Shown: piece after piece, positions 1-64,000 of the stretch
How the letters are laid out: every line of letters begins with the position of its first letter
Numbering within the stretch: the first letter of the stretch is position 1
Assembly (NCBI RefSeq): GCF_021462285.1
Contig: NZ_CP082787.1
Coordinates: forward strand, 1,798,001 to 1,862,000
Source of the DNA: Serratia entomophila
GTDB lineage: Bacteria; Pseudomonadota; Gammaproteobacteria; Enterobacterales; Enterobacteriaceae
Direction of reading: 5' to 3'
DNA: 64,000 nt
The notes under the pieces: generated by a model
Databases searched by the model: none
Seen by the model: the letters and a program-made list of their open reading frames with translations, nothing else
What the model was told of the DNA's origin: nothing
Translations under genes and position numbers: made by a program

Positions 1-1832
1 TTTCCGCGCTGAACCGCCTGATGCCGCTGGTGTCGCTGCTGAATGACGAAACCCTGCAGGACAGAGCGGAAGAAATCCGTGAAGAGCTGGAAGAAGCGCA
101 GGACGCCGCACGCCATATCCAGCAGCACGGCGTTTCCCTGGCCAAGCTGGAGCCGCTGCTGTCGGTGTTGCAGAGCGATCCGCAGCAGCATGAACAGCTG
201 CAGCAGGACTATGCGCAAGCGCAGAGCCAGCAGCGTCAGGCCAAGCAGCAGGCGTTCGCGCTGACCGAAGTCGTGCAACGCCGCGCGCACTTCAGCTATA
301 CCGACTCCGCCGGCATGCAGAATGCCAACAACGATCTCAACGATAAGCTGCGTCAGCGCCTGGAGCACGCGGAGGCGGAACGTACCCGCGCCCGCGAACA
401 GCTGCGCCAGTACCAGACGCAGTTTACCCAGTACAGCCAGGTGCTGGCCTCGCTGAAAAGCTCGTATGACGCCAAGCGCGACATGCTGAAGGAGCTGAGC
501 CAGGAGCTGGTGGATATCGGCGTCCAGGCCGACGCCAATGCCGAAGCGCGCGCGCGCCAGCGCCGCGACGAACTGCATGCGGCGCTGAGCAATAACCGTG
601 CGCGCCGTAACCAACTGGAAAAGCAGCTGACCTTCTGCGAAGCGGAAATGGACAGCCTGCAGAAGAAACTGCGCAAGCTGGAACGCGATTACTACCAGCT
701 GCGCGAGCAGGTGGTTACCGCCAAGGCGGGCTGGTGCGCGGTCATGCGCATGGTGAAAGACAATGGCGTCGAACGCCGTCTGCACCGCCGTGAGCTGGCG
801 TATATGGACGGCGACGAACTGCGTTCGATGTCGGATAAGGCGCTCGGCGCGCTGCGCCTGGCGGTGGCGGACAACGAACATCTGCGCGACGTGCTGCGCC
901 TGTCGGAAGATCCGAAACGCCCGGAGCGCAAGATCCAGTTCTACATTGCGGTATACCAACATCTGCGCGAGCGCATTCGTCAGGACATCATCCGCACCGA
1001 CGATCCGGTCGAAGCCATCGAACAGATGGAAATCGAGCTGGGCCGCCTGACCGAAGAGCTGACCGCCCGCGAACAAAAACTGGCGATCAGTTCCAAGAGC
1101 GTGGCCAACATCATCCGCAAGACCATTCAGCGCGAACAGAACCGCATTCGCATGCTCAACCAGGGCCTGCAGGCGGTGTCCTTCGGCCAGGTGAAGAGCG
1201 TGCGGCTGAACGTCAACGTGCGTGAAGCGCACGCCACCTTGCTGGACGTGCTTTCCGAGCAGCAAGAGCAGCATCAGGACCTGTTCAACAGCAACCGCCT
1301 GACCTTCTCTGAAGCGCTGGCCAAGCTGTATCAGCGCCTGAACCCGCAGATTGATATGGGGCAGCGCACGCCGCAAACCATCGGCGAAGAGCTGCTGGAT
1401 TACCGTAACTACCTCGAGCTGGAGGTGGAAGTGTTCCGCGGTTCCGACGGCTGGCTGCGCGCCGAGAGCGGCGCCTTGTCGACCGGGGAAGCCATCGGTA
1501 CCGGGATGTCTATCCTGGTGATGGTGGTGCAGAGCTGGGAGGAAGAGTCGCGTCGCCTGCGCGGCAAGGACATCTCCCCATGCCGCCTGCTGTTCCTCGA
1601 CGAAGCGGCGCGTCTGGACGCCAAGTCCATCGCCACGCTGTTCGAGCTGTGCGATCGCCTGGAAATGCAGCTGATCATCGCGGCGCCGGAGAACATCAGC
1701 CCAGAGAAAGGTACCACTTACAAGCTGGTGCGCAAGGTGTTCCAGAATCATGAACACGTGCACGTGGTGGGGCTGCGCGGTTTCGCCAGCGAGCCGCCGG
1801 CGCTGGGCAATACGCCGGTAGAGACGCCTTAG
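1..1832 (+). CDS. mukB: Chromosome partition protein MukB, C-terminal part (5' end outside window)
   Basis: This is the SMC-like ATPase of the MukBEF condensin, which compacts and segregates the chromosome. The frame is open from base 3, so the start lies upstream. About 609 residues are present, roughly the last 40% of the usual 1486. The visible part is a long Gln/Glu/Arg-rich coiled coil followed by the C-terminal half of the ATPase head. The head carries an ABC signature (LSTGEAIG, near base 1476) and a Walker B segment ([13 protein letters not shown], near base 1582). The Walker A half would be in the missing N-terminus. The downstream neighbour ldtD matches the E. coli order. A rho-independent terminator follows directly. 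No disruption is visible. Confidence 0.97.
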
Positions 1833-1857
1833 CGTAAAAAAACGCGCTAAAAATCTG

Positions 1858-1888
1858 AAAATAGCCGCCCTGGGGTGGCTATTTTTTT
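1858..1888 (+). terminator. Rho-independent terminator after mukB
   Basis: An approximately 10-bp stem (AATAGCCGCC paired with GGTGGCTATT, one G-T wobble) with a short loop is followed by a run of T. It lies 26 bases after the mukB stop codon. Confidence 0.8.
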
Positions 1889-2054
1889 GTGCGCGTGGAT
1901 GATAAGACCTGCTTTTTTATCCGGCGAAAACCGGGTAGCTTAATGAAATAAACAGTTATTCGGCGCTCTGCGGGGCGAAACGGCCTTTCTGTTTGTATAC
2001 TGAAACCATAAGCAGTTTTTGATGTATTTTTTGTGAGCATACAGGGGGCAAGGG

Positions 2055-3887
2055 ATGTTGCTTAAAAATGGAAACTCAATACGGCGTCTGGCGCTGAGTT
2101 GCGCAATCGCATGCGGTCTTGCGTCGTCGTTACCCGCATGGGCAACCGTGCCGGCGTTTCCGGTGGCGTCATCCGGCATGTCCGTTGCGCAAAGTCGTTC
2201 AGAACTGCTGGCCGCGCTGCCGCGCGGCATGGCACCGCACTATCTTTCAACCTTGGCTCCTCTGTACGCGGCGAATCATATGCAGCCGATGTGGCAGGAT
2301 CGCGAGGCGGTGCAACAGTTTCAGCAGCAGCTGGCCGAGCTGGCGATGTCCGGCGTGCAGCCGCAGTTCACCCAATGGGTGAAAATGCTGACCGATCCGG
2401 CGATCAACGAAGTGGGGCGCGATATCGTGCTGTCCGACGCCATGCTCGGTTATCTGCAGTTCGTTTCCGCCATCGGCGCCAACGGCAACAGCTGGCTGTA
2501 CGGCAACATTCCCTACAAGCTTGGTTTGCCGCCCAACGCGGTGATTAACCAATGGCAGCTGGCGGTGCGTCAGGGCAAGACCCTGGGCTACGTCAATTCG
2601 CTGGCGCCGCAGCATCCGCAGTACGCCAAGATGCATCAAGCGCTGCGCGACATGCTGGCCAATAATCGGCCATGGCCGCAGATGGCCAACGGCCCGAGCC
2701 TGCGTCCCGGCCAGCTGAGCAATGATATTCCAGCCCTGCGCGAGATCCTCAAGCGGACCGGAATGCTGACCGATGCCGCACCGGAAGCGCAGCCGGAGCC
2801 GGCGGTGGTGCTGGCGACGCGCAATGAGCCCGATGACGGCGGCCTGTCGGTCGATGAAGAGAAAAACCGGGAAAGTCAGGTGGCGGTCAGCCCGTCGGCG
2901 GCGCCGGTGCAGGACATTGCCTCCGCGCCGAATTCCGGGTTGCTTACGCAGCCTGCCGCCAGCGCCGTGCCGAGCGATAATGTTTACACGCCGGATCTGG
3001 TCGAGGGCGTTAAGCGCTTCCAGCAATGGCAAGGGCTGAGCGCCGACGGTGTGATCGGCGCGCGCACCCGCGAGTGGTTGAACGTCTCGCCGAAGACCCG
3101 GGCTTCGCTGCTGGCGTTGAATATCCAACGCCTGCGCATCTTGCCGGGCCACGTCGGCACCGGCATTATGGTGAATATTCCCAACTACTCGCTGACCTAC
3201 TACCAGAACGGCAACGAAGTGCTCTCTTCGCGGGTGATCGTCGGGCGGCCGAGCCGCAAGACGCCGCTGATGAGCAGCGCGCTGAACAACGTGGTGGTCA
3301 ACCCGCCGTGGAACGTGCCGACTACGCTGGTACGTGAGGATATCGTGCCGAAGGCGATGCGTGACGGCAGCTACTTCCAGAAACACGGCTATACCGTGCT
3401 TGCCGGCTGGAGCAACGACGCTGAGGTGATCAACCCGGCGATGATCGACTGGAACATGGTGTCGGCCCGCAACTTCCCGTACCGCGTGCGCCAGGCGCCG
3501 GGCGCCACTAACTCGCTGGGGCGCTTCAAATTTAACATGCCGAGCTCGGACGCTATCTACTTGCACGATACGCCGAACCACAGCCTGTTCCAGAAAGACA
3601 TCCGCGCGCTCAGCTCCGGCTGTGTGCGGGTGAACAAGGCGTCTGATTTGGCAAATATGCTGCTGCAGGATGCCGGCTGGAATAACAGCCGCGTTTCTTC
3701 GACGCTGAAAGAGGGGAATACCACTTACGTGAATATTCGCCAGCGTATTCCGGTAAAATTGTATTATCTGACGGCCTGGGTCTCTGATGACGGCCAGCCA
3801 CAATTCCGTACAGATATTTACAATTATGATAATACGGTGAGATCGGGCGCACAAATTTTGGCTCAGGCCGAAAAATTAATGCAATAA
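2055..3887 (+). CDS. ldtD: L,D-transpeptidase LdtD (YcbB)
   Basis: This periplasmic murein enzyme forms 3-3 (mDAP-mDAP) cross-links and allows growth when D,D-transpeptidases are inhibited. The 610-residue product matches the E. coli length of 615. It has an N-terminal signal peptide with Arg-Arg at 11-12 and a hydrophobic core ending in LPAWA. A peptidoglycan-binding segment lies around residues 315-345 ([20 protein letters not shown]). The YkuD catalytic domain follows, with His504, His509 and the nucleophile Cys523 in LSSGCVRV. An acidic, Ala/Pro-rich linker around residues 245-310 separates the N-terminal part from the binding domain. The start is supported by AGGGGG seven bases upstream. 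mepK, which cuts such cross-links, lies next. Confidence 0.95.
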
Positions 3888-3933
3888 ATGCAGTAATTAT
3901 AAATAAATAACGGTCAGAATGTTTGGCTATACC

Positions 3934-3959
3934 ACAGGCCCTCGCATGCGGGGGCCTGT
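3934..3959. other. Stem-loop between ldtD and mepK
   Basis: An 8-bp perfect stem (ACAGGCCC with GGGCCTGT) closes an 10-base loop. No T-run follows on either strand, so it is not a classical terminator. It may stabilise or attenuate the mRNA between ldtD and mepK. Confidence 0.4.
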
Positions 3960-4067
3960 AAACCTAGGCGTATCGCGGGTTGACTCAGCATACGCAGGCG
4001 GTTATGGTTCGGACAGTGCGCTTTTTTGTGCATATATTTTGACATTCTTGCCGGGTTTAATAGAGTC

Positions 4068-4616
4068 ATGGACAAAATTGATCATCATCGCCGTAAATGG
4101 CTGGCGCTAGGCGGCGCAGCTATGGGCATAGCGCTGCTTCCAGGGCAGGCCTTTGCCAGTCTTTCCACTGCTCGTCCGCGTATTTTGGTGGTGAATAACC
4201 TGAATACCGGTGAATCACTTAAAGCCGAGTTTTTCGACGGCAAAGGTTACAATAAAGAAGAGCTGGTGCGGCTTAATCATTTATTCCGCGATTATCGCGC
4301 CAATAAAGTTAAATCGATCGATCCCCGCCTTTTTGATCATCTTTATCGCCTGCAGGGGCTGTTGGGCACCAACAAGCCGGTGCAGCTGGTTTCCGGTTAC
4401 CGCTCGCTGGACACCAATAACGAACTGCGCGCACACAGCCGCGGCGTGGCCAAGCACAGCTACCACACCAAAGGCCAGGCGATGGATTTCCATATTGAAG
4501 GCATCCAGCTGAGCAATATCCGCAAAGCGGCGTTAAAAATGCGCGCCGGTGGTGTAGGATATTACCCACGTAGCAACTTTGTACACATCGATACCGGTCC
4601 TGCACGGACCTGGTGA
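4068..4616 (+). CDS. mepK: Murein endopeptidase MepK (YcbK, DUF882/M15 family)
   Basis: This zinc-dependent periplasmic peptidase cleaves peptidoglycan cross-links; in E. coli MepK acts on both 3-3 and 4-3 bonds. The 182-residue product has a twin-arginine-type leader (HHRRKWLALGG at 6-16, cleavage near GQAFA), as E. coli YcbK does. The M15-like metal site is visible as SYHTKGQAMDFH (His and Asp ligands) and FVHIDTG near the C-terminus. The SGYRS motif of the family precedes it. The frame is open further upstream to 4026, but the leader only makes sense from 4068. It lies 180 bases after ldtD, whose 3-3 cross-links it would remodel. Confidence 0.92.
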   Translation: MDKIDHHRRKWLALGGAAMGIALLPGQAFASLSTARPRILVVNNLNTGESLKAEFFDGKGYNKEELVRLNHLFRDYRANKVKSIDPRLFDHLYRLQGLLGTNKPVQLVSGYRSLDTNNELRAHSRGVAKHSYHTKGQAMDFHIEGIQLSNIRKAALKMRAGGVGYYPRSNFVHIDTGPARTW

Positions 4617-4680
4617 TCGCGGTGCCCATAAGTGAATAGCGCCAGCCCGGCGGGTGTGGCGCTGTTGTCGTTGGAGCCTT

Positions 4681-5328
4681 ATGAAATACCACATTATTCC
4701 CGTTACTGCCTTTAGCCAGAACTGCAGCCTGATCTGGTGCGAGCATACCCAGCAGGCGGCGCTGGTCGATCCCGGCGGCGAAGCGGAAAAAATCAAAGCC
4801 GCCGTGGCCGAACGGGGCGTGACCGTCTCTCAAGTCTTACTGACGCACGGCCACCTCGACCACGTTGGCGCGGCGGCGGAGCTGGCCGAATATTATCAGG
4901 TGCCGATTTACGGGCCGGATAAGGAAGACGCCTTCTGGCTGGATGGCCTGCCGGCGCAAAGCCGGATGTTCGGTCTGGAAGAGTGCGCCCCCTTAACGCC
5001 AACCCGCTGGCTGGCGGAAGGCGACGAAGTGCAGGTTGGCGAGATGCGTTTCAAGGTGCTGCATTGCCCTGGCCATACGCCGGGTCATATCGTGTTTATC
5101 AACGCGCAGGCGCGCATGGCGCTGGTGGGCGATGTGCTGTTTAACGGCGGCGTTGGGCGCAGCGACTTCCCGCGCGGCGATCACCAGGCGCTGATCGACT
5201 CCATTCGCACTAAACTGTTGCCACAGGGGGATGACATGGCCTTTATTCCGGGCCATGGCCCGATGTCGACCTTTGGCCATGAACGCCAGACCAACCCGTT
5301 CCTGCGTGAGGAACCGCCGGTCTGGTGA
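4681..5328 (+). CDS. ycbL: Metallo-beta-lactamase-fold hydrolase YcbL (type II glyoxalase-like)
   Basis: This is a 215-residue cytoplasmic hydrolase of the glyoxalase II branch of the metallo-beta-lactamase fold; the E. coli orthologue (YcbL/GloC) has S-lactoylglutathione hydrolase activity. The metal-binding motif THGHLDHVG is at residues 57-65, with later ligands in [14 protein letters not shown] and FIPGHGP. The length equals the E. coli protein. Translation from 4681 begins [11 protein letters not shown] as in the family. The upstream in-frame ATG at 4654 would add nine unrelated residues. The gene is followed by a strong bidirectional hairpin and the convergent aspC. Confidence 0.93.
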
Positions 5329-5352
5329 GTCAGCTCTCCCGGCAGAAATAAC

Positions 5353-5378
5353 AAGGGGCGCACTGAGCGCCCCTTTTC
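5353..5378. terminator. Terminator between ycbL and aspC (convergent genes)
   Basis: A 9-bp stem AAGGGGCGC / GCGCCCCTT with a 5-base loop is followed by TTTCTTT on the plus strand. It sits between two convergent genes and mainly serves ycbL. Confidence 0.85.
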
Positions 5379-5394
5379 TTTAAATGCCGCTATC

Positions 5395-6585
5395 TTACAG
5401 CACGGCCACGATGGCTTCGCACAGCGGCGCCATGTTGTCCGGCGTCATGCCGGCAACGTTAACGCGGCCGGAGTTGACGGCGTAAACGCCAAACTCGTCA
5501 CGCAGGCGCAGCACCTGTTCTTTGGTCAGGCCGCTGAATGAGAACATGCCGTTCTGGTTGATGATGAAACCGAAGTCCTGCTGCGCGCCTTTCTCCTGCA
5601 GGGTATTCACAAACAGCTGACGCATGCGGTGGATGCGTTGGCGCATATCGGTCAGCTCTTGTTCCCACAGCGCGCGCAGCGCGTCGTTGCCGAGGATGGT
5701 GGCGACCACCGCCGCACCGTGGGACGGCGGGTTGGAGTAGTTGGCGCGAATTGCCGCTTTCACCTGGCTGAAGGCGCGATCGGCGGTTTCAGCGTCGGCG
5801 GCCACGATGGTGCAGGCGCCAACGCGTTCATTGTACAGGCCGAAGTTTTTCGAGTAGGAGCTGGCGACGATCAGTTCCTGATGCTTGGCGGCAAAAATGC
5901 GCAGGCCTTCGGCATCTTCTTCCAGGCCTTTGGCGAACCCCTGGTAGGCGAAGTCGAACAGCGGCAGCCAGCCGTTGGCTGCGGACAGCTCGGCCAGTTG
6001 GGCCCACTGTTCGGCGGTAGGATCGATGCCGGTCGGGTTATGGCAGCAGCCGTGGAACAGCACCACGTCGCCGGCCTGCGCCTGTTTCAGGCTATTGAGC
6101 AAGCCGTCGAAGTCCAACGCGTGGTTGGCGGCGTCATAGTAGGCGTATTCCAGCACTTCCAGGCCTACCGCGCCGAAGACGTTTTTATGATTCGGCCAGC
6201 TTGGGTTGCTGATCCAGATGCGCTTGGCGCTGGTTTGGTTGGCGATAAAGTCAGCCGCTACACGCAGGCCGCCGGTGCCACCGGGCGTTTGCGCGGTGCG
6301 CGCACGCTTGTCGGCGATGATCGGGCTTTGCTTGCCGAACAGCAGCTCTTGCGTGCAGCTGGCGAACGCCGGAATGCCTTCAATGCCGAGGTAGTTTTTG
6401 GTGGTCTCATTTTCCAGCAGATACTGCTCAGCCTTTTTCACGCTGGTCAGTACCGGGGTTTTACCGGTTTCGTCTTTATAAACGCCGATACCCAAATTGA
6501 TTTTGTCAGGGCGGGCGTCCGCGCGGAAAATGTCGGTCAGGCCCAGGATCGGGTCGGCAGGTGCAGCAGTGATTTTTTCAAACAT
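5395..6585 (-). CDS. aspC: Aspartate aminotransferase (PLP-dependent, class I)
   Basis: This enzyme interconverts aspartate plus 2-oxoglutarate with oxaloacetate plus glutamate. It also has aromatic aminotransferase activity in E. coli. The product is 396 residues, the same as E. coli AspC, if started at MFEKITAAP. Five upstream in-frame codons are ignored. The PLP lysine lies in [15 protein letters not shown] (about residue 246). The cofactor-phosphate and substrate-binding regions are recognisable ([30 protein letters not shown]). It follows ompF on the same strand, but an intervening terminator makes it a separate unit. Confidence 0.97.
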
Positions 6586-6764
6586 GTCAGGTGCTTCCAA
6601 ATCTCGGAGTTAAGCAGACAGAGGCATCAGGGTAGCGCCAGTTATGGGCTTTGCCAACCGTTTGCGACAAAAACACCGCGATGTTGTGAAGGGGGCAGGT
6701 TAGGCAGAAAAAATGGCGGGGAAGGGCAAATCGGCAGGATAAAAATTCACGGATGGCGCACAAA

Positions 6765-6793
6765 CAAAAACAGGGCCGAAGCCCTGTTTTTTT
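6765..6793 (-). terminator. Terminator after ompF (bidirectional)
   Basis: An AAAAACAGGGC / GCCCTGTTTTT stem with a CGAA loop gives U-runs on both strands. It lies between the ompF stop and the aspC promoter region. Confidence 0.85.
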
Positions 6794-6831
6794 AACTTAT
6801 CCGACGGTGAACCGCCGTTAAGCGCGACAAC

Positions 6832-7956
6832 TTAGAACTGGTAAACCAGGCCTACACCAACGATGTCGTCGGTAGCGGTGCCGGTGGCTTTGGTGAATTC
6901 GTTGTCGTCCAGCAGGTTGATTTTGTAATCAACGTAGGTGGACATGTTTTTGTTGAAGTAGTAGGTAGTACCAACAGAAACGTATTTAACCAGGTCCTGG
7001 TCAGAACCCACGCCTGGGACGTTCAGGTTCTTGCCTTTAGACTGCAGGTAAGACACTTCTGGACGCAGACCGAAGTCGAACTGGTACTGAGCGGTCACTT
7101 CGAAGTTCTGAGTTTTGCTGGCGAAGCCGCCACAGTTTTCGGTCGCATCACAGGTAGCCGTGAAGTTGCCGCCGCCGAATGGAGTCATGTTGCGGGTTTC
7201 GGCATACATGGCCGCCAGGTAAACGTTGTTGGCGTCGTATTTCGCGCCTACGGTCCAGGCATCAGCCTTGTCGCCGCGCTCGTTGGAACGCAGTTTTTGA
7301 TCGTCGGTACGGTTGGATGACGCGTATGCAGCACCGAAGCTTACGCCTTCGCCGATGTCATAAGTAGAGGAGATGCCCCAACCGTCGCCGTTTTGTTTCT
7401 TAACGTCACGACCGTCGTTCTGGTTTTTACCCTGGTATTGCAGGGCGAAGTTCAGACCGTCAACCAGACCGAAGAAGTTGTTGTTACGGTAGGTCGCAAC
7501 GCCGTTGGTACGGCCGGTCATGAAGTTGTCGGTGTAGGTGTAAGTGTCGCCACCGAACTCTGGCAGCATATCGGTCCAGCCTTCCACGTCGTACAGTACG
7601 CCGTAGTTACGGCCGTAGTCGAATGAGCCGTAGTCAGCGAATTTCAAACCAGCGAAGCCCAGACGAGTCTTGGTGCCTTCGGTGCCCTGAGATTCAGCGT
7701 GGTTAGCCTGAACGTTGTATTCCCACTGGCCGTAACCGGTCAGTTGGTCGGTAATCTGAGTTTCACCTTTGAAGCCGAAACGAACGTAGGTCTGATCGCC
7801 ATCATTGCCTTTGTCGTCTGAGAAGTAGTGCAGGCCGTCAACTTTACCGTACAGATCCAGCTTGTTGCCGTCTTTGTTATAGATCTCAGCTGCGTTTGCC
7901 GCACCAGCAGCCAACAGAGCCGGGATTACCACTGCAAGAATGTTGCGCTTCATCAT
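6832..7956 (-). CDS. ompF: General outer-membrane porin OmpF
   Basis: This trimeric 16-stranded beta-barrel lets small hydrophilic solutes, including many antibiotics, cross the outer membrane. The 374-residue precursor starts [10 protein letters not shown], has a signal peptide ending GAANA, and ends in the C-terminal Phe (VGLVYQF) typical of porins. The constriction-loop motif PEFGGDT and the strand [18 protein letters not shown] are clear. Position between aspC and asnS, and the OmpR-type upstream region, identify it as ompF rather than ompC. It is odd in having two Cys seven residues apart in a predicted surface loop (CDATENC), since enterobacterial porins normally lack Cys. Confidence 0.93.
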
Positions 7957-8116
7957 TATTAATTACCCTCATTGGTGTTATTCGGACACCTTTGCCACTG
8001 CCGCCAATAATTCTTTTGAACTATTGTTGATAGATTGGTGTCGTCCTGTGTCTGAACGCAGTGTTCCATTCGCAGGCGGGTTAATCTAGAACGAAAATGC
8101 TACGAATGTCCTAATG
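7957..8116 (-). promoter_or_regulatory. ompF core promoter and 5' leader
   Basis: This is the 160 bases between the OmpR-like sites and the ompF start. It holds the expected core promoter and a leader of roughly 100 bases, and nothing codes here. A ribosome-binding sequence GAGGG precedes the ATG by about 10 bases. The exact -10 could not be fixed by eye. Confidence 0.5.
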
Positions 8117-8158
8117 AGGTTTCAAAAAGAAAATATGTGTTACAAAATGTAATATTAA
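8117..8158 (-). promoter_or_regulatory. OmpR-binding region upstream of ompF (F1-F3 like)
   Basis: Read on the minus strand this stretch contains TACATTTTGTAACACATA followed by TTTTCTTTTTGAAACC. It closely resembles the remembered E. coli ompF region bound by OmpR. The following GTAGCATTTTCG also resembles the E. coli core promoter. Osmoregulation by EnvZ/OmpR is inferred. Confidence 0.65.
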
Positions 8159-8183
8159 GGGAACTTTGTGACGCAGGTCAATA

Positions 8184-8218
8184 ATAAAAAATGCGAAAGG
8201 CCAGCAGAGCTGGCCTTT
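8184..8218 (-). terminator. Terminator after asnS
   Basis: A perfect 10-bp stem AAAGGCCAGC / GCTGGCCTTT with an AGA loop is followed on the minus strand by CGCATTTTTTATT. It separates asnS from the ompF control region. Confidence 0.85.
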
Positions 8219-8260
8219 GTTTTGTAACAAAATCGTATGGAAACTGTTTAAACCTATTAA

Positions 8261-9661
8261 TTAGAAGCTTGCATTGCGTGGCGTTCGCGGGAACGGGATC
8301 ACGTCACGCACGTTTTGCACACCGGTGACATAGGCGATTAAACGTTCAAAGCCCAAACCGAAACCGGCGTGAGGCACGGTGCCGTAACGGCGCAGGTCAC
8401 GATACCACCAGTAGTCTTCTTTATTCAGGCCCATGGCTTCCAAACGCTGATCCAACACGTCCAGGCGTTCTTCACGCTGTGCGCCGCCGATGATTTCACC
8501 GATACCCGGCGCCAGCACGTCCATCGCCGCGACGGTTTTGCCGTCGTCGTTCATGCGCATATAGAAGGCTTTGATGTCTTTCGGGTAGTTTTTCACCACT
8601 ACCGGCGCTTTGAAGTGTTTCTCCGCCAGATAGCGCTCGTGCTCGGAGGACAGATCGATGCCCCAGGAAACCGGGTTTTCGAACTTCTGGCCGGAGGCGA
8701 TCAGAATTTCCACCGCTTCGGTGTAGTCAACCTGGGCAAAGTCGGAGGAGACAAAACGCTTCAGGCGATCGATGGCGTCTTTATCTACGCGTTCGGCGAA
8801 GAACTGCATGTCATCCATGCGCTCGTTCAGCACCGCCTGGAACACATACTTCAGCATTTTCTCCGCCAGCTCAGCAATGTCTGCCAGCGTGGCGAAGGCC
8901 ACTTCCGGTTCGATCATCCAGAACTCCGCCAGATGGCGGCTGGTGTTGGAGTTTTCGGCGCGGAAGGTCGGGCCAAAGGTGTAGATTTTTGACAGCGCGC
9001 AGGCGTAGGTTTCGCCGTTCAGCTGGCCGGATACGGTGAGGAACGCCTCTTTACCGAAGAAGTCTTCGCTGAAGTCGACGGCGCCTTTATCGGTGCGCGG
9101 CAGGTTTTCCAGATCCAGCGTGGAAACGCGGAACATTTCGCCGGCGCCTTCGGTATCAGAGGCGGTGATCAGCGGGGTGGATACCCAGAAGAAGCCGTTC
9201 TCGTGATAGAAGCGGTGAATGGCCTGCGCCAGCGTATGGCGCACGCGCGCCACGGCGCCGATCAGGTTGGTGCGCGGACGCAGGTGCGCCACTTCACGCA
9301 GGTACTCGATGCTGTGGCGCTTGGCCGCCATCGGGTAGGTGTCCGGATCGTCAACCCAGCCGACCACCTTGATGGCGGTTGCCTGCAGTTCGTAACTTTG
9401 GCCTTCGCCCGGGGAGGCGACAACCTTGCCGGTCACTTCAACCGAGCAGCCGGTGGTCAGGTGCAGCACTTCATCCTGATAATTCGGCAGAGAATTATTA
9501 ACGACGGCCTGTAACGGATCAAAGCAGGAACCGTCATAGACGGCCAGGAAGGAGATACCAGCTTTAGAATCTCTCCGGGTACGTACCCAGCCGCGCACGG
9601 TGACTTCACTGTCAACCGCAGCACGACCTTGCAGTACGTCGACTACAGGCACTACGCTCAT
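8261..9661 (-). CDS. asnS: Asparaginyl-tRNA synthetase
   Basis: This class II enzyme charges tRNA-Asn with asparagine. The 466-residue product has the usual length. An N-terminal OB-fold anticodon-binding domain ([16 protein letters not shown] region) precedes the class II catalytic core. The core shows motif 2 [19 protein letters not shown] and motif 3 FGLGFERLI. No partial duplication or frameshift is visible. It is transcribed in the same direction as pncB upstream and ompF downstream, with a terminator on each side. Confidence 0.97.
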
Positions 9662-9802
9662 AGATTTCTCTCTTTATATTTGGTTTAGAAATAGCTTACA
9701 ACCCAAGAATATGGGGATGCTTGCTATGTTACTTGCCGCGGTGCAGAGCACAAGCAGAAATCGCCAGATTGGCGCAACATTTCTCGGGGGCGGGCCGATT
9801 GA

Positions 9803-9842
9803 ACAAAGAAAAAGCCGGGCGATGTTCGCACCGGCTTTCTTT
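9803..9842 (-). terminator. Terminator after pncB
   Basis: An AAAGCCGG / CCGGCTTT stem with a 12-base loop is flanked by A/T runs. On the minus strand it ends CCGGCTTTTTCTTTG, 16 bases after the pncB stop. Confidence 0.75.
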
Positions 9843-9857
9843 ATATATAAGGAAGCG

Positions 9858-11063
9858 TCAGCTGGCTTTTTTCACCAGCGGCAGATCGAAGGCTTTACGC
9901 AGGGCTTTCACGAAGGCCTGATCCTGGCAGATGGTTTTGCCCGGGCTGTCGGAAAGCTTGGCGACCGGTTTACCCTTGCACTCCACCAGTTTGATCACGA
10001 TATTCAGCGGCTTGACGCCCGGAATATCACAGGTCAGGCGGGTGCCGATGCCGAACACCAGGTTGATGCGCTGGTAGAAATGGCGGTACAGCGCCAGCGC
10101 CTTGTCCAGATCCAGGTTATCCGAGAACACCAGGGTTTTGCTCATTGGGTCGATGCCCAGTTTTTGATAGTGGGCGATGGCTTTCTCGCCCCACTCGAAC
10201 GGATCGCCCGAGTCGTGGCGCAGCCCCTGATAGCGTTGGGCGAACTGCGGGCTAAAATCACGCAGGAAGGCATCCATGGTGATGCAGTCGGTCAACGCGA
10301 TGCCGAGCTGGTTCGGGTATTCGTCCAGCCAGGCCTGCAGCGCCGCGCGCTGGCTGTTGGCCAACACCGGGCTAATTTGCTGGTGGGCCTGAAACCACTC
10401 GTGCGCCTGGGTGCCGACCGGCGCCAGATCCAATTGGTAGGCCAGATCGTAATTGCTGGTGCCGACCAGATAAGGGAACTCCGCCTTCAGAGTGCTGACG
10501 ATCGCCTGCTGCACGCCCTGCGAGAAGCGGCGGCGGGTGCCGAAGTCCATCAGCTTGAAGCGCGAGATATCCAGATCGCCGGCCAGGGCCCTGAACTGTT
10601 CCAGTTTGCTGCGCAGGTGGGCGACCGCCTGCGCCGGGGTGACCTCCGGCGAGCGGTGGCGGTGCACCACCTCGCTAATCACCGCCAGCAGCGGAACTTC
10701 CCACATGATCACCTCGCGCCACGGCCCGGCGATGCGGATCTGCAGCCTGCCGTCGCGGTTGTCGATGTTCACCTGCTGCGGATCGTAGCGAAATTCCCGC
10801 AGCCAGCTCAGGTAGTCCTGGCGGAAGAAGGGCAGCCCGGAGAGATAATTGAACTCAGCATCGGTCAGCGCCAACTGGCTCATCAGCGCGACCTGCGCGC
10901 GGATCTCATCGGCATATTCGCCCAGCAGTTCATCGCCGCGGCAACGGAATTCCGCCGCAACGCTGATTGCGGGATAGCGATGGAACACTGCTTGCTGCAT
11001 ATGAAGCTTATAGGCGTCAGTATCAAGCAGTGATGTCAAAATCGGGGAGGCGTATTGAGTCAT
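9858..11063 (-). CDS. pncB: Nicotinate phosphoribosyltransferase
   Basis: This enzyme converts nicotinate and PRPP to nicotinate mononucleotide with ATP hydrolysis, the entry step of the NAD salvage (Preiss-Handler) pathway. The 401-residue product matches the family length. Recognisable segments are [20 protein letters not shown] at the N-terminus, DFGTRRRFS, and [14 protein letters not shown], the latter forming part of the phosphoribosyl-binding site. It lies between asnS and a diguanylate cyclase gene. I saw no clear NadR box in the upstream 250 bases. Confidence 0.96.
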
Positions 11064-11317
11064 AGCGCGTTACAGCATCCTCGTCAGGCGCGTGTCCAAA
11101 TCCGGATAATCATAAAAAGTGGGGGGAGTATACCCGGATTATCCTGTTATTGAAGCTGCATCACACCACAAATTACCGGAGCGGGTCGAGGATTAAACGT
11201 GCGTTTATGGCGGCTTGCTGTTTAAAGCGCGGCAGAAATGCCAGATAAGCCTGTAAGGTGAATGACTTAGCCTAATTAGTCATAAAAATTATAATGTTAA
11301 TTATTTTAAACAGCAAT

Positions 11318-13018
11318 TCAGATAAAACCGCCCAGGGTGTGGATGCTGACCCGGTTCTTGCCGTTTTTCTTGCAAAAATAGAGTGCCTCGTCCGCCCGTT
11401 TGATCGCCCCCTGCAGCGCTGGGAAAGCCTGAACCTGGGCGATACCGCAGCTGGTGGTGAATTGCACTTGCTGCCCGTCGGCCAGCGTCAGGCTAAGGCG
11501 GTGCGTGCGCCGCCGCAGCTGTTCCATAATATCACGTGCATTGTCCAGCGTGCAGTTGCCCAGGATCACGGCGAACTCCTCGCCGCCGTAACGACAAAAA
11601 ATGTCGCTGGCGCGAAAGGCCTGTTGCAACAGGCGGCCAAACGCCACCAACACCTGATCGCCGACGCCGTGGCCGTAGCTGTCATTGAGGTTTTTGAAGT
11701 TGTCGATGTCGATCAGGCAAAACGCCAACGGATAGGTGCCGGCGTTGAGCAGTTCGCACTCGAGGAAAAACTTGCGGCGATTATAGATGTTGGTGAGCGG
11801 ATCGAGGAAAGAAGAGGCTTCCAGCTCTTGGATCAACAGCTGCTTTTCACTCTCCAGGGACACCTTGTCCAACTGATACCGCTTGAGTTGTTGAATGGCG
11901 TCGCTGATGGCGCTCAGCTCCTGGCCGTAAAACACATCGTTGCGATCGATGTTCATATTGCCGCGCGCCAGCCGCACAATATTATTATGCGTTTTAGTCA
12001 GCCAACGGCTGATGTTTGAGCTGAATACCAGCGAAGGCAGCAGGATAAGCAGCGCGATCAACCCGCCCAGTGAGATCATGCCGTCGATCAACGTTTGGCT
12101 GCCATAGATTTTTTGTCGGGAGGCAGTGATTTCCATTTCGAAACTGCGCTGATACAGCTGCTGCGAAAGCGTGCTCAGGTCGTTGACATATTGATAGATA
12201 AAATCCGCCGGGTAGGACATATGGGTGTCGATCGCGGTATACAGCCCTTCGGTGATGTGTTTCAGCTGGTCGCTGGAAACCTGTTTGAGCAACGCGTTGA
12301 TGATGGCGGTAGTTTGCGGGTCGTCATAGGTGAACTTCATAAAGATCAGCCGGGTACTCAGCGCATTCAGCACCCCGGTGAGCTGGATTGATTTCAGATA
12401 GGCGTTTTTGCGATACAGCGGGTTGAGATTGACGTCAATAATCTGATCGGTCAGTTCGGTCAGGGACATATTCAGCCGATTGTTTAGCCGAATGGCCTCG
12501 AGGAACATAAACGAGTCGCTGTCCACCATGCGGGTATCATGGGTATAGCGGTAATAGTTTTTGCTGGCTTGCGAAATATAGTAGGCGCTATTGATGTTGA
12601 ACAGGTTGGCGTTGGCGTCGTTGGCCCGCGAGAGCTGCAGATTATCGTTGTCCAGCAGCTGTTCCATCAGCCCGATCATCGACAGCACGGCGATTTTTTG
12701 CTGCACGCCGAGCTGCAGCGAGGTACTGCCCTCGAGATGAGGCCGAATCAGGGCGATTTTATCGCGCGCCAGCCGATCGGCCGCCTGACACTGCGCCCGG
12801 GTAATTTGCGGGTTGATCAGGCTAAGACGCTTTAGCCGGTGCGCCTGCAACGATGCCTGGAAGGCTTCGGAAATTTCTTTGGCGCGGTTGATCTTGTACA
12901 GCGTCAGCCGGTTTTCGCGATAGTCTGCGTGGGCATCGAACAGCTCATCGGCAATAAAGATGGCGAACGACGACATCAAGCAAAAGGTAAAGAAATAGAT
13001 AAAGTATTTAACTTTCAT
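11318..13018 (-). CDS. Membrane diguanylate cyclase (GGDEF) with periplasmic sensor
   Basis: The product is predicted to make cyclic di-GMP from two GTP. It has 566 residues from MKVKYFIYFF. TM helix 1 is at about 4-24, a roughly 280-residue periplasmic, mainly helical sensor region follows, and TM helix 2 lies around 305-330. A short HAMP-like linker and a C-terminal GGDEF domain complete it. The active-site motif reads RYGGEEF (about residue 478). An inhibitory I-site RASD lies exactly five residues upstream, so product inhibition is likely. The frame extends upstream to 13192, but those residues do not form a signal or domain. The gene has no counterpart between pncB and pepN in E. coli. 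Its ligand cannot be read from sequence. Confidence 0.88.
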   Translation of the reverse strand: MKVKYFIYFFTFCLMSSFAIFIADELFDAHADYRENRLTLYKINRAKEISEAFQASLQAHRLKRLSLINPQITRAQCQAADRLARDKIALIRPHLEGSTSLQLGVQQKIAVLSMIGLMEQLLDNDNLQLSRANDANANLFNINSAYYISQASKNYYRYTHDTRMVDSDSFMFLEAIRLNNRLNMSLTELTDQIIDVNLNPLYRKNAYLKSIQLTGVLNALSTRLIFMKFTYDDPQTTAIINALLKQVSSDQLKHITEGLYTAIDTHMSYPADFIYQYVNDLSTLSQQLYQRSFEMEITASRQKIYGSQTLIDGMISLGGLIALLILLPSLVFSSNISRWLTKTHNNIVRLARGNMNIDRNDVFYGQELSAISDAIQQLKRYQLDKVSLESEKQLLIQELEASSFLDPLTNIYNRRKFFLECELLNAGTYPLAFCLIDIDNFKNLNDSYGHGVGDQVLVAFGRLLQQAFRASDIFCRYGGEEFAVILGNCTLDNARDIMEQLRRRTHRLSLTLADGQQVQFTTSCGIAQVQAFPALQGAIKRADEALYFCKKNGKNRVSIHTLGGFI

Positions 13019-13363
13019 ATTGGCGAACGTCCCTGAGCCTGATAGACCAATTATATCATCGTGCTTCCCGCACTGTCTTAAGTATGCCCCTGGCGCCAGG
13101 GCACATTGGGAAGGGAAGTTTAGCATTAAATGCTGATTTTCATTCACCCGGTGGTCAGGAGGGCTGGCGGGACGGGCCGGTTTACGATGCACCTCTGATT
13201 TCTCGGCTGCGGCGGCTTGCCATCTCTGGGTTTTTTACGCAGCTGTGATACAGTTTATTTACAATCGGGCTCATCGGTTAAACCGCGCAGCGGCGCCGCT
13301 ATTGGCGCGCGTGGGCGATGACGGCCTGGCACCTATAATTCACTGAGACGTCGAAGGGTTTCT
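13019..13363. other. Divergent intergenic region, diguanylate cyclase / pepN
   Basis: These 345 bases must hold the promoters of the leftward cyclase gene and of rightward pepN. There is no credible coding sequence. An AT-richer block (TTTTTTACGC through TACAGTTTATTTAC, about 13250-13262) is a plausible pepN promoter zone. No operator or stable repeat could be assigned. Confidence 0.4.
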
Positions 13364-15982
13364 ATGACACCACAGCCACAGGCGAAGTATCGCCACGATT
13401 ATCGCGCGCCGGATTATACCATCACCGACATCGATCTGGATTTCGATCTGGACGCAGAGACCACCCGGGTTACCGCTGTCAGTAAAATTAAACGTCAGGG
13501 CGCCGCCGGTTCAGTGCTGGCGCTGAATGGCGAAGACCTGACGCTGGTTAGCATCCTGGTCGATGGCCAGGCGTGGAGCGCTTACCGCTTGCAGGATAAC
13601 CAACTGTTGATTGAGGAACTGCCAGCACAATTTACTCTCACCATCGTTAACGATATTCACCCGGCGAAAAATACCGCGCTGGAAGGGCTTTACCTGTCCG
13701 GTGAGGCGCTGTGTACGCAGTGTGAAGCCGAGGGCTTCCGCCATATCACCTATTATCTGGATCGCCCGGACGTGCTGGCGCGCTTTACCACCCGCATTAC
13801 GGCCGACAAGGCCCGCTATCCGTTCCTGCTGTCGAACGGCAATCGCATCGATCAGGGCGAACTGGAGGATGGCCGTCACTGGGTGCAGTGGCAGGATCCG
13901 TTCCCGAAACCTTGCTATCTGTTTGCGCTGGTGGCCGGGGACTTCGACGTGCTGCGCGACAGCTTCACCACCCGTTCCGGGCGCGAAGTGGCGCTGGAGC
14001 TGTTTGTCGATCGCGGTAACCTGGATCGCGCCGACTGGGCGATGACCTCACTGAAAAACTCGATGAAGTGGGACGAAACCCGCTTTGGGCTGGAATACGA
14101 TCTCGACATTTATATGATCGTAGCGGTCGACTTCTTCAATATGGGCGCGATGGAGAACAAAGGGTTAAATATCTTTAACTCCAAATACGTGCTGGCGAAG
14201 GCGGAAACTGCGACCGATAAAGACTACCTGAACATCGAAGCGGTGATTGGCCATGAGTATTTCCACAACTGGACCGGTAACCGCGTCACCTGCCGCGATT
14301 GGTTCCAGCTCAGCCTGAAAGAAGGGCTGACGGTATTCCGCGATCAGGAGTTCAGCTCCGATCTGGGATCGCGTTCGGTTAACCGTATCGACAACGTGCG
14401 GGTGATGCGCGGCGCGCAGTTCGCCGAAGACGCCAGCCCGATGGCGCACGCCATCCGCCCGGATAAAGTGATCGAAATGAACAACTTCTACACCCTGACG
14501 GTGTATGAGAAAGGATCCGAAGTGATCCGCATGATGCATACCCTGCTGGGCGAAGCGAACTTCCAGAAAGGCATGCAGCTGTATTTCGAACGTCACGACG
14601 GCAGCGCCGCCACCTGCGATGATTTCGTGCAGGCGATGGAAGACGCTTCCAATGTCGATCTGTCGCTGTTCCGCCGCTGGTACAGCCAGTCCGGCACGCC
14701 GCTGCTGACGGTGCGCGACGACTACGACGCCGAAAAACAACAATATCGTCTGTACGTCAGCCAGAAAACGGCGCCGACCGCCGATCAGCCGGAAAAACTG
14801 CCGCTGCACATTCCGCTGGATATCGAGCTGTACGACAGCGAAGGCCACGTCATTGCGCTGCAAAAAGACGGCTCGCCGATCGGTAACGTGCTGAACGTGA
14901 CAGAAGCCGAGCAAACCTTCGTGTTCGACGATGTGGCGCACAAGCCGGTGCCGTCGCTGCTGCGCGAGTTTTCTGCGCCGGTGAAGCTGGACTATCCGTA
15001 CAGCGATCAGCAGCTGACCTTCCTGATGCAGCACGCGCGCAATGAGTTTGCTCGCTGGGATGCGGCGCAAAGCCTGCTGGCTACTTATATCAAGCTGAAC
15101 GTGGCCAAACATCAGCAGAAGCAGCCGCTGTCGCTGCCGCTGCACGTGGCCGACGCGTTCCGCGCCGTGTTGCTGGATGAGCAGTTGGATCCGGCGCTGG
15201 CGGCGCAGATCCTGACGCTGCCGTCAGAGAGCGAGATAGCCGAGCTGTTCGCCACTATCGATCCGGAAGCGATCGCGGCGGTGCATGAGGCGATCGTTCG
15301 CTGTCTGGCGAAGGAAATGGCCGACGAATGGCTGGCGGTGTACCACGCCAACAAGACCGAGGGTTACCGCGTTGAGCATGGCGATATCGCCAAACGCGCG
15401 CTGTGCAACGTTTGCCTGGGCTACCTGGCCTTTGGGGAGGACGTGGCGCTGGCCGACAAACTGGTGAGCGAACAGTATCGCCAGGCGGACAACATGACCG
15501 ATTCTCTGGCGGCGCTGTCCGCAGCGGTGGCGGCGCAGCTGCCGTGCCGCGACGCACTGCTGGCGGCGTTCGACGAACGCTGGCACCAGGATGGGCTGGT
15601 GATGGACAAATGGTTCGTGCTGCAGGGCGCCAGCCCGGCGGCGGACGTACTGACCAAGGTGCGCGAGCTGTTGAAGCACCGTTCGTTCAGCCTGGGCAAC
15701 CCGAACCGCACCCGTTCGCTGATTGGCGGTTTCGCCTCCGGCAACCCGGCGGCCTTCCATGCCGCCGACGGCAGCGGTTACCAGTTCCTGGCGGAAATCC
15801 TCAGCGATCTCAACCAGCGCAACCCGCAGATCGCCGCGCGCCTGATCGAGCCGCTGATCCGCCTGAAACGCTACGACGCCGGCCGCCAGGCGCTGATGCG
15901 CAAAGCGCTGGAGCAGCTGAAAGGGTTGGAAAACCTGTCGGGCGATCTGTACGAGAAGATCAGCAAAGCGCTCGACGCCTGA
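13364..15982 (+). CDS. pepN: Aminopeptidase N (M1 family zinc metallopeptidase)
   Basis: This is the major broad-specificity cytosolic aminopeptidase, removing N-terminal residues from peptides late in protein turnover. The 872-residue product fits the family (E. coli 870). The exopeptidase motif GAMEN is at about 261-265, and the zinc motif HEYFHNW has ligands His297 and His301 and general base Glu298. The third ligand Glu320 lies in LKEGLTVF. The C-terminal alpha-helical domain is complete. A strong terminator that also serves the convergent ssu operon follows immediately. Confidence 0.97.
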   Translation: MTPQPQAKYRHDYRAPDYTITDIDLDFDLDAETTRVTAVSKIKRQGAAGSVLALNGEDLTLVSILVDGQAWSAYRLQDNQLLIEELPAQFTLTIVNDIHPAKNTALEGLYLSGEALCTQCEAEGFRHITYYLDRPDVLARFTTRITADKARYPFLLSNGNRIDQGELEDGRHWVQWQDPFPKPCYLFALVAGDFDVLRDSFTTRSGREVALELFVDRGNLDRADWAMTSLKNSMKWDETRFGLEYDLDIYMIVAVDFFNMGAMENKGLNIFNSKYVLAKAETATDKDYLNIEAVIGHEYFHNWTGNRVTCRDWFQLSLKEGLTVFRDQEFSSDLGSRSVNRIDNVRVMRGAQFAEDASPMAHAIRPDKVIEMNNFYTLTVYEKGSEVIRMMHTLLGEANFQKGMQLYFERHDGSAATCDDFVQAMEDASNVDLSLFRRWYSQSGTPLLTVRDDYDAEKQQYRLYVSQKTAPTADQPEKLPLHIPLDIELYDSEGHVIALQKDGSPIGNVLNVTEAEQTFVFDDVAHKPVPSLLREFSAPVKLDYPYSDQQLTFLMQHARNEFARWDAAQSLLATYIKLNVAKHQQKQPLSLPLHVADAFRAVLLDEQLDPALAAQILTLPSESEIAELFATIDPEAIAAVHEAIVRCLAKEMADEWLAVYHANKTEGYRVEHGDIAKRALCNVCLGYLAFGEDVALADKLVSEQYRQADNMTDSLAALSAAVAAQLPCRDALLAAFDERWHQDGLVMDKWFVLQGASPAADVLTKVRELLKHRSFSLGNPNRTRSLIGGFASGNPAAFHAADGSGYQFLAEILSDLNQRNPQIAARLIEPLIRLKRYDAGRQALMRKALEQLKGLENLSGDLYEKISKALDA

Positions 15983-16000
15983 TTGACAGCACCACCATAT

Positions 16001-16030
16001 AAAAGGGACGGCAAATGCCGTCCCTTTTTT
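16001..16030. terminator. Bidirectional terminator between pepN and ssuB
   Basis: A perfect 12-bp stem AAAAGGGACGGC / GCCGTCCCTTTT with an AAAT loop is followed by further T residues. It overlaps the last codon of leftward ssuB. Confidence 0.9.
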
Positions 16031-16799
16031 AATTCACTGCCCGGCGCGCCGCCACGGGCTGTGGCGGCGATAACACCCGCTCCAGCACCTCGGCTTCCAA
16101 CTCCGCCAGTTTGGCCGAACCTTTGCGGCGCGGCCGCGGCAAATCGATTGCCAGATCCAGGCCGATGCGGCCCTCCTCAATCAGGAGTACCCGATCCGCC
16201 AAGGCTATCGCTTCGCTGACGTCGTGCGTGACCAGCAACACGGTAAAACCGTGCTGTTGCCACAAATTCTCTATCAGCCCTTGCATCTCGATGCGGGTCA
16301 GCGCATCCAGCGCCCCCAGCGGCTCGTCCAGCAGCAGCAGGCGAGGGCGGTGGATCAGCGCGCGGGCCAGCGCCACCCGCTGCTTTTGCCCGCCGGACAG
16401 CGCCGCCGGCCACTCGTTGGCCCGGTCCGCCAGGCCGACGGTCTCCAGCGCCTGCAGAGCGTTGTCGCGCCAGTGGCCGCGCAGACCGAGACCGACGTTG
16501 TCGATAACCTTTTTCCACGGCAGCAGCCGCGCGTCCTGAAACATCAGGCGAGTATCCTCTTTGGCGCTGCTGAGCGGGGCGTTACCGGTCAGCAGTGCGC
16601 CGCTGCTGGCGTTTTCCAGGCCGGCCATCAGGCGCAGCAGGGTGCTTTTGCCGCAGCCGCTGCGGCCGACTACCGCCACAAATTGTCCGGAGCTAATGCG
16701 CAACTGAATGTTGTCCAGCACGGTGCGGTTGCCGTAACGCTTGCCGATGGACTCCAGCGTCACCGGCGTGCCTTGTGGAATGCGAGCGGGAAGGGTCAT
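16029..16799 (-). CDS. ssuB: Aliphatic sulfonate ABC transporter ATPase SsuB
   Basis: This is the ATP-hydrolysing subunit of the alkanesulfonate importer SsuABC. The 256-residue product has Walker [12 protein letters not shown], signature [15 protein letters not shown] and Walker [13 protein letters not shown]. The start at 16799 gives an ATGA overlap with the ssuC stop, typical of translational coupling. A longer frame to 16838 would overlap ssuC by more than 40 bases and is not needed. It is the last gene of ssuEADCB, and its stop codon lies inside the shared terminator. Confidence 0.95.
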
Positions 16800-17590
16800 A
16801 GCGCTTCTCCCTGTTTCAGTTGATAGGCCGGGTGCCAACGCAGCCAGACGCGTTCGAGCAGCTGCGCGCCCACGTCCGCCAGCTTGCCGAGCAGGGCGTA
16901 CAGCACGATAGCCACCACCACCACGTCGGTCTGCAGGAATTCACGGGCGTTCATCGCCAGATAGCCGATCCCCGAGTTGGCGGAAATGGTTTCGGCGACG
17001 ATCAGCGTCAACCACATAAAGCCGAGGGCGAAACGCACCCCGACCATGATGGAGGGCAGCGCGCCGGGCAGCACCACCTGGGTAAACAGCCGGAAACCGC
17101 TCAGGCCGTAGCTGCGCGCCATCTCCAGCAGCCCGCGATCGATATTCTTGATGCCGTGATAGGTATTGAGGTAGATCGGGAACAGCGTACCGAGCGCCAC
17201 CAGAAAGATCTTGGCGGACTCGTCGATGCCGAACCACAGTATCACCAGCGGGATCAGCGCCAGATGCGGCACGTTGCGGATCATCTGCACCGAGCTGTCG
17301 AGCAGGCGTTCGCCCCAGCGCGACAGGCCGGTGATAAAGCCGAGGATCAGGCCGATGCTGCCGCCGATGCTGAAGCCGATCAGCGCGCGCCAGCTGCTGA
17401 TGGTCAGATGCTGCCACAGTTCACCGCTTTTGGTCAGTGACCAGAAGGCGGTGATTACCGCGCTGGGCGCCGGCAAGATGCGGTTGGAAAGCCAGCCGGC
17501 CTCAACGGAGATTTGCCAGATAACCACCAACGCCACCGGCAACGCCCAGGGCGCCAGCCGGTTCAGAATGCGTTGCGTATTTTTCGCCAT
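16796..17590 (-). CDS. ssuC: Aliphatic sulfonate ABC transporter permease SsuC
   Basis: This is the inner-membrane permease of the sulfonate importer. The 264-residue product has six predicted membrane segments. It carries the binding-protein-dependent transport signature around [22 protein letters not shown], the coupling helix that contacts SsuB. The start at 17590 ([10 protein letters not shown]) gives the E. coli-like length of about 263. The open frame continues to 17881 in Arg-rich sequence antisense in character and overlapping ssuD, so that extension is rejected. It is overlapped by ssuB downstream and lies 11 bases after ssuD. Confidence 0.94.
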
Positions 17591-17601
17591 CACGTTGCTC
17601 C

Positions 17602-18750
17602 TCAGCTTTGTGACACTTTTTGCGGGACGTAAATATTGGCCACCACTTCCCCCTGCGGCCGCAACGGACGCACCTGCGCCGGCGCTTCGTTTTTCACCAG
17701 ATCGAGATGCGGGAACAGCAGCTCGCCGACGCGATAAGCCTCTTCCAAATGCGGGTAGCCGGAGAGAATAAAGGTGTCGATCCCCAGATCGGCGTATTCC
17801 TGCATCCGCGCCGCTACCGTTGGGCCATCGCCCACCAGCGCGGTGCCGGCGCCGCCGCGCACCAGGCCGACGCCGGCCCACAGGTTCGGACTGATCTCCA
17901 GATTGTCTTTCTTGCCGCCGTGCAGCTCGGCCATGCGCCGTTGCCCTACGGAATCGAAACGCGCAAAGGCCTGTTGGGCATTGGCGATGGTCTGGTCGTC
18001 CAGATTAGCGATCAGCCGGTCGGCGGCGCGCCAGGCTTCTTCGGTGGTTTCCCGCACGATCACGTGCAGACGAATGCCGAAGCGCACCTGGCGGCCTTTG
18101 GCCGCCGCTCTGGCGCGCACCTGCTCAATTTTCTCTTTAACCTGCGCCGGCGGCTCTCCCCAGGTGAGGTACATCTCTACCTGCTCGGCGGCCAGATCCT
18201 GCGCGGCATCGGAAGATCCGCCAAAATAGAGCGACGGGCGCGGCTGTTGCACCGGTGGGAACAGCAGCTTGGCGCCTTTCACCTGAATGTGTTTGCCGTT
18301 GAAATCAACGGTTTCCCCTTCCAATACCCGGCGCCATACCTGGGTAAACTCGGCCGAGGCCTCGTAACGCTCTTCGTGGTTGAGGTGCAGGCCTTCCGCC
18401 GCCAGCTCTTCCGGATCGCCGCCGGTCACCAGGTTAAACAGCGCGCGGCCGTTGGACAGGCGATCCAGCGTCGCGGCCTGCCGCGCCGCCAACGTGGGGG
18501 AAATAATGCCGGGGCGCAGCGCCACCAGGAATTTCAGCCGCTGGGTAACCGGGATCAGCGACGCGGCCACCAGCCAGGAGTCTTCGCAGGAGCGGCCGGT
18601 GGGGATCAGCACGCCGCCGAACCCCAGGCGGTCCGCCGCCTGGGCAATTTGTTGCAGGTAGCCGTGATCGACGCTACGCGCGCCTTCAGCGCTGCCCAGG
18701 TAGTGACCGTCACCGTGGGTGGGCAAAAACCAGAAAACGTTAAGGCTCAT
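17602..18750 (-). CDS. ssuD: FMNH2-dependent alkanesulfonate monooxygenase SsuD
   Basis: This enzyme cleaves the C-S bond of alkanesulfonates using FMNH2 and oxygen, releasing sulfite and an aldehyde. The 382-residue product belongs to the bacterial luciferase-like TIM-barrel family and nearly matches E. coli SsuD (381). Recognisable parts are [14 protein letters not shown] at the N-terminus, [30 protein letters not shown] and [15 protein letters not shown]2 would be supplied by SsuE from the same operon. It lies between ssuA and ssuC with small gaps. Confidence 0.96.
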
Positions 18751-18766
18751 CGTTAGTTCTCCAAAA

Positions 18767-19729
18767 TTATTGCGCGCTTGGGCGCCAGATGCGTTGCGAG
18801 ATATCCACTTTCACCGGCACCAGGTGGTTGGCGTAAAACAGATCGGCGGTTTGTTGCTGGGCGGCGATGGTGTGCGCATCCAGCGGCGTGATGGCGGTCG
18901 GGGGGCGATGGTCCAGATAGCTGGCGATCACCTTTTCCGGCAGCCCCATGGCGTTGGCCAGCAGCGTGACGCTCTGCGCGCGGTCACTGCGGGTGAGCGC
19001 GTCGGCCTGGGTCAGCACGCCCAGTACCTGGCTGATAAAGGGGCCGTTGGCTTCGACGTAGGGGCGTACCGCCAGGTAGAAGGAACCGGTTTGGTTGAGA
19101 TCGGTGCCGTCGCCGAGCACCCGCACGCCGCCCTGCAGCAGCGCGGCGGAATAGTAAGGATCCCAGATCGCCCAGGCATCGACGTTGCCCTGCTGAAATG
19201 CGGCGCGTGCGTCGGCCGGGGTCAGATAGACCGGTTGAATATCGGTGAATTTCAGCCCGGCCTTTTGCAGCGAACGCAGCAGCAGATTGTGTGAGCTGGA
19301 GCCCTTCTGGAAGGCAACCTTATGGCCTTTCAGTTCGGCGACGTTTTTGATCGGGCTGTTTTCCGGTACCAGGATCACTTCCGCCTTGGGTTTGGGCGGT
19401 TCGACGCCGACGTACAGCAGGTCGGCGCCGGCGGCCTGGGCGAAGATCGGCGGGATATCGCCGGTGCTGCCCAAATCGATGCTGCCGACGTTCAGCGCCT
19501 CCAGCATTTGCGGGCCGGCCGGGAATTCAATCCAGCTGATTTTTGTGGCGGGAAAACGCTTCTCCAGCAGCTGATGGCTTTTTGCCAGCACCAGGCTGAC
19601 CGATCCTTTTTGGTAGCCAATACGGAACTGGGCGGGATCTTGTGCGCTGGCGGCGTTAGCCCACGCCAGCGACAGCAGGCCCATCAGGGCGGTGGCGCCA
19701 AACCAGTGCCGCAGAACAGATCGCTTCAT
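18767..19729 (-). CDS. ssuA: Sulfonate-binding periplasmic protein SsuA
   Basis: This periplasmic solute-binding protein delivers aliphatic sulfonates to SsuBC. The 320-residue precursor has an N-terminal signal peptide (Lys/Arg start, hydrophobic core, ANAASAQ cleavage region). A typical SsuA/NMT1-type fold follows, with FRIGYQKGS at the mature N-terminus, [24 protein letters not shown] and [14 protein letters not shown]. Length is close to E. coli (319). It is the second gene of the ssuEADCB operon, 24 bases after ssuE. Confidence 0.95.
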
Positions 19730-19753
19730 ATTGATGTCCTTTTCCGGGGCGTT

Positions 19754-20332
19754 TCAGGCGGTCTGTCTGGCCGACAGGGGGAGGGGGACCCTCAGAGAGG
19801 GCGGCTTGCGGCGGCCCAGCGCCAGGTAGAAGCTTTCCAGCGCCTCCTCCAGCCGGCCGGCGACGCCGTCCGACAACGTGACCTGTTCGCCGCTGAGCTG
19901 CACCTGGCTGTCATCGGCGAATACGCCGTGCAGCACTTCCTGCGCCTTCAGCGCCGCCAGTACCGGCTTCAGGGCGTAGTCCACCGCCAGCATATGGCCG
20001 ACGGAACCGCCGGTGGCCAGCGGCAGCACCACCTTGTGGTCCAGCGCGCGCTCCGGCAGCAGATCCAGCAGGGTTTTCAACGCGCCGGAGAATGAGGCTT
20101 TATAGACCGGGGTGGAAATCAACAGGCCGTCCGCCTGCGCCAGCTGCTCGGTGAAGGCTTTGATAGCCGGGCTGTTAAAGTTGGCGTACAGCAGGTCTTC
20201 GGCATCGAAGTCGTGCAGGGTATAAGCGATCACCTCTACGCCTTGTTGCCGCAGCCAGTTCTGGCTTAGGGTAAGCAGGCCCGCCGAGCGCGACGGGATG
20301 CGTGGGCTGCCGGCCAGTGATATAACGCGCAT
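19754..20332 (-). CDS. ssuE: NAD(P)H-dependent FMN reductase SsuE
   Basis: This flavin reductase supplies FMNH2 to the monooxygenase SsuD. The 192-residue flavodoxin-like product begins [16 protein letters not shown], the FMN-phosphate loop of the family, with [21 protein letters not shown] further on. ATG at 20332 is chosen over the GTG two codons upstream, because AAGGAG lies five bases before the ATG and would abut the GTG. It is the first gene of the ssuEADCB operon. In E. coli this operon is activated by Cbl/CysB under sulfate limitation; I could not identify those sites here. Confidence 0.93.
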
Positions 20333-20480
20333 TACCACTCCTTATAACTAAATGTTAGGTTTAATTAGAAAATGTTCAGGAAGTGTTTTAAAGCTAACAG
20401 CAAAGGGGCGCGTTTTTTAAATCTCATTTTTTGATTTTGATATGCGTAAAAGCGGATTTGCTTCAATTTCAGCGCAGGGC
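20333..20480 (-). promoter_or_regulatory. AT-rich ssu promoter region
   Basis: This is the AT-rich stretch upstream of ssuE, containing several A/T tracts. It must hold the operon promoter. LysR-type (Cbl/CysB) sites are degenerate and were not assigned. The SsuE ribosome-binding site AAGGAG is at its right-hand transcript end. Confidence 0.4.
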
Positions 20481-20496
20481 AAGAAAACGATTGCGT
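20481..20496. promoter_or_regulatory. PurR-like operator upstream of pyrD
   Basis: AAGAAAACGATTGCGT matches 13 of 16 positions of the PurR consensus ACGCAAACGTTTGCGT. E. coli pyrD is repressed by PurR from a comparable position. It lies about 60 bases upstream of the inferred pyrD transcription start. Confidence 0.7.
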
Positions 20497-20547
20497 AAAA
20501 AGGCCTTTTTTTGCCTTTAATCAATTCCAATTGGGCCGGGGATACCG

Positions 20548-20586
20548 GATAATACGCCCCCGGTTTGCAACCGGGAAATCAGGAGA
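20548..20586 (+). promoter_or_regulatory. pyrD -10 and CTP-responsive leader hairpin
   Basis: A GATAAT -10 (20548-20553) places transcription start in the C-run 20557-20561. Transcripts starting at the early C form a CCCGGTT / AACCGGG hairpin (20559-20575) directly before the AGGAG ribosome-binding site. This is the arrangement described for E. coli/Salmonella pyrC and pyrD start-site switching, where high CTP favours the hairpin-forming, poorly translated transcript. Confidence 0.75.
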
Positions 20587-20590
20587 GTCC

Positions 20591-21601
20591 ATGTACTACC
20601 CCATCATCAGGAAAGCGTTGTTCCAGCTCGATCCCGAGCGCGCGCATGAATTGACCTTTCGCCAGCTCAGCCGCGTTACCGGCACCCCATTAGAGTTTCT
20701 TGTTCGCCAGTCCGTGCCGACCAAACCGGTCAGCTGCATGGGGCTGTCGTTTAAAAACCCCCTGGGATTGGCCGCCGGTCTGGATAAAAACGGCGAGTGC
20801 ATCGACGCGTTCGGCGCCATGGGTTTTGGCCATGTCGAAGTGGGCACCGTGACCCCGCGCCCGCAGCCGGGTAACGACAAACCGCGCCTGTTTCGGGTGG
20901 TGGAGGCCGAAGGCCTGATTAACCGCATGGGATTTAATAACCAGGGTGTAGACAATCTGGTTGAAAACGTTAAGAAATCTCATTTTGGCGGCATTCTTGG
21001 GATCAATATCGGCAAGAATAAAGACACCCCGGTCGAGCAGGGTAAAGACGATTATTTGATCTGCATGGATAAAGTTTATCCTTATGCCGGTTATATCGCG
21101 ATTAACATTTCGTCACCCAATACCCCGGGTTTGCGATCCTTGCAGTATGGTGAAGCGCTGGACGATCTGTTAGCGGCGATTAAAAATAAGCAGCAGGAAT
21201 TACATGCGCGCCATCACAAATATGTGCCGGTGGCGGTAAAGATCGCGCCGGATCTTTCTGAGGAAGAATTGATCCAAATAGCCGACAGCTTGGTGCGGCA
21301 TAATATCGATGGAGTGATCGCCACCAATACCACGCTGGATCGTAAATTGATCCAGGGATTAAATTATTGCGAACAAACGGGCGGCCTCAGCGGGCGTCCG
21401 CTGCAGTCGCGCAGCACCGAAGTGATCCGTCGCCTGTCTACCGAGCTGCAGGGGCGCCTGCCGATTATTGGCGTGGGCGGGATTGACTCGCTGACGGCGG
21501 CGCGCGAAAAAATAGCGGCCGGGGCGACCCTGGTGCAAATTTATTCCGGGTTTATCTATCACGGCCCGCGTTTGATTAAAGATATCGTTACCCATATCTA
21601 A
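20591..21601 (+). CDS. pyrD: Dihydroorotate dehydrogenase (quinone), class 2
   Basis: This membrane-associated flavoprotein oxidises dihydroorotate to orotate with quinone as acceptor, the fourth step of pyrimidine synthesis. The 336-residue product equals E. coli PyrD. The N-terminal helix [20 protein letters not shown] is the quinone-tunnel segment of class 2 enzymes. [14 protein letters not shown] and NISSPNTPG (catalytic Ser175) are present, as is the FMN-phosphate region GVGGIDS. The start at 20591 follows AGGAGAG. The upstream leader suggests control by CTP and PurR. Confidence 0.97.
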
Positions 21602-21777
21602 TATTTTTCCTTTCATTTTATCTCGGGGGTTTATTTCTGCCCCCAGCTCGTCTATATTTTGTTCGTTAGCATAAATATCGTTCGCGGAATTATCCGATGT
21701 TTAAGCAACTTTATCGGTGATAAAATCACCTTTTAGGGTAAATACGGCGTTGGCATAGGCAGCGGGAAGGATAAGAG

Positions 21778-22326
21778 ATGAAGATAAAACCTGACGATAA
21801 TTGGCGTTGGTATTTCGACGCCGAACACGATCGGCTAATGCTGGATTTAGCCAATGGTATGATCTTTCGCTCGCGCTTCCCGGCCAAAATGTTAACGCCG
21901 GACGCCTTCGACGAATGCGCTTTCTGCGTTGACGACGCCGCGCTTTATTTCACCTATGAAGAACAGTGCAAGCAGGTCAAGCTCAGCCATGAACAGCGCG
22001 CCGAGCTGGTATTGAATGCGCTGGTCGCCTACCGCTTCCTCAAGCCGCTGATGCCGAAAAGCTGGCACTTCTCGCAGCAGCACTACCCGCTGCAGCCGAA
22101 GAACGGCGAGCTGGCGGCGGTGAAGGTGATGGAAAGCGGCGTCGAAGCCCGCCTGCTGGTGGTGGAAGCCGGCGATAACGCCAGCCTGTGCTTGTTGGCG
22201 CAAAATCAGCTGTCGGTGGCCGGCCGCACCATGGTGCTGGGCGATGCAATCAAGGTGATGCACGATCGTCTGAAGCCCTGCGCGCAGGACGAATCTTCCG
22301 CCCCGGCTTACGACAGGGCGGTATAA
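21778..22326 (+). CDS. zapC: Cell division protein ZapC
   Basis: This cytoplasmic FtsZ-associated protein promotes lateral bundling of FtsZ protofilaments at the Z ring. The 182-residue product matches E. coli ZapC (180) in length. Its N-terminus [20 protein letters not shown] is characteristic. A GGGAAGG-type ribosome-binding sequence lies just upstream. It is convergent with ycbX, with only five bases between stop codons, and lies downstream of pyrD as in E. coli. The 176 bases before it contain only a GGGGG/CCCCC stem without a T-run. Confidence 0.95.
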
Positions 22327-22331
22327 ACAGA

Positions 22332-23435
22332 TTACGCCAGCGTCAAATCGCTCTTCGGAATACAGCTGCAACAAAGAATGGTGCCGTCGTTGGCCAATGC
22401 GCTTTGTTTCAATGGCGCGACTTCGCCGCTGACCAACGTAATGCGGCAACTGCCGCAGATACCCGCCCGGCAAGAATAGGGCACGCGAATCCCCTGCTGT
22501 TCCAACTGTTCGAGTAATATTTGCTGGTTATTGCCGGTAAACACCTTGCCTTCATATTCAATGGTCAGGCTGTGCGCGCTGTCCTGCGGCGCGGCGACGC
22601 TTTCCACCACCATGCCGACGCCATACGGGCGGGGCGGCTTGGTCGACAATACCTCCACCGGATCGCCAACGCGGATAATGCCGCTGTTGCGCGCAATCAT
22701 ATTTTGGCCAAAGTCGATGTCGCCGTTATCGGCGGTGCGGAACTTCTGCAGCGTGCTCAGCGGTTCGCCGCTCGGGTGCTTGCGGCCGCGTTCGGTGCTG
22801 ACGGTGGTCAGCACGCAGCGGCTGCAGGGCTTCACCAGCTCGAATATCACGTCGCCGACGCGGATCACCTGCCAACCGTCTTCGGCCCAGGCGCTGGCGC
22901 CGGTGACCACCAGATTGGGGCGAAACTGCTCCAGCTTGATGCTGCCGGGGCAACGTTGCTGCAGATCGTTGAACGAGGCCTGATTAATCAGCAGATAAGG
23001 ATAGCCATCGGCGAACGACAGCGGAATTTCCGGGTGTTTCTTTACCCGGCGGGTGAGTTCCGGCCCCAGCCAGCGCAGCTGCACGTCGCGCTGGAAGTAG
23101 CCGCTCAGCCAGCGGTTGATCGCTTCCGGCGCAATCAGCGCGGTGAAATGGTTGCCCCACACCTCGGTAGGCTGCGCCTCGGCGGTGAAATCGCTGAAGC
23201 GGATGGCGGCGCTTTCGCCGTCCGGCGCGGTCAGGAACAGGCCGTCGGCCAGCAGCGCCGGGGTGAACAGCACCATCTGCGGGTATTGGCGCGCGGTAAT
23301 AAAGGTGCCATCCGGCTCGGTGATCATAAAGGTGCGGTCGAAAGCCAGGCCGCTGCTGGAAACCTGTGCATGGGAAAGCTGCAAACCCCGCAGCGATTTA
23401 ACCGGATGAACGTAGAGTCTGGAAAGCGTGATCAC
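22332..23435 (-). CDS. ycbX: YcbX: MOSC-domain protein with C-terminal 2Fe-2S ferredoxin domain
   Basis: The 367-residue product has an N-terminal MOSC beta-barrel and MOSC domain (residues about 1-260). These bind the molybdenum cofactor and include the conserved Cys region [14 protein letters not shown]-terminal ferredoxin-like domain carries the cluster Cys residues CRAGICGSC and CCSC. In E. coli YcbX detoxifies N-hydroxylated base analogues such as 6-hydroxylaminopurine with CysJ as electron donor. The start codon is GTG (GTG ATC ACG), preceded by GGAGATAAG. It is divergent from rlmL. Confidence 0.94.
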
Positions 23436-23538
23436 CCTTATCTCCGTGCGATTATTAAATAGAAGGGAGCAACTTTATGACAAGCGGTGCGGATTAGCTA
23501 TAATGCGCAACAATTTTCTTTTTGGTGATAAGTACGAT

Positions 23539-25659
23539 ATGAACTCTCTGTTTGCCAGCACGGCGCGTGGACTGGAAGAACTGTTAAAAAGCGAGCTGGA
23601 GCTGCTTGGCGCTCACGACTGCAAAGTGGTGCAGGGCGGGGTACATTTTCAGGGTGACGATCGTCTTCTGTACCAAAGCCTGCTGTGGAGCCGCCTGGCC
23701 TCGCGCATTCTGCTGCCGCTGAACGAATTCCGCGTGCACAGCGATCTGGACCTGTACCTTGGCGTGCAGGCGATTGACTGGACCAGCATTTTTGGCGTGG
23801 ATAAGACCTTCGCCGTACATTTCAGCGGCGTCAATGAAGAGATCCGCAACAGCCAATACGGCGCGCTGAAGGTTAAAGACGCCATCGTCGACAGCTTTAC
23901 CCGCAAAATTGACCAGCGCCCGACGGTCGCCAAGCAGCAGCCGGATATTCGCGTCAACGTGTTCCTGCAGCGCGACATGGCCAGCGTGGCGCTCGATCTG
24001 AGCGGCGAAGGCCTGCATCAGCGCGGCTACCGCGATCTGACCGGCCAGGCGCCGCTGAAGGAAAACCTGGCGGCGGCCATCGTACAGCGTTCCGGCTGGC
24101 AGCCGGGCACGCCGATGCTCGATCCGATGTGCGGTTCAGGCACCTTGCTGATCGAAGCGGCGATGATCGCCTCCGATCGCGCGCCGGGCCTGCACCGCCA
24201 GCACTGGGGCTTTACCGCCTGGAACGGCCACAACGCCGAGCTGTGGCGCGAAGTGACCACCGAAGCGCAGGTTCGCGCGCGCCGCGGCCTGCAGGAAACC
24301 ACCTCACGCTTCTTCGGTTCGGACATTGATCGCCGGGTGATCGAGATGGCGCGCGGCAACGCCCGCCGCGCCGGCATTGCCGAACTGATCACCTTCAACG
24401 TCAGCGACGTCGCCAAACTGACCAATCCGCTGCCGGAAGGCCCGGCGGGCACCGTGGTCAACAACCCGCCGTACGGCGAGCGTTTGGAAAGCGAACCGGC
24501 GCTGATCGCCCTGCACAACATGCTGGGCCGCATCATGAAGAGCGCCTTCGGCGGCTGGCAACTGTCTCTGTTCAGCGCCTCGCCGGAGCTGTTGAGCTGC
24601 CTGCAGCTGCGCGCCGAGCGGCAGTTCAAGGCCAAAAACGGCCCGTTGGACTGCGTGCAGAAAAACTATCAGCTGGCGGCCAATCCTCAGGGAGCCGGCG
24701 GCGTGCAGGTGGCGGAAGATTTCGCCAACCGCCTGCGCAAGAACCTGAAGAAGCTCGACAAATGGGCCAAGCAGCAGGGCATTGAATGCTACCGACTGTA
24801 CGATGCCGATCTGCCAGAATACAACGTGGCGGTGGATCGCTACGGCAGCAAGGTGGTGGTGCAGGAATATGCGCCGCCGAAAACCGTCGATGCGCAGAAG
24901 GCGCGTCAGCGCCTGTTCGACGTAATCAACGCCACGCTGGCGGTGCTGGAATTGCCGTCCAACCAGTTGATCCTGAAGACCCGCGAACGGCAGAAGGGCA
25001 AAAACCAGTACGAAAAGCTGGCGCAGAAGGGCGAATTCCTGCTGGTGGAAGAGTTCAACGCCAAGCTGTGGGTTAACCTGACCGACTATCTCGACACCGG
25101 GCTGTTCCTCGATCACCGCATCGCGCGCCGCATGTTGGGCGAGATGAGCAAGGGCAAGGACTTCCTCAACCTGTTCGCCTATACCGGCACCGCCAGCGTG
25201 CACGCCGGGCTGGGCGGCGCGCGCAGCACCACTACGGTGGACATGTCGCGCACCTATCTGGAGTGGGCGGAGAAAAACCTGCGCGCCAACGGCCTGACCG
25301 GCCGTCAGCACCGGCTGATCCAGGCCGACTGCCTGTCGTGGCTGAGCAACGCCGACGAGCAGTTCGACGTGATCTTTATCGATCCGCCGACCTTCTCCAA
25401 CTCCAAGCGAATGGAGAACAGCTTTGACGTACAGCGCGACCATCTGGCGCTGATGAAAGATTTGAAACGGTTGCTGCGCCGCAACGGGACCATCATGTTC
25501 TCGAACAACAAGCGCGGCTTCCAGATGGATCTGGCCGGTCTGAGCGCGCTGGGTCTGGAGGCGAAAGAGATCACCGCCCAGACGCTGTCGCAGGACTTTG
25601 CCCGTAACCGTCAGATTCACAACTGCTGGCTGGTCACCCACGCCGGCGAAGGAAAATAA
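23539..25659 (+). CDS. rlmL: Bifunctional 23S rRNA methyltransferase RlmKL
   Basis: This protein installs m2G2445 (RlmL half) and m7G2069 (RlmK half) in 23S rRNA. The 706-residue product has a THUMP domain (about 45-155) and a first methyltransferase domain with [14 protein letters not shown] and NNPPYGERL. The second methyltransferase domain has [13 protein letters not shown] and [11 protein letters not shown]. Start [11 protein letters not shown] at 23539 matches E. coli; upstream in-frame ATG codons are rejected. It is followed by uup after five bases, suggesting one transcript. Confidence 0.96.
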
Positions 25660-25664
25660 TTACT

Positions 25665-27569
25665 ATGTCGTTAATCAGCATGTCCGGCGCCTGGCTGTCC
25701 TTCAGCGACGCGCCGCTTTTAGATAACACCGAAATTCATATTGAAGACAACGAACGCGTTTGCCTGGTGGGGCGCAACGGCGCCGGTAAATCCACCCTGC
25801 TGAAGATCCTCGGTAAAGAGATCCCGCTGGATGACGGCCGGGTGATTTATGAGCAGGATCTCATTGTGGCGCGCCTGCAGCAGGATCCGCCGCGCAACAT
25901 CGGCGGCAGCGTGTTCGACTTCGTGGCCGAAGGCGTCGCCGAGCAGGCCGAGCACCTGAAGGCGTATCACGCGATTTCTCACCTGGTGGAAACCGACCCG
26001 AGCGAGAAAAACCTGACGCGCATGGCGCAGATTATGGAGATCCTCGACCATCAGGGCCTGTGGCAGCTCGACAGCCGCATCAGCGAAGTGCTGTTGCAGC
26101 TGGGGCTGAACGGCGACGCCGAGCTTTCTTCGCTTTCCGGCGGCTGGCTGCGCAAGGCGGCGTTGGGCCGCGCGCTGGTCAGTTCACCGCGTGTGCTGCT
26201 GCTCGACGAACCGACCAACCACCTGGATATCGAAACCATCGACTGGCTGGAAGGCTTCCTGAAAGAATTCCAGGGCAGCATCGTGTTCATCTCCCACGAC
26301 CGTTCGTTTATCCGCAATATGGCGACGCGCATCGTCGATCTGGATCGCGGCAAGCTGGTGTCCTGGCCGGGCAACTATGACCTGTATTTGCTGAGCAAGG
26401 AAGAGGCGCTGCGGGTGGAAGAACTGCAGAACGCCGAATTCGACCGCAAGCTGGCGCAGGAAGAAGTGTGGATCCGCCAGGGCATCAAGGCGCGCCGCAC
26501 CCGCAACGAAGGCCGAGTACGTGCGCTGAAAGCGTTGCGTACCGAACGCTCGGAGCGCCGGGAGGTGATGGGCACCGCCAAAATGCAGGTGGAAGAGGCG
26601 GTGCGTTCCGGCAAGATTGTGTTCGAGCTGGAAGACGTCAACTATCAGGTGGGTGACAAAGTGCTGGTGCGCGGCTTCTCCGCCCAGGTGCAGCGCGGCG
26701 ACAAAATCGCGCTGGTGGGGCCGAACGGCTGCGGCAAAACCACGCTGCTGAAACTGATGCTCGGTCAGCTGAAGGCCGACAGCGGCCGCGTGCACTGCGG
26801 CACCAAGCTGGAGGTGGCCTACTTCGATCAGCACCGCGCCGATCTGGATCCGGAACGCACGGTGATGGATAACCTGGCGGAAGGCAAGCAAGAGGTGATG
26901 GTCAACGGCCGCGCCCGCCACGTGCTGGGCTACCTGCAAGACTTCCTGTTCCACCCGAAACGCGCGATGACGCCGGTGAAAGCGCTGTCGGGCGGCGAGC
27001 GTAATCGCCTGCTGTTGGCTAAGCTGTTTCTGAAACCCAGCAACCTGTTGATCCTCGATGAACCAACCAACGATCTCGACGTCGAAACGCTGGAATTGCT
27101 GGAAGAACTGATCGACGGCTATCAGGGTACCGTGCTGCTGGTCAGCCACGATCGTCAGTTTGTCGACAACTCGGTGACCGAGTGCTGGATCTTCGAAGGC
27201 AATGGTGCGATCAGCACCTTCGTCGGCGGTTATTACGACGCGCACCATCAGCGCGCTACCGCCAAACCGATCCGTCAGGCGGCGCCGAGCCAGAGCAAAC
27301 CGGCCGCCGAGAAAAAAGCCGAGCAGCCGAAGAAACCGGCCGCCAAGCTGAGCTATAACCTGCTGCGCGAACTGGAACAGTTGCCGCAGCGTCTTGAGCA
27401 GTTGGAAGCGGAAATTGAGGCGCTGCAGGCGCAAATGAGCGATGCTGACTTCTTCACGCGCCCGCACAGCGAAACGCAGGGCGTGCTGACGGCGCTGGCT
27501 AATGCCGAACAGGCGCTGGAACAGGCGTTCGCCCGTTGGGAAGAGCTGGAAGCGATGAAGAACGGCTGA
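25665..27569 (+). CDS. uup: ABC-F family ATPase Uup
   Basis: This soluble ABC-F protein is implicated in precise transposon excision and ribosome/replication stress in E. coli. The 634-residue product has two ABC domains (Walker A GRNGAGKSTLLK and GPNGCGKTTLLK) with signatures LSGGWLRKAA and LSGGERNRLLLAKL. Each Walker B is followed by EPTNHLDIET or EPTNDLDVET. An inter-domain linker and a C-terminal coiled-coil DNA-binding domain (from about residue 555, after a Lys/Ala/Pro-rich hinge) follow. No membrane segments are present. It is coupled to rlmL upstream. Confidence 0.96.
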   Translation: MSLISMSGAWLSFSDAPLLDNTEIHIEDNERVCLVGRNGAGKSTLLKILGKEIPLDDGRVIYEQDLIVARLQQDPPRNIGGSVFDFVAEGVAEQAEHLKAYHAISHLVETDPSEKNLTRMAQIMEILDHQGLWQLDSRISEVLLQLGLNGDAELSSLSGGWLRKAALGRALVSSPRVLLLDEPTNHLDIETIDWLEGFLKEFQGSIVFISHDRSFIRNMATRIVDLDRGKLVSWPGNYDLYLLSKEEALRVEELQNAEFDRKLAQEEVWIRQGIKARRTRNEGRVRALKALRTERSERREVMGTAKMQVEEAVRSGKIVFELEDVNYQVGDKVLVRGFSAQVQRGDKIALVGPNGCGKTTLLKLMLGQLKADSGRVHCGTKLEVAYFDQHRADLDPERTVMDNLAEGKQEVMVNGRARHVLGYLQDFLFHPKRAMTPVKALSGGERNRLLLAKLFLKPSNLLILDEPTNDLDVETLELLEELIDGYQGTVLLVSHDRQFVDNSVTECWIFEGNGAISTFVGGYYDAHHQRATAKPIRQAAPSQSKPAAEKKAEQPKKPAAKLSYNLLRELEQLPQRLEQLEAEIEALQAQMSDADFFTRPHSETQGVLTALANAEQALEQAFARWEELEAMKNG

Positions 27570-27643
27570 CCGTTGTGAATGCCGCCCGCGCGCTGCTGCG
27601 GGCGGTATCGCCGTACCGGTGAGCAACGTTATTAAGGAGGAAT

Positions 27644-28960
27644 ATGGTGTGTTCCCACGAAAATCACAAGCAGCATAGCCCCAAGGTGCCCGGCGCACCG
27701 CGGCAGGATAACCTGATGCTGTGCCCGCAGTGCGACATGCTGGTGGCGTTGCCGCCCCTGGCGTTTGGCACCAAAGCGGTGTGCCCGCGCTGCAAAACGA
27801 CCCTCAGCACCCGCTGGGAAGAGCCGCGCAAGCGGCCGATAGGCTACGCCCTCAGCGCGCTGTTCATGCTGCTGCTGGCCAATATTTTCCCGTTTATCAA
27901 TATGCGCGTTGCCGGTCTTGGCAACGAAATCAGACTGATTCAAATTCCTCAGGTGATGGTGGCTGAAGATTATGCCAGCATGGCCACGCTGTTTATGGTG
28001 TTCGTGCAGCTGATCCCGGCGTTTTGCATGCTGGCGATCATTCTGCTGTGCGCCAAAGTGCGCATGCCGCTGGCGTTGAAAGAGTGGATGGCCAAGATGC
28101 TGTTCCAGTTTAAAACCTGGTGCATGGTGGAAATCTTCCTCGCCGGGGTGCTGGTCAGCTTCGTCAAGCTGATGGCCTACGGCGATATCGGCATCGGCAG
28201 CAGCTTTGTGCCTTACTGCCTGTTCTGCCTGCTGCAGGTGCGCGCCTTCCAGTGCGTGGACCGCCGCTGGCTGTGGCAGGACATCGAACCGGCGCCGAAG
28301 CTGGATAGCCCGCTGACCGTCGGGCTTACCGGCATGCGCCAGGGCGTGCGCTCCTGCCGCTGCTGCACGGCCATCCTGCCGGCTGACCTGACCCACTGCC
28401 CGCGCTGCCACACCAACGGCCACGTGCGCCGCCGCAACAGCCTGCAGTGGACGCTGGCGCTGCTGGTGACCTCGATCATGCTGTATATCCCGGCCAATCT
28501 GATGCCGATTATGGTCACCGAGGCGCTGGGCAACAAGATGAATTCGACCATCATGGCCGGGGTGATCCTGCTGTGGGGGGAGGGATCCTATCCGGTGGCG
28601 ATGGTGATTTTCATCGCCAGCATCATGGTGCCGTCGCTGAAGATGCTGGCGATCGGCTGGCTGTGCTGGGACGCCAACGGCAAGGGGAAAAACCGCGCCG
28701 ACAGCGAACGCATGCATCTGATTTATGAAGTCGTCGAATTCGTTGGCCGCTGGTCAATGATCGACGTGTTTGTCATCGCCGTACTCTCGGCGTTGGTACG
28801 TATGGGACAATTGATGAGCATCTATCCTGCAACCGGTGCGGTGCTGTTCGCCCTGGTGGTGATCCTCACCATGTTCGCCGCCATGACGTTCGATCCCCGG
28901 CTGACCTGGGATCGCGTAAATGACACAATAAAAAAGGAGCCGCAAGGTGACGGAAAATAA
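27644..28960 (+). CDS. pqiA: Paraquat-inducible inner-membrane protein PqiA
   Basis: This is the integral inner-membrane component of the PqiABC (MCE) system that moves phospholipids between membranes. The 438-residue product has two halves. Each begins with a zinc-ribbon (CPQCDM...CPRC at the N-terminus; CRCC...CPRC in the middle) followed by four hydrophobic segments. Start choice is open: ATG 27644 is three bases after AAGGAGG, whereas GTG at 27647 has a better six-base spacing and yields an E. coli-like MC-His N-terminus. pqiA overlaps pqiB by 14 bases. Confidence 0.94.
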   Translation: MVCSHENHKQHSPKVPGAPRQDNLMLCPQCDMLVALPPLAFGTKAVCPRCKTTLSTRWEEPRKRPIGYALSALFMLLLANIFPFINMRVAGLGNEIRLIQIPQVMVAEDYASMATLFMVFVQLIPAFCMLAIILLCAKVRMPLALKEWMAKMLFQFKTWCMVEIFLAGVLVSFVKLMAYGDIGIGSSFVPYCLFCLLQVRAFQCVDRRWLWQDIEPAPKLDSPLTVGLTGMRQGVRSCRCCTAILPADLTHCPRCHTNGHVRRRNSLQWTLALLVTSIMLYIPANLMPIMVTEALGNKMNSTIMAGVILLWGEGSYPVAMVIFIASIMVPSLKMLAIGWLCWDANGKGKNRADSERMHLIYEVVEFVGRWSMIDVFVIAVLSALVRMGQLMSIYPATGAVLFALVVILTMFAAMTFDPRLTWDRVNDTIKKEPQGDGK

Positions 28961-30593
28961 TCATAGCGTCGCGGACGTTGAGAAGATCAAGCGCTGGTCG
29001 CCGGTGTGGATTATCCCCATCGTCACCGCCTTGATCGGCGCCTGGATCCTGTTTTACCACTTCAGCCATCAGGGGCCGGTGGTAACGCTGGTCACCACCA
29101 CCGCCGAAGGGCTGGAAGCGGGCAAAACCAAAATCAAAAGCCGCAGCGTTGACGTTGGCGTCGTCGAGACCGTGACGCTGAGCGACGACCTGAGCAAGGT
29201 GATGGTGCAGGCGCGCCTTAATGCCGGCATGGATAAGCTGCTGCGGCAAGATACCGCCTTCTGGGTGGTGAAGCCGCAGATCGGCCGCGAAGGGGTTTCC
29301 GGCCTGGGTACGCTGTTGTCCGGCGCCTATATCGAGCTGCAGCCGGGCACCAAGGGCAAGGACGGCAAGGACGATTACCAACTGCTGGATGCGCCGCCGC
29401 TGGCCTCACCGGACGCCAAAGGGCTGCGCATCGTGCTCGACAGCGATAAATCGGGCCAGCTCAACGCCGGCGACCCGGTGCTGTTCCGCGGCTACCGCGT
29501 CGGCTCGGTGGAAACCAGCTATTTCGATCCTAAAGCGCGCGCCATGCGCTACCAGCTGTTTATCTCTGCGCCTTACGACCAACTGGTGACCAGCAACGTG
29601 CGTTTCTGGAAAGACAGCGGCGTGGCGTTCGACATGTCGGCACAGGGCATGCGCGTGGAAATGGGCTCGTTGGCGACCCTGTTCAGCGGCGGCGTGAGCT
29701 TTGACGTGCCGGAAGGTTGGGATCGCGGCGAACTGGCGAAAGAGAAGGCGGAGTACCAGCTGTTCGACAACCAGCGCAGCATTCAGGATTCGCTGTATAC
29801 CGTACATAAAGACTACCTGATGTTCTTCTCCGACTCGATCCGCGGATTGCAGCCGGGCGCGCCGGTGGAGTTCCGCGGCATTCGCCTCGGTACGGTGGCG
29901 CAGGTGCCGTTCTATAAAGAAGGTATGGCACAGCGCCTGGACAACGATTACCGCATTCCGGTGCTTATCCGCATCGAGCCGGATCGCTTCCAGAAGCAGC
30001 TGGGCGGCAACTTCGATATCGAAGGCCACCTGAAAGACGCAGAATCCCGCGGCATGCGCGCTTCCCTGAAGTCTGCCAACCTGCTGACAGGCTCGTTGTA
30101 CATCGATCTGGACTTCTATCCACAGGAGAAAGCCTGGAAGGGGCCGCGTGAGCTGTTCGGTTACCCGCTGATGCCAACCACCAGCGGTGGCCTGGCGCAG
30201 ATCCAGCAGAAACTGATGCAGACGCTGGACAAGATCAACGCGATGCCGATCAATCCGATGATCAACGAAGCGACCAAAACGCTGGCGGAAAGCCAGAAAA
30301 CCATGAAGTCGACCCAGCAGACCATGAAGTCGCTGAACGACATCATCTCCAGTAAAGAGATGCAGGCGCTGCCGCAGGACATGCAGAAAACGCTGCAGGA
30401 ACTGAACCGCAGCATGAAAGGGTTCCAACCGGGGTCACCGGCCTACAACAAGATGGTAGGCGACATGCAACGTCTGGATCAGGTTCTGCGTGAACTGCAG
30501 CCGGTGCTGCGCACCCTGAATGAAAAGAGCAACGCGCTGGTGTTTGAAGCCGCCGGCAGCAATGACCCTCAGCCGAAGAAGGCCAATAAATGA
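28947..30593 (+). CDS. pqiB: MCE-domain intermembrane transport protein PqiB
   Basis: PqiB forms a hexameric periplasm-spanning tube for lipid transport, anchored in the inner membrane. The 548-residue product has one N-terminal membrane helix (about 22-42) and three MCE domains. These begin near residues 46, 160 and 290 (GLEAGKTKIKSRSVDVG, NAGDPVLFRGYRVGSV, QPGAPVEFRGIRLGTV). A long C-terminal helical region rich in Met/Gln/Lys completes it and builds the needle. Translation is coupled to pqiA (overlap) and pqiC (ATGA). E. coli pqi genes are under SoxRS control; I did not find a soxbox. Confidence 0.96.
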   Translation: MTENNHSVADVEKIKRWSPVWIIPIVTALIGAWILFYHFSHQGPVVTLVTTTAEGLEAGKTKIKSRSVDVGVVETVTLSDDLSKVMVQARLNAGMDKLLRQDTAFWVVKPQIGREGVSGLGTLLSGAYIELQPGTKGKDGKDDYQLLDAPPLASPDAKGLRIVLDSDKSGQLNAGDPVLFRGYRVGSVETSYFDPKARAMRYQLFISAPYDQLVTSNVRFWKDSGVAFDMSAQGMRVEMGSLATLFSGGVSFDVPEGWDRGELAKEKAEYQLFDNQRSIQDSLYTVHKDYLMFFSDSIRGLQPGAPVEFRGIRLGTVAQVPFYKEGMAQRLDNDYRIPVLIRIEPDRFQKQLGGNFDIEGHLKDAESRGMRASLKSANLLTGSLYIDLDFYPQEKAWKGPRELFGYPLMPTTSGGLAQIQQKLMQTLDKINAMPINPMINEATKTLAESQKTMKSTQQTMKSLNDIISSKEMQALPQDMQKTLQELNRSMKGFQPGSPAYNKMVGDMQRLDQVLRELQPVLRTLNEKSNALVFEAAGSNDPQPKKANK

Positions 30594-31150
30594 TGAAATG
30601 GATCCCGGTAGCCCTGGCGCTGTTGCTCAGCGCCTGTAGCAGTACGCCACAGAAAACCTATTATCAGTTGCCGGCGCTGGGCGTGCCGGCGCAGGTAAGC
30701 GGCAGCGGCGCTTCAACCCGCCAGCTGTGGCTGGAGCACGTTGGCGTGGCCGACTATCTGGCGCAAAACGGCGTGGTCTACCAGACCAACGACGTGCAAT
30801 ACGTGATTGGCCAGAACAACCTGTGGGCCAGCCCGCTCGACCAGCAGCTGCAGCAGACGCTGGTCACCAACCTGAGCAGCGCGCTGCCGGGTTGGGTGGT
30901 CTCCTCCCAGCCGATGAGCAGCGATCAGGATGTGCTCAACGTCACCATCAGCGGCTTCCACGGCCGCTTTGACGGCACGGCAATCATTCGCGGCGAATGG
31001 GTGCTGAATCACCAGGGCCGGCTTACCAAACGGCCGTTCAACCTGGAGCTGAAGCAGAGCGAGGACGGCTACGACGCACTGGTGCGCGCTCTGGCGCAGG
31101 GGTGGCAGCAGGAAGCTCAGGCCATTGCCGCGCAGGTCGGCAGCTTTTAG
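30590..31150 (+). CDS. pqiC: Outer-membrane lipoprotein PqiC (YmbA)
   Basis: This lipoprotein of the DUF330/ABC-transporter auxiliary family caps the PqiB tube at the outer membrane. The 186-residue product has a lipoprotein signal with lipobox LLSAC (Cys16). The body matches E. coli YmbA in segments such as YLAQNGVVYQTNDVQYVI and NNLWASPLDQQLQQTLV. The residue after Cys is Ser, so sorting to the outer membrane is expected. The start overlaps the pqiB stop (ATGA). A very strong terminator closes the operon. Confidence 0.95.
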   Translation: MMKWIPVALALLLSACSSTPQKTYYQLPALGVPAQVSGSGASTRQLWLEHVGVADYLAQNGVVYQTNDVQYVIGQNNLWASPLDQQLQQTLVTNLSSALPGWVVSSQPMSSDQDVLNVTISGFHGRFDGTAIIRGEWVLNHQGRLTKRPFNLELKQSEDGYDALVRALAQGWQQEAQAIAAQVGSF

Positions 31151-31174
31151 TCATAATTTGCTCTAAAATCGTCT

Positions 31175-31225
31175 AATCCCCGCCGGCGCGCAATATCGAT
31201 ATAGCGCGCCGGCGGGGATTTTTTA
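31175..31225 (+). terminator. Strong terminator after pqiABC
   Basis: A perfect 17-bp GC-rich stem (31175-31191 with 31204-31220) and a 12-base loop are followed by a T-run. The near-perfect palindrome includes an AT-rich loop that is itself self-complementary. Confidence 0.92.
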
Positions 31226-31420
31226 TTGATATCAATAAATTAGTTATTTTCCGCCCTATCAGCCACTTAGCCTCTTCCTCGGATGTAGCTCACAAATATG
31301 ACATTGGCGTGAATTTTGCGCATTGATCTTCACGCCATTTAGCGCTATTGCTTAATCGTGGCTGCGCAAAAAGCAGCCATTGTTTTCTTTCCACCAGACC
31401 AAAAATGAGGGAAACGAGGC

Positions 31421-31591
31421 ATGAAGAGACAGAAACGCGATCGTCTGGAAAGGGCGCATTCGAGAGGGTATCAGGCAGGCATTTTAGGGCGTTCCAGGGA
31501 ACATTGTCCCTACCAATCTTCGGTGGACGCCCGGTCTCAATGGCTGGGAGGTTGGCGAGAAGCCATGGAGGACAGGGCTGTGACCGCTTAA
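31421..31591 (+). CDS. rmf: Ribosome modulation factor Rmf
   Basis: This 56-residue stationary-phase protein dimerises 70S ribosomes to inactive 100S particles. The sequence begins MKRQKRDRLERAHSRGYQAG and contains QWLGGWREAMEDR, nearly identical in layout to the 55-residue E. coli protein as remembered. GAGGGAAACGAGG precedes the ATG. It is small and highly basic. It lies between pqiC and the insertion next to fabA, as in E. coli apart from the insertion. Its own terminator follows after 25 bases. Confidence 0.95.
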   Translation: MKRQKRDRLERAHSRGYQAGILGRSREHCPYQSSVDARSQWLGGWREAMEDRAVTA

Positions 31592-31616
31592 GCGGCTCTC
31601 TGTCAAAAAAAGGAAC

Positions 31617-31643
31617 AACCTCCGCCACGCGCGGAGGTTTTTG
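31617..31643 (+). terminator. Terminator after rmf
   Basis: An AACCTCCGC / GCGGAGGTT stem with a 5-base loop is followed by TTTTTG. It separates rmf from the convergent ketosynthase gene. Confidence 0.88.
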
Positions 31644-31655
31644 TTTCAGCGGCCG

Positions 31656-32930
31656 TCACCCCTGCCAGCGTTTCAGCAAAATACTCGCGTTCACGCCGCC
31701 AAAACCGAAGCCATTGGACAGGGCATAGGTGATGCTCATCGGTTCCGCCTGCTTCGCCACCAGATGCAACCCTTCCGCCGCCGGATCGGGGTTATCCAGA
31801 TTCAGCGTAGCGGGGGCGATTTGATCGCGCAGCGCCAACGCGGTGAAGATGGTTTCCAGCCCGCCGGCCGCACCCAGCAAATGACCGGTCGCCGATTTGG
31901 TCGAGCTCACCGCCACGCCGCCGTCCGCACCGAACAGATGCCTGATGGCGTTAATTTCCCCCAGATCGCCCACCGGCGTTGAGGTGGCGTGAGCATTCAG
32001 ATGCTGAACTTCACCCGGCGTAACGCCCGCCTGCTTCAGCGCAATCTTCATCGCGCGGTAGGCGCCGTCGCCGTCTTCGGCGCCGGAGGTCATGTGATAG
32101 GCGTCGGCGCTGGTGCCATAACCGACGATTTCCGCCAGCGGCGTTGCCCCGCGCGCCAGAGCATGCTCCAGGGTTTCGATCACCAGCATGCCCGCGCCTT
32201 CACCCATCACGAAACCGTCACGCGCGCTGTCGAAAGGCCGCGAGGCTTTCGCCGCCTCATCCGCCGGGGCAGTGGACATGGCGCGCGCGGCGGCAAACCC
32301 CCCGAGGCTGACGGTATCAATCGCGGCCTCGGTGCCGCCGCACAGGGCGATATCGGCCTCGCCATTGCGGATGATGCGTACCGCGTCGCCGATGGCCTGC
32401 ACGCCCGCCGCACAGGCGGTAACCGGGGCGCCTATCGGCCCTTTGAACTGATGCTTGATGGAAACGTGACCGGCAGCCAGATTAACCAGGAACGACGGAA
32501 TGGTGAACGGCGACAGGCGCTTGGCGCCGCGGCTGTCGGTGGTACGCACCGCATGGGCGATAGCCGGGAACCCGCCGATGCCGGAGGCGATCACGGTAGC
32601 GGTACGTTCTTGCTTGTCTTCGCTATCGGCGGTCCAGCCGGCCTGGCGGATGGCCTCGTCGGCCGCCGCCATGGCGAACAGGATAAAGCGGTCCATTTTC
32701 TTTTGATCTTTGGGGGCGACCGATTGGTCAGGATCGAAACCCGCCTCGGGATCCTGCTCCAGCGAAGGCACCTGCCCACCGACTTTTACCGCCAGATCCG
32801 CGACAATGGCCTCCGGCAACGGCCGAATGCCTGATTGCCCCTGCAGCAGGCGCTGCCAGATGGCCTCGACACCGCACCCCAGTGGAGAAACGGCGCCCAT
32901 GCCGGTAATGACGATACGACGACTGTTCAT
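31656..32930 (-). CDS. Additional beta-ketoacyl-ACP synthase II (FabF-type)
   Basis: This is a KAS II-type condensing enzyme, predicted to extend acyl-ACP with malonyl-ACP. The 424-residue product has the full thiolase fold. The catalytic Cys lies in TACAAGVQAIGDAV, the two His in NAHATSTPVGD and KSATGHLLGAAGG, and the C-terminal loop is GFGFGGVNASILLKR. Housekeeping fabF normally sits with acpP in the fab cluster, so this is probably a paralogue. Its ATG overlaps the stop of an HxlR-type regulator gene (ATGA), giving a translationally coupled two-gene unit. It has no counterpart at this position in E. coli. Role in an altered acyl-chain profile is inference. Confidence 0.88.
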   Translation of the reverse strand: MNSRRIVITGMGAVSPLGCGVEAIWQRLLQGQSGIRPLPEAIVADLAVKVGGQVPSLEQDPEAGFDPDQSVAPKDQKKMDRFILFAMAAADEAIRQAGWTADSEDKQERTATVIASGIGGFPAIAHAVRTTDSRGAKRLSPFTIPSFLVNLAAGHVSIKHQFKGPIGAPVTACAAGVQAIGDAVRIIRNGEADIALCGGTEAAIDTVSLGGFAAARAMSTAPADEAAKASRPFDSARDGFVMGEGAGMLVIETLEHALARGATPLAEIVGYGTSADAYHMTSGAEDGDGAYRAMKIALKQAGVTPGEVQHLNAHATSTPVGDLGEINAIRHLFGADGGVAVSSTKSATGHLLGAAGGLETIFTALALRDQIAPATLNLDNPDPAAEGLHLVAKQAEPMSITYALSNGFGFGGVNASILLKRWQG

Positions 32931-33454
32931 AGTGACTCCTTGGACGATTCAGGGAAAAGGGTAGCGTAATTTTGCTGCATCATGGCCGCGCGCTGGCGCA
33001 TGCCTTCGCTGGCCGCCGGGCCGGCAGCCAGCGTGACGTGCTGCTGAGCGATCGGTTGTTGAGTAAGGCTGTCGATCAGTTGCACCTGAACCGGTTGCCC
33101 ATTGCGGCGATCGACCAGTTGGGCGCTGATGCCGTCATCCGCCAGATGGGTATTGCCCCACTGGAACAGAGCGGCCAGCACCGGGAAAAAATCCCGGCCG
33201 CGTTCGGTCAGCAGGTACTGATAGCGTACCGGGCGCGTCTGGTAACGCTGCTTATGCAAAATGCCGCTGGCCACCAGGTCTTTCAGGCGGCGCGTCAGCA
33301 GGGTGGGCGACAGCCCCAGACTTTGCTGAAATTCATCAAACTTCGACAGCCCGTGGAACGCATCGCGCAGTATCAGAATGCTCCACCATTCGCCGACCCG
33401 GCCCAGCGATCGGGCAACCGGGCAGGGCGCAGTATCAAAACGGGTTTTTCGCAT
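32927..33454 (-). CDS. HxlR-family winged-helix transcriptional regulator
   Basis: The 175-residue product has an N-terminal HxlR-type winged-helix domain (CPVARSLGRVGEWWSILILRDAF, then SLGLSPTLLTRRLKDLVASG). A C-terminal extension of about 60 residues is not recognised. Cys11 sits at the position used by redox- or electrophile-sensing HxlR members such as YodB and HypR of Bacillus. The start at 33454 is chosen because the family begins near there and a palindromic operator lies 12 bases upstream; longer frames would run through that operator. It is translationally coupled to the FabF-type gene, which it most likely controls. Confidence 0.85.
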   Translation of the reverse strand: MRKTRFDTAPCPVARSLGRVGEWWSILILRDAFHGLSKFDEFQQSLGLSPTLLTRRLKDLVASGILHKQRYQTRPVRYQYLLTERGRDFFPVLAALFQWGNTHLADDGISAQLVDRRNGQPVQVQLIDSLTQQPIAQQHVTLAAGPAASEGMRQRAAMMQQNYATLFPESSKESL

Positions 33455-33465
33455 GTCGCACCTCA

Positions 33466-33492
33466 CAGTTACTACATTTATTGTAGTAACTG
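33466..33492. promoter_or_regulatory. 27-bp palindromic operator upstream of hxlR-type gene
   Basis: Two perfect 11-base arms, CAGTTACTACA and TGTAGTAACTG, are separated by TTTAT. The layout (GTAGTAAC core, promoter-proximal, adjacent to an HxlR gene) fits an autoregulatory HxlR operator. Binding is inferred. Confidence 0.75.
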
Positions 33493-33545
33493 GCTGGCCG
33501 TTATAAACCTGAGCGCTGCCGCTCAACAAAAAATAACGGCGGGGA

Positions 33546-33576
33546 AATAAAAACGGCGGCCGGGAAGGGCCGCCGT
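33546..33576 (-). terminator. Terminator after fabA
   Basis: A 9-bp stem ACGGCGGCC / GGCCGCCGT is followed on the minus strand by TTTTTATTT. It lies immediately after the fabA stop. Confidence 0.85.
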
Positions 33577-33584
33577 CGCTGCGG

Positions 33585-34103
33585 TTAGAACGCAGCAGTG
33601 TCCTTGAACAGGCCCACTTTCAGATCGCTGGCGGTGTAAATAACCTGGCCATCGACCAGCACTTCACCATCGGCCACGCCCATAATCAGCTTGCGGGTAA
33701 TGACGCGTTTGAAGTTGATGCGGTAGGTGACCTTTTTCGCGGTCGGCAGCACCTGGCCGGTGAACTTGACCTCACCCACGCCGAGCGCGCGGCCTTTGCC
33801 TTCGCCGCCCAGCCAGCCGAGGTAGAACCCAACCAGCTGCCACATTGCGTCCAGGCCCAGACAGCCTGGCATCACAGGGTCGCCGATAAAGTGGCAACCG
33901 AAGAACCATAGATCCGGATTGATATCCAGTTCCGCTTCCACATAGCCTTTGTTGTGGGTACCACCGTCTTCGGTCATCTTGACCACGCGGTCCATCATCA
34001 ACATGTTACCTGCCGGCAACGGCGGGCCACCGGCGCCAAACAGCTCGCCACGGCCGGATGCTTCGAGGTCTTCTTTCGTATAGGAGTCGCGTTTATCTAC
34101 CAT
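33585..34103 (-). CDS. fabA: 3-hydroxydecanoyl-ACP dehydratase/isomerase FabA
   Basis: This enzyme dehydrates 3-hydroxydecanoyl-ACP and isomerises the trans-2 to cis-3 product, starting unsaturated fatty acid synthesis. The 172-residue product is nearly the E. coli sequence. Active-site His71 is in [13 protein letters not shown] and Asp85 in CLGLDAMWQ. The upstream gap carries FabR- and FadR-like sites, so repression by FabR and activation by FadR are expected. It is followed by its own terminator and then the HxlR operator on the same strand. Confidence 0.97.
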
Positions 34104-34140
34104 GTTCTCAGTAAGCCTTATTTTAATGAAGGACGCAGAT

Positions 34141-34175
34141 TAGCTAACACGTGTACGCTGAACAAGTCCGATCAG
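34141..34175 (-). promoter_or_regulatory. FabR and FadR sites of fabA
   Basis: On the minus strand CTGATCGGACTTGTT (34161-34175) matches the FadR site of E. coli fabA. AGCGTACACGTGTTAGCTA (34141-34159) matches the FabR palindrome. The FadR site overlaps the end of the upstream protease gene. Matches are judged from memory of the E. coli promoter. Confidence 0.75.
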
Positions 34176-35941
34176 CCGTGGTTGAACCAGTTGAGCCAAC
34201 GAAGTGGCCACGGCCTGCGGCGTTCTTGCGGGTTCACCTGCGCGATTCGTTCCTGAATGGCAGCTAACAAATTCGGCTGCTGCTCATCAGAGTAGGGGTA
34301 ACCCGTCAGTAATGGCAAGGCCTCTGCGGCGCTGTCGACGGCCCACAGATGGAATTGCCCTTCGCGGACTGCGTCGACCACGTCCTGACGCAGACACAGA
34401 TGGCGCACGTTGGTGGCCGGCATGATAACGCCCTGTTTGCCGGTCAAACCGCGGCGCAGACAAACTTCAAAGAAGCCTTCAACCTTTTCGTTAACGCCGC
34501 CGATCGGCTGCACGTTGCCGAATTGGTCGACAGAGCCGGTAACGGCAACCTGTTGGGTGATAGGCTGCTGCGACAAGGCGCTTATCAACGCGCACAGCTC
34601 AGCCAGCGAGGCGCTGTCGCCATCCACTTCGCCATAGGACTGCTCGAATACGATCGAGGCGGAGAAGGGCAGCTGTTGATCCAGCTCCAGTTCGGAGATC
34701 AGGAAGGCCTGCATAATCATCATGCCTTTGGCATGCAGATTGCCCCCCAGCTCGGCTTTGCGCTCAACGTCGGTGAATTCGCCGTCGCCGAGGTGGACGA
34801 CGCAGCTGATGCGCGACGGCTCGCCGAAGCTGCGCGGGTGGCCGGGGTAATCCAGTACGGAAAGCCCGTTAATCTGACCGACCACTTCACCCTCGGTTTC
34901 AATCAGGATTTGGCCCAATTCGATCTCGTCTTGCATCCGCTCGGCGAGATAGCTTTCGCGCCATTCGCGCGCATTCAACGCGGCTTCGAAGGCTTTGGCC
35001 GTGATCTGCTCCTCTTCGGCATACAACGCCGCTTCGGCCAGTTGTTGGCTAACCCACAGCGGAGACAGCGGCAGAATGCCCTGATCGCCGCTGTAGCGCA
35101 CCGCCTGAATCATCAGTGGCGGCCAGGCATCGGCAGCCAACGGCGGCAGTTGCTGTTCGGCGATCACGCTGTTGACGTAACCGCACCATTGCGACATGTC
35201 TTCAGCCTCGGTGAGCTGCAGATCGTCTTCGTATTCGCCGTAGACCGCCTGTTCGCTGAGCTCGGGTTCGATATCGTGAAAATCGGCCAGGCCATGACGA
35301 TCGCCCACCACGATCAGACGAAGTTCCAGCGGCATCGGAGGAATAGCCACCGGCAGCGGGCGCGTCTCATCCGGGGAAACCCAGTGGAACTGGCGTTGAG
35401 TGATCATCTGCTTCAACCGCAGCCACAGCAGCGGCTGCGCCAACAGAGAACGGGCCGAAAGGATCAGCACGCCGCCATTAGCCTGGTGTACCAGGCCTGG
35501 TTGCAGGCTGATTTCGCCGTTATGGATCCTGACGCAGCCAAACAGCTGTTCCGGCTCTACCCATTCCTGGAATACGCAGGCGCCGCCGGCGGCGAAAGGC
35601 TCAGCGCCAGTGGCGGCGGCTTCAACGCTGACGTTATTGCCCTGAATCACATAATGACTGCCTTTGAAGGCGGCGTTTTGCGGCTGCAGCTGCTGCACGG
35701 CGCGGGCGATGAGCGCCAGATATTCACGCGTCTCCTGCGCTTTGAGCAGCATGAAGCGCGGGGGCGACTGGGGGTGGCAAAATAGCGTCAGCGCGTTCTC
35801 CAGCCGAGGCTGGATAGCGGCAAAGGACACGGGTGCCAACTGAGCGGCGGTATCAAATATCGCCTGATAAGGCGTTACGTCCGGCAACAGAGATTGCCAT
35901 TCAAGTCGGTTATTGGTCAAAGTGTTAGATGCAATCGTCAA
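34172..35941 (-). CDS. ycbZ: Lon-like serine protease YcbZ
   Basis: This is a 589-residue member of the Lon-related protease group (E. coli YcbZ, 586). The C-terminal Lon-type proteolytic domain carries the Ser-Lys dyad: nucleophile Ser in EVDGDSASLAELCALI and Lys in GGVNEKVEGFFEVC. The N-terminal half resembles a Lon AAA-like region with weak nucleotide motifs, as usual for this group. The cellular substrate is unknown. It lies between matP (divergent) and fabA (same strand, 68 bases on), and the fabA control sites overlap its 3' end. Confidence 0.92.
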   Translation of the reverse strand: MTIASNTLTNNRLEWQSLLPDVTPYQAIFDTAAQLAPVSFAAIQPRLENALTLFCHPQSPPRFMLLKAQETREYLALIARAVQQLQPQNAAFKGSHYVIQGNNVSVEAAATGAEPFAAGGACVFQEWVEPEQLFGCVRIHNGEISLQPGLVHQANGGVLILSARSLLAQPLLWLRLKQMITQRQFHWVSPDETRPLPVAIPPMPLELRLIVVGDRHGLADFHDIEPELSEQAVYGEYEDDLQLTEAEDMSQWCGYVNSVIAEQQLPPLAADAWPPLMIQAVRYSGDQGILPLSPLWVSQQLAEAALYAEEEQITAKAFEAALNAREWRESYLAERMQDEIELGQILIETEGEVVGQINGLSVLDYPGHPRSFGEPSRISCVVHLGDGEFTDVERKAELGGNLHAKGMMIMQAFLISELELDQQLPFSASIVFEQSYGEVDGDSASLAELCALISALSQQPITQQVAVTGSVDQFGNVQPIGGVNEKVEGFFEVCLRRGLTGKQGVIMPATNVRHLCLRQDVVDAVREGQFHLWAVDSAAEALPLLTGYPYSDEQQPNLLAAIQERIAQVNPQERRRPWPLRWLNWFNHG

Positions 35942-36129
35942 AAAGGGAAAGGGCGATTATACAAGAATAACGCCAGCTTGATACATGCAGAGTGGCAGTT
36001 GGTGTCAGGGAGTTTGACATCGCGCGGCGACTGTGCAAAAAACAGTCTAAAAGGCGGTTTAATTGCCGGGGAAATTTGGCGTAAAGCTGTTATGCTTAAT
36101 AAAGTTACGCGGTCACTGAAGAGCTCAAG

Positions 36130-36588
36130 ATGAAATATCAGCAACTGGAAAATCTGGAGAGCGGTTGGAAATGGAAGTACCTGGTGAAGAAGCACCGGGA
36201 AGGGGAACTGATTACCCGCTACATTGAAAACAGCGCTGCTCAGGAAGCGGTGAATGAGCTGCTGAAGCTGGAAAATGAACCGGTAAAAGTTCTCGCATGG
36301 ATCACTGCTCATATGAATCCGGAACTCGACAACCGGATGAAGCAAACAATCCGCGCTCGGCGTAAGCGTCATTTTAACGCAGAACATCAGCACACGCGAA
36401 AAAAATCTATCGACCTGGAGTTTTTGGTTTGGCAACGCTTGGCTGCGTTGGCCCGGCGCCGCGGGGCAACGCTATCAGAAACCGTAGTGCAGCTGATTGA
36501 AGATGCCGAACGCAAAGAGAAGTACGCCAGCCAAATGTCGTTGCTGAAAGAGGATCTCAAGGCGATCCTCGGTAAGGATCCGGAATAA
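36130..36588 (+). CDS. matP: Macrodomain Ter protein MatP
   Basis: This DNA-binding protein organises the Ter macrodomain by binding matS sites and links it to the divisome through ZapB. The 152-residue product fits (E. coli 150). It has an N-terminal four-helix region, a ribbon-helix-helix motif ([34 protein letters not shown]) and a C-terminal coiled coil. Its presence next to ycbZ and ompA is conserved. I did not find an unambiguous matS sequence in this window by eye. Confidence 0.95.
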
Positions 36589-36650
36589 CCTGACCTCTTT
36601 TCGGTTTCCGCCCCGCAACGAATGCCTGCCGATGAGTTTTGTACAGGCAA

Positions 36651-36678
36651 AAAAAAACCCCGCTATGCGGGGTTTTTA
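36651..36678. terminator. Bidirectional terminator between matP and ompA
   Basis: An AAAAACCCCGC / GCGGGGTTTTT stem with a TAT loop gives T-runs on both strands. It sits between two convergent genes. Confidence 0.9.
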
Positions 36679-36692
36679 CTAAGAGTGGTCAC

Positions 36693-37748
36693 TTAGCCCT
36701 GTGGCTGAGTCACAACGTCTTTGATACCTTTAACTTCGATCTCTACGCGACGATCTGGTGCCAGGCAAGCGATCTGTGCTTTGGTAGCGCGGCCAGATTT
36801 GTAGCCACAGGTGTTGCCAGTGACGGAATCAGCTTCGCCCATACCGCGTGCAGAGATTTTGTCTGACGGGATGCCTTTAGAAACCAGGTAGTCAACAACG
36901 CTTTGTGCGCGCTGCTCGGACAGTTTCTGGTTGTACTGGTCAGAACCAACTGCGTCGGTGTAACCCAGAACTACAACAGAACCGTCTTTAGGATCCATGG
37001 AGCTCAGCTGAGTGTACAGCTGGTCCAGAGCCTGTTGGCCTTCTGCTTTCAGAGTAGATTTGTTGAAGTTGAACAGCACGTCAGACTTCAGGGTGAAACG
37101 CTTGGTTTCAACAACTGGAGCCGGAGCCGGAGCTGGTGCTGGAGCAACAACATCATCCTGACCGAAACGGTAAGAAACACCAACGCTCAGCATGGTGTTG
37201 TCTGGGCGTGCGCCGACAGTACCTGCATCACCGATGTTGCTTACGAATTGGTAGTCCAGGCGAGTAGCCCAGTTTTTGGTCAGTGCGTATTCAACACCAA
37301 CTGCTGCCAGCGGAGAAACGCCGGTGTCGTGGTTGCCGCCGTTAGAACCGACGCCATCACTGTCTGCACGCCATACCATGCCGCCCAGGCGGGTGTAGAT
37401 GTCCAGATCGTCAACAATTGGGTAGCTCAGTTTAGCTGCCAGTTGAACGCCTTGAGCTTTGAAAGAACCAGTGTTAGCACCGGTGTATTTCATACGACCT
37501 AACCAGTCGTAACCCATTTCAAAGCCCAGGTATTGGTTCGCCTGATAACCCAGGAACGCACCAGCACCGATTTGGTCTTTACGTGCATCGTTATCTACGC
37601 GGTAACCGTTGCCGTAGAAACCAGTGTCATGGTACTGGGACCAGCCCAGTTTAGCACCGGTGTACCAGGTGTTATCTTTTGGGGCGGCTTGCGCTACGGT
37701 AGCGAAACCGGCCAGTGCCACTGCTAATGCGATAGCTGTCTTTTTCAT
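36693..37748 (-). CDS. ompA: Outer membrane protein A
   Basis: This abundant outer-membrane protein links the outer membrane to peptidoglycan. The 351-residue precursor has a signal peptide ([21 protein letters not shown]) and an eight-stranded beta-barrel (mature N-terminus [15 protein letters not shown]). An Ala-Pro repeat hinge ([10 protein letters not shown], about residue 205) follows. The periplasmic OmpA-like domain has the peptidoglycan-binding motif [20 protein letters not shown] and two Cys near the C-terminus. The start at 37748 follows the conserved leader. Codon use is strongly biased, as for a highly expressed gene. Confidence 0.97.
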
Positions 37749-37890
37749 TTTGCGCCTCGTTATCATCCAAATAGGCAATGAGCTTTAAAGCTGTTTTAAG
37801 CCCTTGGTTAAATTCCTTCGCCAAGGTTTGAGCCCTCTTTGTTACTCGGCCAGTTTTTCTGACGTTATAGAGCAACCTTGGCGATGTAAA
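37749..37890 (-). promoter_or_regulatory. ompA promoter and structured 5' leader
   Basis: On the minus strand a TTTACA box (37885-37890) and TATAAC box (37864-37869), 15 bases apart, precede a leader of about 110 bases. The leader contains a hairpin (CCTTGG / CCAAGG at 37802-37826) and ends GATGATAACGAGGCGCAAA before the ATG, as in E. coli. Long ompA leaders with 5' stem-loops stabilise the mRNA; this use is inferred. Confidence 0.6.
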
Positions 37891-38105
37891 GTCTACAACG
37901 TGGCGCGAAAGTTACAAGTGTGATGTGATAAAGCTCTAAAAAAAAACACAGAATTATACATATTCGCTAACGCCAATCGGCAAAAAACGGGGCGATTTAT
38001 TGAGCGATTTTTTTCGGGAAACCGCAGCCGGACTAGCTTCGTGAAGGATCCCGCAAAGGTTCCCTCTGCGGGGGATAAAAATGATGGGAAAAATCCTAAA
38101 TTTAC
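37891..38105. other. Intergenic DNA between ompA and sulA
   Basis: About 215 bases contain upstream ompA control DNA and the sulA 3' end. A TGTGATGTGATAAAG stretch near 37918-37933 is a weak CRP-like half-site. A hairpin (TCCCGCA / TGCGGGG, 38049-38073) lacks a T-run. No coding sequence is evident. Confidence 0.35.
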
Positions 38106-38612
38106 TTAATGATACAAAGAAGAGTGAATTTTTAGGGTGGAACACTGTCCGTGGATCGGGTTTATGTCGCGTTGTGGACGCATAATAAAGCCGTACGCAT
38201 TACCCAATTCTGCCGCACGCCCTAATTTTAGACGATCTTCCTCCGTCAGCTCGGGTAACCAGCCGAGAACCACGCTGTAATTGCCCGTCAGCAGTGCTTT
38301 TTCCATGGCTTCAACCGTTGCCATCGGGCTGATTTGGCTCAGCTGCACCATTTTCTCGACCGGCAACCCGGATTGCTGCAGCCATTGCTTGCTTAATTTT
38401 TGCTGCGGAGTGAGCCACAAGAGCCAGCGTGACTGCCTGCCGAGCTGCTGCAGCAGAGGCAGCAGTAATTGCGCGACTGCGGGCTGACGCTCATTGTAAA
38501 CAAGTTCACTGATAAGGCCATTTTCGTTGCCGGCATCCGCGCGCTTGGCAGCATTGTTAACCGCGATCGCACCGCGGTTGAAATGGGGTTTGTAAAGTGA
38601 TTGAGTACGCAT
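38106..38612 (-). CDS. sulA: SOS cell division inhibitor SulA
   Basis: This SOS-induced protein binds FtsZ and blocks septation until DNA is repaired, then is degraded by Lon. The 168-residue product fits the family (E. coli 169). It shows the RecA-like-fold core ([32 protein letters not shown]) and ends SLYH, the C-terminal Lon-recognition tail with final His. The start [10 protein letters not shown] at 38612 is chosen. A perfect-format LexA box lies 22 bases upstream. It is next to ompA as in E. coli. Confidence 0.95.
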
Positions 38613-38633
38613 AAAGTATCCCGCCTGCAGTGT

Positions 38634-38653
38634 TACTGTATGTTTATACAGTA
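38634..38653. promoter_or_regulatory. LexA box of sulA
   Basis: TACTGTATGTTTATACAGTA matches the E. coli SOS consensus (CTGT-N8-ACAG with TA flanks) and lies 22 bases upstream of the sulA start codon. Because tfoX is divergent it also lies about 190 bases upstream of that gene. Confidence 0.95.
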
Positions 38654-38844
38654 TACCCGCCAACCAATAAGATCAACCCAAATTTTCGTAGCACCTCGCA
38701 TAATTGCGATCATTTTTTATACCGACGTTTTTTATCGTTGGCATGTTTGCAGATAGTGCGTATTTTCCTAATTAGTTGTTCACGTTACCTTTATTTCATT
38801 GATGTGAGAAATGATACGTCTATAACCTACAAGGGAGTTTCGTT

Positions 38845-39507
38845 ATGAAAGGGATATCAGCAGGCAGGATCGCGCAGGCGAAAGCGTGTTTTTCCGCATT
38901 GGGGCGCATCACGACACGCTCACAGTTCGGCGGCTATGGGCTGCTGGCGGAAGGCGTGATGTTCGCGGTGATAGCGGAAGGCGAACTATACCTGCGCGCG
39001 ACGGATGGCCTGGAACCCGCATTCCGCGCCCGCGGCATGGTGAATATGGTTTACTCCAAGCGAGGGGTGCCGATTACCATGCGTTACTACTGGGTGAATG
39101 AGCGGCTTTGGCGCGAAAAAAACGAACTGATTGGCCTGGCGTGGCAGGCCGTCAGGGAGGCGCGCCGTGAACAACGGGTCAAAACCGGCTGCCACGGGCG
39201 ATTGAAAATGCTGCCCAATATTGACATCAATATGGAGCGCCAACTGTGGCGAGCGGGCATACGCAATGTCTACGATCTGCGGCTGCACGGTGCCAAACGC
39301 AGCTATCTGCGGCTGTTGCAGCAGCAAACCAATCTGGGGTTGCGGGTGCTGTTGTCGTTAGGCGGGGCCATCGCCGGATATCATCAGGCCGCTTTGCCCG
39401 CCGAGCTGCGCAGCGAGTTGATCGAATGGTTTGAGCATACGGCGGCGATGCGTCGTCATGGGCACGACCCCCTGATTAAGGGCCGCGGCCCGGCCCTTAA
39501 TGATTAA
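38845..39507 (+). CDS. sxy: Sxy/TfoX competence regulator
   Basis: This protein is needed with CRP to activate CRP-S promoters of DNA-uptake (competence) genes. The 220-residue product has an N-terminal TfoX domain (YGLLAEGVMFAVIAEGELYLRA and VYSKRGVPITMRYYWVNE). The C-terminal TfoX domain (LPNIDINMERQLWRAGIRNV to LSLGGAIAGYHQAALP) is also clear. An AAGGGAG ribosome-binding site lies about 7 bases before the ATG. It is divergent from sulA. Its stop codon overlaps the yccS stop tail to tail within TTAA. Confidence 0.93.
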   Translation: MKGISAGRIAQAKACFSALGRITTRSQFGGYGLLAEGVMFAVIAEGELYLRATDGLEPAFRARGMVNMVYSKRGVPITMRYYWVNERLWREKNELIGLAWQAVREARREQRVKTGCHGRLKMLPNIDINMERQLWRAGIRNVYDLRLHGAKRSYLRLLQQQTNLGLRVLLSLGGAIAGYHQAALPAELRSELIEWFEHTAAMRRHGHDPLIKGRGPALND

Positions 39508-41639
39508 TCAGCCTTATTGATGCGGGTGTGCAGTGCGGTCAGCTCCGGCAGCAGTTCAAGCACTAAACCGATTTGTTGCAATACCAGTTGCTCTTTGCTT
39601 TCCGGTTCAGGTACGGCGTGCCGGATGCGTTCCGCGAGGTTTTCCAACGCCAGCGCAATGCGTGAACCGTTCTGTTCTTCCTGATGCAGCGCCCCGTCAA
39701 CGTAGCAAACGGCATCATTCAGTAAATCCAGTATTGCGGGGTTGCTCAGGCGCTCACGGTGCGCGCCGAGCGCGGAGATATAGCTCAGCAGTGTGTGGTT
39801 GAGGCACAGCAGGCGGAAGGCGGCTTCCTGCAACGCTTTGTCTGCTTTGGGATCGGCGGACATATTAGAAATGACCGAGGCCAGTTCGGCGTCGCTGTTG
39901 TGCGCGTCCCGCCGCGCGATCCGGTAAGGCAGCCCGTTATCTTTGCCCTGATGGTATTGCACCAGAATGGCGTCCAGATAACGGCAGTTGGCGTTCAGCG
40001 TTTTATCAACCACGGCCGGCAGTTGGCGGAATTTCCAGTCCGGCCAGATAAAGCTGACCGCGGCCCAGGCAATGGCGCAGCCCAACAGGGTGTCGTAAAC
40101 GCGCGGCGCCGCCACCTCGAAGCCTTCGCCCAGCAGGTTGAAACACAGCAGCACCAGCAGGGTGATAAACATGGTGGCGTGCGCATATTGCACGGTACGG
40201 AACGCGAAGAACAGCACGCCGGTGATAACGATCAACACCAATTGGCCTTCCAGAGAGGGCACAAAATAGAGGATCGGCAGGCCAATCAAGATGCCGGCCA
40301 GGGTGCCGATAATGCGCAACGCCAGGCGCCGGCGGGTTGCGTTGTAGTTTGGCTGGCAAACAAACAGGCTGGTCAGCAGGATCCAGTAACCATGCTGCAT
40401 GCCGGTCAGCTGGATAAAAGCGTAGCCGATACACAGCACGGCCGACATGCGAATGGCATGGCGGAACAGGGCCGATTGCGGCGTCAGGTGGCGGCTGATG
40501 CGCAGCCGAATGTCGCTCCAGCCGGTCAGGCGATCGTCGGACAGGCTATTTTCTTCCGTTTGCCCATTAGCCAGCGCCTGCTCTGATTCGATATTGGCCA
40601 GTTGGGCGTCGATCGCGCGCAAATTTTTCAGCAGGTGCGCCAGCGCCTTGGCCAGCTCCGCGTTTTCCCGCGTGGCGGCGGCGCGTGCCAACGCGTCTTC
40701 GATGCGGTTGAACGCCGGTTCAAAGCGTGGGTTATGCTGGTATTTTTGCCTCAGCAGGATCGATTGCGCCAACTGACGACAAGCGCGCGCCTGCATGCTC
40801 AGCAAGCGCTGAAAGCGGAACAGGATATCGCTGTGGCGAAATTGCCGGCTCAGTGCCTGATACTGAACGTGAGAAGAACTGGCCCGCTCGTGAATATCTT
40901 GCGCGACAAAGTAATAATGCAGCGTGCGGCGGGTACCGCGCTGGCCGCGATCGCCTTTCAATCGCGTCAGCAACGAAGCCTTGGTCTGATTGAGCAGCGT
41001 CACCAACGCACTGTTGGCCATCGCGACCTCCATCCAGGGCAGATCGGCGTCGCGCTCGGCGTCGGGGTCGAACAGGTTGGCTTTGGCGTCCAGATAGTTC
41101 GCCAACTGATCGTAGCAGCGCGCCAGGTTCTCCTGCAGCGGGCGGATAGGGAAGATCACATGGCCGGTCAGCGTCAGCAGGTTGTACCACAGCGCGCCGA
41201 TCACCAGCAGCATCGGCTGTTGGTACCAGGCGTCGTACATTGAGGCGCCGAGCATGGTGTATACCGCGATCAGCAATGCGCCGAAGGCGATGGTGGCGTA
41301 GCGTTGCCCCAGCGCGCCCAATAAAATAAAGCCGCAGGTGGAGGTGGTTAAACCGAGGGCGAACAGCCAGGGGTAAGGAAACAGCAGCTCAATTGAGGCG
41401 GCGGCGATAAAAAAGCACACCAGCGTGATCAGCAGATTGCGTAATCTGCCGGCCAGGCGATCGTCCAAATCGGTCAGGGCTGCGGCGACCACCCCCAGCG
41501 TCAGAGGGATGGTCAGCTTGGGTATTCCCAGCCACCATGGAACGGCAGCCGCCCCGGCCAGCGCAATGAAAATGCGTAAATGGTAAAGCAGGTTGCTGTT
41601 GTAGGCGTAGCGGCGCACTGCAGGTGCAAAAGAGAGCAC
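39504..41639 (-). CDS. yccS: FUSC-family inner membrane protein YccS
   Basis: The 711-residue product belongs to the fusaric-acid-resistance-like (FUSC) membrane family; its substrate is not known. Two membrane blocks of about five to six helices each occur at residues about 20-165 and 390-535. Cytoplasmic helical regions follow each. The second block repeats the family motif HGYWILLTSLFVCQPNYNATRRR. Sequence agrees throughout with E. coli YccS. It lies 26 bases after yccF and is probably co-transcribed. Its last bases overlap those of sxy. Confidence 0.93.
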   Translation of the reverse strand: MLSFAPAVRRYAYNSNLLYHLRIFIALAGAAAVPWWLGIPKLTIPLTLGVVAAALTDLDDRLAGRLRNLLITLVCFFIAAASIELLFPYPWLFALGLTTSTCGFILLGALGQRYATIAFGALLIAVYTMLGASMYDAWYQQPMLLVIGALWYNLLTLTGHVIFPIRPLQENLARCYDQLANYLDAKANLFDPDAERDADLPWMEVAMANSALVTLLNQTKASLLTRLKGDRGQRGTRRTLHYYFVAQDIHERASSSHVQYQALSRQFRHSDILFRFQRLLSMQARACRQLAQSILLRQKYQHNPRFEPAFNRIEDALARAAATRENAELAKALAHLLKNLRAIDAQLANIESEQALANGQTEENSLSDDRLTGWSDIRLRISRHLTPQSALFRHAIRMSAVLCIGYAFIQLTGMQHGYWILLTSLFVCQPNYNATRRRLALRIIGTLAGILIGLPILYFVPSLEGQLVLIVITGVLFFAFRTVQYAHATMFITLLVLLCFNLLGEGFEVAAPRVYDTLLGCAIAWAAVSFIWPDWKFRQLPAVVDKTLNANCRYLDAILVQYHQGKDNGLPYRIARRDAHNSDAELASVISNMSADPKADKALQEAAFRLLCLNHTLLSYISALGAHRERLSNPAILDLLNDAVCYVDGALHQEEQNGSRIALALENLAERIRHAVPEPESKEQLVLQQIGLVLELLPELTALHTRINKAD

Positions 41640-41665
41640 GAAAAACTCCTCAAACGGAGAAAAAA

Positions 41666-42118
41666 TTAACGCTGTTGATACTGGCGACGGGCATTTTCGG
41701 TACGGGCCTGCTGGGCCATTTCAACCGAGACCACGCGGCGGCCCACCGGCCACAGGGCGATGGCGGCGATTTTGAAGTTGGCGATGCCGACCGGAATGCC
41801 GATAATGGAAATACACTGCACGATGCCGGCTGCAATGTGCGACAAGCACAGCCACCAGCCGAACAGCACCAGCCATACGATGTTCAGCAGCGAACCACCG
41901 GCTGAGAGCAGCAGGTTGCTTTTTTCCGGGTAAAGCTCGTTGACGTGGATCGCTTCATTGCCGAAAGGCAAAAACGACAGCTTGGTAATCTCCCAGCAGG
42001 AGCGGGTCAATGGCAGGGTAAAGATCAACAGGACGCTGAACAGCGTGGCGATCAGCCAGCCCAGGGTGGTGAAAAAACCGCCTAATACAAAATTAAGAAT
42101 ATTCAGTACAGTACGCAT
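41666..42118 (-). CDS. yccF: Inner membrane protein YccF
   Basis: The 150-residue protein has four predicted membrane segments arranged in two hairpins, with the repeated YccF-domain motif (GWLIATLFSVLLIFTLPLTR and WLCLSHIAAGIVQCISIIGI). Its function is unknown. Start MRTVLNILNFVLGG at 42118 corresponds to E. coli YccF; an in-frame ATG three codons upstream is possible. It is the first gene of the yccF-yccS pair and divergent from helD. Confidence 0.92.
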   Translation of the reverse strand: MRTVLNILNFVLGGFFTTLGWLIATLFSVLLIFTLPLTRSCWEITKLSFLPFGNEAIHVNELYPEKSNLLLSAGGSLLNIVWLVLFGWWLCLSHIAAGIVQCISIIGIPVGIANFKIAAIALWPVGRRVVSVEMAQQARTENARRQYQQR

Positions 42119-42284
42119 AGTCGTCATTCTGCTCTAATGATGGCCAAACCGCGATGCGGTAGCGTTCGCTATCAAAACGCCAAATCTATTCTACCCTTTT
42201 TTTAGCGCTAGAGTGCCACTGCTTATCGCAGGTAAACTGGCAGACATCCGTTATTTATTCTCAACATAGTCATGGCGCGACGAT

Positions 42285-44339
42285 ATGGAACTTAAAGCGA
42301 CATCGCTGGGCAAACACCTGGCTCAGCACCCTTACAACCGCGTGCGGTTGCTGCATGCCGGCGTTGAGGTAAGCGGCGAGAAGCATGAATACCTTATTCC
42401 GTTCAATCAACTGATACAGGTCCGGTGCAAACGCGGCATCGTTTGGGGCGAGCTGGAGTTCGAGCTGCCGGATGAGAAAGTGGTGCGGCTGCACGGCACC
42501 GAATGGCAGGAAACCCAGCGGTTTTATCACTATTTGCAGCAGGCCTGGCAACAGTGGAGCGCCGAGATGAGCGCAGTCAGCGCCGGCGTATTGCAACAGC
42601 AGGTAGAGCATATCCAGCGCATAGAGCAGCAGGATAAATGGTTCAAGAAGTCCGAGCTGGGCAAGCTGCAGCAGCAGATCCGCCAGTCTTTCGAGGCGTT
42701 GCCGATGCCGGTAGCGCGATTGGATGAATTCGACAGCTGCCGTGAAGATTATCGGCTATGCCTGCAGTGGCTGCAGCAGGGGCTGCGCAGCATTGAACGG
42801 CGCAACCGGCAGTGGACCGAGCGCATGCTGGAAACCCACCACGACTTTTTCCAGACGGTCGAAACCTCACCGCTTAATGACTCGCAGAGCCGGGCGGTGG
42901 TGAACGGTGAGGACTCGGTACTGGTGTTGGCGGGCGCCGGCAGCGGCAAAACCTCGGTGCTGGTGGCGCGCGCCGGCTGGTTGCTGCGCCGCCAGGAAGC
43001 CGAACCCGGGCAAATTTTGCTGCTGGCGTTTGGCCGCCAGGCGGCCGGCGAAATGAATGAGCGCATTAAAGAGCGGTTGGGGGACGTCGGCATTCAGGCC
43101 AAAACCTTCCATGCCCTGGCGCTGCAAATCATCCAGCAGGGCAATCGCAAGGTGCCGGCGATCAGTAAGCTGGAAACCGACAGTAAAGCGCGGCGCGCGC
43201 TGTTGATTGCCAACTGGCAGCAGCAGTGCGCGGAGAAAAAGGCGCAGGCCAAGGGCTGGCGCCAATGGTTGATCGAAGAGCTGGAGTGGGAAGTGCCGGA
43301 AGGTGACTTCTGGCAAGATAAACGCCTGGCCGATCGCCTGGCGAGCCGTCTCGAACGCTGGTTGGGGCTGATGCGCATGCACGGCGGCAGCCAGGCGGAA
43401 ATGATCGAGCAGGCGGACGAAGAAATCCGCGATCTGTTTTCAAAGCGCATCCGTCTGATGGCCCCGTTGCTGAAAGCCTGGAAAAGCACGCTGAAAGAAG
43501 AAGGGGCGGTAGACTTTTCCGGCCTGATCCACCAGGCGGTCAATGTGTTGGAAAAAGGCCGCTTTGTCAGCCCGTGGAAGCATATTCTGGTCGATGAGTT
43601 CCAGGATATCTCACCGCAGCGCGCCCAGCTGCTGGCGGCGCTGCGTAAACAGAATAAGCAAAGTTGCCTGTTTGCGGTAGGGGACGACTGGCAGGCGATT
43701 TATCGCTTCAGCGGCGCCGAGTTAACGCTGACCACGGCCTTTGCCGCCAACTTCGGCGAAGGGGCGCAGTGCGCTCTGGATACCACCTATCGATTCAACG
43801 AGCGGATAGGCGAAGTGGCCAACGGCTTCGTGCTGCAGAACCCGCACCAGTTGAAAAAACCGCTGAACAGCCTGAGCAAAGGCAACAAAAAGTCGGTGGT
43901 TATCCTGCCGCAGGAACAGTTGGAAGCGCTGCTGGACAAACTGAGCGGCTACGCCAAACCGGACGAACGCATTCTGGTGTTGGCGCGTTATCACCACCTG
44001 AAGCCGGAGGCGCTGGCGAAGGCGGTTACCCGTTGGCCGAAACTGAACCTCGAGTTTATGACCATTCACGCCAGTAAGGGGCAACAGGCGGAATATGTGA
44101 TTATTGCCGGCCTGCACGAAGGCAGCGATGGGTTCCCGGCGGTGGCGCGTGAGTCGGTGCTGGAGGATGCGCTGTTGCCGCAGCCGGAGGATTTTCCGGA
44201 TGCCGAAGAGCGGCGTTTGCTGTACGTAGCGCTGACCCGCGCCAAACACCAGGTTTGGTTGCTGCAGGATCGCGAACGCCCCTCGGTATTTGTCGAACAG
44301 CTGCACGATCTGGGCGTGCCGCTGCAGAAAAAACCTTAA
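42285..44339 (+). CDS. helD: DNA helicase IV (HelD)
   Basis: This is a 3'-5' superfamily 1 helicase of the UvrD/Rep group, implicated in recombination in E. coli. The 684-residue product equals E. coli length. An N-terminal extension of about 190 residues precedes motor domains with motif I LAGAGSGKTSVL, motif II LVDEFQDIS, QAIYRFSGAE and LDTTYRFNE. The motif V/VI regions are TIHASKGQQAEYVI and LYVALTRAKHQVWLL. It is not the RNA polymerase-associated HelD of Gram-positives. It is convergent with mgsA, with a T-less GC hairpin (44345-44368) between them. Confidence 0.96.
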   Translation: MELKATSLGKHLAQHPYNRVRLLHAGVEVSGEKHEYLIPFNQLIQVRCKRGIVWGELEFELPDEKVVRLHGTEWQETQRFYHYLQQAWQQWSAEMSAVSAGVLQQQVEHIQRIEQQDKWFKKSELGKLQQQIRQSFEALPMPVARLDEFDSCREDYRLCLQWLQQGLRSIERRNRQWTERMLETHHDFFQTVETSPLNDSQSRAVVNGEDSVLVLAGAGSGKTSVLVARAGWLLRRQEAEPGQILLLAFGRQAAGEMNERIKERLGDVGIQAKTFHALALQIIQQGNRKVPAISKLETDSKARRALLIANWQQQCAEKKAQAKGWRQWLIEELEWEVPEGDFWQDKRLADRLASRLERWLGLMRMHGGSQAEMIEQADEEIRDLFSKRIRLMAPLLKAWKSTLKEEGAVDFSGLIHQAVNVLEKGRFVSPWKHILVDEFQDISPQRAQLLAALRKQNKQSCLFAVGDDWQAIYRFSGAELTLTTAFAANFGEGAQCALDTTYRFNERIGEVANGFVLQNPHQLKKPLNSLSKGNKKSVVILPQEQLEALLDKLSGYAKPDERILVLARYHHLKPEALAKAVTRWPKLNLEFMTIHASKGQQAEYVIIAGLHEGSDGFPAVARESVLEDALLPQPEDFPDAEERRLLYVALTRAKHQVWLLQDRERPSVFVEQLHDLGVPLQKKP

Positions 44340-44374
44340 GGCAGGCCTGGCGCCCCAAGGCCAGGCCGCCGGCG

Positions 44375-44833
44375 TTACTTCAGGCGTTCCTGCAGATAAC
44401 GCTGATAGTCGGGTATCGCGATATCCACGGCGTTTTTGAACAGCGGCGAGGCGATCAGGAAATCTGCGGTGGAGCGGTTGGTGGCGACCGGGATATTCCA
44501 TACCGTCGCCAGTCGCAGCAGCGCTTTCACGTCCGGATCGTGCGGCACCGCATTCAGCGGATCCCAGAAGAAGATCAGCATGTCGATTTTACCTTCGGCG
44601 ATCAGCGCGCCAACCTGCTGGTCCCCACCCATAGGGCCGCTCAGCATGCTTTGCACGGGAATGCCGCTGGCGCGCTGGATCAAATTGCCGGTGGTGCCGG
44701 TGGCGTACAGCTGATGTTCCGCCAGTATGGCCTTATGATCTTCAACCCACGCCAACAGCGCCTGTTTGCGGTGATCGTGCGCCACCAGCGCAATGTGCTT
44801 GCGCGCGGCGATAGTGCGGGTGGTGAATTCCAT
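44375..44833 (-). CDS. mgsA: Methylglyoxal synthase
   Basis: This enzyme converts dihydroxyacetone phosphate to methylglyoxal and phosphate, a glycolytic bypass relieving sugar-phosphate stress. The 152-residue product from 44833 corresponds to E. coli MgsA. It shows [11 protein letters not shown], the phosphate-binding ATGTTGNLI and SGPMGGDQQ with the catalytic Asp, and [20 protein letters not shown]. The second of two adjacent ATG codons is preferred, since AAGGA then has a seven-base spacing. Confidence 0.96.
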
Positions 44834-44913
44834 CATGGTGTCCTTCGCTCATCGGATGATGTGCGACAGATTACTGAAACTGCTTTTCACTGCCTAGCCT
44901 TTACACCGCAAAA

Positions 44914-44951
44914 TGCGAATAAAGCGCGCCTTTAATCCGGCCAGGCGCGCT
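44914..44951 (-). terminator. Probable terminator after yccT
   Basis: A 9-bp stem AGCGCGCCT / AGGCGCGCT with an 11-base loop is followed on the minus strand by TTATTCGCATTTTG. The T-run is imperfect. Confidence 0.6.
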
Positions 44952-44955
44952 GGGG

Positions 44956-45621
44956 TTAACGGGCGGGTTGTTTATTGGCCCAGCGGAGAAAACGTTTTTG
45001 CGTTTCTTTATCCGCCTGCTGAAACCAGTATCGCAACATCTGTTCTGAAACGTTTTCGCCTTTCAGCGTCACTGTGGGGGCATTTAGCGGCGCGCCGGCC
45101 AGCGGTGCGCCCAGCGCGGCGGCGCGCGCCTGAGCAAAGGCCGGCACCGAAGCGGGGCGGTTTTGGCGATTGTAGTCCGACATCACCTTCTCCAGGTCGG
45201 TATTGAAGGTTACGCTGTCGGGGTGCAGTACGTCATGCCTCATGGGCAGATCGTTGCCTTTGGTATCGATTACCTGGTAGTTCAAGGTTCTGTCGAAGCG
45301 TTGGGCATCACGCTCGTTTTCTATCCGCGGCAGTGCGATCGCCACCGCACTGACGTTCTGGGTGTTGAAAGTCGCGATAAGCGGGAGGGAAACGTAGGCG
45401 ATCTGATCTTGTTGACCGGAACGCACGGATTTGGTGACTTTAAACAGCAGCTGATGCTGCCCACCGTCCAGTTCGAGGCTGTCGGCGCCTTTTAACAACG
45501 AACCTGTCATTTTCTTGCCGTCGACCGCGAGCAGGTCGATGTCCGGGGAGAGTTTCAGGGTCGTAGCCGCGGCCGGCATGCTGATACTGAGTAATGCCGC
45601 AACCACCAGACCAAATTTCAT
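44956..45621 (-). CDS. yccT: Periplasmic DUF2057 protein YccT (curli inhibitor CsgI family)
   Basis: The 221-residue precursor has a clear signal peptide (MKFGLVVAALLSISMPAAAT). A mature DUF2057 domain follows (LKLSPDIDLLAVDGKKMTGS at the start, MLRYWFQQADKETQKRFLRW at the end). The E. coli homologue inhibits curli assembly (CsgI). The start at 45621 gives a six-base spacing to AAGGAG; the adjacent ATG at 45624 is also possible. It stands alone between mgsA and yccU. Confidence 0.88.
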   Translation of the reverse strand: MKFGLVVAALLSISMPAAATTLKLSPDIDLLAVDGKKMTGSLLKGADSLELDGGQHQLLFKVTKSVRSGQQDQIAYVSLPLIATFNTQNVSAVAIALPRIENERDAQRFDRTLNYQVIDTKGNDLPMRHDVLHPDSVTFNTDLEKVMSDYNRQNRPASVPAFAQARAAALGAPLAGAPLNAPTVTLKGENVSEQMLRYWFQQADKETQKRFLRWANKQPAR

Positions 45622-45865
45622 CATTATCTCCTTATAAAGTGACATAGCCATAAGTGTTGAACAGGACACAGATTGTGTCAAAATTTTTCAATACGGCCCG
45701 CTGGTTTACATTTTTACATATTTAAACGCATTTAGACATATCAATGCCGTTCGCATCGTGATTGCCTCAGACCCTGAAATCAGCGCAGAGTTTCAGCCGC
45801 GCGGCATTTAGCCGTATCGGTTACACTCAGGTCAGAAAACTTTCGTTGATGACGAGGAGCAAACT

Positions 45866-46279
45866 ATGCAAGACCATGAGATTGCTGAACTATTGCAACA
45901 GGTAAAAACCATCGCCCTGGTCGGCGCCAGCGATAATCCGGCGCGGCCAAGTTATGGCGTAATGGCCTATCTGCTGGCTCAGGGCTATCAGGTAACCCCG
46001 GTCAGCCCCAAGCTGGCGGGGCAAACGCTGTTGGGCCAGCCGGCGTATGCCAGGCTGGAGGATATTCCGCATCCGGTGGATATGGTGGACGTTTTCCGTA
46101 ACTCGGAGGCGGCTTATGCCGTTGCGCAGGAGGCGATAGCTATTGGCGCCAAGGCGCTGTGGCTGCAAATCGGCGTGATCAACGAACAGGCCGAGGCGCT
46201 GGCCGCAGAGGCGGGGCTGAAGGTGGTGATGGATCGCTGCCCGAAAATCGAAATCCCGCGTCTGGGGTTGGAGCGCTGA
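45866..46279 (+). CDS. yccU: CoA-binding protein YccU
   Basis: The 137-residue product is a single Rossmann-fold CoA-binding domain. It shows ALVGASDNPARPSYGVMAYL at the N-terminus, VDMVDVFRNSEAA, and the C-terminal VMDRCPKIEIPRL. Length equals E. coli YccU. The physiological role is unknown. An AGGAGC ribosome-binding site lies about 8 bases upstream. It is convergent with hspQ across a shared terminator. Confidence 0.93.
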   Translation: MQDHEIAELLQQVKTIALVGASDNPARPSYGVMAYLLAQGYQVTPVSPKLAGQTLLGQPAYARLEDIPHPVDMVDVFRNSEAAYAVAQEAIAIGAKALWLQIGVINEQAEALAAEAGLKVVMDRCPKIEIPRLGLER

Positions 46280-46283
46280 ATAA

Positions 46284-46310
46284 AAAAGCCTGGCGCGAGG
46301 CCAGGCTTTT
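46284..46310. terminator. Bidirectional terminator between yccU and hspQ
   Basis: A perfect 11-bp stem AAAAGCCTGGC / GCCAGGCTTTT with a 5-base loop lies between convergent genes. Confidence 0.88.
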
Positions 46311-46334
46311 CAGGTTTCTCAGGTCTTGGCGCAT

Positions 46335-46652
46335 TTAGTTGCGCAGCCGTGGCGCCTGTAGCTGGTGGCGGATAGACTCCGCCAGTTCATCCAGCGATGG
46401 CTGTTCGGGGTGGGCGTCCTGGGGCTCGCCGTCCAGCTGGGCTTCCGCCAGATAGGTGTGCACCGGTTGGCCTTCCTCGTCCTCCATCACCACGTGGTAC
46501 CAGGGGGCAAAACGCAGATCGGCGTTTGCCGCGATATCGTCAGCTTTAGGTTGTTCCAAAGAGTATTCAGGGTCGATATCAATAACCACCCCCAAATACC
46601 CCAGCAGTTTATGCCGAACCTGTTGTCCTATACCGAATTTGCTGGCAATCAT
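46335..46652 (-). CDS. hspQ: Heat shock protein HspQ
   Basis: This small heat-induced protein binds hemimethylated DNA (first named in the DnaA context) and is a specificity-enhancing factor for Lon. The 105-residue product equals E. coli HspQ, starting [20 protein letters not shown] and containing the YccV/hemimethylated-DNA-binding fold ([21 protein letters not shown]). The start is fixed by AGGAGG six bases upstream of ATG 46652. A sigma-32-like promoter lies immediately upstream. Confidence 0.95.
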
Positions 46653-46685
46653 GATGACCTCCTGAGAAACAGTGCCTTGCTCTCT

Positions 46686-46713
46686 ATATGAGGGCAAAAC
46701 AGCGTATTTCAAG
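46686..46713 (-). promoter_or_regulatory. Sigma-32 (heat-shock) promoter of hspQ
   Basis: On the minus strand CTTGAAA (46707-46713) and CCTCATAT (46686-46693) are separated by 13 bases. This matches the RpoH consensus CTTGAAA / CCCCATNT. It lies right after the rlmI stop codon and 34 bases before the hspQ start. Confidence 0.85.
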
Positions 46714-47904
46714 TTACATCACCCGACACGCAAACCCTTTCAAGTACAGCCCTTCAGGATAAGTCGCGATAACCGGATGATCGGCAGCCTGTCGGAACTG
46801 CTCTATAAATTGTACATCACGCCCGGCATCTACAGCGGCGTCGGCCAAAATTTTCTGGAACAGATCGGTCGGCATCAGCCCGGAGCAAGAGAAGCTGAGC
46901 AAAATGCCGCCCGGGTTCAGCAGCTGCAGCGCCAACATGTTGATATCTTTGTAACCGCGGCAGGCGCTGGCCAGCTGGTTTTTGTTTTCGACGAACTTCG
47001 GCGGATCCATGATAATCAGATCGAATTTTTCGCCCTGGGTGCGGTAGTTGCGCAGCAGTTGGAACACGTCATCACGGACAAATTCCGCTTTGCTGAGATC
47101 CAACCGGTTCAGTTCGACGTTTTGTTTGGCGATATCCAGCGCGGCCTGCGAGGTATCTACGCTGATTACCTGCTCGCAGCCGCCCATCAGGGCCGACACG
47201 GCGAAGGCACCGGTGTAAGAGAAGCAGTTCAGCACCCGGCGGCCGGCGGAGTAATTGCGCGCGGCCAGGCGGCTGTCGCGTTGATCGAGGTAAAAACCGG
47301 TTTTATGGCCCTGTTGAATGTCCACCAACAGCTTCATGCCGTGCTCGGTGATAGGCAACAGATCGGGCGGCAGATCGCCCAACACCGGGCCTTGCGCCAG
47401 CGGCAGGCCTTCTTTTTTGCGCACCGCAACGTCGGAGCGATCGTAAATCGAACATTCCGGGTAGCAATGCTGCAGCGCGGAGAGCAGGGCGGCGCGTTGG
47501 TATTCTGCGCCGGCGGAGAGCAGCTGCAGCACCAGGAAATTCTGGAAACGATCGATGGTAACGCCCGGCATGCCGTCGGATTCGCCGGCGATCAGGCGAT
47601 AACCGTCCAGGCCATCGCGCTGCGCCACCCAGTCGCGCCAGCTTTGCGCCTGCTGTAAACGGCGAATAAAGAAGTCGATGTTAACCTCTTCATCCTGCTG
47701 GAAGGTCCAGACGCGTGCGCGGATCTGCGACTCAGGGGAGTAGGCGCCGCGCGCCAGCCATTTGCCCTGGCTGTCATGAATATCGATGGTTTCACCGGAA
47801 AGGGCTTTACCCTCAACGCGTTGAACGGCACCGGAGAACACCCACGGGTGGCGACGAAGCAAGGATTTTTCACGTCCTTTGGCGAGATACAGGCGTACGG
47901 TCAT
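46714..47904 (-). CDS. rlmI: 23S rRNA m5C1962 methyltransferase RlmI
   Basis: This SAM-dependent enzyme methylates C1962 of 23S rRNA. The 396-residue product equals E. coli RlmI. It has an N-terminal PUA domain ([20 protein letters not shown]), a central RlmI-like region and the Rossmann methyltransferase domain ([33 protein letters not shown]). A late Cys in [10 protein letters not shown] is the likely catalytic residue. It is divergent from yccX and lies just upstream of hspQ on the same strand. Confidence 0.96.
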
Positions 47905-47994
47905 AATTAAGAATGCTGCCAGCTAGATAAAAAGGGTGACACCGCCGTGCGGGCGCACGGAAAATGCCATAACGAAATTGATTAGGAGCGGATT

Positions 47995-48273
47995 ATGACA
48001 CAAGTTTGCATTGCTGCGTACGTGTATGGCGTCGTGCAGGGCGTGGGTTTCCGCTACAGCACCCAACATCAGGCCACGGCGCTGGGGCTAACCGGCTATG
48101 CGCGCAATCTCGATGACGGCAGCGTCGAAGTGGTGGCCTGCGGCGAGCGGCCGCAGGTGGACAAGCTGGTTGAATGGCTGAAGCAGGGCGGCCCGCGCAG
48201 CGCGCGCGTCGATCGCGTGCTGGTGGAGCCGCAGGGTGTTGCAGAGTATCAGGGGTTCAACATTCGCTATTAG
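47995..48273 (+). CDS. yccX: Acylphosphatase
   Basis: This small enzyme hydrolyses acyl phosphates such as carbamoyl phosphate and acetyl phosphate. The 92-residue product has the ferredoxin-like acylphosphatase fold with the signature [12 protein letters not shown] (catalytic Arg) and [17 protein letters not shown] (catalytic Asn). It ends FNIRY. The start follows GGAGCGGATT. It is convergent with tusE, with only four bases between the stops. Confidence 0.95.
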
Positions 48274-48277
48274 CGGG

Positions 48278-48607
48278 TCAGATGCATTTCACCGGTTTCG
48301 GCAGGCCGGCGATCTTGGTGGCCTGTTTGGCTGGGCCTTTCGGGAACAAACGGTAGAGGTAGCGGCTATTGCCTTTTTCTTCGCCGTATTTTTGCGCCAT
48401 CGCCTTGACCAGCATGCGGATCGCCGGCGAGGTATTAAACTCTTGGTAGAAGCCGCGGACAAAACGCACCACTTCCCAGTGCGCCTCGGTGAGTGCGATC
48501 TCTTCTTCGGCGGCCAGCAGCGGCGCCAAACCTTCATGCCAGTCCGCGCTGTTTTTCAGGTAGCCCTGCGCGTCGGTCTCGATAACCTGACCTTCAAACT
48601 CCAACAT
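48278..48607 (-). CDS. tusE: Sulfur-relay protein TusE
   Basis: TusE accepts persulfide sulfur from TusBCD and passes it to MnmA for 2-thiolation of tRNA wobble uridines. The 109-residue product belongs to the DsrC family. The acceptor Cys is the penultimate residue (KPVKCI). The central part [20 protein letters not shown] is typical. Start [12 protein letters not shown] at 48607 matches E. coli; the frame extends 15 codons upstream without support. Confidence 0.94.
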
Positions 48608-48665
48608 ACTGCCTCGGTAACGGATAATTCGGAACGGCGGCCAGTTTAGCAAACTTTTAGCCTAG

Positions 48666-48697
48666 CCAAAAATAAAGCCCCGCCGGAGCGGGGCTTT
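48666..48697 (-). terminator. Terminator after yccA
   Basis: A 10-bp stem AAAGCCCCGC / GCGGGGCTTT with a CGGA loop is followed on the minus strand by ATTTTTGG. Confidence 0.88.
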
Positions 48698-48718
48698 GGA
48701 AACTGCGGTAGTGCGGGA

Positions 48719-49378
48719 TCAGTTGCTGCGCGCGAAGCCCAGAATGCTCAGCAGGCTGATGAACATGTTGTAGAGCGAAACGTACAGGCTGACGGTAGCG
48801 CGGATGTAGTTAGTCTCGCCACCGTGAATGATGTTGCTGGTTTCCCACAGGATAGCGCCGGCGGAGAACAGGATGAACAGCGCGCTGATCGCCAGGTGCA
48901 GGGCCGGGATCTGCAGGAACAGGTTGGCGATAACCGCCACCAGCAGCACCACAAAGCCCGCCATCATCATCCCGGACAGGAACGACATGTCCTTACGGGT
49001 GGTCAGCACGTAGGCCGAGCAGCAGAAGAACACCGCCGCAGTGCCACCCAGCGCCAGCATGATCAGATCACCGGCGCCGGCATTCAGGAATGAGCTGAGG
49101 ATCGGGCCCAGCGCGTAACCCATAAAGCCGGTCAGCGCGAAGGCGGCCAGAATGCCCGCCGGGCTGTTGGCCAGTTTGTGGGTCAGGAACATCAAGCCAT
49201 AAAAGCCGACCAACATCAGCAGCAGGCCCGGCGCCGGCAGGCCCAGCATGGTGCTGGCGGTGGCGGTCAGGGCGGAGAAGGCCAGCGTCAAAGACAGCAG
49301 GAAATAGGTATTGCGCAGGACTTTATGCGTGCTGAGCAGCGAGTCGCGCGCGGAGGATGAGACGACAATGCGGTCCAT
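48719..49378 (-). CDS. yccA: FtsH-modulating inner membrane protein YccA (BAX inhibitor-1 family)
   Basis: The 219-residue protein has seven hydrophobic segments and the Bax inhibitor-1 family pattern. E. coli YccA is an FtsH substrate that also protects the SecYEG translocon from FtsH when jammed. The N-terminal cytosolic tail [20 protein letters not shown], needed for degradation in E. coli, is conserved. A CpxR box lies about 75 bases upstream, consistent with Cpx envelope-stress control. A terminator follows the stop. Confidence 0.94.
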
Positions 49379-49451
49379 AATGATCTCTCTTATCAGGTCA
49401 TCACAAAATTAGCCCCGATGATAGGCAGCGCAAGCGTTTGATTAAAGATTG

Positions 49452-49466
49452 TTTACCAATCTTTAC
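49452..49466 (-). promoter_or_regulatory. CpxR box upstream of yccA
   Basis: On the minus strand the sequence is GTAAAGATTGGTAAA, a perfect GTAAA-N5-GTAAA CpxR consensus, 74 bases upstream of the yccA start codon. It also forms part of an 8-bp inverted repeat (TAAAGATT / AATCTTTA, 49443-49465). E. coli yccA is Cpx-regulated. Confidence 0.8.
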
Positions 49467-49606
49467 CCTTAGTTATCATTGCCGCAACGGCGAGCGCCGG
49501 GCGCCGATTTATTAAACGCTTGCGCGCCATGCGGTGGTTTTTCGCGCGGTTGAACAGCCTTGGGCTTTACAAGCGGATCCGCTCTGTTTATAGTTCGGCT
49601 CGTTGC

Positions 49607-49694
49607 GGAGGGGTGGCCGAGTGGCTGAAGGCAACGGTCTTGAAAACCGTCGACGGGAAACCGTTCCAGAGTTCGAATCTCTGCTCCTCCGCCA
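49607..49694 (+). tRNA. serT: tRNA-Ser, anticodon TGA
   Basis: This 88-base type II tRNA has acceptor stem GGAGGGG / CTCCTCC (one G-T pair), discriminator G and encoded CCA. The anticodon stem ACGGT / ACCGT frames the loop CTTGAAA with anticodon TGA at 49641-49643. A long variable arm and the T-loop GTTCGAATC are present. It decodes UCA and other UCN codons. Position after yccA matches serT of E. coli. Confidence 0.97.
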
Positions 49695-49703
49695 TATATT
49701 CTG

Positions 49704-49734
49704 ACCCCGCGCTCTTATGAGCGCGGGGTTTTTC
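49704..49734 (+). terminator. Terminator after tRNA-Ser
   Basis: A perfect 11-bp stem ACCCCGCGCTC / GAGCGCGGGGT with a TTAT loop is followed by a T-run, ten bases after the tRNA. Confidence 0.92.
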
Positions 49735-49955
49735 GTTTGGGCGTTTTTTACCGCCGCCGATTTAAACGGCTGCGGTGTTAAAGAGGGCGTCACCCGCCGT
49801 AGCTCACCGCAGCGAAGGCCGCAGGGATCCTGCCGCTTTTTCGCATTTTGCCGGCAAGAAGTGGGATTCCCAACCGAAAATTTAGGGTATCATAGCCTCA
49901 GATGGGGCGGACGCCGCTCTTATCGTCTGCGCTTAACCCTTTCATGGAGATAGAG

Positions 49956-50168
49956 ATGAACTGGTATCAAGTAGCATTGTGGACCATGATCTTTCTGAAG
50001 TCCGGTGCATTCCTGGTTTTCGTCTGGTGGTGGATGTTCAAACGCGCAACCAAGCCCTATGTTCGCCCGGAAGGGGTCGAGGTTGACGAAACGCCCTATG
50101 ATGAAAAGCTGACGATGGACGAGGTCATGAAAAAACACGGGATTACTCGTGTTGAAAAACAACTTTGA
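49956..50168 (+). CDS. Small single-span membrane protein, unknown function
   Basis: The 70-residue product starts MNWYQVALWTMIFLKSGAFL. It has one hydrophobic helix (about 5-27, Trp-rich, ending WWWMFKR) followed by an acidic and Lys-rich cytoplasmic tail (VDETPYDEKLTMDEVMKKHG). The positive residues after the helix suggest an N-out, C-in topology. GGAGATAGAG lies directly before the ATG and supports this start over the longer frame from 49902. I do not recognise the family. It is monocistronic, with a terminator after it, just past the tRNA. Confidence 0.75.
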   Translation: MNWYQVALWTMIFLKSGAFLVFVWWWMFKRATKPYVRPEGVEVDETPYDEKLTMDEVMKKHGITRVEKQL

Positions 50169-50197
50169 TACGGGCGCCTGCAAGGACGTTAACCCAA

Positions 50198-50230
50198 TGC
50201 CCCGCGCTTTCTGAGCCCGGGGTTTTTTGT
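50198..50230 (+). terminator. Terminator after small membrane protein gene
   Basis: A CCCCG / CGGGG stem (50200-50222) is followed by TTTTTTG. The stem is short, but the T-run is good. Confidence 0.65.
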
Positions 50231-50938
50231 TGGCGCATGCCGACGGCGGCCAGTGGGACGTCATTCCACATCGATATATATCAATGGTCAGTTAAAAATA
50301 TATACTTTCATTTAAATAAAAGTCTGTATTGAATCCTATTTGCGGCTGTGGCTATATCGGTGCGGTGAGATGTCATGGCTAGCCCGGTATCAAAAATTCA
50401 GAATAATTCAATCATTAGGGCAGTGTTAATATTTGCATGGATAGGTTTTATCTTATGTTGAATAACATCCATGATAACTCGAGATGACAAATAATTATTT
50501 ATTGATTTTTAAGTGTTTTATGGGTTGTGTGGCGTTGTGAGCGCCGATGATCGTCTCTTGTTTTTTATATAAGACTTGCTGTACTTATATTGCCTGAAAT
50601 TAAGCGAGGCAAAACGTATTGTCATTAAGTCTCTCAGGCGATGAGGCTAATTTCTCTTAGTCATTAATGAAAATTATTCCACTCCGTTGTTGCATTTTTT
50701 TAATCTTTAGAATTAATATGTGCTCATCAGATGACGATTAGGATTTTTCTGTTATCTGTTCTGTCTTTACATACACACTTAATTATATATAAAAGTATAT
50801 ATCATCATATATAAAAATCAGATAGCAGGATGCTGTCAATACTTTGCTATTGCCTACTCCTCTGCATATTCAGCCTGGTTTGTTGATATATACGGAAATA
50901 TATATGCAATTTTAGCGTAGAAAGTAATGGAGTTAATT
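50231..50938. other. AT-rich non-coding region upstream of fimbrial operon
   Basis: About 700 bases are much more AT-rich than the flanks, with repeated ATATAT tracts (for example 50795-50812 and 50885-50904) and a small ATATAT-CATC-ATATAT dyad near 50797-50812. No convincing gene lies in either strand. It must contain the fimbrial promoter. The composition suggests curved, H-NS-bound DNA. I saw no long inverted repeats that would mark an invertible promoter. Confidence 0.55.
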
Positions 50939-51523
50939 ATGATTAAGCAAGGTATCTCCCTGGCGGTATTAGCTGCTGCTTTAAGCTCTGCCAGCGCAAT
51001 GGCTGCGGATAATGCAGCCGGTGGCGTTATTTCATTTTCCGGTGCTGTCACCGATACCACCTGTACCATCAACGGCGGTAAAAGCGCTGATTTCACCGTG
51101 GCATTGAGCCCTATTTCAGTGACCGACGCCGGCACCGTCGTCGGTCCGATCACCAAGAATAAAAAATCGTTCTCACTGACATTCTCCGGCTGTACGCCGG
51201 CCGCCGGCACGGCAGGAACGCCGCTGAAGATCTATTTCTCCTCGGCGAATAACATCTCCACCGACGGTAAATACCTGCTGAACGGTTCGGTCAACGAAAG
51301 CGATGAGGCAGTAGCGAAAAACGTCGGTTTCTCGCTGGCCGAGCCGGGTTCTTCCACGCCAATTCCGTTAAATGTGCCTTATCTCACTAAAATCAAGGGA
51401 GATAAAACCGCACCTGAGTCCGAAACCCTGACGTTGGACGCCTACTATTACAAAACCAATGTCGCTGCCGCAAAGGTTGGCGAGCTGAGTTCCAACGTGA
51501 CATACACCATTTCCTACCTGTAA
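50939..51523 (+). CDS. Major fimbrial subunit (chaperone-usher pilin)
   Basis: The 194-residue precursor is a FimA-type pilin assembled by chaperone-usher. A signal peptide ends SAMAA, and the mature N-terminal donor-strand region is AAGGVISFSGAVTDTTC. The pilin disulfide pair is Cys in DTTCTIN and FSGCTP. The C-terminal beta-zipper ends VTYTISYL with penultimate aromatic Tyr. The start at 50939 has GGAG nine bases upstream. Being first and followed by a stem-loop fits a major subunit made in excess. The precise fimbrial type cannot be named from sequence alone. Confidence 0.9.
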   Translation: MIKQGISLAVLAAALSSASAMAADNAAGGVISFSGAVTDTTCTINGGKSADFTVALSPISVTDAGTVVGPITKNKKSFSLTFSGCTPAAGTAGTPLKIYFSSANNISTDGKYLLNGSVNESDEAVAKNVGFSLAEPGSSTPIPLNVPYLTKIKGDKTAPESETLTLDAYYYKTNVAAAKVGELSSNVTYTISYL

Positions 51524-51536
51524 TTGCAATAACGCG

Positions 51537-51557
51537 CCAGGCCCGTTTAGGGCCTGG
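51537..51557 (+). promoter_or_regulatory. Intercistronic stem-loop between pilin and chaperone genes
   Basis: A perfect 8-bp stem CCAGGCCC / GGGCCTGG with a GTTTA loop is followed by TCTTAGGGG rather than a T-run. It lies in the only sizeable gap after the pilin gene. It probably protects the pilin mRNA 3' end or partly terminates transcription. Confidence 0.65.
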
Positions 51558-51571
51558 TCTTAGGGGTGATT

Positions 51572-52267
51572 ATGAGACAGTACTTAATTTTTGCTGGGCT
51601 ATTTCTCAGCAGCGCATGCGCTTACGCCAATATCGTCATCAATGGTACTCGTGTTATTTATCCTGAAAAGAACAGGGACGTTATCGTTCAGCTGGTGAAC
51701 AATGGCAGCGATCCGTCACTGGTGCAGGCCTGGATTGACGACGGCGATATAAACTCCACCCCTGAAACGGCGAACGTGCCTTTTTTGCTCTCCCCACCGG
51801 TAGTGAAAGTTTCCGGAAATAATGGCCAGCAGCTGCGGATACAGAAGGTCGGCGCAGCGCTGCCCGGCGATCGCGAATCCGTGTTTTATTTGAATGTATT
51901 GGATATTCCGCCGACGCCGGAAAATTTACAGGGGAGCAATACGCTGCAGCTGGCGATAAAATCCCGCATCAAGCTGTTTTATCGCCCGACGGCGCTTAAA
52001 CACAGCGTGAATGCCATCACCGACTTCATTGAGCTTCATGCTGAAGGGAGAGGATTTAAGGTAGTAAACAATAGCCCTTATTTCTTCACGCTGGCTAACG
52101 TAGATCAGGAAAATAAAAAGCATCTGCTGGTTGATTCCGTGATGGTCGCGCCTTTCTCAAGCGCATTTGCGGCCAGTAACGCAGCGGTCAGTAAGAATAC
52201 CCTCTACACGCTGATGTATATCGACGACCTGGGGGCTTATAAATCCAGAGCCGTGACTTCGCACTAA
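51572..52267 (+). CDS. Periplasmic fimbrial chaperone (PapD/FimC type)
   Basis: The 231-residue precursor has a signal peptide (MRQYLIFAGLFLSSACAYA). Two Ig-like domains follow, with family motifs NGTRVIYPEKNRDVIVQLVN (N-terminal strand), PFLLSPPVVKVSGNNGQQLR and ESVFYLNVLDIPP. KSRIKLFYRPTAL contains the anchoring Lys. It donates a strand to pilins and delivers them to the usher. AGGGG precedes ATG 51572; a GTG two codons earlier is less likely. It is followed by the usher gene after 15 bases. Confidence 0.92.
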   Translation: MRQYLIFAGLFLSSACAYANIVINGTRVIYPEKNRDVIVQLVNNGSDPSLVQAWIDDGDINSTPETANVPFLLSPPVVKVSGNNGQQLRIQKVGAALPGDRESVFYLNVLDIPPTPENLQGSNTLQLAIKSRIKLFYRPTALKHSVNAITDFIELHAEGRGFKVVNNSPYFFTLANVDQENKKHLLVDSVMVAPFSSAFAASNAAVSKNTLYTLMYIDDLGAYKSRAVTSH

Positions 52268-52282
52268 CGTGAATAAACAGAA

Positions 52283-54778
52283 ATGAAGCTTAAAATAAAA
52301 GCGCTTTCGTTACTGGCAGCCTCTTCATTCTTGTCGCTTGATAAGGCATCTGCAATGAAATTCGATACCTCGCTATTGGCCGGCGCCTCCCGTGAATCAG
52401 ATCTGTCACGTTTTTATATCAATAATGACGTGCCGGCGGGAAAACAGACGGTGGACATTTATGTCAATGACGGGTGGAAGGGCCGATTTACGCTGTTGTT
52501 TGGTGAGCGTCGGGATGATATCGGCATCGCGCGGCGCGACGCGGCGGCGCTCGGCATCGATATGTCATCACTGCCTGCCGAAACCGCAGGCGAATACATG
52601 CCGGTGCGTGCGCTGGTGCAGGGGGGAAGCTTCGATTTCGAGGTCGCTACGCTGAGCCTGCGGCTGACCGTACCGCAGTCGCATGTGAACCGCGTTGAGG
52701 CCGGCTATGTCGATCCCCGCTTTTGGGATCGGGGTGTACCGGCGCTTTTATTGGCCTACAACGCGACTTACTACAACGTGAAAACGCGCAATGGCGATAA
52801 AGGGTCGACCGACGACTTTTATACCGGTCTGGAGTCGGGCGTCAACCTGGCCGGCTGGCAGTTTCGCGACAGCAGTTCATTCAGAAAAAACTCGCGGCAG
52901 GGCAGCGACTGGCAAAACAATACGCGCTATCTGCAGCGCGGGTTCGCCGGCATCAAATCCAATCTGACGGCGGGGGATTTTTATTCACCGGGCGATCTCT
53001 TTGATTCGATCAGAGTGCGCGGCGGCGCGCTGGCCTCCGACATCAATATGCTGCCGAACTCTCAGCAAGGCTTTTCGCCGGTGGTGCACGGCGTTGCGCA
53101 GAGCAACGCCCTGGTCAAGGTGCTGCAAAACGGCAACGTCATTTATCAGGAGAACGTGCCGCCGGGGGCATTCACCCTCGACGGCATTTTGCCGACCGGT
53201 TCCGCCGGCGATCTGTTGGTGGTGGTGAAAGAGGCCGACGGCCATGAGCAGTCTTTCACCGTGCCGTTCTCCTCGGTTCCCAATATGTTGAAACAGGGCG
53301 TCAATAAATACAGCCTGTTGGCGGGCAAGGTGCACCAGGCGAACACCGCTTATGCGCCTTCTTTCGCGCAGGGCACGCTGCAATACGGTTTTAACAATCT
53401 GCTTACCGGCTATATCGGCACCATTATCAGCGATGACTATCGCGCTTACCTGCTCGGCAGCGGTTGGAACTTGCCGATTGGCGCGGTGTCGGTCGATGTG
53501 ACCCAGGCGGCGACGCAATTGAGAGATCGCCGTGAAAACGGGCAGAGCTTTCGCGTTTCTTACAGCAAATTTCTCGACGCCACGGCCACCAACTTTACGC
53601 TGGCGGCCTACCGTTATTCGACCAAGGGGTATTACAGCTTTAACGACGCTATCTATAGCCACGAGGGCTATCGTCAGCTGGAGCAGCGCCTCCACGATGA
53701 GGAATACCCTCAGACCGGCGGCGCACCCGCCGAGCTGGACATGAATACCTGGGACGCCTTGCGTGCGGCGCGCCCGCGCAACACCTTCAACCTGAACCTG
53801 AATCAGCGCCTCGGCGAGGGCTGGGGAACGCTCTATTTTTCCGGCACGCAGCGCGATTACTGGTCGGATAATACGAAAAGCCGGGAGTATCAGCTCGGTT
53901 ATTCAAACGCGTTCGGGCGCACCAGCTACAACCTTTCCGCCAGCCGGGTAAAAAACTCTCAGCGCGAGGAGGAAACGCGCTTTTATCTTTCTCTGAGCGT
54001 ACCGCTGTCGATATTTGATAACAGCGCCTATCTCAGCGCGGGGTTGTCGGCCACCGGTTCGCATTACCAGCAAAGCACGGTGAGCCTGAGCGGCAATGCG
54101 CTCGAATCGAACCGCCTGAGCTATGCGCTCGCCGGCAGCAATCAAACCGGCGGCAACTCCATGGCGAGCGCCAACGCGGCCTACCGCACCCAGGCGTCAA
54201 CGCTGGGCGCCTCATACAGCGAGTCTTCCGACTATCGCCAGACCGGTTTAAGCGGCCGCGGCAGCCTGGTGGCTATTCCCTGGCATCTGCTGGCGTCGAA
54301 CGATATCGGCAACACCATGATGGTGGTGGATGCGCCAAAGGCCAAGGGGCTGATGGTGAACGGCGATGAGAGCATCGTCACCAATGCGGATGGGTTGGCG
54401 TTGGTGCCTTACGCCACGCCGTATCGGCAGAATTCGGTCACCTTGTCGGACACCGGCAACAGTTCCGGCGCCGAGATCGTCGGCAATATCGCCAACAGCG
54501 TGCCCTATGCCGGAGCGGTGAACTACCTGAAGTTCGAAACCGATCGGCGCCAGTCTTACACCCTGCGGGCTGTTAAACGCAACGGCGAACCTTTGCCGTT
54601 TGGCGCGGCGGTTGAGGATCAGGCGGGCCAACCGGTCGGTTTTGTCGGCCAGGCCAGCATGTTGTATCTGCGGGCGGAACGGCTGCCTGCATCGCTGGTG
54701 GTGCGCTTAAATGCCGGCCGCTGCCGGATAGCCGGCCCGCAAACAGCGCCGAGCGCCACCACGAATGTTTGCCAGTAA
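52283..54778 (+). CDS. Outer membrane fimbrial usher (PapC/FimD type)
   Basis: The 831-residue product is a 24-stranded beta-barrel that exports and polymerises pilins. It has a signal peptide (to about residue 24) and an N-terminal chaperone-binding domain (FDTSLLAG, FYINNDVPAGKQTVDIYVND). The barrel and plug follow (LPNSQQGFSPVVHGVAQSNA, VPPGAFTLDGILPTGSAGDL). C-terminal domains end in GRCRIAGP...VCQ with the usual Cys pair. No frameshift is seen. It lies between chaperone and adhesin genes and is probably co-transcribed with both. Confidence 0.94.
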   Translation: MKLKIKALSLLAASSFLSLDKASAMKFDTSLLAGASRESDLSRFYINNDVPAGKQTVDIYVNDGWKGRFTLLFGERRDDIGIARRDAAALGIDMSSLPAETAGEYMPVRALVQGGSFDFEVATLSLRLTVPQSHVNRVEAGYVDPRFWDRGVPALLLAYNATYYNVKTRNGDKGSTDDFYTGLESGVNLAGWQFRDSSSFRKNSRQGSDWQNNTRYLQRGFAGIKSNLTAGDFYSPGDLFDSIRVRGGALASDINMLPNSQQGFSPVVHGVAQSNALVKVLQNGNVIYQENVPPGAFTLDGILPTGSAGDLLVVVKEADGHEQSFTVPFSSVPNMLKQGVNKYSLLAGKVHQANTAYAPSFAQGTLQYGFNNLLTGYIGTIISDDYRAYLLGSGWNLPIGAVSVDVTQAATQLRDRRENGQSFRVSYSKFLDATATNFTLAAYRYSTKGYYSFNDAIYSHEGYRQLEQRLHDEEYPQTGGAPAELDMNTWDALRAARPRNTFNLNLNQRLGEGWGTLYFSGTQRDYWSDNTKSREYQLGYSNAFGRTSYNLSASRVKNSQREEETRFYLSLSVPLSIFDNSAYLSAGLSATGSHYQQSTVSLSGNALESNRLSYALAGSNQTGGNSMASANAAYRTQASTLGASYSESSDYRQTGLSGRGSLVAIPWHLLASNDIGNTMMVVDAPKAKGLMVNGDESIVTNADGLALVPYATPYRQNSVTLSDTGNSSGAEIVGNIANSVPYAGAVNYLKFETDRRQSYTLRAVKRNGEPLPFGAAVEDQAGQPVGFVGQASMLYLRAERLPASLVVRLNAGRCRIAGPQTAPSATTNVCQ

Positions 54779-54795
54779 AAGGATAACGGAACGCC

Positions 54796-55863
54796 ATGAT
54801 CAGGATATTTTCTCTGTTGTTGTTATGCGGGTTGTTCAGCGGCTATGGCCATGCAAGTTGTTACGGTTCCGGCATTCAATATGCCTCGCCGATATTTGTC
54901 GATCTGTCGGACAAGCTGACCGAGCAAAACCCGGTCTGGCAGGGCAGTTTTTTCACCCAATACGCCGGGTCATTCAGCTGCTCCACCGGCAACAGCACCT
55001 TCGGCTACACCCGCATACTTTCCACCGACAGCAGCAAAGCCACCATATTGGGATTCAGCGACGGCAAGTACTGGGTGCGGGCGGAGATCACCAATAATGT
55101 GGACAACAAAGATCTCAAGGGGACGGGCAGGCACTCCGCCGCAGAACTGAACGTGCCGATGGATATCCGTTTTACCCTGGTGAATAAAACAGGTACATCG
55201 ATAGCCGGCGACACCGCCAGGCTGAACGACGTGTTGTTCGTGACCGATCTTAGCGGCATGTCGCTATGGGAGATCATCCTTTGGCCGGCCAAGCAGTTAC
55301 TGAAAATTTTAACCTGGCTGTTTAACGGTTTTAACTGGCCTTACGATCAGCGCGATATGTACGGGCAGCCGATGAACATCAAGTATGCGCCCAAGATGAC
55401 CACCTGCTCATTTGACAACGCGGGGCTGGCGGTAAAACTGCCGACCGTGGGGCTGTCGCAGGTGGGGAAAAACAGCCGTACCGGGCTTACCCCCTTTACG
55501 TTGAATCTGAGCTGCCAGAACATGCGGGCAAACGGCACGTCGGATCGGGCGATCGACATGTTTTTATCCAGCAATAACCTGCAGGCGTCAGACAATACGG
55601 TGTTGATTGATAAAAATGCCGGCGCGGCAACGGGCATTGGCATTCGGCTGGTAAAAATGGATGCCCCCAATTTGCCGGTGATCATGTCGCTATCCAATAT
55701 CGAACGCGGAAGCGCGACGTCATTATTCAATGTACCGGCGGGAGGCGCGCTGAACAGCCGTTTCACTATCGGCATGGCGGCTTATTACTATCCTTATAAC
55801 CTTGCTGAAATGACGAGCGGTGCTATTAACTCATCAGCAACGCTAAATATTATCTATAAGTAA
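54796..55863 (+). CDS. Two-domain fimbrial tip adhesin
   Basis: The 355-residue precursor has a signal peptide (to about residue 20, GYGHA). An N-terminal domain (about 21-150, Cys22 and Cys62) likely binds a receptor. The C-terminal pilin domain (about 200-355, Cys204 and Cys240) ends in ATLNIIYK for donor-strand exchange. Between them is an unusual hydrophobic/amphipathic helix-like segment (155-182, LWEIILWPAKQLLKILTWLF). Size and last position among the structural genes fit a tip adhesin. The ligand is unknown. Confidence 0.82.
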   Translation: MIRIFSLLLLCGLFSGYGHASCYGSGIQYASPIFVDLSDKLTEQNPVWQGSFFTQYAGSFSCSTGNSTFGYTRILSTDSSKATILGFSDGKYWVRAEITNNVDNKDLKGTGRHSAAELNVPMDIRFTLVNKTGTSIAGDTARLNDVLFVTDLSGMSLWEIILWPAKQLLKILTWLFNGFNWPYDQRDMYGQPMNIKYAPKMTTCSFDNAGLAVKLPTVGLSQVGKNSRTGLTPFTLNLSCQNMRANGTSDRAIDMFLSSNNLQASDNTVLIDKNAGAATGIGIRLVKMDAPNLPVIMSLSNIERGSATSLFNVPAGGALNSRFTIGMAAYYYPYNLAEMTSGAINSSATLNIIYK

Positions 55864-55998
55864 TGAGCGATTTTACTTTTTATAATACAAAATGAGTTGT
55901 TACTTATACGAAAAATCTTAACATGATAAATGATGGCGAATATTATTACCTGCATAATATTATGTGTAATCCGGATGTCTATGTTGAGGATGAATTGT
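55864..55998 (+). other. AT-rich gap before regulator gene
   Basis: This 135-base AT-rich spacer may carry its own promoter for the two following regulator genes. No clear terminator hairpin follows the adhesin gene, so read-through from the fimbrial operon is also possible. Confidence 0.35.
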
Positions 55999-56523
55999 AT
56001 GACGGAACAAATCCAGATCGGCGTTAAGGTTGAGAAATCGCTAAAAGATGAGGTTGACGTTATTTTGCGCGGTTTGGACATCAAGCCAACGACGGCGATA
56101 AATGGGCTTTACCAATATATTTTACAGCATAGGGAGCTTCCTTTTGTTATATCGACCAGCGTAAAAACGCCGAAGGATATTGCGGGTGAACTGTTTAAAA
56201 GCATATTTTCATTACGCAGCACGCTGAGCGTTTTTTTAGATAAAATAAACCTTAAGCAAGGAGTGAGAAGGGGAGAAGTGCTGATCGTCAGAGACATTGT
56301 TCACGATTTTATTCTTAGTTTTCGCCAGGGCAGTCAATACATTAACTCATCCCAGTTTGAACACCACGTGATATGGGGCGACGCGGTGCAGGCTGCCGAA
56401 GGCGCCTACGATATTTTGTTGAGAAATACCACCTTCACTGAAGATGACATGATGCAGCTCGACGATAAACACATTCGTTTGCTCTCCGATCTGCTGCTCT
56501 TATTGTACGGCGCGGTGAGATAG
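55999..56523 (+). CDS. RelB/DinJ-like ribbon-helix-helix protein, solitary, with extra C-terminal domain
   Basis: The 174-residue product begins with a segment (residues about 4-50) that aligns by eye with RelB/DinJ antitoxins: a short beta-strand (QIGVKVEK), SLKDEVDVILRGLDIKPTTA, a second helix and the hallmark ending RELPFVI. The remaining 120 residues are helical and unrecognised (FHVI-type region ending LLSDLLLLLYGAVR). No RelE/YafQ-like toxin gene is adjacent. The next gene is a LuxR-type regulator. I infer a DNA-binding regulator of the fimbrial genes, not a toxin-antitoxin module. GAGG lies about 9 bases before the ATG. Base composition is AT-richer than the backbone. Confidence 0.65.
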   Translation: MTEQIQIGVKVEKSLKDEVDVILRGLDIKPTTAINGLYQYILQHRELPFVISTSVKTPKDIAGELFKSIFSLRSTLSVFLDKINLKQGVRRGEVLIVRDIVHDFILSFRQGSQYINSSQFEHHVIWGDAVQAAEGAYDILLRNTTFTEDDMMQLDDKHIRLLSDLLLLLYGAVR

Positions 56524-56604
56524 TTTCATTAACACTGGTGGATGGATGTCCGATGCAACAATGGACATCCTTATCGATATTTCCTCAAGCCAAAGGAATG
56601 GGCT

Positions 56605-57105
56605 ATGCGCGTGGTGATTTTCACTGACGATTATTATTTGCTTTATGGCGCGAAAGCGCTCTTGAGAACGCTTGGCAGTCTTAAGGTCCTTGGCGTTTAT
56701 ACGCCGTCCGGCTATATCAATTCATCGGTGGAGTATAACGCGGATCTGATTGTCGTCTCTTTTTCATCCATGTTTCGGGTGATGAATTTGCTGTCAATCA
56801 TGTTTGAGGACACGAATAAGGTGATGGTGCTGGCCGATGTGAAAACGGCGCGATTGCTCAATTTTAACTGTGTAAAGAAAAATATTGGCCGGCAGGCATT
56901 TATTGCCGAAATGAGAAGGCTGATTGCCTGCAACCGTGGGCGGAATCTGTCCCCCAGAGAGCTGTTAATTTTGGCCTTGCTGCTGAAAGGCGCGCCGAAC
57001 ACCGGTATTGCAAGGATGCTGGGCATTTCGGAAAAAACCGTCAGCCAGCACAAGGTGAACGCCATGAGAAAGCTGGACGTGAAACATGTTTGCCAATTAA
57101 TTTGA
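56605..57105 (+). CDS. LuxR-type transcriptional regulator with atypical receiver-like domain
   Basis: The 166-residue product has a C-terminal LuxR/FixJ helix-turn-helix (LSPRELLILALLLKGAPNTG, then MLGISEKTVSQHKVNAMRKL). The N-terminal 100 residues resemble a response-regulator receiver (VVIFTDDYYLLYGAKALL). The expected phospho-acceptor Asp at the end of strand 3 is absent (ADLIVVSFSSMF), so phosphorylation is doubtful. AAGGA lies about 7 bases upstream of ATG 56605. By position it probably regulates the fimbrial operon. Similar orphan regulators (FimZ-like) control fimbriae in other enterobacteria. Confidence 0.78.
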   Translation: MRVVIFTDDYYLLYGAKALLRTLGSLKVLGVYTPSGYINSSVEYNADLIVVSFSSMFRVMNLLSIMFEDTNKVMVLADVKTARLLNFNCVKKNIGRQAFIAEMRRLIACNRGRNLSPRELLILALLLKGAPNTGIARMLGISEKTVSQHKVNAMRKLDVKHVCQLI

Positions 57106-57120
57106 GGCGATAGCCCACAA

Positions 57121-57140
57121 TAAACCCGCCGCTGCGGGTT
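57121..57140. terminator. Shared terminator between luxR-type gene and soxR
   Basis: A 7-bp stem AACCCGC / GCGGGTT with a CGCT loop overlaps the soxR stop codon. On the minus strand it is followed by TATTG. Confidence 0.65.
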
Positions 57141-57600
57141 AAGGGCGATGCAGGATTTGCGCGCCGCAGCCTTGTTCACCCAACACATCGCCGGGGTTAT
57201 ACAAAGGACAATCCGTGAGCGACAGGCAGCCACAGCCAATGCAGCCATCCAAATGGTCGCGCAGCAGTTTCAGCCGCTGGATCCTTTCATCCAAATCTTC
57301 ACGCCAGGTTAAAGACAGTTCTCTCCACTGGGCGGCGGTCAGCTTGCTGCCGATGGGAAAACGGCCGAGTGCGGCGCGGATCTCCTCCAACGGGATACCG
57401 GTGCGCTGCGCTATCTTGATGACGGCGATATAGCGTAAAACCACCGCAGGGTAGCGCCGCTGGTTGCCTTCGTTGCGCACCGCCTCAATCAACCCTTTGC
57501 TTTCATAAAAGTGCAATGTGGATACCGCCACGCCGCTGCGTTTCGCCACTTCGCCGACGGTCATCATCCGTTCGGGATCTTTCGGTTCATTTCTTGCCAT
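57139..57600 (-). CDS. soxR: Redox-sensing MerR-family regulator SoxR
   Basis: This 2Fe-2S regulator is activated by redox-cycling compounds and turns on promoters with long spacers. The 153-residue product has the MerR helix-turn-helix ([39 protein letters not shown]). The cluster motif [12 protein letters not shown] has the four Cys. The end matches E. coli SoxR ([16 protein letters not shown]) but carries an extra Cys. Start at 57600 gives proper spacing to GGGTGA; ATG 57606 is too close. It is divergent from an RND pump operon rather than soxS. Confidence 0.94.
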
Positions 57601-57616
57601 TTTCATTCACCCGCTA

Positions 57617-57647
57617 TTGACCTCAAGTTAACTTGAGGTTTTATAGT
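57617..57647 (+). promoter_or_regulatory. SoxR operator within 19-bp-spacer promoter of the RND operon
   Basis: The -35 is TTGACC (57617-57622) and the -10 is TATAGT (57642-57647), 19 bases apart. The palindrome CCTCAAGTTAACTTGAGG (57621-57638) lies between them and is identical to the E. coli soxS SoxR site as remembered. Promoter direction is towards the pump genes. Confidence 0.93.
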
Positions 57648-57746
57648 TCAGGCGGCCGGGTTTGGCAACCGGTATAAAAACGACCTCTGTTCCCGCCCTG
57701 GTGGGATGAAAGATGAATTTGGCCGCGAAATCAGGAAGAAAGCGTT

Positions 57747-57836
57747 ATGAAGTACATGACCGAAAAAAAGGCGAAAGCGCCACTTGGCGCGCATCTGGCG
57801 CCGTTTACCGGCACCGCCGGCGGGGGCGCACAATGA
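57747..57836 (+). CDS. Short leader reading frame overlapping the efflux adaptor gene
   Basis: The frame starts at ATG 57747, has AGGAAG about 9 bases upstream, encodes 29 residues (MKYMTEKKAKAPLGAHLAPF at the start, Lys/Ala/Gly-rich), and ends in TGA. The TGA overlaps the ATG of the adaptor gene (ATGA). The adaptor itself has only a weak ribosome-binding site, so translational coupling is plausible. Whether the peptide has a function is unknown. Confidence 0.45.
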   Translation: MKYMTEKKAKAPLGAHLAPFTGTAGGGAQ

Positions 57837-58924
57837 AACGCGCAATCATTGTTGTGCTGCTGCTGGCGGCGATGGCGATAGCCGTTCTGGCGATGCGCTC
57901 CACCGGGCAGCAGGATAAAGGCGCAGCCTATCCGCCGGTGAAAGTGGCGTTGGCGCCGGCGCAGCGCGAGCAACGCGCGCGCAGCTTTGCCGGCGTGGGC
58001 GCGCTGGAGGCTGCGCGGCAGGTAGACGTCGCGGCGGAAGTTGGCGGGCGGGTGACGCGGATCCTGTTCGAGTCCGGGCAGCAGGTTAAGGAAGGGCAAC
58101 TGTTGGTGCAGCTGAATGATGCGGTTGAGCAGGCGGAACTGCTGCGCCTGCAGGCGCAGCTGCGCAACGCCGAGCTGCTGCACGCCAGAATGCGCAAGCT
58201 GATGAATCTCAACGCCACGGCGCAACAGCAACTGGATGACGCCCAGGCTCAGCGTGATATGGCGCTGGGCGACGTGCGGCAGATGCAGGCGAAAATCGCG
58301 CAAAAAGCCATTCGCGCGCCTTTTTCCGGCGCAATAGGCATTCGCCGCGTGCATGAGGGGCAATACCTCAACGCCGCCGAGACGGTGGTGAACCTGGTGG
58401 ATGCCGGCACGCTGCGCGTCAACTTCTCGCTGGACGAACAAACCAGCGCCGGGCTGGCCCTGGGGCAGGCGGTGGCGGTTCAGGTCGCCGCTTACCCGGA
58501 TCGCGCCTTTCCCGCCGCGATTACCGCAATCGACCCGCTGATCGACAAATCGCGCACCGTGCAGGTGCAGGCGACGTTGGCCAACCCGGACGGCGCGCTG
58601 AAGGCCGGCATGTACGCCGGTATCCGCGTCACCCAGCGCCAGAGCGTGTCGGTGTTGACGGTACCGGAAACGGCGCTGACCTACACCGCCTATGGCGATA
58701 CCGTTTTCCTGGCGCAGCAGAATGGCAAAGGCATGACGGTAAAACGCGTTTCGGTCACCGTGGGTGAACGCAACGACGGGCGAGTCGAGATCCTCCGCGG
58801 GCTGCGCGAGGGCGATCGCGTGGTGACCTCCGGCCAGCTCAAGCTCAGCGACGGCATGGCGGCCGAACCGGTGGCGCAGGATACCCTGAGCGCCGCACCC
58901 GCCGGTTCATCGGGAGATAAATGA
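57833..58924 (+). CDS. RND efflux periplasmic adaptor (MexH-like membrane fusion protein)
   Basis: The 363-residue product joins an RND pump to an outer-membrane channel. It has an N-terminal membrane anchor (about 3-21, no lipobox) and the first half of the lipoyl/barrel-sandwich domain (RQVDVAAEVGGRVTRILFES). A short alpha-hairpin (about 95-145) and the second lipoyl half (IRAPFSGAIGIRRVHEGQYL) follow. Beta-barrel and membrane-proximal domains complete it. It overlaps the leader frame and the RND gene by ATGA. Direct SoxR control is likely. No outer-membrane channel gene follows, so TolC is the probable partner. Confidence 0.92.
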   Translation: MKRAIIVVLLLAAMAIAVLAMRSTGQQDKGAAYPPVKVALAPAQREQRARSFAGVGALEAARQVDVAAEVGGRVTRILFESGQQVKEGQLLVQLNDAVEQAELLRLQAQLRNAELLHARMRKLMNLNATAQQQLDDAQAQRDMALGDVRQMQAKIAQKAIRAPFSGAIGIRRVHEGQYLNAAETVVNLVDAGTLRVNFSLDEQTSAGLALGQAVAVQVAAYPDRAFPAAITAIDPLIDKSRTVQVQATLANPDGALKAGMYAGIRVTQRQSVSVLTVPETALTYTAYGDTVFLAQQNGKGMTVKRVSVTVGERNDGRVEILRGLREGDRVVTSGQLKLSDGMAAEPVAQDTLSAAPAGSSGDK

Positions 58925-61900
58925 TGAAGTTCACCGATCTTTTTGTGCGCCGGCCGGTGCTGGCGCTGGTGGTCAGCACGTTGATCCTGCTGTTCGGCTG
59001 CCTGGCGCTCAGCAAGCTGCCGATCCGCCAATACCCGCTGCTGGAAAGCTCTACCATCAGCGTGACCACAGAATATCCCGGCGCTTCATCGGAGCTGATG
59101 CAAGGGTTTGTGACGCAGCCTATCGCTCAGTCGGTCTCGTCCATCGAGGGTATCGACTATCTGTCCTCCTCGTCGGTGCAGGGGCGCAGCGTGGTGACGG
59201 TGCGCATGGCGCTGAACCGCGACTCCAACCAGGCGCTGACCGAGGTGATGGCCAAGGTCAACCAGGTGCGCTACAAGCTGCCGGAGCAGGCTTACGACCC
59301 GGTGATCGAACGCTCCTCCGGCGAGGCCACGGCGGTGGCCTACGTCGGCTTTTCCAGCGATACGCTGCCGACGCCGGCGTTAAGCGAGTACCTGACGCGG
59401 GTGGTGGAACCGATGTTCACCACCATCGACGGCGTGGCCAAGGTCGAGGTGTTCGGCGGGCAGAAGATGGCGATGCGCCTGTGGCTGGACAGCGATCGCC
59501 TTGCGGGGCGCGGCCTGACCGCCGCCGACGTGGCCGACGCGGTGCGGCGCAATAACTACCAGGCGGCGCCGGGCAAGGTGAAGGGGCTGTATGTGGTATC
59601 CAACGTGCGGGTGAATACCGATCTCACCAGCGTGGAGGAGTTTCGCGATTTGGTGGTGCGCAACGACGGCAACGGCCTGGTGCGCCTGAAGGACGTGGGC
59701 ACGGTGGAGCTGGGAGCGGCGGCCACCGAAACCAGCGCGCTGATGGACGGGCAGCCGGCGGTATTCCTCGGCATATTCCCTACGCCCACCGGCAATCCGC
59801 TGGTGATCGTCGACGGCATTAAAAAGTTGATGCCGGCGATCAACAAGATGCAGCCGCCCGGGGTCAAAATGGCGCTGGCGTTTGAGACCGCGCGTTTTAT
59901 TCAGGCGTCGATCGACGAGGTGGTGCATACCCTGCTGGAAGCATTGGCGATAGTGGTGGCGGTGATCTACCTGTGCCTGGGATCGCTGCGCACCGTTTTG
60001 ATCCCAGTGGTGACCATTCCGCTTTCCATCTTGGGGGCGGCGGGATTGATGCTGGCCTTCGGCTTCAGCGTCAATTTGCTGACGCTGCTGGCGATGGTGT
60101 TGGCGATCGGACTGGTGGTGGATGATGCCATTGTGGTGGTGGAGAACGTGCATCGCCATATTGAAGAGGGCAAGTCGCCGCTGGTGGCGGCGATGATCGG
60201 CGCGCGCGAAGTGGCGGGGCCGGTGATCGCCATGACGCTGACGTTGGCGGCGGTGTATGCGCCGATCGGCCTGATGGGCGGGTTGACCGGCGCGCTGTTC
60301 CGCGAGTTCGCTCTGACGCTGGCCGGCGCGGTGGTGGTTTCCGGCGTGGTGGCGCTGACGCTGTCGCCGGTAATGAGCTCCTTCCTGTTGCCGGCCAAAC
60401 AGACCGAGGGGCGGGTGGCGCGCGCCGCCGAGTGGTTCTTCGGCGGGTTGACGCGGCGCTATGCGCGGGCGCTGGATTTCTCTCTGCATCACCGTTGGCT
60501 GACGGGCGGGCTGGCGCTGTTGGTGTTGGTCAGCCTGCCGCTGCTGTATCAACTGCCGCAGCGCGAATTGGCGCCGACCGAAGATCAGGCGATAGTGCTT
60601 ACCGCCATCAAGGCGCCGCAGCACGCCAACCTGAACTATGTGGAACGCTTCGCCTACAAGCTGGATCAGGTTTATGCACGGTTACCGGAAACCGAGAACC
60701 GCTGGATCATCAACGGCAGCGACGGCACCGCATCCAGCATCGGCGGTATCAACCTGACGCTGTGGGAAGCGCGTCACCGTTCGGCGACGGCGGTGCAGGC
60801 CGATCTGCAGCAGGCGGTGAATGACGTAGAGGGCACCAGCATTTTCGCCTTCCAGCTGCCGGCCTTGCCGGGCTCGACCGGCGGCCTGCCGGTGCAGATG
60901 GTGTTGCGCAGCCCGCAGGAATACCCGCTGCTGTACCGCACCATGGAGGAGCTGAAACAAAGTGCGCGCAACAGCGGCCTGTTTATGGTGGTGGACAGCG
61001 ATCTGGATTACAACAATCCGGTGGCGGAAGTGCGCATCGATCGGGCCAAGGCCAGCAGCCTGGGGATCCGCATGAGCGATATCGGTGAATCGCTGGCGGT
61101 ATTGGTGGGAGAGAACTACCTCAACCGCTTCGGCATGGACGGCCGCGCTTACGATGTGATCCCGCAGAGCCTGCGCGAACAGCGGCTGACGCCGGAGGCG
61201 CTGGCGCGGCAGTACGTTCGCACCCAGGACAATACATTGGTGCCGCTGTCTACCCTGGTGCAGGTGTCGGTCCGGGTAGAACCGAACAAGCTGACCCAGT
61301 TTAATCAGCAGAACGCCGCCACGCTGCAAGCGATCCCGGCGCCGGGTGTCTCCATGGGGGACGCGGTGGCCTTCCTCGAACGCCAGGCCGATGCGCTGCC
61401 GGCCGGTTTCAGCTACGACTGGCAGGGTGATTCGCGCCAGTATACCCAGGAGGGCAATGCGCTGGCGTTCGCCTTTATGGCCGCGCTGGTGATCATCTAT
61501 CTGGTGCTGGCTGCGCAGTACGAGAGCCTGAGGGATCCGCTGATTATCCTGATTACCGTACCGCTGTCGATCTGCGGCGCGCTGCTGCCGCTGGCGCTGG
61601 GTTACGCCACCATGAACATCTATACCCAGGTGGGATTGGTGACGCTGATTGGCCTGATCAGCAAGCACGGCATTTTGATGGTCGAATTCGCCAATGAGCT
61701 GCAGATGCATCAGGGGCTGCCGCGACGCGCCGCCATTCTGCAGGCGGCGCAGATCCGTCTGCGCCCGGTGCTGATGACTACGGCGGCGATGGTGTTCGGT
61801 CTGATACCGCTGCTGTTCGCCAGCGGCGCCGGCGCCAACAGCCGTTTTGGTCTGGGGCTGGTGATTGTATCCGGCATGTTGGTGGGGACGCTGTTCACGC

Positions 61901-61998
61901 TGTTCGTGCTGCCGACGGTCTACACGCTGCTGGCGCGCGATCATGCGGTGGCGTCGCCGCGCGAGCTGGCGTTGGCGGCAGGGGATCGCACGCCGTAA
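58921..61998 (+). CDS. RND multidrug efflux transporter (MexI-like)
   Basis: This proton-driven trimeric exporter of the HAE1 family has 1025 residues. Its N-terminus MKFTDLFVRRPVLALVVSTL and much of the sequence resemble Pseudomonas MexI as remembered. Twelve membrane helices are expected. TM4 carries the proton-relay Asp pair in AIGLVVDDAIVVVENVHRHI. The two large periplasmic loops and the repeat half (LIGLISKHGILMVEFANELQ) are complete. It is coupled to the adaptor (ATGA) and ends at a strong terminator. Substrates are likely redox-active or planar toxic compounds, inferred from SoxR control and the MexGHI parallel. Confidence 0.94.
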   Translation: MMKFTDLFVRRPVLALVVSTLILLFGCLALSKLPIRQYPLLESSTISVTTEYPGASSELMQGFVTQPIAQSVSSIEGIDYLSSSSVQGRSVVTVRMALNRDSNQALTEVMAKVNQVRYKLPEQAYDPVIERSSGEATAVAYVGFSSDTLPTPALSEYLTRVVEPMFTTIDGVAKVEVFGGQKMAMRLWLDSDRLAGRGLTAADVADAVRRNNYQAAPGKVKGLYVVSNVRVNTDLTSVEEFRDLVVRNDGNGLVRLKDVGTVELGAAATETSALMDGQPAVFLGIFPTPTGNPLVIVDGIKKLMPAINKMQPPGVKMALAFETARFIQASIDEVVHTLLEALAIVVAVIYLCLGSLRTVLIPVVTIPLSILGAAGLMLAFGFSVNLLTLLAMVLAIGLVVDDAIVVVENVHRHIEEGKSPLVAAMIGAREVAGPVIAMTLTLAAVYAPIGLMGGLTGALFREFALTLAGAVVVSGVVALTLSPVMSSFLLPAKQTEGRVARAAEWFFGGLTRRYARALDFSLHHRWLTGGLALLVLVSLPLLYQLPQRELAPTEDQAIVLTAIKAPQHANLNYVERFAYKLDQVYARLPETENRWIINGSDGTASSIGGINLTLWEARHRSATAVQADLQQAVNDVEGTSIFAFQLPALPGSTGGLPVQMVLRSPQEYPLLYRTMEELKQSARNSGLFMVVDSDLDYNNPVAEVRIDRAKASSLGIRMSDIGESLAVLVGENYLNRFGMDGRAYDVIPQSLREQRLTPEALARQYVRTQDNTLVPLSTLVQVSVRVEPNKLTQFNQQNAATLQAIPAPGVSMGDAVAFLERQADALPAGFSYDWQGDSRQYTQEGNALAFAFMAALVIIYLVLAAQYESLRDPLIILITVPLSICGALLPLALGYATMNIYTQVGLVTLIGLISKHGILMVEFANELQMHQGLPRRAAILQAAQIRLRPVLMTTAAMVFGLIPLLFASGAGANSRFGLGLVIVSGMLVGTLFTLFVLPTVYTLLARDHAVASPRELALAAGDRTP

Positions 61999-62017
61999 TT
62001 TGCTTTGCCGCAGAGAT

Positions 62018-62044
62018 AAAAAAACCCGCCTCGGCGGGTTTTTG
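62018..62044. terminator. Bidirectional terminator between RND operon and nuclease gene
   Basis: An AAACCCGC / GCGGGTTT stem with a CTCG loop has A and T runs on either side, giving U-tails in both directions. Confidence 0.9.
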
Positions 62045-62049
62045 TTGGG

Positions 62050-62847
62050 TTAATTCTTGCAGCCCATCAGCTCAGGCAGCACGCCTGGCTTGCTTTTCAG
62101 CGCCGCCTGCACGTCTTCCGGCAGACCGGCCCAGACGATCAGCCCGGTGCGCTTTTCAATCTCGCTCACCGTCACGCGATACTGGCAGAAGTCGGCACCC
62201 TTCGGCGTGTCCTGATCGAACAGGAAGGCCGCGTAGTGGTTCACCGCCGGGCTGTTATTGATGAAAATAATCTTCCAGTAGGCGCTGGGGATGGTATGCG
62301 GCTTTTGGGTGCCCGGCAGCTTGCCCATATCGCGTTCGAACAGCGGCCCGGTGACGGTATACACCGAGCTGACGTCGGCGCGGTCAATCAGCTTGCGTTC
62401 CTGATCTTCCAGCCGCGCCCAGGAGCCCTGGTTCAGATCGGACTTCTGCGGCGTGATGTTGGACAGGTAATTCAGCGACTCCCAGTCGGAAACGCCCGCC
62501 AGCGAGGCCAGCGGCGCCTGGTGGCCGCGGTCGACCTTCAGCGCCGCATTGGCGCCGGTGTAGTCGGCAGGCGCCAGGGTATCGGCGGGATTGAGCGCCG
62601 GATCGGTTTTCCAGTTGCGGTTTTTGCCGCTGGCCGGCGTCTCCTTGGTGATGTGATAGGCCACCCAGTTGGCGAACTTGGTGGTGCTGTTATTGTTCAA
62701 CGTATAGGCATGGCGAACGATGGACACATTGCTGCTGCCGCCGGTTGGGCAGCCTACGGCGCAGTTGTCGATAGATTCGAGCGTTTCGGCCGACGCCTGT
62801 GCGGCAAACAGCAGGGCGGCCAGGGCCAACATCTTGTTAAAGCGCAT
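62050..62847 (-). CDS. nucA: Secreted non-specific DNA/RNA endonuclease (Serratia nuclease)
   Basis: This extracellular magnesium-dependent nuclease degrades all forms of DNA and RNA. The 265-residue precursor has a signal peptide MRFNKMLALAALLFAAQASA. The catalytic motif DRGHQAPLAS gives His109 (His89 of the mature protein), and the metal-binding Asn lies in SDLNQGSWARLEDQE. Cys29/Cys33 and a C-terminal Cys pair match the two disulfides of the S. marcescens enzyme. Compared with that sequence as remembered there are about a dozen conservative changes. Start at 62847 is preferred, because GAGG is too close to the ATG at 62853. A LexA box lies 25 bases upstream. Confidence 0.96.
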   Translation of the reverse strand: MRFNKMLALAALLFAAQASAETLESIDNCAVGCPTGGSSNVSIVRHAYTLNNNSTTKFANWVAYHITKETPASGKNRNWKTDPALNPADTLAPADYTGANAALKVDRGHQAPLASLAGVSDWESLNYLSNITPQKSDLNQGSWARLEDQERKLIDRADVSSVYTVTGPLFERDMGKLPGTQKPHTIPSAYWKIIFINNSPAVNHYAAFLFDQDTPKGADFCQYRVTVSEIEKRTGLIVWAGLPEDVQAALKSKPGVLPELMGCKN

Positions 62848-62871
62848 ATTCATATCCTCAATAAGTTAAAA

Positions 62872-62891
62872 TACTGTATTTATATACAGTG
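62872..62891. promoter_or_regulatory. LexA box of nucA
   Basis: TACTGTATTTATATACAGTG has the CTGT-N8-ACAG core and AT-rich centre of SOS boxes, and lies 25 bases upstream of the nuclease start. SOS dependence of the Serratia nuclease is known. Confidence 0.92.
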
Positions 62892-62997
62892 AAATAAACT
62901 TATCGCAGTGAAATGAATACAACAATGCAACACATTCATGTTGTTAATGTGTCAGCCCTGGTACAGCCCGTAGCCGCAGGATGAGGCTACGGCGGGG

Positions 62998-63339
62998 TCA
63001 CTCCAGCAGGTTATTGACGGTACGGCGCACGTACTGGGTCATTTGCGCCAGATCGTCCGGCGATACCGGGCCGCCGCCGGCGCGCATCACCTGCTGTTCT
63101 ATCAGGGCGATTTCCTGTTCGACCTTGTTGGCTATCTGCACCTTGACGATTTTATCCACCGAAGACAGCAGCACCTTCAATACCACTTTCAGCGCAATGT
63201 TCTCGCAGAACGAGTCGTAGTGATGAACCGGCGGCGGCGGTGCCGGCTCGGGTGCGCGCGGGGCCATAGCCTTGAAACTGTCTACATTTTCAATAATAAG
63301 ATCCATGTCTCTTATTAGTTCATCAAAATCTTTAGACAC
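62998..63339 (-). CDS. Hypothetical protein, unrecognised
   Basis: The 113-residue product starts at GTG 63339 (MSKDFDELIRDMDLIIENVD), which has AAGGG about 9 bases upstream. A TTG-initiated extension to 63366 is less likely. A short acidic helical head, a Pro-rich linker (APRAPEPAPPPPVHHYDS, about 33-50) and a helical C-terminal half with LLSSVDKIVKVQIANKVEQE are visible. No signal peptide, membrane helix or known motif is seen. It lies between nucA and an exporter gene, on the same strand as both. A CCGTAGCC / GGCTACGG stem (62968-62992) after the stop lacks a T-run. Confidence 0.6.
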   Translation of the reverse strand: MSKDFDELIRDMDLIIENVDSFKAMAPRAPEPAPPPPVHHYDSFCENIALKVVLKVLLSSVDKIVKVQIANKVEQEIALIEQQVMRAGGGPVSPDDLAQMTQYVRRTVNNLLE

Positions 63340-63362
63340 TGACTTATTTCCCTTCGCTATGC

Positions 63363-63411
63363 GCAAAAAACAGAACGCCCGTCCTCAGGGCACATGCCGC
63401 TGAGGACGGGC
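63363..63411 (-). terminator. Terminator-like hairpin upstream of the hypothetical gene
   Basis: A perfect 12-bp stem GCCCGTCCTCAG / CTGAGGACGGGC (63377-63411) with an 11-base loop is followed on the minus strand by GTTCTGTTTTTTG. It lies about 170 bases beyond the stop of the exporter gene. Confidence 0.85.
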
Positions 63412-63580
63412 TGAACGAATTCGGACCCAGGCCACCAGAGGGGGCGTGGCGGGGCGAGCGGCATTTTAACCTTGCGGCGGGTCGGCAACAAGATGGGGCC
63501 GTGCGAATGCAGGGCCCGGATGGCGGTTAACGTGCGAGAACGGCTTGAATTTTCAGCCCGGTGGCCTGCTTCCCCGTGCC
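63412..63580 (-). other. Possible 3' untranslated region or small RNA zone
   Basis: These 169 GC-rich bases lie between the exporter stop and the strong hairpin at 63377-63411. No convincing coding sequence is present. It is either an unusually long 3' UTR or a separate transcript ending at that terminator. Confidence 0.3.
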
Positions 63581-64000
63581 TTATTTGATGCCGGCCAGCG
63601 CCAGCAGCGCCCCAAAGGCGATCAGCAGGCCACCGAATGCGCGATCGATGCCTTTGCGCAGGCGCAGAAAACGGGCGTTGACGCCCGGCGCTGAAAACAG
63701 CAACGCAACGGCGCCGAACCACAGCACGTGCACCGCGGCGATAAATAGCCCGTAACCCAGCTGCACGCCGAGCGGCGTATGCGGGGCGACCACCTGCATA
63801 AACAGGCTGACGATAAAAATGGTGGTTTTCGGGTTCAGCACATTGGTCAGAAAGCCGGTTTTCAGCGCGGCAAGATCGCTGAGCGCAGCTTGCGGCGCAC
63901 CGGGGCTAACGTCGTGCGTGGCGGCATTGCGCAGCAGCTTTACGCCGAGATAAATCAGGTAGGCGGCGCCAAGCCCTTTAATGAGGTTGAACAACCACAG
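63581..64000 (-). CDS. LysE/RhtB-family amino acid exporter, C-terminal part (start outside window)
   Basis: The visible 139 residues or so are the C-terminal two thirds of a LysE/RhtB-type exporter of about 200 residues. The segment LGAAYLIYLGVKLLRN, the family loop KTGFLTNVLNPKTTIFIVSL and two C-terminal membrane helices (LGYGLFIAAVHVLWFGAVAL and GGLLIAFGALLALAGIK) are typical. The frame stays open to the right edge, so the start lies beyond 64000. Substrate (homoserine lactone, threonine or leucine type) cannot be decided. Confidence 0.88.
   Translation of the reverse strand: MWLFNLIKGLGAAYLIYLGVKLLRNAATHDVSPGAPQAALSDLAALKTGFLTNVLNPKTTIFIVSLFMQVVAPHTPLGVQLGYGLFIAAVHVLWFGAVALLFSAPGVNARFLRLRKGIDRAFGGLLIAFGALLALAGIK

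Follow-up and report, generated by a model that had tools for sequence, protein, structure and literature searches.

SoxR is classically contrasted between two groups of bacteria: in enterics it switches on soxS only, whereas in other bacteria it controls transporters directly (PMC4146615, available sections). Direct control is described for Pseudomonas aeruginosa, whose SoxR activates mexGHI-opmD (PMC8466533, PMC9272787, both as accessible excerpts), as the initial annotation of the present locus had noted, and governs three target units according to the excerpt of PMC8466533. In the available sections of PMC5958200, MexGHI is placed on genomic islands of Serratia marcescens with 82% homology to P. 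aeruginosa and a suggested horizontal transfer, i.e., the same pump in the same genus as the locus studied here, and orthologues are reported sporadically in Providencia, another enterobacterial genus (PMC8487129, excerpt). Serratia MexGHI islands are therefore already published. SoxR linkage was not found in the literature searched: the main text of PMC5958200 contains no occurrence of SoxR, the soxR linkage, promoter and mexG loss described below are not among its available content on S. marcescens MexGHI, and the Providencia paper has SoxR once, in a reference title on another matter.

We analysed a stretch of 64,000 nucleotides of the Serratia entomophila genome, referred to as the window. 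The arrangement proposed initially, soxR divergent from an adaptor-RND operon, was recovered in all its elements (strand given where assigned):

57139..57606, minus strand: soxR, encoding a 155 aa MerR-family redox sensor with a C-terminal [2Fe-2S] motif (TIGR01950; alignment to 2zhg)
57617..57622, plus strand: -35 element TTGACC, retained in 23 distinct relatives with the module-type promoter
57620..57639: predicted SoxR box, a 20-bp perfect palindrome with its 18-bp core at 57621-57638
57642..57647, plus strand: -10 element TATAGT, 19-bp spacer from the -35, pointing at the pump
57747..57836, plus strand: 29-codon ORF at the mexG position, its TGA overlapping the mexH ATG
57833..58924, plus strand: mexH-type periplasmic adaptor, 363 aa
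58921..61998, plus strand: mexI-type RND permease, 1025 aa
62020..62043: terminator-like hairpin between the permease and a convergent nuclease gene

We consider it very probable that this module of soxR and pump was acquired horizontally and is an efflux switch by which SoxR, apparently with this one target, responds to redox-active compounds, its regulation and substrate being predicted. Like P. aeruginosa mexGHI-opmD, it has a SoxR box within TTGACC-N19-TATAGT ahead of the operon, a permease close to that of PA7 (82% identity) and direct, here predicted, SoxR control with no soxS. Unlike in PA7, where a 17 kb stretch shows no soxR nearby, soxR is adjacent and divergent here; mexG and opmD are absent; and one box at ≤3 mismatches contrasts with the several target units of P. 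aeruginosa given in the excerpted source. With E. coli soxRS the locus shares a soxR divergent from its target, an identical 18-bp palindrome and the 19-bp spacer, but the target is a pump and not soxS, the -35/-10 hexamers are others and SoxR lies outside the soxRS clade.

The MexHI-like identity originally assigned to the pump is borne out by profile matches and PA7 identity. The adaptor, 82–84% identical to S. marcescens-group adaptors and 65% to that of PA7, scored 250 bits against RND_mfp (cut-off 94.9), and the permease, 93% identical to S. marcescens and matching the MexI-type permease of Pseudomonas PA7 as given above, scored 1332 bits against RND_permease_2 (cut-off 1250), although it remained below the cut-off of the stricter equivalog model PRK09579 (1230 vs 1763). 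Alignment of homologues places the mexH start at about 57833; the ORF start at 57713 is mechanical. In the permease tree, the window, S. marcescens and genome G206 grouped at 100/100, with Herbaspirillum as the nearest outsider (81/98) and PA7 close.

The remark that MexG-like and channel genes are missing was correct for this genome: MexG (DoxX family) is absent upstream of mexH in the window, and there is no channel gene 3′ of the permease. The absence of mexG is, however, a loss, because some module genomes retain the gene. Of the 11 Serratia-group module genomes, 3 carry it, and of the 20 module genomes overall, 6 do; it still stands at its position in three Serratia species, in one genome that has soxRS and in three of the four g82 genomes. 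The 29-codon ORF sits 3′ of AGGAAGAAA, the ribosome-binding sequence serving mexG in relatives (leaders aligned by eye), and has no match in Pfam. Its candidacy as a mexG remnant was unsupported, local alignments to four mexG-bearing leaders being no better than shuffles (score reached by 111, 36, 151 and 289 of 300 shuffles). An OpmD-like query, the Herbaspirillum channel protein, matched 2 of 22 sequences, namely PA7 (59%) and Herbaspirillum itself; none of the 19 enterobacterial stretches, window included, and not the P. psychrophila stretch, gave a match.

Export of redox-active metabolites by the pump is plausible by analogy with Pseudomonas. A narrower function is conceivable, in which the cassette provides self-protection against one metabolite of the organism's own making and not a general defence. 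P. aeruginosa MexGHI has such a self-protection role for 5-methyl-phenazine-1-carboxylate. PA7 has a PhzM-like methyltransferase just 3′ of opmD, a PF00891-type methyltransferase comes after mexHI on a Xenorhabdus plasmid, and genome G188 encodes a PF00891 methyltransferase (67% identical) with its own SoxR box beside soxR. Yet no such methyltransferase was detected in the window at E≤1e-4, and the cassette is flanked here by a fimbrial cluster and a nuclease, which makes dedicated self-protection rather unlikely at this locus.

The promoter region bears most directly on regulation. The 18-bp core CCTCAAGTTAACTTGAGG at 57621-57638 has 0 mismatches to the SoxR box, is unique in the window and lies within a -35/-10 pair with a 19-bp spacer directed toward the pump, just as first described; the pattern TTGACN-N19-TATANT likewise has its sole occurrence there, considering both strands. 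Shuffled versions of the window yielded a mean of 0.01 box matches at ≤3 mismatches, and the core was the only match at this threshold in the whole 5.15 Mb genome. A control pattern, the box read backwards, also gave one genome match at ≤3 mismatches, and it is therefore the exactness of the box, not the count of one, that exceeds chance. The switch appears to be single-target, although a search at ≤3 mismatches may make this term an overstatement. In each of the 11 soxR-bearing Serratia-group genomes, the sole match at ≤3 mismatches is a box between soxR and the pump. The window shares TTGACC-N19-TATAGT with 22 of the 23 distinct relatives examined, the remaining one having TATGGT, and the soxS promoters compared all read TTTACC-N19-TATACT (10/10). 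The corresponding stretches of the Herbaspirillum and P. psychrophila relatives contain no box at ≤4 mismatches, which is evidence against a SoxR box as a universal feature of such pumps. Transcription is predicted to start at about 57654; the RNA leader has no special structure (z -0.02), and Rfam gave no match in 56900-62100.

From the box, the 19-bp spacing, the divergent orientation and the presence of a single box, SoxR most likely activates the MexHI-type pump directly. In the mechanism we propose, reduced SoxR would occupy the one palindrome in the soxR-mexH gap, and the promoter would be poorly used at rest owing to the 19-bp distance from its -35 to its -10 element. Redox-active small molecules would presumably oxidise the [2Fe-2S] cluster, and oxidised SoxR may then distort the DNA such that RNA polymerase uses the long-spacer promoter and produces mexHI mRNA. 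MexH and MexI would join an outer-membrane channel encoded elsewhere, likely TolC, and the assembled pump would expel redox-active or other toxic compounds. Alternatively, the pump could be driven mainly by another signal, either by MarA/Rob-type regulators or constitutively, with SoxR fine-tuning or repressing it. The genome does encode Rob (72% to E. coli Rob) and several further MarA-family genes, and MerR-family activators also repress, but a scan for ordinary 16–18 bp promoter spacing ahead of mexH returned no site and the conserved element is the 19-bp-spacer promoter; we regard this alternative as very improbable.

The genome-wide search suggested initially found a single soxR. Its product exceeds the cut-off of TIGR01950 (212.6 vs 116.9 bits) and carries the Fe-S motif CX2CXCX5C in its C-terminus; in Serratia relatives the start lies at 57600, six bases inside the 57606 start. 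E. coli 2zhg/2zhh was the only SoxR among the PDB search results, and the module SoxR was aligned to 2zhg. In the SoxR tree, the 14 sampled soxRS SoxR rows form one side of a 100/100 branch with the module SoxRs outside; no starred set joins the window SoxR and the S. marcescens SoxRs. The residue following CxxCxCLS is Leu in 23/23 module or g13 SoxRs, and in 23 soxRS SoxRs it is Arg (19), Met (3) or His (1). Paraquat, the inducer listed first in the initial proposal, may act only weakly on a SoxR of the non-enteric type, as work on specificity suggests. By these comparisons of clade, promoter and Fe-S-adjacent residue, the module SoxR is not a SoxR of the enteric soxRS kind that has changed its partner.

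The initial reading of a pump "instead of soxS" is accurate insofar as mexH occupies the position beside soxR and no soxS orthologue was found in the genome, the best SoxS-like genes (56–57% to SoxS) being Rob-type, i.e., closer to Rob (72% and 70%). It does not hold in the sense of an exchange: vertical inheritance of an enteric soxR that lost soxS and captured an adjacent pump promoter would account for a genuine SoxR in an enteric with soxS missing, but is rejected as very improbable given the branch dividing sampled soxRS from module SoxRs, the differing promoter hexamers and the Leu versus Arg/Met/His residue, and 19 of 30 genomes of the genus lack SoxR at E≤1e-25.

The enteric context holds as well, but is not peculiar to this genome, as the module also occurs in ten other Serratia-group species, in genera g82 and g90, in Morganella morganii and in Proteus mirabilis. 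Across 30 Serratia-group species, soxR and pump were found together in 11 and neither in 19 at the thresholds used, SoxR absence being scored at the E-value given above. Among 167 SoxR-bearing genomes of the family, 18 are without soxS and 14 of these have soxR next to the pump. Four family genomes (G102, G211, G308 and G369), with permeases at 56–58%, lack a SoxR box in the vicinity of the pump and were left out of the module count; in 369 genomes of the class, the 43 permeases found outside this genome at E≤1e-300 are all ≤53% identical. G206 carries both soxRS and a SoxR-box mexGHI on one chromosome.

The cassette is probably borrowed. Together with its soxR, it probably reached the S. marcescens group by horizontal transfer from a source other than the soxRS lineage; mexG would have been part of it at first and was later lost in this genome. 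More broadly, we lean slightly toward a division of Enterobacterales SoxR into two cassettes that exclude each other and differ in ancestry: soxR-soxS, which acts globally in two steps, and soxR-mex(G)HI, which acts in one step on efflux only. The second would spread by horizontal transfer and lose mexG on the way, and in some cases the pump alone would remain and be captured by a resident soxRS-type SoxR, as in G206. If true, this would revise the rule of soxS as the sole direct SoxR target in enterics. A group of enterobacteria that includes clinically relevant members appears to use direct SoxR wiring without soxS; in these carriers, the expected response to redox-active drugs and metabolites would be induction of one pump and not of a global defence, and findings on E. 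coli SoxRS should not be transferred to them. G206 allows both wirings to be compared directly in one chromosome.

A megablast search of 57000-62000 against E. coli genomes gave no near match, and phage records gave none at ≥60%. Plasmid records included Xenorhabdus and Azospirillum plasmids at 75–76%, in whose analysed stretches neither a box at ≤4 mismatches nor a soxR match was found; three other top records in that search were chromosome-sized. Fimbrial/LuxR-type genes and a nuclease flank the cassette both in the window and in S. marcescens 106R.

The initial annotation had placed an exact SoxR box within a -35/-10 pair with a 19-bp spacer ahead of the pump genes, and this arrangement was confirmed at 57617–57647 of the window, among the following features:

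57139–57606, minus strand: soxR (SoxR equivalog model, 212.6 bits; cut-off 116.9)
57617–57622: -35 element TTGACC, 19 bp from the -10 element, with the box between the two
57621–57638: SoxR box, exact match to the palindrome pattern
57642–57647: -10 element TATAGT, after the 19-bp spacer
57747–57836: 29-codon ORF that follows a good ribosome-binding sequence and whose stop codon overlaps the start of mexH
62020–62043: terminator-like hairpin at the end of the operon, ahead of a convergent nuclease gene

The two pump proteins also pass, the adaptor against the RND adaptor model and the permease against RND_permease_2. The adaptor start at 57713 is mechanical; the S. marcescens 106R adaptor aligns from the first residue if the start is taken at 57833. 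No other site in the 5.15 Mb genome comes within 3 mismatches of the box pattern, and since a reversed control pattern likewise gives one site at this threshold, only the exactness of the match is informative. A scan of the box site found no ordinary promoters with 16–18 bp spacing. By analogy with P. aeruginosa, oxidised SoxR would be expected to bind here and open the 19-bp-spacer promoter, and should thereby induce MexHI. RelB/DinJ-like and LuxR-type regulator genes lie at 55930–57105, following a chaperone-usher fimbrial cluster. Both flanks recur in S. marcescens 106R, where RelB-like and LuxR-type genes likewise stand next to soxR and the nuclease gene is found at the other end.

On the proposal that SoxR is wired directly to a MexHI-like pump instead of soxS, the genome was searched for a second soxR and for soxS: SoxR is single (next MerR-type matches ≤36.6 bits), and no SoxS match was obtained at E ≤ 1e-38. 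The two best matches to E. coli SoxS (56% and 57%) both resemble Rob of E. coli (72% and 70%) more than they do SoxS. Within the genus, SoxR occurs in 11 of 30 genomes (E ≤ 1e-25) and the permease in the very same 11 (E ≤ 1e-300), including S. marcescens 106R, S. marcescens MSU97 and S. bockelmannii S3; neither was detected at these thresholds in the other 19, three of which are reduced genomes of 1.5–2.5 Mb. All 11 carry the box beside soxR and then the adaptor, and in each it is the only site at ≤3 mismatches. The SoxR matches of genomes G009 and G364 were flagged with a stop; their reading frames proved open on inspection.

Across the family, SoxR was found in 167 of 392 genomes and a SoxS match (E ≤ 1e-38) in 149, all among the 167. 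The match in genome G227 (59%, on a contig other than that of soxR) was counted as a paralogue, and G141 has no match at this threshold, yet a 58% SoxS adjoins its soxR and it was counted as soxS-bearing; after these corrections, 18 SoxR genomes are without soxS. The pump adjoins soxR in 14 of these (five of the Serratia-group, four each of the enterobacterial genera g82 and g90, and G306, which shares an identical permease with Morganella morganii FAM24679), and soxS lies beside soxR in 22/22 soxS-bearing genomes whose soxR surroundings were read. The remaining four of the 18 comprise three genomes of genus g13 plus G085, in which a SoxR match with a stop adjoins a transporter-like ORF. Among the g13 genomes, G041 has soxR at a contig end and G341 holds a decayed cassette, in which soxR, an exact box and an intact mexG are followed by no more than a short piece of mexH (G341:C194, 4277–5610). 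The parts are each known already; what is new is their linkage in one cassette and the mutual exclusivity of this cassette and soxS. No report of soxR–mexGHI linkage in enterobacteria was found in the literature searched; the survey that matters most for prior notice, Dietrich 2008, lay outside that search and may hold an earlier mention.

Two kinds of SoxR and promoter accompany these arrangements. In a tree of 46 SoxRs, a 100/100 branch splits 14 soxRS rows from the module, g13 and non-enteric rows. Module SoxRs do not form one clade: one group (94/96) unites Morganella, g82, g90 and g13, and the window SoxR joins no supported group among the remaining rows. At the position after CxxCxCLS, 23/23 module or g13 SoxRs have Leu, 23 soxRS SoxRs have Arg (19), Met (3) or His (1), and 65 further database proteins have Leu (63) or Met (2). 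This position marks the start of the RSD stretch, which Sheplock et al. 2013 reportedly linked to viologen response. TTGACC-N19-TATAGT occurs in 24 distinct module-type promoters, window and PA7 included, one of them (genome G206) with TATGGT instead, and TTTACC-N19-TATACT in 10/10 soxS promoters; three further rows repeat genomes already counted and are outside these tallies. Serratia sp. D1N4 and S. aquatilis (proteins P0065, P0105) carry another SoxR, 70–72% identical, that groups with Achromobacter/Pusillimonas-type SoxRs.

The window permease shares 82% identity with its counterpart in Pseudomonas PA7 and 81% with the one in Herbaspirillum. A 25-row tree places it with S. marcescens and G206 (100/100), with Herbaspirillum next (81/98). 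Outside this genome, no permease exceeded 53% identity in 369 class genomes; close relatives are thus patchily distributed, a pattern expected under horizontal transfer. Sandner-Miranda et al. had earlier located MexGHI on genomic islands of S. marcescens and reported 82% homology to P. aeruginosa (PMC5958200). G206 has soxRS and, in addition, a mexGHI whose permease is an 86% match and whose mexG is preceded by a box with one mismatch; no soxR lies beside this mexGHI (G206:C1, 1906–6640), the soxRS being elsewhere in the genome. The simplest reading is that this pump, which groups with Serratia pumps, arrived without soxR and now answers to the soxRS-type SoxR already present.

The reported absence of a MexG-like gene stands for the window, but mexG is kept in 6/20 module genomes (3/11 Serratia-group, 3/4 g82, 0/4 g90, 0/1 G306). 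In S. marcescens 106R a DoxX-family mexG lies between box and adaptor, and since PA7, G206 and G341 carry mexG in the same place, its loss in several lineages explains the pattern most simply. Where S. marcescens-group leaders lack mexG, its ribosome-binding sequence directly precedes mexH; in the window the 29-codon ORF, with no detectable similarity to mexG, occupies the place behind it. No channel gene turned up in 19 enterobacterial stretches, the window included, so the channel is presumably encoded elsewhere.

In P. aeruginosa, pyocyanin and 5-methyl-phenazine-1-carboxylate make SoxR activate mexGHI-opmD, and the second of these compounds is exported by the pump (PMC8466533, PMC9272787). 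For the window, SoxR binding, induction, the pump's substrate and its channel are all inferred. Methyltransferases near SoxR/mexHI loci hint at a biosynthetic link; none was found in the window (E ≤ 1e-4). PA7 carries a PhzM-like one. On the Xenorhabdus sp. TH1 plasmid NZ_CP147735.1 (4863–10162), a mexHI relative is followed by a convergent methyltransferase; neither a soxR match nor a box at ≤4 mismatches occurs in the 11.7 kb examined. This enzyme is 67% identical to that of G188, a g13 genome in which soxR lies beside a PF00891-type methyltransferase with a SoxR box of its own, which makes it a candidate for a tailoring enzyme under SoxR control in an enterobacterium that lacks soxS. At G188:C97, 6609–8250, the PF00891 O-methyltransferase adjoins soxR, and the upstream one-mismatch box sits in TTGACC-N19-TATAGT.
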